From a virus, in IMG/VR virus record IMGVR_UViG_3300034284_001255, positions 1-21,673 of that record: a stretch of DNA of 21,673 bases. One strand, written 5' to 3'. Under the pieces are notes generated by a model that saw only the letters and a list, made by a program, of their open reading frames with translations, searched no databases and was not told the DNA's origin. A program made the position numbers and the translations under genes. Every line of letters starts with the position of its first letter. The first letter of the stretch is position 1. Of this stretch, positions 1 through 21,673 are shown piece after piece.

Positions 1-1
1 G

Positions 2-406
2 GCTGCGAAGCGCGGAGAGGCGCTAGCGGCTGCGTCTAAGGTCATCGACCGCTACATCTATAACAACCTTGCCCCACAGATTGCCGCAAGGACTCCAGTC
101 GATACTGGTGCGTTGGTGAATAGCCTTACAAGCCCAGAGGCGCCTGGGGCTATCTATAAGGGCGTCATCACTGGCAGCCAGTTCAATCTTGTCTACGGCA
201 CAGAGATGGATGCGCAGATGCGTTACGAATACTACGGAGGCGGAAAGACTGGCTCTGGATCAGTCCCGTACCCATATTTCTACCCTGGGGACGTGGAGCA
301 GGAGCACGGAATGATCTCCTACGGCTTGACCGTTTGGCGAGATATTCTCCACACCTCAGCCCTAGGAAACATCTCTAAGGCGATCCTGCGGGTGCTTAGG
401 CGGTAG
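2..406 (+). CDS. HK97 gp10-like head-tail connection protein, 5' end outside window
   Basis: This reading frame is open from base 2 and ends with TAG at 404-406, giving the last 134 residues of a protein whose start lies left of the window. It carries the TPVDTGAL motif (about residues 31-38 of the visible part), the signature of the HK97 gp10/minor head-tail protein family. After it come a Tyr/Gly-rich segment and a helical end. Members of the family are about 110-170 residues and help join the head to the tail tube. It is the only plus-strand gene here and converges on the metallophosphoesterase gene with an 11-bp tail-to-tail overlap. In most siphoviruses this gene lies next to the tail terminator and in the same direction. 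Here the terminator is 13.7 kb away on the other strand. The family call is from the motif and is fairly sure; the exact role is inferred. Confidence 0.75.
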   Translation, partial: AAKRGEALAAASKVIDRYIYNNLAPQIAARTPVDTGALVNSLTSPEAPGAIYKGVITGSQFNLVYGTEMDAQMRYEYYGGGKTGSGSVPYPYFYPGDVEQEHGMISYGLTVWRDILHTSALGNISKAILRVLRR

Positions 407-1481
407 CCTTACCCTCGTAGCGTCGTCCACGCCACACAAGTTCCTTACCAGTCCAAGAGGCAAAGTCTGGCTGCCATTCGCCTTCTTCAGTCCCCCACAG
501 TTCAATGACCGCAAAGCCAGCAGCCCAGCGGCTGACTTGATGCTGAGCAAGGTAGCCCAACTCCGTCCTGCGACACATCATCCCCGTAGAGATGGCGACC
601 AACTTCTTCTCTTCTAGTTCAGCGAATCCGCCGCGGGACATGAACGCCATGCCCTGAGAATGGTCATGACCACCCACAACGCTAACGCCAGCAGCGTCAA
701 CGATAGGGAGGATTGAGGCTGCGCCGCCAGCAGTTCGGGAGTATGTCCCGTGTGTGGCAATGAGGTCCTTTGTGATCTTGTAGTAGGAGCGAAGGTGCTC
801 TGGACCAGCGTACGCTACGCCCTCTGAGAGGCACGGCGTAATCTTCAGGTGGTCTAGGCGCAGCATGTTTGCAAGCGAGAGAACTTCGTGCCCCTCTGCG
901 TCGACCATGCCTACGAGTTCTGGAGCCTTACGGGAAAGCCACTTCGACATTCGCGCCTCGTGGTTTCCGTAGACGAAGAAGATCCGCGCATCTTCACCAG
1001 CGGCGCAACGAATCTCAGCCAATCGAGCGTGCGCGTGAGCCAACTCATCCTGCACAGGCATCCCTAGGCGCGGGTCGCGATCAAAGTTTGACACGCTTGT
1101 AAGGTCAAGGATGTCTCCTGTGAGGACAATGCGGTCAGGTCGCTCAGCCGCAAGGAAGGTAAGGAACGCGGCAAATACCGCCTCGTCCTCAAACGGGAAC
1201 TGGAAGTCACCAGCCGCGACAACTAGTTCGCCCCGCTTTGTTGACGGAGCCTTACCAATGCGCTTTAAGTAAGTTAACTTTGCTGGCTTGACGGGAGCGA
1301 TGTCATGCCTAATCTGCATTGCAGTCTCTGGATCTACCGCAATCTTCTTGCGCTCTTCCGCCAACCTTTGGCGGTAGGAGTTGGCGCTGACTTTGGGATG
1401 TTTGATGCGGAAGTCTTCCCTAGAAAGTCTTGTTAAATCTGCGATTGCCGACTCCGACCAGAAGAAACCTTTGTTTGGCAT
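396..1481 (-). CDS. calcineurin-like metallophosphoesterase
   Basis: The 361-residue product has the ordered motifs of the calcineurin-like metallophosphoesterase fold: GDFQ (91-94), GDILD (122-126), GNHE (172-175), THG (243-245) and GHDH (271-274). These residues normally hold two metal ions and cleave phosphomono- or diesters. In the first motif the usual D-x-H is D-x-Q (Gln94), a change I recall from some phage relatives, so it need not mean loss of activity. Residues 1-50 precede the catalytic domain and look like a small helical, possibly helix-turn-helix, DNA-binding segment. The ATG is preceded by GGAG with 8-nt spacing. It is the last gene of the minus-strand block, 27 bp after the LLH holin, and its 3' end overlaps the convergent gp10-like gene by 11 bp. 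The substrate is unknown; roles in DNA or nucleotide processing are guesses. Confidence 0.87.
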   Translation of the reverse strand: MPNKGFFWSESAIADLTRLSREDFRIKHPKVSANSYRQRLAEERKKIAVDPETAMQIRHDIAPVKPAKLTYLKRIGKAPSTKRGELVVAAGDFQFPFEDEAVFAAFLTFLAAERPDRIVLTGDILDLTSVSNFDRDPRLGMPVQDELAHAHARLAEIRCAAGEDARIFFVYGNHEARMSKWLSRKAPELVGMVDAEGHEVLSLANMLRLDHLKITPCLSEGVAYAGPEHLRSYYKITKDLIATHGTYSRTAGGAASILPIVDAAGVSVVGGHDHSQGMAFMSRGGFAELEEKKLVAISTGMMCRRTELGYLAQHQVSRWAAGFAVIELWGTEEGEWQPDFASWTGKELVWRGRRYEGKATA

Positions 1482-1508
1482 TTCGAATCTCCGTTCTGGA
1501 AGGGCGCC

Positions 1509-1859
1509 CTAGCGGGCAGCCGCATCCTTTGCAGCCTTGACGGATGCCTCAATGGTGGCTGAGATGGTGTCGTCAGTCAGGGTGATCCCATGACGCTTGA
1601 GGTGCTGCTTCAGGATATCGACAGCCTGCGTCTTCTTGAGAGAGCCGTCTGCGCTCGCAAGTTTCTGCTCAACTGCTGAAACCGTACTTGCGCTCAGCGT
1701 TTCGATGAATGCCCACTGCTCCTTGCCAGCCTTGGCGCGGAGGAAATCTGCAACATGCTTTACGCCAAGCACAAGGCAGGCAACCAGAACGGGTACGGTA
1801 ACGGTAATAAGTGTGTTGAATAGTGCGCTGGCGACATCGCCGTTAAACACTGAATCCAT
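1509..1859 (-). CDS. LLH-family (superfamily 6) phage holin
   Basis: The product is 116 residues. One hydrophobic helix near the N-terminus (about 14-33, TLITVTVPVLVACLVLGV) is followed by a long polar helical region. The C-terminus has the pattern typical of Holin_LLH proteins: KKTQAVDIL...LKRHGITLTDDTI...IEASVKAAK. Holins of this class oligomerise in the cytoplasmic membrane to time lysis. The ATG has a strong Shine-Dalgarno, AGGAGG, with 7-nt spacing. The upstream gap of 82 bp is the largest inside the lysis region and holds a candidate extended -10 element (1901-1909), so the gene may have its own promoter. It lies downstream of thioredoxin and upstream of the phosphoesterase. A second holin-like gene sits at 3006-3296, so one of the two may be an antiholin. 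The family call is fairly sure; function is by family. Confidence 0.78.
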   Translation of the reverse strand: MDSVFNGDVASALFNTLITVTVPVLVACLVLGVKHVADFLRAKAGKEQWAFIETLSASTVSAVEQKLASADGSLKKTQAVDILKQHLKRHGITLTDDTISATIEASVKAAKDAAAR

Positions 1860-1900
1860 ACTTCAACCTCCTAGTACGTTACTGGAAACCCAGCAACCAC

Positions 1901-1909
1901 ATCATAACA
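1901..1909 (-). promoter_or_regulatory. candidate extended -10 promoter upstream of LLH holin
   Basis: On the minus strand the sequence reads TGTTATGAT: an extended -10 (TGn) followed by TATGAT, five of six matches to the sigma-70 consensus. It lies in the 82-bp gap between thioredoxin and the LLH holin. It would give a leader of about 35 nt that includes the AGGAGG ribosome site. No convincing -35 hexamer is seen at 16-18 nt spacing, so the call is tentative. Confidence 0.33.
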
Positions 1910-1941
1910 CATACGCACCCATCAGTGCGCAAGATGCCAGA

Positions 1942-2208
1942 TTACAGACCAAACCTCTTAATCAACTTCTCTGCCGTATGTAGACCTGCGGCGTCAAGGG
2001 GTGATTGCCCCTCCTCTTCGTAGATGATGTAAGGAACAGTCTTTACATCATACTTTGCAACGAGGTCAGGATGCTTGGCGATGTCGTAGCGCAGAACCTC
2101 TACTTCTTTGCGCAGTTCCGCAAGTCGATCTAGTTCCGTATGCTGGACCTTGCAGGGCTGGCACCAGGTCGCCCAAAACTCAATTAGGGTGCGCTTTACA
2201 GGGGTCAT
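1942..2208 (-). CDS. thioredoxin-like protein
   Basis: This compact 88-residue thioredoxin fold has the active site WCQPC (Cys16, Cys19) after a beta strand, and the cis-proline loop TVPY (Pro59). It is shorter than the usual 105-110 residues because the first beta strand and helix are missing, as in many phage thioredoxins and glutaredoxin-like proteins. It would reduce disulfides in cytoplasmic partners. The ATG has a strong AGGAGG with 8-nt spacing and lies 26 bp after the endolysin stop. Its place inside the lysis cassette, between a Cys-peptidase endolysin and a holin, is unusual. It may serve nucleotide reduction or DNA replication, as phage thioredoxins often do, or act on thiols of neighbouring lysis proteins. 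The fold call is firm; the target is unknown. Confidence 0.9.
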   Translation of the reverse strand: MTPVKRTLIEFWATWCQPCKVQHTELDRLAELRKEVEVLRYDIAKHPDLVAKYDVKTVPYIIYEEEGQSPLDAAGLHTAEKLIKRFGL

Positions 2209-2234
2209 GATTTCCGCCTCCTAGAGCGTGAGAT

Positions 2235-2981
2235 TTACCTGGTTGGGTGAATGATGCAGCCGCAGGACGAACACGCCTTAGCGGGCGCCGTAGGTGCCTG
2301 TACGGGGGCTGCTGGAGCAGGGGCTGGGGCTACTGGTGCCGCAACAACATCCTTGCTCCTATCCCATGTGATGATAAGGCAGTGCTTGTGCGGCTCCGCC
2401 TTGTCCTTGCCGCTTACGCGCTTGGAGTCAGCAATTGCCTTCAACTGCGCCTCAGTCACCTGAACAGCGAACTGTTCCTTGCCCTTGCCAGAGCGAGTTG
2501 GGCACGCCCACTGCCAGCCAAACTCTTCATCCCAGCCAGCCATTGTCATATGACCATAGCCAGCCTTAAGGTGCTTAGGATTTTTCTTTGCCCAATACTT
2601 TCCCCACTTGGTGTGCCATTCGCTGACCTCTAGACCCTTTGGGTATCCAATTGGCTGCTGTACCCAGACGCCAATGGCTGCGCCGTGCTGCGCAGATGCC
2701 ACGACGTCTTCCCACGACTTTGCCCAGCGCGCGCGTGCACCCATTGCGTTAGCAACCTTCGCCAACTGAGCCAACGAGGAGCCGTTGTCAGAGACGCCAT
2801 CGACGTCCTTCTGACCTGTGACCTTCTTCTTCCACTGGATGCCATCTGCGGCTGAGAACTCACGGGTGTAGCCTGAAGCCCACGATACGCCAGCCGCAAG
2901 GCTTGACGGACCGCAGTCGTCTAGAATGCCGCCCTTCTCAATGTGATCGAGTTGCGACTTTACCTTAAAACGTACACCCAT
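2235..2981 (-). CDS. C39-like cysteine peptidase, probable endolysin
   Basis: The 248-residue protein begins with a papain-like domain of the peptidase C39_2 type. The nucleophile region is DDCGPSSLA (Cys23), and the His region is GYGHMTMAGWDEE (His144, with Asp151 as a candidate third residue). Such domains cut peptide links in peptidoglycan or proteins. Residues about 213-234 form an Ala-Pro linker, and the end carries a CSSCGC cluster (Cys237, 240, 242) that may bind metal or form disulfides. There is no signal peptide or membrane helix, so export would need a holin. The ATG has AAGGAG with 8-nt spacing. The neighbours are a holin-like gene upstream and thioredoxin plus a holin downstream, which supports a lysis role. 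An alternative is a tail-associated or maturation peptidase. The domain is likely; the endolysin role is inferred from context. Confidence 0.7.
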   Translation of the reverse strand: MGVRFKVKSQLDHIEKGGILDDCGPSSLAAGVSWASGYTREFSAADGIQWKKKVTGQKDVDGVSDNGSSLAQLAKVANAMGARARWAKSWEDVVASAQHGAAIGVWVQQPIGYPKGLEVSEWHTKWGKYWAKKNPKHLKAGYGHMTMAGWDEEFGWQWACPTRSGKGKEQFAVQVTEAQLKAIADSKRVSGKDKAEPHKHCLIITWDRSKDVVAAPVAPAPAPAAPVQAPTAPAKACSSCGCIIHPTR

Positions 2982-3005
2982 GATAGTTCTCCTTTACTAA
3001 ACTAA

Positions 3006-3296
3006 TTACGCGTGAAACTGAACCTCGTCCTCAGGATCAACGACGACCTTCTCCTTCTTCTGGAGACCGTAGGCGGTGTTGTTTGGGTCAAGATACTTTA
3101 CCAGCACCTGGAGCCCTGAGGCAAGACCAGCGGACACCACGGTGCGGAAGTCGCCGCCGCTGATGTCGAGAAGTGGAATGCCAAGACCAAGCGCAACAGA
3201 AATGCTTACCGTAATAAACGTGCGCATCGCATCGAGCACTGCCTCGTCAAGGTCTGTGCCAGCGCGCCATGCGGAAATCGAATCAAGAACGCTCAT
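3006..3296 (-). CDS. holin-like membrane protein, r1t-type
   Basis: The 96-residue product has two hydrophobic stretches, about 26-43 (FITVSISVALGLGIPLLD) and 52-66 (TVVSAGLASGLQVLV). A short loop, DISGGDF, joins them, and a charged C-terminus ends the protein. The pattern, including Asp before the second helix and a loop after it (DPNNTAYG), resembles r1t-type holins common in phages of Gram-positive hosts. It would make membrane lesions that release the adjacent endolysin. The start has AAGGAG with 7-nt spacing. It sits 9 bp after the coiled-coil membrane gene and 24 bp before the endolysin gene, so the three probably share one transcript. The family assignment is by pattern, not alignment. 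Confidence 0.62.
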   Translation of the reverse strand: MSVLDSISAWRAGTDLDEAVLDAMRTFITVSISVALGLGIPLLDISGGDFRTVVSAGLASGLQVLVKYLDPNNTAYGLQKKEKVVVDPEDEVQFHA

Positions 3297-3305
3297 GTTT
3301 GCTCC

Positions 3306-3509
3306 TTACTTATTGTTGGCGAGGAATGCCGCAATCCCGCTCAAGCCTGAGATCCCCAAAAGGGCGATCACAAACTTGGCAAGGCGGTATGCCCCGCGAG
3401 TTTCTGCCATTTCCCGCTCCATAAAGCCAAGGCGGTTCTCAATCGACTCAAGGCGTGCCTCGATACGAGCAAGAGAAGCGTCTGCGGCAATCTGATTTGC
3501 GGTTGGCAT
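3306..3509 (-). CDS. small coiled-coil membrane protein, XhlA-like lysis accessory
   Basis: This 67-residue protein is made of an amphipathic helix with heptads (about 9-36, ARIEARLESIENRLGFME) followed by one membrane helix (about 44-64) and a short Lys end. The layout matches XhlA/haemolysin-type phage lysis accessory proteins, which act with holins. It could also be an antiholin. The usual ribosome site is weak: GAGG lies 13 nt before ATG and inside the loop of a perfect 9-bp hairpin (3513-3535). The start was kept because the coiled coil begins right after it and the next Met is at residue 30. As the first gene of the lysis block, its promoter or leader could set lysis timing. Confidence 0.58.
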   Translation of the reverse strand: MPTANQIAADASLARIEARLESIENRLGFMEREMAETRGAYRLAKFVIALLGISGLSGIAAFLANNK

Positions 3510-3512
3510 GAC

Positions 3513-3535
3513 TGTAACAATACCTCATTGTTACA
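3513..3535. promoter_or_regulatory. perfect 9-bp palindrome, possible operator or RBS hairpin
   Basis: TGTAACAAT and ATTGTTACA flank a 5-nt centre. On the minus strand the centre is GAGGT, a Shine-Dalgarno-like core, so in RNA it would sit in a hairpin loop ahead of the 3509 start codon. In DNA the dyad also looks like a repressor operator. It overlaps the possible -10 at 3517-3522. Confidence 0.6.
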
Positions 3536-3544
3536 CTACTTCAA
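3517..3544 (-). promoter_or_regulatory. possible lysis-cassette promoter
   Basis: On the minus strand, TTGAAG (3539-3544) and TATTGT (3517-3522) are spaced 16 bp. The latter ends 7 nt before the ATG at 3509. The arrangement matches the two better promoters at 17252-17279 and 20732-20759, which also end 6 nt before a start codon. The hexamers are poorer matches to consensus, so this is a moderate call. The palindrome at 3513-3535 lies across the -10 and spacer. Confidence 0.4.
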
Positions 3545-3573
3545 CCGTTTGGAGGTCTACGGAAAAATGGGGC

Positions 3574-6500
3574 TTAGCGACCCTCTAGTTCCGCAACGCG
3601 TCCCTCTAGTTCTCGAACCCAGCCAAGAAGCGCAGCGACCACGCCCATCTGGTCGTATCCTTCTGCAAGCCCCTCTGACTTAATGACTACGCAGTCCAGT
3701 CCAGCCTCTTCCATCTCCTCAACGATGAATCCTAGGCGTCGACCGTAAATCTCATCGCCGTGCATGCCGCTGTAGTGAACTGGTCGCAAGCGCTTTACGG
3801 CGTCAAGGACATTTTGGTCAAGATCAGTAATTCCTGTCTTGTATCTCCTTGATGAGGAGGCAATCCTGAGTTTCCATGAATCTGTTGATGCTTCCAGCCC
3901 TTGCCACGTAGCGCTGAGACCAGCAAAGGTGACTGGGGTACTTCTTTGCATATATGCTGAGTTGGCAAGTAGGGAAATACTCGTATTGAACCTAATTCCA
4001 CCAGCCGCGAGCCCATCACTACCACTGTTGTAGTCCATATAATAATCTGTTTGATCTCCTGGGTAGATTCGGTCGGCTCGAATGTTGCCTGCTTGGTTGA
4101 CGGCAGACCCCGAACTGAAGGTAAAAATACCGCTAGAATTTACTGCAATGTTTGCAAGCGTTGCGTCTGATACGTTTCTGAAAAACAAAGCGGCGTAGCC
4201 GCCAGATGGGGCATCAGCGTATAGACCGCCTCCGTTAGCAACAACGGAGAATGCATTAATGCCCCCAGAAACTCCTAGTTCACTGCCAACTGTTAAGTCG
4301 TTACCTACAGCAAGCGATCCGCTGGTTCGGATTGTGTTTGTGGCGCTCTGGTAGAGGTTTCCGCCGCCAGTGTATTTTGGACCACTTGATGGGACAGTGA
4401 GGAACACCATCTCGCCATCTGCTGGGATTGGGTAACCACCGCCAGATCCCGTTCCCAGTCGATTCATTGTTGTTCCCAGGGCAAGCCCACCAGTTCCAAG
4501 AATTCCTGGGGCGGTGCTGCTGGTCGATGAGGCGGAGACAAACAGACCGCCTGGTGCAACAAGCGTCAGGTTCTTGTACTCGCGCAACGTCGATGGGCTT
4601 GTAAGAGTCCTGGACCCAGCGTAGGGCATGACTGTAGTAATGGTCCCAGCGGCTCTATCCACTGCCGTTACACGGTGCGCCTCGTCTTGCGAGTCTCCAT
4701 TAGTGATGCCGCAGTTATGCCACGAGACGTACGCCCCAACGCCAATCGTGTGGTTTGCACCAATTGTGGTAGTCACGGTTCCCTGTGAAGCCCACGACGC
4801 TGGGGAGATTGCGGTTACTGTCCATAGGGAGTAGTCAAGAGAACCAGATTCAGGGACTACCTGGATCGAAGATCCGCCTACGTTGGTCGTCACTCCGCTG
4901 ACAGTTACTGGCTGCGGCTTCATCTTGACAAGCCCAAGAGTGTTTAGGACCGCCCCGTCGCTCTGGGAGAATGTTGCTGAGTTTTGCAGCGTAATGTCTG
5001 AGGCGATGACGGAGCCAGAGTTGCTGACGCTGAAGTTTGTTGACTGGATTGCGGCAGTGCTTGTGCGCAGGTATGCCACACCGCCCCCAACGTATGTCCC
5101 AATGGCATTGCTTGTCACCGTAAACTGCGTCGCCGTTGCTGATGCAACCGTAGCGTTTGTGAGGTTGTAGGCGACTGGGTCGACCCCAGTTATGGTGACG
5201 GTTCCGCTAACAGAAAATGAGTTATCAGCGGTGTAGGTTACGGTTGTCCCGTTCCCAGATACGTTTGTGATAATTGCCTCGCTGGTCGCGCCAAGCGGGG
5301 TGAGAGTCAGCGAACCAGAAGTGATGTCTCCAGCATTGATGCTGTCGATGTCTACGGAGTTAACCTTTCCCGCGGCAACCGAATCTGAAGAGTCAGGCGT
5401 TTCGTCCCCGTTGACATATGCCCACGTGCTCTCGTTTCCAGAATTGTCAATTGCTAGCACTCGATACCAATAGAATCGACCGTATTGGCTGTTCTCTGAA
5501 CTTGCGCTTTCGCTTTGGGCAGTTACTGGGTGGACCACAGAAGACGACTCGTAAAGGTACGTTTGAAGCGTCGCATCAGCCCATGCGGATGCGGGGAACG
5601 AGTTAGTCGAGTTGCTTACGCGCTGCAACTTGAACTTAGAAAAGTCCTTGTTATCCGTGACAGTGAGATCAAAGTCCCACGAGATGAGCACTGAGGCAAT
5701 ACTTGATGTTGCAAGCATGTTTGTTGGTGGGTTTGGCGGCACGGTATCCAACGGAGCAAGGATGGCATTAGATGCGCCAGCAGCCGCAGTAGATGGCAGG
5801 GAGGCGTTGGACATAAAGTCTGTTGCAACGACTCGTGCAGCAACGTACTTTCCAGAGGGGGCATTGTAGTTTGCGGTAATCGTCGCTGGTGCGCCAGTTC
5901 CCGTTGATTGGTTCCTTGGAATAATCTGCTGCGTTGGAGCAGTGAAGTTTGCTGCGTCTACCGCGGTGTCTGCCTCAGCGAAGTCGACACGGTAGGAACG
6001 AAGGTCTGGCTCAGTGTTTGGCGACCAGGTGACGGTAACGACAGACTTTGCGTTGCCATCGTTGTCAATCTTCGCTGTTGCCGCGCTAAGGACTGGTGCG
6101 GCGGATGTAACTGGGTCTGAAACTGGTGGCTGCGGAGCAATCGCGTCCGTGACGTAGTCTTGTAGGTTCTGGACGGCAACGTTGACCGCGTAGAGCCGCG
6201 TCTGAGTAATTGTAGGATCTCCGCCCAGTTCACTTGACCAGAAGAACCTTGTTCCCTCGTAGGTGGCAGAGTTTGTTCGTACGATAAACGGCTCAGCGAT
6301 GTCGCCAGTCTCCCAGATGAATGGGACGACGTTTCCAGCGCGAAGGCTGGTGTGTTCAGTCTGATGGTCAAAGGAAACGGTGCGGAGCGGAACTCCCTCT
6401 TTCTCAAACGTTCCAGCGGCTCGATATGCAGAGCCAATGTCATCGATGACACTCTGGTCAAAGATGTTCGCGTAGATCTTTCTGCCGCGCATAGCCCATA

Positions 6501-7827
6501 CGCCGCGGGGGTGCTCGTATTCGTTATACAGGTTGTGCGTTGTTGGGTTCTCCCAAGCACCATAGACGCGGACAGCGTTCTTGGCGTCAGCACCTTCAAT
6601 AGTCGTGGAAGGGTTCTCAAAGTCGTTCCAAATGAAGCCGTCTGCGTCCCCGTGGTTTGCAACGCTCTTTCCTGTTTCAAGGAATCCAAACGTTGTGTCG
6701 ATAGGGATGACCTGGATATCCGTGATGTCGATGCGCTCTTGGCGGGCACCGCTAGACGAAGATTTTCCAATCGTGAGCGATAGCCGAATGGTGTTTGGGG
6801 CGCTGTTGGTATGCGTAGACATGAACCAGCCAGTTGTCCATTCTGTCTGAGACTTCTCCAGAGCCAAGTGCGTGTCGTGGATTGTCGTTGATGGGGACTG
6901 CACCCAATGTAGGTGAATCTGAGGATGCGCCTGCCCGCTATCGTTGTTGCTTGTTCGATAGCGGAATGTGACCATATAGGTCGTGGCGTAGTCGCCCGTC
7001 ACTGTGGTTGGGACATAGACTTCCTGCTCTCCAGTTGGAGAACCAGTGACTTCGAAGCGTAGGTATGTTCCGCTGTTGAACGGACCGCCAGAGGTCTCCC
7101 TCGTCAGCGCTGTTCCAGTGGGTGCTGCCGTCCATCCTGCGGTGTTGTTTACGGCGCTGCCGTTGGTCATGATGTCTCGCACGTTGCTCTTTGCGTAGTG
7201 GAAGTTCAGCGCCTCGTCTACCCAGTAGGTGTAGCCCGTCTTTGAGATGACTGACTCCAACGCCTGCTTGACCGTCATTCCCTGGTAGCGCTCAACAAGG
7301 TAGGTGTCAGGGTTAGAGAAGACGTACTGCGACGTGCTGCGGATGTATGGGATATCTGTGGCGGTTGGCTGGTGGTCGAGGGCGCACATCTGCCAGATAG
7401 GCGTGCTGGTGATGCCGTCTACGTGCGCAAAGATCTGGGCAATCACCTGAACGTCAGAGGTTCGCTCCGCAACCGTCATGTCGTCAATCACTACTACGTC
7501 AAAGATAGACGTGTAGTCAGCGAGTTCAAGAGACTGAACGACGTGGTCGCCTTCCTGCGATGGGGAGATCGACGTGACGAACCCGCTAAAGAGCCACTGG
7601 GCATCGCCACCAAGGGCTGTATCCCTGACGCGAATCAAATCCCTGACAGAGAACTCTCGCTTTGTGTATTGCCCAGTTCCGAATGGCAGCAATGTGAAAA
7701 CGTCCATGCGGCATAGGGAGTTAATCCCGCTGGCGTTCTGCTCTAGGCTTACGGAGGTGAAGTCAACCTGATCCGTGATGTCGACGGCTGACCCGCCGTA
7801 CTGGGTCCACAGTACTTCGTATGACAT
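3574..7827 (-). CDS. tail-tip/baseplate protein with FN3 domains and C-terminal S74 self-cleaving chaperone
   Basis: The product is 1417 residues. Residues 1-210 and about 380-560 look like a tail-hub (Gp37/Tal-like) fold. A jelly-roll-like segment with carbohydrate-module character lies between (about 220-375). Two FN3-like domains follow (about 572-690 and 695-810), then a long Ser/Thr/Gly-rich beta region (820-1310). The end has the intramolecular chaperone S74 pattern: SSRRYKTGI (Ser1325, Lys1330), GFIVEEMEEAG, and a final coiled coil. In this family the chaperone folds the trimer and then cuts itself off, here losing about 93 residues. The start overlaps the tape-measure stop as TAATG, with GAGG nine nt upstream. 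It probably forms the tip that contacts the host surface. No separate distal-tail (Dit) gene is seen after the tape measure. The S74 call is strong; the hub domains are by position and pattern. Confidence 0.82.
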   Translation of the reverse strand: MSYEVLWTQYGGSAVDITDQVDFTSVSLEQNASGINSLCRMDVFTLLPFGTGQYTKREFSVRDLIRVRDTALGGDAQWLFSGFVTSISPSQEGDHVVQSLELADYTSIFDVVVIDDMTVAERTSDVQVIAQIFAHVDGITSTPIWQMCALDHQPTATDIPYIRSTSQYVFSNPDTYLVERYQGMTVKQALESVISKTGYTYWVDEALNFHYAKSNVRDIMTNGSAVNNTAGWTAAPTGTALTRETSGGPFNSGTYLRFEVTGSPTGEQEVYVPTTVTGDYATTYMVTFRYRTSNNDSGQAHPQIHLHWVQSPSTTIHDTHLALEKSQTEWTTGWFMSTHTNSAPNTIRLSLTIGKSSSSGARQERIDITDIQVIPIDTTFGFLETGKSVANHGDADGFIWNDFENPSTTIEGADAKNAVRVYGAWENPTTHNLYNEYEHPRGVWAMRGRKIYANIFDQSVIDDIGSAYRAAGTFEKEGVPLRTVSFDHQTEHTSLRAGNVVPFIWETGDIAEPFIVRTNSATYEGTRFFWSSELGGDPTITQTRLYAVNVAVQNLQDYVTDAIAPQPPVSDPVTSAAPVLSAATAKIDNDGNAKSVVTVTWSPNTEPDLRSYRVDFAEADTAVDAANFTAPTQQIIPRNQSTGTGAPATITANYNAPSGKYVAARVVATDFMSNASLPSTAAAGASNAILAPLDTVPPNPPTNMLATSSIASVLISWDFDLTVTDNKDFSKFKLQRVSNSTNSFPASAWADATLQTYLYESSSVVHPVTAQSESASSENSQYGRFYWYRVLAIDNSGNESTWAYVNGDETPDSSDSVAAGKVNSVDIDSINAGDITSGSLTLTPLGATSEAIITNVSGNGTTVTYTADNSFSVSGTVTITGVDPVAYNLTNATVASATATQFTVTSNAIGTYVGGGVAYLRTSTAAIQSTNFSVSNSGSVIASDITLQNSATFSQSDGAVLNTLGLVKMKPQPVTVSGVTTNVGGSSIQVVPESGSLDYSLWTVTAISPASWASQGTVTTTIGANHTIGVGAYVSWHNCGITNGDSQDEAHRVTAVDRAAGTITTVMPYAGSRTLTSPSTLREYKNLTLVAPGGLFVSASSTSSTAPGILGTGGLALGTTMNRLGTGSGGGYPIPADGEMVFLTVPSSGPKYTGGGNLYQSATNTIRTSGSLAVGNDLTVGSELGVSGGINAFSVVANGGGLYADAPSGGYAALFFRNVSDATLANIAVNSSGIFTFSSGSAVNQAGNIRADRIYPGDQTDYYMDYNSGSDGLAAGGIRFNTSISLLANSAYMQRSTPVTFAGLSATWQGLEASTDSWKLRIASSSRRYKTGITDLDQNVLDAVKRLRPVHYSGMHGDEIYGRRLGFIVEEMEEAGLDCVVIKSEGLAEGYDQMGVVAALLGWVRELEGRVAELEGR

Positions 7828-10800
7828 TAGCGCTGCCTCAGGGTGCGGGTCATCCTCTTCTCGACGGCTTCAGCCAAGGCGTAGATATCCTTGTCGTCGC
7901 GGATACTTCCTGGCGCAAAGTTGAAGTTCATGACAGTCACGTTGCCCATTGTACCCTCAAGTCCAAGTTTCATGGGCTTGACCCCTGTCAACTGGTTGAC
8001 GAAGTCTCCAAGACCAATCTTCATGGCAAAGTCGCCCTTGAAGGTGTCCTTCATACCCGTGAGCATGTTCTTCGCGAGCCTGCTGCCCCAGTTGCTCTGA
8101 TCCTCAGCCAGCGGTCCAGCCTCGGTTGGGCTCTTAACCTTAAGGTACTTGGCAATGATTGCAGCAAGTTCCTTGGCGGCGGTGTCCATTACCTTCTTGC
8201 TCTTCTGTAGACCGTAGGCAAGGTTCTTTCCTAGCGTCTCGCCAATCTCCTCGTAGTTGTTTCCAAGGGTCTCAAACTCCTTAAGAGTCTCCTTGGCAAA
8301 GTCTGCGCCCGTCATCTTGCCCTGCTTCAGGAGCGCTGCCATGTCCATCACGTTGTTCTCAAAGGCAAGCAGGTCCGCTTCCATCTGCGTCTTGAGCGCC
8401 TCTTGCTGCGCCGTCATTAGGTCCATAGCGGTCGTATGCTGGTCTTCCAGTGCTTGGAGCGCATCGTCGTAGGCGCGCTTCTCCGCATCCTTTCGATCAG
8501 CGTAGTCCCGCTCCCACAGTTCCCTCTGGTCGTCGATTGCCTCAGCCTGAACGTCCAGGGCGTCGAGAGCAGCCTGCTCCTGGGCGCTTAGGTTGAAGTC
8601 GTCTAGGGCTGCGCGAGCCTCAGCAACGTTGCGGGCAGCCTCAAGCGGGTCAAGAGTTCCAGATGCCTGCTGGGCGATAGCGAATGCAAGGTCTCGCTCC
8701 AACTTAGCGCGGTCGTCCTCACTCTTGCGCTCGTCGCTTGCCTTGTTGAGCGCGTCCCGCTGATCGTTGATGCCTTCTAGTGCGTCGTCAAAGAAGCGGT
8801 CTTGGGCAGTCTTCTCATCGTCGAACTGACGCATGCGCTGCTCATGTGCTCGCTTGGCAGCCTCCTTCGTGCTCTCGAACTGTTTCTTTTGCGCATTCTT
8901 GAGGTCTTCGATTGCATCAATCTCAACCTCATACATCTTCTTCGTTTCAGACTTTACCTTATCAATCCAAGCCTTCAACTTTGCATCAAAGTCGTCCCAC
9001 TTATTCTTTCCGCCACCACCACCGCCGCCCTTCTTAGGCTTGGTTACACCACCGCGCATGTCGCCAACGGCTGGCAGGTTTGGGTTGAAGAGGTCGTCGA
9101 GCGTGTATGGCGCGTTTGGCGCGACGCCAGAGCCAGAGACAGCAGCGCTTGTCTTGCTCTTAGTTTCCGTGAAGATGTCTACCTTAACCGTCTTGAGTCG
9201 CTCCATCTTGCCAAAGACGTTTCCAAGGGTGGCGTTGTACACGTCTACGAGCATGTTCAGTTTTTCAATGATGCCGTTGATGATTCCTGCGAAGAATCCA
9301 GCCACAGCCTTAACCCCAAATCCAATTGCCCCAACAATTGCGCCCATGACGGTGCTCAAGATGGAGAGCGGACCAGAGATGATTGCCCCAATGATTGATC
9401 CAAAGAACCCAAAGACTTTTCCAATAATGTTTCCTAGGAACATGATAAGCGGCATGACATTTTGCTGGATGATGTCAATAAGCCCAGCAAACTGACCAAA
9501 GAGATTGCCAATGAATACAAAGATAGGCTGGAACGCGTTCAGGATTCCCGTGACAATTCCAGCCACGACATTGAACACTACGCCTAGCAGACCGCTAATG
9601 AGACCAATAAATGCGCCAATGAAGGTGATGATTGGAGAAAGTGCCTCAAACGCTGCGAATAGTGCTGAGATCAATACCTGCAATGGCTCGATGATTCCAT
9701 GAATTGTTGTGAACAATCCCTGGAACATCATGGTAAATCCATCTGCGATAGCAGAGACAATTGCAATCATTGGGGCAAGTAGGCTGTCGTATATTCCCAT
9801 AAGCATCTCAAAGATGCCCTGAGTCTTTTGTCCGCCCTGCTCTACACCGTTAAAGATTACGGCAAATGTATCCACAATTCCAAGAAGTGGCTGGAGTGCG
9901 CCGCCAATGACGTTGATCCAGAACTGCGTAACTTGGCTGAGGTAGTTAATAATTGGGAAGACAAATTCAGATAGCACTGCCGCTACAATCTTAAAGCCTT
10001 GCGCAATACCGTCGATAAGGACCTGCGGACCTTTGCCGCCCGTGACGGCGTTAAGGAACTTATCCATTGCTGCCGCAATAGTGTTTGCGCCATTCGCTAG
10101 TTCAGGGCTGAGGAGCAAGTCCTTAAACTTTTGGATAAAACCTAGGCTGTTTGGGTCTTCGCTACCCATGAAATCAAAGAACGGCTTAAACGACGTCGCC
10201 ATAAGGGTTTGGGAGGTGTCTGCAATGGTCGCCATTGCGCCAGCAAACGTGTTACCAAGCCTGTCTTGTGATCCCTGGAAGCGGTCCTGCATTCCTGTTA
10301 GAAGCGCGTCCGCCGCGCCCCTGCCGCCAAGTGCGCCAATCCTTGTAAGGGCTCGCACGGCTTCAACAGAGAAGCCCTTTGTGACGTCAAACCCAAGCGA
10401 CGTCGCCTTCTTTGCCAACTCAACAGCGTCCTCAGATCCAGCCTGAAGTTTCTTAAACAATTGCTCGCCAAGGATTTCATAACCGTTGATACCAGCATTT
10501 GCCAACTGCATCATTTGGCGCTGGTAGACACGACCGCTGTTTCGCATTTGCCCAAGGGCATAACCAATGCGCTGCATCTGCTCTTCGCTACCGCCCATTG
10601 CAGCAACCGCTTCACCAATGGCATTGATGGCGGGAACTGTCTCTTCCGCGGCAAATCCGTACGCGCGCATCTTCTTCGACATGTCCAGAATTTCTGGGAA
10701 GCGGAACGGCGTTACGTTCGCATAGTTCTTCAGCAACGTTACGTAGTCTTGAGCGGCGTGCTTTGCCGCTTCAGTTCCTTCAACTACCTGGGTAAAGAAC

Positions 10801-12059
10801 CCAGGCTGCTCTAGCGCTGCCTGCTGAACATCCGCAGCGGTAGCGTTTGAAATACCCTTCAACTTATTGTACGACTGAATCAAGTCTTCAATTGTTAGTT
10901 TTAGATTTGATCCAGCCTCTTTGTCTTTGGTAAACGGAGATGGACCCCCAGCCTGCGTCGTGGCAGTGTAGATGCCCATGGTCTCGGTCCAGACCTTGTT
11001 GATGCCCTTCATATCGTTGCCAAACTTGTCCGTGCCGCCATCAAGCGCAGTCTTCAGGTCTCCAGCGGCTACGACTCCGCGGCGAATTTCATTTGTAATA
11101 AGCGTTTCAAACGCGACGTTAGCCGTTTGCAGCGTTGAGTTGAAGTCAATAATACCGCTGGCAAGGTGGTCTAGCGATTGGGTCATTGCCGTCATCGCTT
11201 TCGCTTGGAGATAGACCGCGCCAACCTGCTTTGCCATCTTTGCAAAGTTGCCAACGATTCCAGCAAGCCCGCTGAATCCGCTTAGTTTCCCCGCCGCTGA
11301 TGCAATGCCCGTCGCAAGGGCGGCGGACTTCTGAACTGCTGACGCAATTTTACTAACAACACCTTGTGCGGCAGAAGCCATTCGACCAAACGCGCCGCTG
11401 CCCGTGCCGCCCAATCCTTGCAGACGGCTTGCCATATTCCCAATACCCTGACCAAATCGGGAGAACATAGCGCCAGAGAATCCAGCAAGGATTCCGCCAA
11501 CTGAGGCACCAACCCCTGCGATTCTTTGTAGTGCCAAGCCGATCCCAGAGATTGCAGCGCTTGCTGCCCCAGCCTGCGGAGTGATCCCAGAGAGTGACCC
11601 TCCAATTGCCGCCCTAAGTTTTGCAAACCCTATTGCCGCAACGCTGGTAGAAGTCCCAATCAAGCCAATTCGAGCAGCAAGTGTATTGACCAGACCAAGG
11701 GTTCCCTGAAGCCCAGTCTGCATCTTTGATCCTGAAGCCTGAACCCCAACGCCAGCGTTGTATGCGCTTTGACCAACGGTCTTTAGACCCGTCCCTGTCG
11801 CGTTCGCTACCGTCGCAGCCGCGCGTAGGGCAGCCGCCATTGCGGTGATTGGATTTGTTGCTGATGCGGCTGACTGACCAGTGCTCGCAATAGATGTCTT
11901 AGCCTGGTCAGACCCGCTTGCCGCAGACTTCGCTGCTGGGGCTACGCCATTGAGAGACTGCTGTAGTGCCGTCAGGCTCGCAATGGCGGTAGTGAGACCC
12001 TGCACAAGTTGCGCAGAGTTGACCCGCAGGTCTAGATTTAGTTGCTCGTTATTAGCCAT
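7827..12059 (-). CDS. tail tape measure protein
   Basis: At 1410 residues this is one of the two longest genes here and follows the chaperone frameshift pair, the standard place for a tape measure. The N-terminal third is Ala/Gly/Ser-rich and helical. A strongly hydrophobic stretch (about 670-940) has repeated FIG/IIG segments likely to insert in the host membrane at DNA entry. A seven-Gly run near 1013 is followed by a charged coiled coil (about 1020-1240). The end has a motif typical of tape measures, KSPTEAG...NWGSRLAKNMLTGM. With the usual rule of about 1.5 angstrom per residue the tail would be near 210 nm. The ATG follows the upstream TAG by 2 nt and has no good ribosome site, so translation is probably coupled. 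No lysozyme or peptidase motif was noticed in it. Confidence 0.93.
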   Translation of the reverse strand: MANNEQLNLDLRVNSAQLVQGLTTAIASLTALQQSLNGVAPAAKSAASGSDQAKTSIASTGQSAASATNPITAMAAALRAAATVANATGTGLKTVGQSAYNAGVGVQASGSKMQTGLQGTLGLVNTLAARIGLIGTSTSVAAIGFAKLRAAIGGSLSGITPQAGAASAAISGIGLALQRIAGVGASVGGILAGFSGAMFSRFGQGIGNMASRLQGLGGTGSGAFGRMASAAQGVVSKIASAVQKSAALATGIASAAGKLSGFSGLAGIVGNFAKMAKQVGAVYLQAKAMTAMTQSLDHLASGIIDFNSTLQTANVAFETLITNEIRRGVVAAGDLKTALDGGTDKFGNDMKGINKVWTETMGIYTATTQAGGPSPFTKDKEAGSNLKLTIEDLIQSYNKLKGISNATAADVQQAALEQPGFFTQVVEGTEAAKHAAQDYVTLLKNYANVTPFRFPEILDMSKKMRAYGFAAEETVPAINAIGEAVAAMGGSEEQMQRIGYALGQMRNSGRVYQRQMMQLANAGINGYEILGEQLFKKLQAGSEDAVELAKKATSLGFDVTKGFSVEAVRALTRIGALGGRGAADALLTGMQDRFQGSQDRLGNTFAGAMATIADTSQTLMATSFKPFFDFMGSEDPNSLGFIQKFKDLLLSPELANGANTIAAAMDKFLNAVTGGKGPQVLIDGIAQGFKIVAAVLSEFVFPIINYLSQVTQFWINVIGGALQPLLGIVDTFAVIFNGVEQGGQKTQGIFEMLMGIYDSLLAPMIAIVSAIADGFTMMFQGLFTTIHGIIEPLQVLISALFAAFEALSPIITFIGAFIGLISGLLGVVFNVVAGIVTGILNAFQPIFVFIGNLFGQFAGLIDIIQQNVMPLIMFLGNIIGKVFGFFGSIIGAIISGPLSILSTVMGAIVGAIGFGVKAVAGFFAGIINGIIEKLNMLVDVYNATLGNVFGKMERLKTVKVDIFTETKSKTSAAVSGSGVAPNAPYTLDDLFNPNLPAVGDMRGGVTKPKKGGGGGGGKNKWDDFDAKLKAWIDKVKSETKKMYEVEIDAIEDLKNAQKKQFESTKEAAKRAHEQRMRQFDDEKTAQDRFFDDALEGINDQRDALNKASDERKSEDDRAKLERDLAFAIAQQASGTLDPLEAARNVAEARAALDDFNLSAQEQAALDALDVQAEAIDDQRELWERDYADRKDAEKRAYDDALQALEDQHTTAMDLMTAQQEALKTQMEADLLAFENNVMDMAALLKQGKMTGADFAKETLKEFETLGNNYEEIGETLGKNLAYGLQKSKKVMDTAAKELAAIIAKYLKVKSPTEAGPLAEDQSNWGSRLAKNMLTGMKDTFKGDFAMKIGLGDFVNQLTGVKPMKLGLEGTMGNVTVMNFNFAPGSIRDDKDIYALAEAVEKRMTRTLRQR

Positions 12060-12061
12060 AA

Positions 12062-12609
12062 CTACTTAGGCTTCTTTTCTGGAGACTTCTCTCCATAGCG
12101 AGCAACAAGTTCGTCTAGTGAGGAAATGCTTTGGGTGTTCCCAGACGTGCCGCCAGACTTCTTGGAATTTTCCTTCAGGCGGTCTGACTGCCGCTTGGCG
12201 TATTCGCCGTACTCAGCAAGTTGTGGCAAGGTAAGGCAGAAGAACTGCTCAGGCGTAAACCCGTACGCTTCTCCAAACGATGCCATTACTTGCCCCCATT
12301 CTAAATCTTTCCAGCCTAGACCGCGCTGGCTTTTCCCGTTGCATCATCCTCTCCAGCGGCAAGACCACTTGCCTTCAGGACAGGTTGTACTTCGGTCAGA
12401 AGATTGGTTAGGTCAAATCGCTCGCCAACCTGCTCTTCAGTAATATCCTTCTCAGCCTTTCGAATCGAAAGCCAGAGAACGGTACGAAGAATCGAGAAGC
12501 GTGTGAAGTCAATGTCTGAGAGAGAACCGTATCGATCCTCCAGCAGAGCCAGATCGTTCAGCGTGAGCGCGCTTTTACCTTGCGCCGCGCTTAGCGTGTT
12601 TGCCGCCAT
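12062..12609 (-). CDS. tape-measure chaperone GT-like fusion made by -1 frameshift
   Basis: A second reading frame, -1 to the 12316-12609 gene, is open from 12343 to the TAG at 12062-12064. Slipping at GGGAAAA (12331-12337) joins residue Lys93 of the first ORF to 89 more residues, a 182-residue product. The segment just after the slip (WKDLEWGQVMASFGEAYGF) runs into TPEQFFCLTLPQLAEY, a typical T-domain pattern. The coding signal therefore begins before the internal ATG at 12286. In lambda the G and GT proteins guide tape-measure folding and tail tube polymerisation. A few percent of ribosomes shift there; the rate here is unknown. The gene ends 2 nt before the tape-measure start. Independent initiation at 12286 would give 74 residues and has only a GGGGG stretch upstream. 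Confidence 0.82.
12311..12354 (-). promoter_or_regulatory. programmed -1 ribosomal frameshift site
   Basis: On the minus strand the codons ACG GGA AAA contain the slippery heptamer G GGA AAA (12331-12337) exactly in the zero frame. An SD-like GGAGAGG (12348-12354) lies 10 nt upstream, the placement known to stimulate -1 shifting in E. coli dnaX. Downstream, CCAGC and GCTGG (12325-12329 and 12311-12315) can pair across a 9-nt loop that holds the zero-frame stop codon. The stem starts only 1 nt after the heptamer, closer than usual. Confidence 0.82.
12316..12609 (-). CDS. tape-measure chaperone G-like, zero-frame product
   Basis: The 97-residue product is mostly helical (ALTLNDLALLEDRYG; LRTVLWLSIRKAEKD) and lies between the tail tube and the tape measure, where gpG-type chaperones are found. 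The ATG has a strong AGGAGG with 6-nt spacing. The last four codons after Lys93 are read only if no frameshift happens. The end is short and acidic-to-neutral (GEDDATGKASAV). In lambda-like tails the short form is made in excess over the fused GT form. The assignment is from place, size and the frameshift signal more than from sequence match. Confidence 0.82.
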   Translation of the reverse strand: MAANTLSAAQGKSALTLNDLALLEDRYGSLSDIDFTRFSILRTVLWLSIRKAEKDITEEQVGERFDLTNLLTEVQPVLKASGLAAGEDDATGKASAV

Positions 12610-12624
12610 TGAGACCTCCTATAT

Positions 12625-13473
12625 TTACGCTACTGTCACCGTGACAAGGTTGTCGACGGTTGAATCATATTGTAGCGTAAAGTCGAGATCCATGGTAGCG
12701 ATATCTTCACGAACGAACGGGAGGGGCAACTTGTAGATGCAGCCCTTCGAAGCCACGACCTTAACCGTCCCAGAGGCGTCCGTGCGCGTATGGGTGAACT
12801 CAAGGTACAGGGGCTTAAGCGAGATGTTAATAGAAGGATCAATCTGATCCTCCCATCGCCCAGCAGTGCTGTTATAGAACGGGGTCAAATTCAAGCCCAT
12901 AAGGCGAACAAGAGCCAGAGGATCTAGTTCTACCTTCTTTGCGGAGATGGCAGCCTTGCCGCCGTAGAAGTACTTAGCAATAGGGAAGTTAGCCTGCCCG
13001 TAAAATTCCTTCTCTTGGAATTCGATGTTGTACTCAACGTCGCCGCCAATTTCACCAATACTGATAAGACCGCGATCTGACGCGCGCTGATCGGTTTGGA
13101 CCAAGGCAGCAGTGATCTGGTGCCCCGTGTTGGTCGTGGTATTGACAACCTGGCGGAAGCACTGACCGCTTGCGTTACCAACGTAGATGTCGTATGCCTC
13201 AGCCCCAGAGACGTTGGTCCAAGCGACCGTAATCTTCTGGGTCGAAGTGCCGCCGCTGAGGGTAATTGACGCCTCAGCGGACGGCTCTCCTTCCGCATAG
13301 TTAGAACCCGTGATGAGGTTCTTTGCCATGACTTGCACGTAATAGGTCCCGTCTGACAGGGAGCCCCCAGTGCTGGCGCCCGTTAGGGTAATAGTGCCAG
13401 TTACCTGTCCGCTGTAGTATCCTCCAGCGGTCCAAGCCTTTGCCTTAAGTACACCAGATCCAAGCGTCAGCAT
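12625..13473 (-). CDS. tail tube protein paralogue with FN3-like insertion
   Basis: This 282-residue protein shares its start (MLTLGSG), its core (GGDVEYNIEFQEKEF, then GQANFPIAK, YGGK, AKKVELD) and its end (REDIATMDLDF) with the 196-residue gene just upstream. Between start and core it carries an extra beta-rich block (about 28-125) with FN3/Ig character (YYVQVMAKN, KITVAWTNV, AYDIYVGN). Ig-like domains are known to decorate tail tubes, as at the C-terminus of lambda gpV, but here the block is near the N-terminus. The ATG has GAGGT about 9 nt upstream. It is 12 bp after its paralogue and 15 bp before the chaperone gene. It may be a second tube subunit, a decorated tube variant or a tube-end protein. 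Paralogy is plain in the sequence; the function is inferred. Confidence 0.8.
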   Translation of the reverse strand: MLTLGSGVLKAKAWTAGGYYSGQVTGTITLTGASTGGSLSDGTYYVQVMAKNLITGSNYAEGEPSAEASITLSGGTSTQKITVAWTNVSGAEAYDIYVGNASGQCFRQVVNTTTNTGHQITAALVQTDQRASDRGLISIGEIGGDVEYNIEFQEKEFYGQANFPIAKYFYGGKAAISAKKVELDPLALVRLMGLNLTPFYNSTAGRWEDQIDPSINISLKPLYLEFTHTRTDASGTVKVVASKGCIYKLPLPFVREDIATMDLDFTLQYDSTVDNLVTVTVA

Positions 13474-13485
13474 TTGGGTATTACC

Positions 13486-14076
13486 TCACTCTACTTCGAC
13501 GGTGAACACCTTGTAAGTGCTCACGCCGCTTGTCGTCTTGCGGTCAGCAATAGCGCTGAAGTCGATATCCTGCGTCGCGATGTCTTCGCGGGTGAACGGA
13601 TAGGTCAACTTCATGCTGAATGCCTTCCAAAGGTGAATCTTTACCTTCTTTGAAGGGTCATCCGAGCGCGTGTGCTCGAATCGAACGTAGAGAGCAGGCG
13701 GTACAGGCGTTGCACCAGTGGTGAACGTGCCAGTCTCGGCGTAAGTCTCTGCGTTGTTGTCAGTCCCCGAGGACTGGGTTGCGCCAAGGAGGCGCTTCAG
13801 GTTTCCGAAATCGAGTTCGACCTTCTTGGCGCCAAGGCTAACCTTGCCACCGTAGAAGCCCTTAGCGATTGGGAAGTTAGCCTGACCGTTGAACTCCTTC
13901 TCCTGGAACTCAATGTTGAACTCGACGTCGCCGCCAACTTCGCCAATGAGGTAGAGACCTGAAGTTCCGTATGTCGTTGGATAGTAGGTGTCGATGCTTG
14001 CAAGGTCCCATGACCCCGCTGCCGCAGTGCCGCTATAAGCCGCTGCGTATACCTTACCACTGCCAAGTGTAAGCAC
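13486..14076 (-). CDS. major tail tube protein
   Basis: This 196-residue beta-rich protein lies between the tail terminator and the chaperone/tape-measure genes, the usual place for the tube protein. It has conserved core GGDVEFNIEFQEKEF (about 48-62), GQANFPIAK (64-72), AKKVELDF (83-90), RFEHTRSDD and PFTREDIAT. The last two match the loop-rich C-terminal half of the downstream paralogue. The start is GTG (14074-14076), chosen for its strong AAGGAG with 8-nt spacing and because MLTLGSG is shared with the paralogue. The tube is normally built of hexamer rings of this protein. It lacks the FN3-like block, so it is the likelier main subunit. No membrane helix or signal is present. Confidence 0.83.
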   Translation of the reverse strand: MLTLGSGKVYAAAYSGTAAAGSWDLASIDTYYPTTYGTSGLYLIGEVGGDVEFNIEFQEKEFNGQANFPIAKGFYGGKVSLGAKKVELDFGNLKRLLGATQSSGTDNNAETYAETGTFTTGATPVPPALYVRFEHTRSDDPSKKVKIHLWKAFSMKLTYPFTREDIATQDIDFSAIADRKTTSGVSTYKVFTVEVE

Positions 14077-14088
14077 TGGTTATCTCCT

Positions 14089-14511
14089 TCAGTTGGTGAC
14101 CGTCAGGGCGTACCTAACGATCCGTCTGTATTGGTTCGAGATTGGCTCCCACGAGTCTCTCTCGAAAATTTTTTGACAAAGGTGGATGACGGTCTTTGGA
14201 CTGCCAATAGCCAACCTCTGCCTATTCATTAGTTCGTCCATCCGCTTTGAGATGGTGTTCAGTTCTGTGACCCCTGCGCCTGAGTCGATCAGGAAGTCGA
14301 TAACTGGTCGCTCGATAGGATGACCCACATCGCTCGACGTATTCAGAACTGCCACCCTGATCGCAGGGCTGGACTCCTTTTGCCTGTGGTGGATAGGGAA
14401 GATCTTTCTGTTAGAGGCTGTGCCTCCAAGCGCCGTTTGCAGCGTTGCGTCGCTGCTGAGGGTGCTAAAGACCGTCTCATAAATTCCAACCACCCAGACA
14501 GCATAACGCAT
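14089..14511 (-). CDS. tail terminator/completion protein
   Basis: The 140-residue product has the helix-strand layout of small tail terminator proteins: IYETVFSTLSSDATLQTAL, then FPIHHRQKESSPAIRVAVLNT, then PVIDFLIDSG, a helix ELNTISKRMDELMN, and a final strand YRRIVRYALTV. Such proteins cap the finished tail tube and join it to the head. It lies 12 bp before the tail tube gene, the normal order. The ATG at 14511 has no ribosome site. A GTG at 14491-14493 (codon 7), 6 nt after a TATGCT element, would start at VVGIYE and is a plausible alternative, possibly leaderless. The family is assigned by pattern and position. Confidence 0.68.
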   Translation of the reverse strand: MRYAVWVVGIYETVFSTLSSDATLQTALGGTASNRKIFPIHHRQKESSPAIRVAVLNTSSDVGHPIERPVIDFLIDSGAGVTELNTISKRMDELMNRQRLAIGSPKTVIHLCQKIFERDSWEPISNQYRRIVRYALTVTN

Positions 14512-14563
14512 TTGTCTATGGGATAAAGCCCTGCGAAGTCTACAACACCATACTCTTTACAGG

Positions 14564-15385
14564 CTATTCTTTTGCGGCAGCCTGCTTTGCTTGGTATTCC
14601 TCGCGCCCTTTCTGTAGGGCGACGGCGGTTTTCTCGACATGTGCCTGCACCTGCTCTGGCGTGCGCTGAGCCATGTACTCTTTCACCTTGGCGTTACGCC
14701 GCTTTCTTCCCTGCTCACCCATCTCTGCGACGCCCTTGCGCGTGGCTGCCACGCGGCGCTCCTTGATCTCAGGGTCAGCCCACTGCGCCTTCATCTTCTT
14801 GCTGAACTCCTGCTTGCGCTCCTCAGTCCACTTCGTTGGGCGACGGACAGGGCGCATTAGTTCTATGTCGTCTGCCGTCTTCAGTGGGCTGGCTGCCCGC
14901 AGTTCACACTTGGCATTGGGGCAGAGGGGGCTTCGTGCGCACTCGTGGCAGAAGGCTGCAACAGACCGCTTGTAGATGACCAGAAGGTCACGATCCCTGC
15001 TGGGCTTAGCGGAGATGTTCTTTGCCCCAATCTTTCCCGCCATGCGACGGCAGTCATCGCCGCAGTATTTCCTTGGACCACTGAAGCCCTCAGAGCGGAA
15101 GATGCATTTGCACACTAAGCAGTGATGGGTATAGAGCGTGTCAAGCCACGCTTCAAGTGTGGAGTTATCTAGGGCATCGCCAAGGGGTCCGCCGTACTTA
15201 GACGGAGGTAAGTGCACGCCGTAGAACCAGTGCTGCACCGTACCAGCGGGAACGCCTAGGCGCTCAGCAAGCATGGTAACGCTGATGCCCTTCCTTTTTA
15301 AGGCTCTTTTCAGAAGGGAATTAAACACCTTCCGCTTGCCCGTGGTAGACATCCTGCGCGCTTTTTCAAGAATCTCCTCAGCCAT
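14564..15385 (-). CDS. helix-turn-helix protein with two Cys clusters, putative regulator or nuclease
   Basis: This 273-residue basic protein starts with a helix-turn-helix (about 34-58, SVTMLAERLGVPAGTVQHW). A first zinc-like cluster follows (Cys89, Cys92, Cys108, Cys112), then a second (Cys146, 149, 155, 160). The C-terminal half is long and charged, with WTEERKQEFSKKMKAQWADPEIKERR, which recalls the NUMOD-type DNA-binding repeats of homing endonucleases. No HNH or GIY-YIG catalytic motif was found. It could be a late-gene regulator or the remains of a free-standing endonuclease. It overlaps the upstream 49-residue ORF by 8 bp; its ATG has only a distant GGAG (16 nt), so translation may be coupled. 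A second start at Met12 is possible. Motifs are seen directly; the function is open. Confidence 0.68.
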   Translation of the reverse strand: MAEEILEKARRMSTTGKRKVFNSLLKRALKRKGISVTMLAERLGVPAGTVQHWFYGVHLPPSKYGGPLGDALDNSTLEAWLDTLYTHHCLVCKCIFRSEGFSGPRKYCGDDCRRMAGKIGAKNISAKPSRDRDLLVIYKRSVAAFCHECARSPLCPNAKCELRAASPLKTADDIELMRPVRRPTKWTEERKQEFSKKMKAQWADPEIKERRVAATRKGVAEMGEQGRKRRNAKVKEYMAQRTPEQVQAHVEKTAVALQKGREEYQAKQAAAKE

Positions 15386-15527
15386 TCGCTGGGGTTTCTT
15401 TCTCCGCGAGTTTGTCCTTCAGTTCCTTGATCTCTTTGATCAAGGCTTGGCGCTCAGTCATAAGGAACTCAAGGTCCATGAGCATGCGCCCAATCTTTTC
15501 GAACAGTGCGTTGCTTTGATCTTCCAT
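15378..15527 (-). CDS. 49-residue coiled-coil protein
   Basis: This short ORF runs from ATG at 15525-15527 to TGA at 15378-15380. It reads MEDQSNALFEKIGRMLMDLE and continues as a charged helix rich in Glu and Lys with Leu/Ile heptads (RQALIKEIKELKDKLAE). A very strong ribosome site, GGAGGAGG, lies 6 nt before the ATG. Its last 8 bases overlap the start of the helix-turn-helix gene. The ribosome site, the overlap and the clean heptad pattern argue that it is real. The function is unknown; a small scaffold or partner of the downstream protein is possible. Confidence 0.72.
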   Translation of the reverse strand: MEDQSNALFEKIGRMLMDLEFLMTERQALIKEIKELKDKLAEKETPANG

Positions 15528-15578
15528 CTTGCACCTCCTCCGATGATCTTAGCAGACCAGACGGAGGGGCGCAAATAA

Positions 15579-15746
15579 TCAGTCTCGCAGGCGTAGCGGC
15601 ATTGTTACAGCCCACGCTGCAATCACCAGGAGGAGCGAAACCCCTACGACGGACTTTGCCTCACCTTCAAGAACGACCCATGCTACGAACATACCTAGAA
15701 TGGTCCATGACGTCGAGACAAGTTCAGCGATGATCTTTCCTTTCAC
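15579..15746 (-). CDS. 55-residue two-helix membrane protein
   Basis: The ORF starts at GTG (15744-15746), inside the overlap GTGA with the stop of the preceding gene. It has a strong GGAGGT site 5 nt upstream and ends with TGA at 15579-15581. The product has two membrane stretches, about 14-26 (WTILGMFVAWVVL) and 33-49 (VVGVSLLLVIAAWAVTM), with a Lys at residue 31 between them and a basic RLRD end. Its size and layout would suit a small holin or an exclusion-type membrane protein. It is translationally coupled to the secreted protein gene, so the two may act together at the cell envelope. No family was recognised. Confidence 0.65.
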   Translation of the reverse strand: MKGKIIAELVSTSWTILGMFVAWVVLEGEAKSVVGVSLLLVIAAWAVTMPLRLRD

Positions 15747-17245
15747 TTTTTACCTCCTTTCTGGCTTTTCCTATTTGATGATTTTGAACTATCGCTTGGG
15801 GCTCCTGCTGGAGCGCCACCGCCGCCAGTTGGGGCTGGTCCGCCACCCGCTGGTCGTCCAGCAGCGGCGATTGTGGCTACGGAACTAGCAATCTGGGTAA
15901 CGATGACAGCAGGGACAACTGCCTCTTGCGCCTGCTTGCGCTCCTCAGGCGTCATGTCTTCGCCAAGTTTGGCAACGGTGTCAACTGCTTCCCCAGCAGC
16001 GTCCGCAACGGCGCTAACCGCCTCAGCCGCAGCCTCTGCAACAGCGGCGACCGCTTCACCTACGACTGCGGCAGCCTCACCAGCAAATTCGATAACGGCA
16101 GGTGGCTCGTCGCTTGGCGACGGGCTTGGCTCTACGGAAGGCGGCACAGGGGACTCTGTTGGCTCAACAGAAGGAACAGGAGTGGGACTAGGAGTAGGGG
16201 ACTCTGTTGGAGTAGCCACTGGCGACGGGACGGGCGTGGTCGTCGGTCGAGGTGTGGCAGACGGTGACGGCTCTGGGGTTGGATCTGGGGTAGGTTCTGG
16301 TGTCGGCTCAATTGGCGGTACCTCCGTTGGGCTTGGTGTCGGCTCCACGGTTGGAGACGGCGTTGGCTCAGGGGTTGACGTAGGGGTTGGGCTTGGGGTT
16401 GGTGGCGGCGGGGCAGGAACAAAGACGGACACCGCGCCTGAGGAAGGCGAGTACACGCTAAGCGTATCGTTGTCAGCCCTTACCCAGAATGTGTACGTTT
16501 GGTCAACGCCGCCCGTAATGACAAAGACGTTGCTGGCGATGCCCATATTGGTCTCTGTGGACGCAGCGCCCCACCCGTTCAATTCGCCCGTAGTCCAGAA
16601 CACGCCATATCGCTCAATGCCAGTCCCACTTGACTCTGGCGCGTTCCATGTTAGATAGACGTTGCCGTCTGTGTACACGGTCACCATCAAGCCAGTTGGG
16701 GCATTGAGGTACGGGGTTGGAACAGGCGTTGGGGTTGGCTCTGGCGTGGGCGTTGGGGTTGGCTCTGGCGTGGGGGTAGGTTGGGGCGTAGGAGTCCACG
16801 TGGCGGACGGAGTGCCAGGAGCCAACTCAATCGAAAAGTTGCTGATTAGGTAGTAGTGGTTGCCGTTAAAGCGATCAGCCGTTGGGTCGCCGCAGCAGAC
16901 GCCAGCGCGAATTCGATAATCGCCAGCCAGCAGTGAGATGCGGATTGTAGAGGCAAGGGAATATCCACCTGTGTGATCGGTGAATGAATCGTCATTTGCG
17001 GCAATAAGCGTGCCGTTGCCGTCGTACAGCCACAACATGGAATCAACTGTGCCAGGGCACCATGAAGACGTGGTGTCGTCGCAAAGGTCAGTCCACAGGT
17101 GCAGTTCTCCGTCCGCAGGGAGGTTGACCCAGAAGTCTTGCGTTCGATCTACGTAGTTGTTCTCCACGCCGCGCACCGTGGCAGTAACAGCAAAGGTAAA
17201 AACAACGAGGAGCCAGCAACAAGCAGTAACAAGGAATTTGTTCAC
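15743..17245 (-). CDS. secreted or surface-anchored protein with PPC-like and FN3 domains and Pro-rich stalks
   Basis: This 500-residue protein begins with a signal peptide-like segment (3-24). A beta domain of the bacterial pre-peptidase C-terminal type follows (about 34-137: LWLYDGNGTLIAANDD, LLAGDYRIRAG) with Cys55, 63, 117 and 118. A Pro-Thr-Glu linker (148-178) leads to an FN3 domain (182-276). A second long linker of PTPEP and PSPTP repeats covers 277-383. An Ala-rich helix (388-428), a possible membrane helix (442-463), and a Gly-rich, then Lys-rich tail (488-500) end it. The layout suggests export with a charged tail left inside. The start is GTG (17243-17245), since the promoter -10 ends 6 nt before it and no ribosome site is present. 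It may alter the host surface, for example in superinfection exclusion, or be a virion decoration. No enzyme motif was seen. Confidence 0.75.
   Translation of the reverse strand: MNKFLVTACCWLLVVFTFAVTATVRGVENNYVDRTQDFWVNLPADGELHLWTDLCDDTTSSWCPGTVDSMLWLYDGNGTLIAANDDSFTDHTGGYSLASTIRISLLAGDYRIRAGVCCGDPTADRFNGNHYYLISNFSIELAPGTPSATWTPTPQPTPTPEPTPTPTPEPTPTPVPTPYLNAPTGLMVTVYTDGNVYLTWNAPESSGTGIERYGVFWTTGELNGWGAASTETNMGIASNVFVITGGVDQTYTFWVRADNDTLSVYSPSSGAVSVFVPAPPPPTPSPTPTSTPEPTPSPTVEPTPSPTEVPPIEPTPEPTPDPTPEPSPSATPRPTTTPVPSPVATPTESPTPSPTPVPSVEPTESPVPPSVEPSPSPSDEPPAVIEFAGEAAAVVGEAVAAVAEAAAEAVSAVADAAGEAVDTVAKLGEDMTPEERKQAQEAVVPAVIVTQIASSVATIAAAGRPAGGGPAPTGGGGAPAGAPSDSSKSSNRKSQKGGKK
16727..16774. repeat. 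two perfect 24-bp tandem repeats in Pro-Thr linker
   Basis: The 24 bases at 16727-16750 are repeated exactly at 16751-16774. They encode eight-residue Pro-Thr-Glu units of the first linker in the secreted protein. More degenerate repeats of the same kind fill 16120-16420 (second linker). Exact copies suggest recent slippage and a linker whose length can vary. Confidence 0.85.
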
Positions 17246-17251
17246 GCATAG

Positions 17252-17279
17252 ATTATAGTTGTTGAACTTAGTGTATCAA
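17252..17279 (-). promoter_or_regulatory. sigma-70-type promoter for a leaderless transcript
   Basis: On the minus strand TTGATA (17274-17279) and a perfect TATAAT (17252-17257) are 16 bp apart. Six bases (CTATGC) then separate the -10 from GTG at 17245. With the usual 7-nt distance, +1 falls on the first base of the start codon, and no Shine-Dalgarno is present. It would drive the secreted protein gene and the genes that follow. Confidence 0.78.
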
Positions 17280-17308
17280 TACGCAGCGAATCTGCTAGAA
17301 AATGCCCC

Positions 17309-17497
17309 TTACGCGCAGCGTGCTTTGTGTGCCCACACCCATGTTCGTGCGCTCTTTGAGTTCCCGTGCGGGTATTCAATAGAGAGCGTGTTGAACAACT
17401 GATCGCTCAAGATTGCGTTACCGCACTTTGAGCAGACGTGCTTAGTAAGCCTTGCGGCTTTCTTTTCTTTCCCTGATTGCTGCTTCTTGACTGCCAT
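17309..17497 (-). CDS. small basic Cys-rich protein, possible zinc finger
   Basis: This 62-residue protein has a Lys-rich start (MAVKKQQSGKEKKAARL), then KHVCSKCGNAIL (Cys-x-x-Cys) and a final Cys (HKARCA) with His residues nearby. This could form one zinc site. The upstream sequence has only a weak purine-rich ribosome site. It lies 49 bp after the 119-residue Cys-rich gene and just before the promoter at 17252-17279. No known family was recognised. It may be a nucleic-acid-binding accessory protein; this is a guess from charge and the CxxC pair. Confidence 0.58.
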   Translation of the reverse strand: MAVKKQQSGKEKKAARLTKHVCSKCGNAILSDQLFNTLSIEYPHGNSKSARTWVWAHKARCA

Positions 17498-17546
17498 TGC
17501 CCCATCTTCTCAGCCGCAGCCAAGAAGTAAAGAGCGAAAAAATCTA

Positions 17547-17906
17547 CTAGACGATTGTCGCCGCGCAGACCTTGCAGTTGTGGGCAGGCGGGCATTCGCC
17601 CCTTACGAAATCAGTAGCGCCCACTGGAGGCTCTGATGTCTGGTGGCAGCAGTCGTACTGATGCTGGTCGATTATCGCCCATAGCCTTCCAAGTTCTTCC
17701 TGCTGCGTCATCCAGTCCCCTTGTTCTGGGCACGACCAGTGGGGGACATGCGCTCCGTCAATTAACTCAAGATTGGCGGCGATTACATCTACCGCATCTT
17801 TCACGGTGCTAGCAGTTCCGCCAAACTTGGCAGCAATGGCTGCCGCTACGGACTCTTCGTCCTCTTCCTCAAAGTTAATAGCAATGTTGATTAAGCGCTG
17901 TGTCAT
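17547..17906 (-). CDS. hypothetical protein with Cys-rich C-terminus
   Basis: This 119-residue acidic protein has a helical first half (EEEDEESVAAAIAAKFGG, AVDVIAANLELI) and a second half rich in Cys and His (WSCPEQ, YDCCHQ, GECPPAHNCKVC) that may bind a metal. The ATG has a strong AGGAGG with 4-nt spacing, 8 bp after the stop of the last collar gene, so it belongs to the collar transcript. No family was recognised. Its size and place downstream of fibre genes would allow a small chaperone or accessory, but nothing in the sequence proves that. Confidence 0.66.
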   Translation of the reverse strand: MTQRLINIAINFEEEDEESVAAAIAAKFGGTASTVKDAVDVIAANLELIDGAHVPHWSCPEQGDWMTQQEELGRLWAIIDQHQYDCCHQTSEPPVGATDFVRGECPPAHNCKVCAATIV

Positions 17907-17914
17907 GCTTCCTC

Positions 17915-18868
17915 CTATGTCTTGATTATGTAATACAACTTTTGCGACTTTGGATCATGCGTTGCGTGCGCATGCCCGCCGCTGCTTCCAGGGGCAGATA
18001 ACGTATGGGAGTGATTTTCATTTGAGGCAGGCGCTCCGCTGGTATTTGATGTGGCAGATGCCCCAGTGTGGGTATGGGCGGGGTGGGCTGCTGGTCCAGT
18101 GTATGACGTGGTTGTGACTACGTGATTTGACGACGATCCTGCTGAGGCAAGGGAAACAACATGGGTATGCCCTCCACCAGAAACAGAAACCCCAGAAGTG
18201 AAAAAGATGTTTGCATAGGCGGTGTTTGCCCCGCTTGTAATTGAGTGCGTATGCGCTGATCCCGCAAAATTGAACACCCCGTCCACGGTGTGGCTCCCAT
18301 CCCCGCTGCTCCCGCTTGTGCCAGAGGTAGTGCTGTGCGAGTGGCTTCCAGTGTGGGAATGGCTCCCCGCAGGTGTCATGCTTGCGACGTGAGAAGAGTG
18401 TGCGCCATCAGTTGAGTGGCTAAATGACTCATAGAAAGACGTGCCAGTTGTTGCAACCCAGTTAGAGGCATCGCCTGATGGATCTGGCGCAACGGCACCA
18501 AGGGCATTAGATGGACCCATAAGCCAATAGTTGTCGTAGTTTGGCAAGTTAAACGTTGTTGTGCCATCACCCACACCATACTTTGTCCCAATGACCGCAA
18601 ACAAATTTGCGTACGTTGTTCGAGAAACCGCGTCTCCATTGCAGAGAATCCAACCAGACGGGACATTGCTGTGAGCGCCAGCCCATGACGTAACCATGCC
18701 AGGTTTCCCCGCAGCCACAGCAGCGCCGCCGCCCACGTCTGCCCATCCCGTGCTCTTATATACCCTGATTTTCTTAGTAGTTGTATTGAAATAAATTTGA
18801 CCAATGTTGCTTGCCTGGTCGCTGTCTGCGACTGGTAGCCCAAGCGGAGAAACGAAATTTACTGACAT
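17915..18868 (-). CDS. Tail-Collar domain fibre protein with HxH-rich tip (copy 3)
   Basis: The 317-residue product has three parts. The first is a short N-terminal beta segment shared with its two neighbours (GQIYFNTTTKKIRVYKSTGW). Then comes a phage Tail-Collar domain (VPSGWILCNGDAVSRTTYANL, then YGVGDGTTTFNLPN), and last a Ser/Thr/Gly-rich tail full of His-x-His pairs (SHSHTGSHSHS, GHTH, HPAHTHTG, HSHT) ending in KLYYIIKT. In T4 gp37 similar HxH pairs bind iron along a trimeric needle. I chose ATG 18866-18868, not the longer frame to 19015, because homology begins there, AAGGCGG lies upstream, and it is 1 nt after the previous stop. It is probably a receptor-binding or tail-tip fibre. The domain is sure; the role is by family. 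Confidence 0.85.
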   Translation of the reverse strand: MSVNFVSPLGLPVADSDQASNIGQIYFNTTTKKIRVYKSTGWADVGGGAAVAAGKPGMVTSWAGAHSNVPSGWILCNGDAVSRTTYANLFAVIGTKYGVGDGTTTFNLPNYDNYWLMGPSNALGAVAPDPSGDASNWVATTGTSFYESFSHSTDGAHSSHVASMTPAGSHSHTGSHSHSTTSGTSGSSGDGSHTVDGVFNFAGSAHTHSITSGANTAYANIFFTSGVSVSGGGHTHVVSLASAGSSSNHVVTTTSYTGPAAHPAHTHTGASATSNTSGAPASNENHSHTLSAPGSSGGHAHATHDPKSQKLYYIIKT

Positions 18869-18869
18869 G

Positions 18870-19793
18870 TTATGCCGCCTTAATGATGTAGTGAGCCATA
18901 TAGGCTTTGTAAGAGTGATCCGTGTGCGTGTGCGATCCATCGCTTGATGGTGTCGCTGTATGGTTGTGTGTTGCTGGGGAAGCCCCTGAGGTATTGCTGG
19001 ATGTAGACAAATCAAAGACTGGGCTATGCCTGTGTGCTGCGTGGGCAGACCACGAAGACGTGCTTACTGTGTGGCTATGAGTATCTCCTGTAGATACGCT
19101 TGGGGCTGGGTGGGCATGTGCCGTAGACGCTCTGGTCGACGTAGAGGAACTAGAGGTAAGACCAGCCCCAGTTGCTACGGATGCGGTATGACCGTGGCTT
19201 TGCCCGCTATTAGATGTGTCTGAATATGTATGTGCCGCGTTCGTGATCGTAGTCTCTGAGACCGTCGCGGAATGCGAATGCGTATTGCTGTGTTCAGTTT
19301 CCGCCGCCGCCGTGTACGTTAGCGAGTGAGAGTGGTTAGCGGCATCTCCAATGTGAGCAGCAATTTCTTTGGCATCAATAGACCCTTGGCGGAACGTTGA
19401 CGTGTTGTCAATATCGCCAAGAAGACTTAGACCAGGTGCGCCAACGACTTGGTAGCCCTGAAGGTCAGGAACGTTAAAGGTCGTTGAGCCATCACCCGTT
19501 CCGAATCTGGTAGAAATGATTGCGTACAGTCCGCTATAGGTTGACCTAGAAACCGCCTGACCGTTGCAAATCAACCAGCCAGATGGGGCAGACGCGCCAA
19601 GCCACGGCTGCACCGTTCCAGTAGGCATTTCTGAAGTTCCTGAAGATCCAAGATCCGCCCATGACGTCCCATCATGGTATCGAACCTTTTGATTGACGCT
19701 ATCATAATAGATCAGCCCCTCAGAAGAGTAGGCTGTCTCAACATTTGCCTGAGTTGAAACTGGAAGTTTAATGCTTGAAAGAACCTGGGTCAT
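18870..19793 (-). CDS. Tail-Collar domain fibre protein with HxH-rich tip (copy 2)
   Basis: The 307-residue middle copy has the same layout as its neighbours. An N-terminal segment (LIYYDSVNQKVRYHDGTSW) leads to a Tail-Collar domain (PSGWLICNGQAVSRSTYSGL, FGTGDGSTTFNVPD). A long HxH-rich tail follows (NHSHS, THSHS, GHTA, AHAHP, THSHT, NHTA, SHTHTDHS) and ends in YMAHYIIKAA. The start ATG overlaps the stop of copy 1 as ATGA, with only a weak GGTG ribosome site, so it is translationally coupled. It may trimerise with itself or with the other copies. The C-terminal motif x-HYIIK is shared by all three copies in some form. Confidence 0.85.
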   Translation of the reverse strand: MTQVLSSIKLPVSTQANVETAYSSEGLIYYDSVNQKVRYHDGTSWADLGSSGTSEMPTGTVQPWLGASAPSGWLICNGQAVSRSTYSGLYAIISTRFGTGDGSTTFNVPDLQGYQVVGAPGLSLLGDIDNTSTFRQGSIDAKEIAAHIGDAANHSHSLTYTAAAETEHSNTHSHSATVSETTITNAAHTYSDTSNSGQSHGHTASVATGAGLTSSSSTSTRASTAHAHPAPSVSTGDTHSHTVSTSSWSAHAAHRHSPVFDLSTSSNTSGASPATHNHTATPSSDGSHTHTDHSYKAYMAHYIIKAA

Positions 19794-20725
19794 GCTTTCA
19801 CCAGATAATGAACTCGCGCTCGATTTGCAGAATGAGCGCTGTGATCGTGCGAGGCAGTACCGTCTGCTGTCATAGACCCGCCATGGGTGTGTGCGCCATT
19901 GCTACCAGAGGTGCCAGTATATGATGGAGTTGACCCAGTATAAGAATGGTTATGACCGCTGCATGTAGAGCACCCTTCTGTAACGCTGTGGGTATGAGCA
20001 TTTCCCCCAGAGACATTTGCAACTGTGTGGGTGTGGCTTGAGGTTGCGGCGGGTTCTGTCGCTGAAGTGTTACGCACGCCAATTGTTCCAGTAGATGTCC
20101 CAAGGTCTCCAACCGTATGCGCGTGACCTGTAGATGACGTCGATGCGACGTATGTGTGCGTGTGCCCTGGCAATGCCGTGGAACTACTGAACGATGTACT
20201 GGTGGCGTGGTCAATAGCATGCGTATGTGAGCCCTGAGAATTGTCGCTAAAGGTATGTGTATGAGCCCATGTGTCTGTTGAATGGCTAAGGGCAGTAAAG
20301 GGGTCAGCAGTTCCGTAGGTCCAGACTTTTCCGCCAGCAGTGTTGCCAACTGCAACGCCTGCGTTTGCGCTTACCGCGCCAACAAGAGATAGGGCTCGAA
20401 AGTCAGGAAGGTTGAATGTGGTAGAGCCGTCGCCAACCCCAAAATATGTCCCAATCACAGCGAAAAGGTCAGCATATGTTGATCGAGATACGGCAACGCC
20501 TTGGCAGTTAAGCCAGCCAGTTGGGCGATTCCCAGGTAAGCCAACCCAAATGATAATTGACCCCGTTGGCATCTCAATCGTTGTGCCAGACCCTAAGGCA
20601 GCCCAGGAAGATGAGTTCTTCAACTTTAACTCATCTGTAAAACTATTGTAATAAAAAGTGCCCTCATCCGCGGTTGGGTCTGAGGTTAGTTCTGCGTTCT
20701 TTAGGGTGCTTATAAACCTGGGCAT
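19790..20725 (-). CDS. Tail-Collar domain fibre protein with HxH-rich tip (copy 1)
   Basis: The 311-residue first copy has an N-terminal segment (GTFYYNSFTDELKLKNSSSW). Its Tail-Collar domain follows (RPTGWLNCQGVAVSRSTYADL, FGVGDGSTTFNLPDF). The HxH-rich tail (WAHTHTF, SHTHAIDH, GHTHTY, GHAHT, SHTHT, AHTHS, AHTHGG, SHDHSAH) ends in RVHYLVKA. The TEGCSTCSG segment adds a Cys pair. Its ATG lies 6 nt after TATAAT, with no ribosome site, so the message is probably leaderless. It heads a transcript with copies 2 and 3. It is expected to form a metal-bound trimeric fibre tip. Confidence 0.86.
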   Translation of the reverse strand: MPRFISTLKNAELTSDPTADEGTFYYNSFTDELKLKNSSSWAALGSGTTIEMPTGSIIIWVGLPGNRPTGWLNCQGVAVSRSTYADLFAVIGTYFGVGDGSTTFNLPDFRALSLVGAVSANAGVAVGNTAGGKVWTYGTADPFTALSHSTDTWAHTHTFSDNSQGSHTHAIDHATSTSFSSSTALPGHTHTYVASTSSTGHAHTVGDLGTSTGTIGVRNTSATEPAATSSHTHTVANVSGGNAHTHSVTEGCSTCSGHNHSYTGSTPSYTGTSGSNGAHTHGGSMTADGTASHDHSAHSANRARVHYLVKA

Positions 20726-20731
20726 AAAAAG

Positions 20732-20759
20732 ATTATACCCCCTGCTGCCGTATTTGCAA
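20732..20759 (-). promoter_or_regulatory. promoter for a leaderless collar-gene transcript
   Basis: On the minus strand TTGCAA (20754-20759) and perfect TATAAT (20732-20737) are 16 bp apart, and CTTTTT separates the -10 from ATG at 20725. +1 would fall on the start codon. The promoter overlaps the hairpin at 20735-20769. The -35 is weaker than the one at 17274-17279. Confidence 0.68.
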
Positions 20760-20769
20760 CAGGGGGTAT
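20735..20769 (-). terminator. hairpin terminator after the tail fibre gene
   Basis: Arms ATACCCCCTG (20735-20744) and CAGGGGGTAT (20760-20769) pair perfectly over 10 bp. Three more pairs follow after one mismatch, and the loop is 7 nt. On the minus strand the stem is followed by AATCTTTTT, a short U-tract, which fits an intrinsic terminator 17 bp after the fibre stop. The downstream arm contains part of the -10 of the next promoter. Confidence 0.72.
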
Positions 20770-20785
20770 TTCTCTTTAGTAACTA

Positions 20786-21673
20786 TTACCCGATTACAAC
20801 CCAGCGATAGTCGCCTGCGAGGCTGATTGTGACGGTGACTACGCTCGTGCTGGTGGTGACCACGTCAGCAAAGACTAGCGCGTCTGTTGAGTCGTACAGG
20901 GCTACCGTGACGTCCTTGGTGCCAATGCTGTGCGTGACTGCCTTAGCCTCACCAGCGGTCCAGGTGGCGGTGCCGCTCTTCTTTCGAGGAAGACTAAATC
21001 CGCTCTCCGCAAGGGCATCGCGTGCCGCAGAGGCAGACGTTGCGCCCGTACCACCATTCGCCAAGGCGATGGCAGTGCCGTTCCAGGTACCCGTGGCGAT
21101 TGTTCCAACGGAGGTCAGGCTTGAACCAGTGACTCCGCTGCCAAGGGTTGTCCCGCTAAGGACTTCTGTGTTGTTGATCTTGTATACCTTGCCGCTGGCA
21201 AGGTCAGCATGCTCAGACAAGGTCCACGCGTCAGTTGCATCAACCCAGTTGATGGTCTTGTCCGTGGTGCCCTTAAGAGTAATACCACCGCCGTCAGCGC
21301 CAGCATCCGTTGGGGTTACCGTAGAGCCAAGTTCAAGGTTCTTGTCATCGACCGTTACGGTTGTCGAGTTTACCGTTGTAGTCGTTCCGTTTACCGTCAA
21401 ATCTCCAGAAAGGACAAGGCTTGTACCAGTCGCCGCGCCAATGTTTGGCGTGACAAGGGTTGGGGTGTTGGCAAATACCAACGCACCAGTGCCTGTCTCG
21501 TCAGAAATGACACCAGCAAGTTCGCTGGACGATGTCGCAGCAAACGTGCTCAACTTGTTTTCAGTCAACGCAACCGTACCCGTTGCATTTGGAAGGGTAA
21601 TCGTTCGGTCTGCGGTTGGGTCTGTGACCGTAAGGGTTGTCTCATAGTCGTCAGCCGTGGCGCCTTCAAAGAC
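20786..21673 (-). CDS. beta-rich tail fibre protein, 5' end outside window
   Basis: The frame is open from the right edge and ends at TAA (20786-20788), giving the last 295 residues. The visible part has a repeat-like fibre segment (DDYETTLTVTDPTADRTITL, NATGTVALTENK). A Thr/Val-rich segment follows (VNGTTTTVNSTTVTVDD), and then GTGATSASAARDAL, as in many aquatic phage fibre proteins. A small beta domain ends it (TATWTAGEAKAVTHSIGTKDVTVAL to GDYRWVVIG). Such fibres often bind the host surface. Any start seen inside the window, such as TTG at 21568, is unlikely because the repeat pattern runs across it. It ends just before a terminator. Confidence 0.82.
   Translation of the reverse strand, partial: VFEGATADDYETTLTVTDPTADRTITLPNATGTVALTENKLSTFAATSSSELAGVISDETGTGALVFANTPTLVTPNIGAATGTSLVLSGDLTVNGTTTTVNSTTVTVDDKNLELGSTVTPTDAGADGGGITLKGTTDKTINWVDATDAWTLSEHADLASGKVYKINNTEVLSGTTLGSGVTGSSLTSVGTIATGTWNGTAIALANGGTGATSASAARDALAESGFSLPRKKSGTATWTAGEAKAVTHSIGTKDVTVALYDSTDALVFADVVTTSTSVVTVTISLAGDYRWVVIG

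Follow-up and report, generated by a model that had tools for sequence, protein, structure and literature searches.

Organization of the tail locus

In this work we have examined the junction between two adjoining tail genes of a virus that infects bacteria. The window, by which we mean the whole stretch of DNA that was analysed, is one viral record (IMGVR_UViG_3300034284_001255; 21,673 nt), and its tail genes lie on the minus strand. In the order of transcription, two tail-tube-like paralogues are followed by a G-like open reading frame, a T-like frame and the tape measure gene. The features of the locus are the following:

13486..14076, minus strand: second tail-tube-like protein, tandem paralogue; function suggested by position
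12625..13473, minus strand: tail-tube-like protein directly upstream of G, paralogue of 13486-14076 with an extra Ig/FN3-like stretch; function suggested by position
12316..12609, minus strand: G-like gene for a putative tail-assembly chaperone of 97 aa, read in the zero frame (open reading frame, phrog_2115, tube and tape-measure neighbours, 47 homologous junctions)
12348..12354, minus strand: SD-like word GGAGAGG, which precedes the heptamer by 10 nt; a role is not supported
12331..12337, minus strand: slippery heptamer G_GGA_AAA, in frame as G codons 92 (GGA) and 93 (AAA); 46 of 47 junctions
12311..12329, minus strand: inverted repeat CCAGC...GCTGG, whose loop contains the G stop; a role is not supported
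12062..12331, minus strand: putative T-like domain of 89 aa past the junction, read in the -1 frame (homologues in the -1 frame at 47 of 47 junctions, weak Phage_TAC_6 matches, coding-like evolution)
12284..12286, minus strand: first ATG of the T frame, Met16 past the junction; an undependable start, replaced in seven relatives
7827..12059, minus strand: tape measure protein of 1410 aa, which follows T directly (PF20155 above cut-off and several tape-measure PHROGs)

The -1 frame is open from 12343 to 12062 (minus strand) and its earliest ATG is at 12286. Joined at the heptamer, 93 residues of G and 89 of T would give a predicted GT fusion of 182 aa, and the Lys93-Ser94 junction named in the initial annotation is right.

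The assignment of G and T as putative tail-assembly chaperones rests on gene order and on weak profile and fold matches. G matched phrog_2115 ('tail protein') in nine of nine family members, and in one member it also gave a weak match to Phage_TAC_11 (PF11836, GTA gp10; best E 0.05). Weak matches of T to Phage_TAC_6 (PF09550) were obtained for four of ten members (best E 0.0059), and the G and T proteins of the window itself matched neither Phage_TAC family. The top viral fold matches include tail assembly chaperones, again weak (E 0.06 and above), and searches of the PDB by sequence and by fold returned nothing useful.

Several other genes of the window (all on the minus strand) can be described. 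An open reading frame at 14564-15385, situated among the tail genes, matches phage transcriptional-regulator PHROGs. Three adjoining reading frames at 17915-20725 all match tail-collar or fibre PHROGs and resemble tandem copies, and the 1417-aa protein encoded at 3574-7827 carries a C-terminal Peptidase_S74 self-cleaving chaperone domain and is probably a tail fibre or spike.

Relatives of the locus

When used as single queries, G, T and the tape measure protein retrieved only near-identical copies of the same phage. The shorter tail-tube protein led to a 50-kb contig (L012; 45% identity) in which the gene order is that of the window and G is 40% identical. The same tandem tube-like pair is also present there (5001-5684 and 5708-6571). 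A profile built from four tube proteins then retrieved 62 viral loci, and profiles of T and G added more, including two loci on contigs binned as Anaerolinea (L224) and Capsulimonas (L225). The heptamer was absent from every motif used in these three profile retrievals. A genome scan with the tube profile gave no confirmed locus, and the same scan with the G profile gave two MAG contigs.

The resulting comparison set consists of 47 distinct homologous G/T junctions, which come from contigs of uncultured viruses and, in one case, from an Anaerolinea MAG contig, and fall into 15 clusters at 75% G identity; sequences within a cluster are related, so the 47 junctions do not represent 47 independent events. 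When G, T and the short tube protein were compared by tblastn with 50,697 phage records, no match was found, and the group is therefore one without an isolated member visible to these queries in that collection. The longer tube protein gave partial, domain-level matches to isolated phages.

The slip site and the frame relation

At all 47 junctions T overlaps G and is read in the -1 frame relative to it. An in-frame heptamer lies near the end of G at each of them, GGGAAAA in 46 and GGGAAAC in one (L224), and the last base of the G stop follows 6 to about 27 nt past it. G was found without a profile-detected T only at three loci which end at the contig end and at L225. The latter is a very distant relative of G, where A_AAA_AAG lies in frame at 3285-3291 and the -1 frame after it is open and of another T-like type; there the slip site has changed and the arrangement has been retained.

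The initial annotation had placed G_GGA_AAA exactly in frame, and so it is (12337..12331). The presence of the heptamer is certainly above chance: the genes of the window comprise about 6,670 codons, and the only in-frame GGGAAAA among them is the one at the G/T site. Codon usage in the family's G genes away from the site is also of a different kind, since Lys is encoded there by AAA in 35 of 302 codons and by AAG in 267 (88%), and Gly by GGA in 62 of 341. The residue which precedes the heptamer's Gly varies (Glu, Ala, Val, Ser and others) and the letters of the heptamer remain constant; on the evidence of this alignment, therefore, the constraint at the slip site is one on letters, beyond the residues alone.

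Could the two frames be joined during transcription, by slippage of the polymerase on the A run, rather than by the ribosome? Homopolymer runs in other genes do yield similar products in this way (PMC5009743). The run is only four A long here, however, and the unit which is conserved is an in-frame X_XXY_YYZ with a G triplet, as tandem tRNA slippage needs. We regard transcriptional slippage as extremely improbable at this locus.

The start of the T domain

According to the initial annotation, the T-like domain begins before any ATG, and the comparison bears this out. Seven junctions (L087, L090, L093, L098, L100, L139 and L146) have no ATG, GTG or TTG in the first 49 T codons past the junction, and in these NWGELSASY replaces DWGSIMASY. 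The T ATG is preceded by a stretch of nine codons, W..I.WG, which in most members lies beyond the G stop and is there readable in the -1 frame only. Before the ATG, diversity in the -1 frame is 0.65 at third positions against 0.33 and 0.25 at the other positions (Trp codons excluded); judged by these values, the stretch is under coding constraint in that frame. In a low-confidence model of T, a helix spans residues 12-23 and would be cut by a start at Met16.

These results also concern the possibility that T is a separate protein translated from the ATG at 12286, by an internal start or by re-initiation after the G stop, its overlap with G being incidental. The ATG is kept at this position in most relatives, and the G-rich stretch upstream of it pairs with the anti-SD sequence about as well as that before G. 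Such a reading, however, has to contend with the seven relatives without a start codon and with the coding constraint on the conserved Trp-rich stretch before the ATG, and it leaves the conserved heptamer unexplained. As the account of the whole junction it is very unlikely, although some separate T might be made where the ATG is present.

The SD-like word upstream of the slip site

The initial annotation further described a dnaX-like SD element, and the word itself is indeed there: GGAGAGG (12354..12348) is separated from the heptamer by a spacer of exactly 10 nt, ATGATGCAAC. In a fully dnaX-like arrangement, the rate of shifting would be set by pairing of this word with 16S rRNA, together with a downstream stem. 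Besides the exact spacing, such an arrangement can draw on the SD stimulators established in dnaX and in many IS elements (PMC5009743) and on the frequency of the word in the family. With the word list and range taken from PMC4066793, SD-like words occur at 37 of the 47 junctions, compared with 19% of the other in-frame places in G, and the anti-SD pairing upstream of the heptamer has a median rank in the top 5% among places within the same G gene.

We found, however, that a control which draws synonymous codons according to the family's usage removes the apparent significance of this rank. In such shuffles 36.5 of the 47 junctions are expected to carry an SD-like word, and pairing equal to or better than that observed arises with a mean P of 0.62 over the 47 junctions (about 0.7 for the word in the window). 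Conservation of the SD-like word beyond the coding expectation was thus not seen among these junctions, ten of which keep the heptamer and have no such word. Near its end G has many Glu, Asp and Gly residues, and most of the SD-like words in the family are an in-frame GAG followed by G. Judging from the control, SD-like words are common here because of what G encodes, namely its Glu- and Gly-rich codons, and the role of stimulator claimed for the element is not supported. One could also turn this around and suppose that the Glu/Gly-rich end of G doubles as a stimulator which pairs with the anti-SD sequence, some of its residues having been chosen at the level of the RNA, so that the G/GT site would be SD-assisted; we consider this doubtful. 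Within the family, an SD-assisted shift would be most plausible in L052, L054, L068 and L075, a lineage with a strong GAGGAGGG about 9-10 nt upstream.

It had also been suggested that a dnaX-style SD element at a G/GT site is less often noted. Phage and IS clusters have already been searched systematically for SD-like stimulators, conserved ones being reported in 3 of 13 (PMC4066793), and the idea is not a new one. In a small mixed sample of known phages, from which no rate of SD-like words can be derived, lambda and Reedo have no SD-like word in range and P2 has one at its T_TTT_TTG site; a scan of HK97, N15 and Bxb1 for canonical heptamers found no site.

The inverted repeat downstream of the slip site

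The third part of the proposed cassette was a 5-bp stem holding the stop codon. The repeat is present, with arms CCAGC (12329..12325) and GCTGG (12315..12311) and a 9-nt loop which contains TAG, and a perfect 5-bp stem this near the heptamer was obtained in 4% of shuffles. The stem begins 1 nt past the heptamer, where the published search rule requires a hairpin to start 4-10 nt after the motif (PMC4066793), and a ribosome on the slip site would keep the RNA at this position unpaired. Nor is the stem the preferred fold, its pairing probability being 0.02 when 45 nt are folded and 0.34 when 90 nt are folded. Across the family, downstream folding energy hardly departs from chance (mean z -0.26 for +1..45). 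Hairpins which satisfy the published rule occur at 27 of the 47 junctions, compared with 21.5 in shuffles, and the window has none. Perfect stems were seen six times against 1.7 expected and are confined to a few clusters. By none of these three measures did the 47 junctions reveal a consistent downstream stimulator, and the stem is not conserved.

The initial annotation had proposed an alignment of related phages for conservation of heptamer, SD-like word and stem. In that alignment only the heptamer proved to be conserved, with the SD-like word at its coding expectation and the stem unconserved, and the description of the site as a complete cassette is not supported. The position of the stem, its low pairing probability and its lack of conservation, taken with the control on the SD-like word, make a fully dnaX-like arrangement unlikely. 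What chiefly determines the shift is probably the slip site by itself.

Discussion

The comparison of relatives strongly supports the central claim of the initial annotation, that a -1 shift joins two putative tail-assembly chaperones. A programmed -1 ribosomal frameshift of the lambda G/GT type, producing both G and the 182-aa GT fusion, is very likely, because the heptamer is conserved, the -1 relation is invariant, some relatives have no start codon for T, and the sequence that precedes the T ATG evolves in a coding-like way. On this model, most ribosomes would read G through to its stop and make the putative 97-aa chaperone. In a minority, tRNA-Gly and tRNA-Lys on GGA AAA would move back one base to GGG AAA, and these ribosomes would then translate the T domain in the -1 frame, beginning at Ser94, to give the fusion. 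G and GT would then act jointly in tail assembly, the G part binding the tape measure protein and the T part recruiting tail-tube subunits; these presumed roles are taken from the literature on lambda (PMC5009743).

The lambda-type G/GT class and its role in tail assembly have been reviewed (PMC5009743), and 6-7% shifting has been measured for HK97-like chaperone genes (PMC3711429). As in lambda, where the site is G_GGA_AAG, G is followed by T in the -1 frame between the tail-tube and tape-measure genes, and a GGGAAA slip site near the end of G is soon followed by the stop. The last base of the heptamer is A here and G in lambda, and the SD-like word upstream has no counterpart in range in lambda. 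G_GGA_AAA is less slippery in E. coli than G_GGA_AAG (PMC4066793). G and T have no detectable sequence similarity to isolated phages. The site resembles E. coli dnaX (A_AAA_AAG with an SD-like word and a stem-loop) in that a slippery heptamer is preceded at 10 nt by an SD-like word. The heptamer is a different one, however, the SD-like word and the stem are not conserved beyond expectation, and the shift lengthens the product relative to the zero-frame protein instead of shortening it.

More questions are raised by the choice of lysine codon. Lysine is mostly AAG in the family's G genes, yet it is AAA in the heptamer at 46 of the 47 junctions. In about half of the bacteria known there is only one lysine tRNA (PMC5009743). 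Where a host has a separate one that reads AAG, it could be AAA that is the slippery codon. Is it possible that the lysine tRNAs of the host influence which heptamer is used? They may be the cause.

The trick itself is known in tailed phages, and what we describe here is an added member of the lambda-type G/GT class in an uncultured group. It provides a clean comparative case of G/GT in phages known from metagenomes only, whose G, T and short tube proteins are unmatched among isolated phages. Gene callers which start T at its ATG will miss the predicted fusion. In this family the slip site is retained although the 'stimulators' beside it appear and disappear, an argument for the heptamer as the essential element here.
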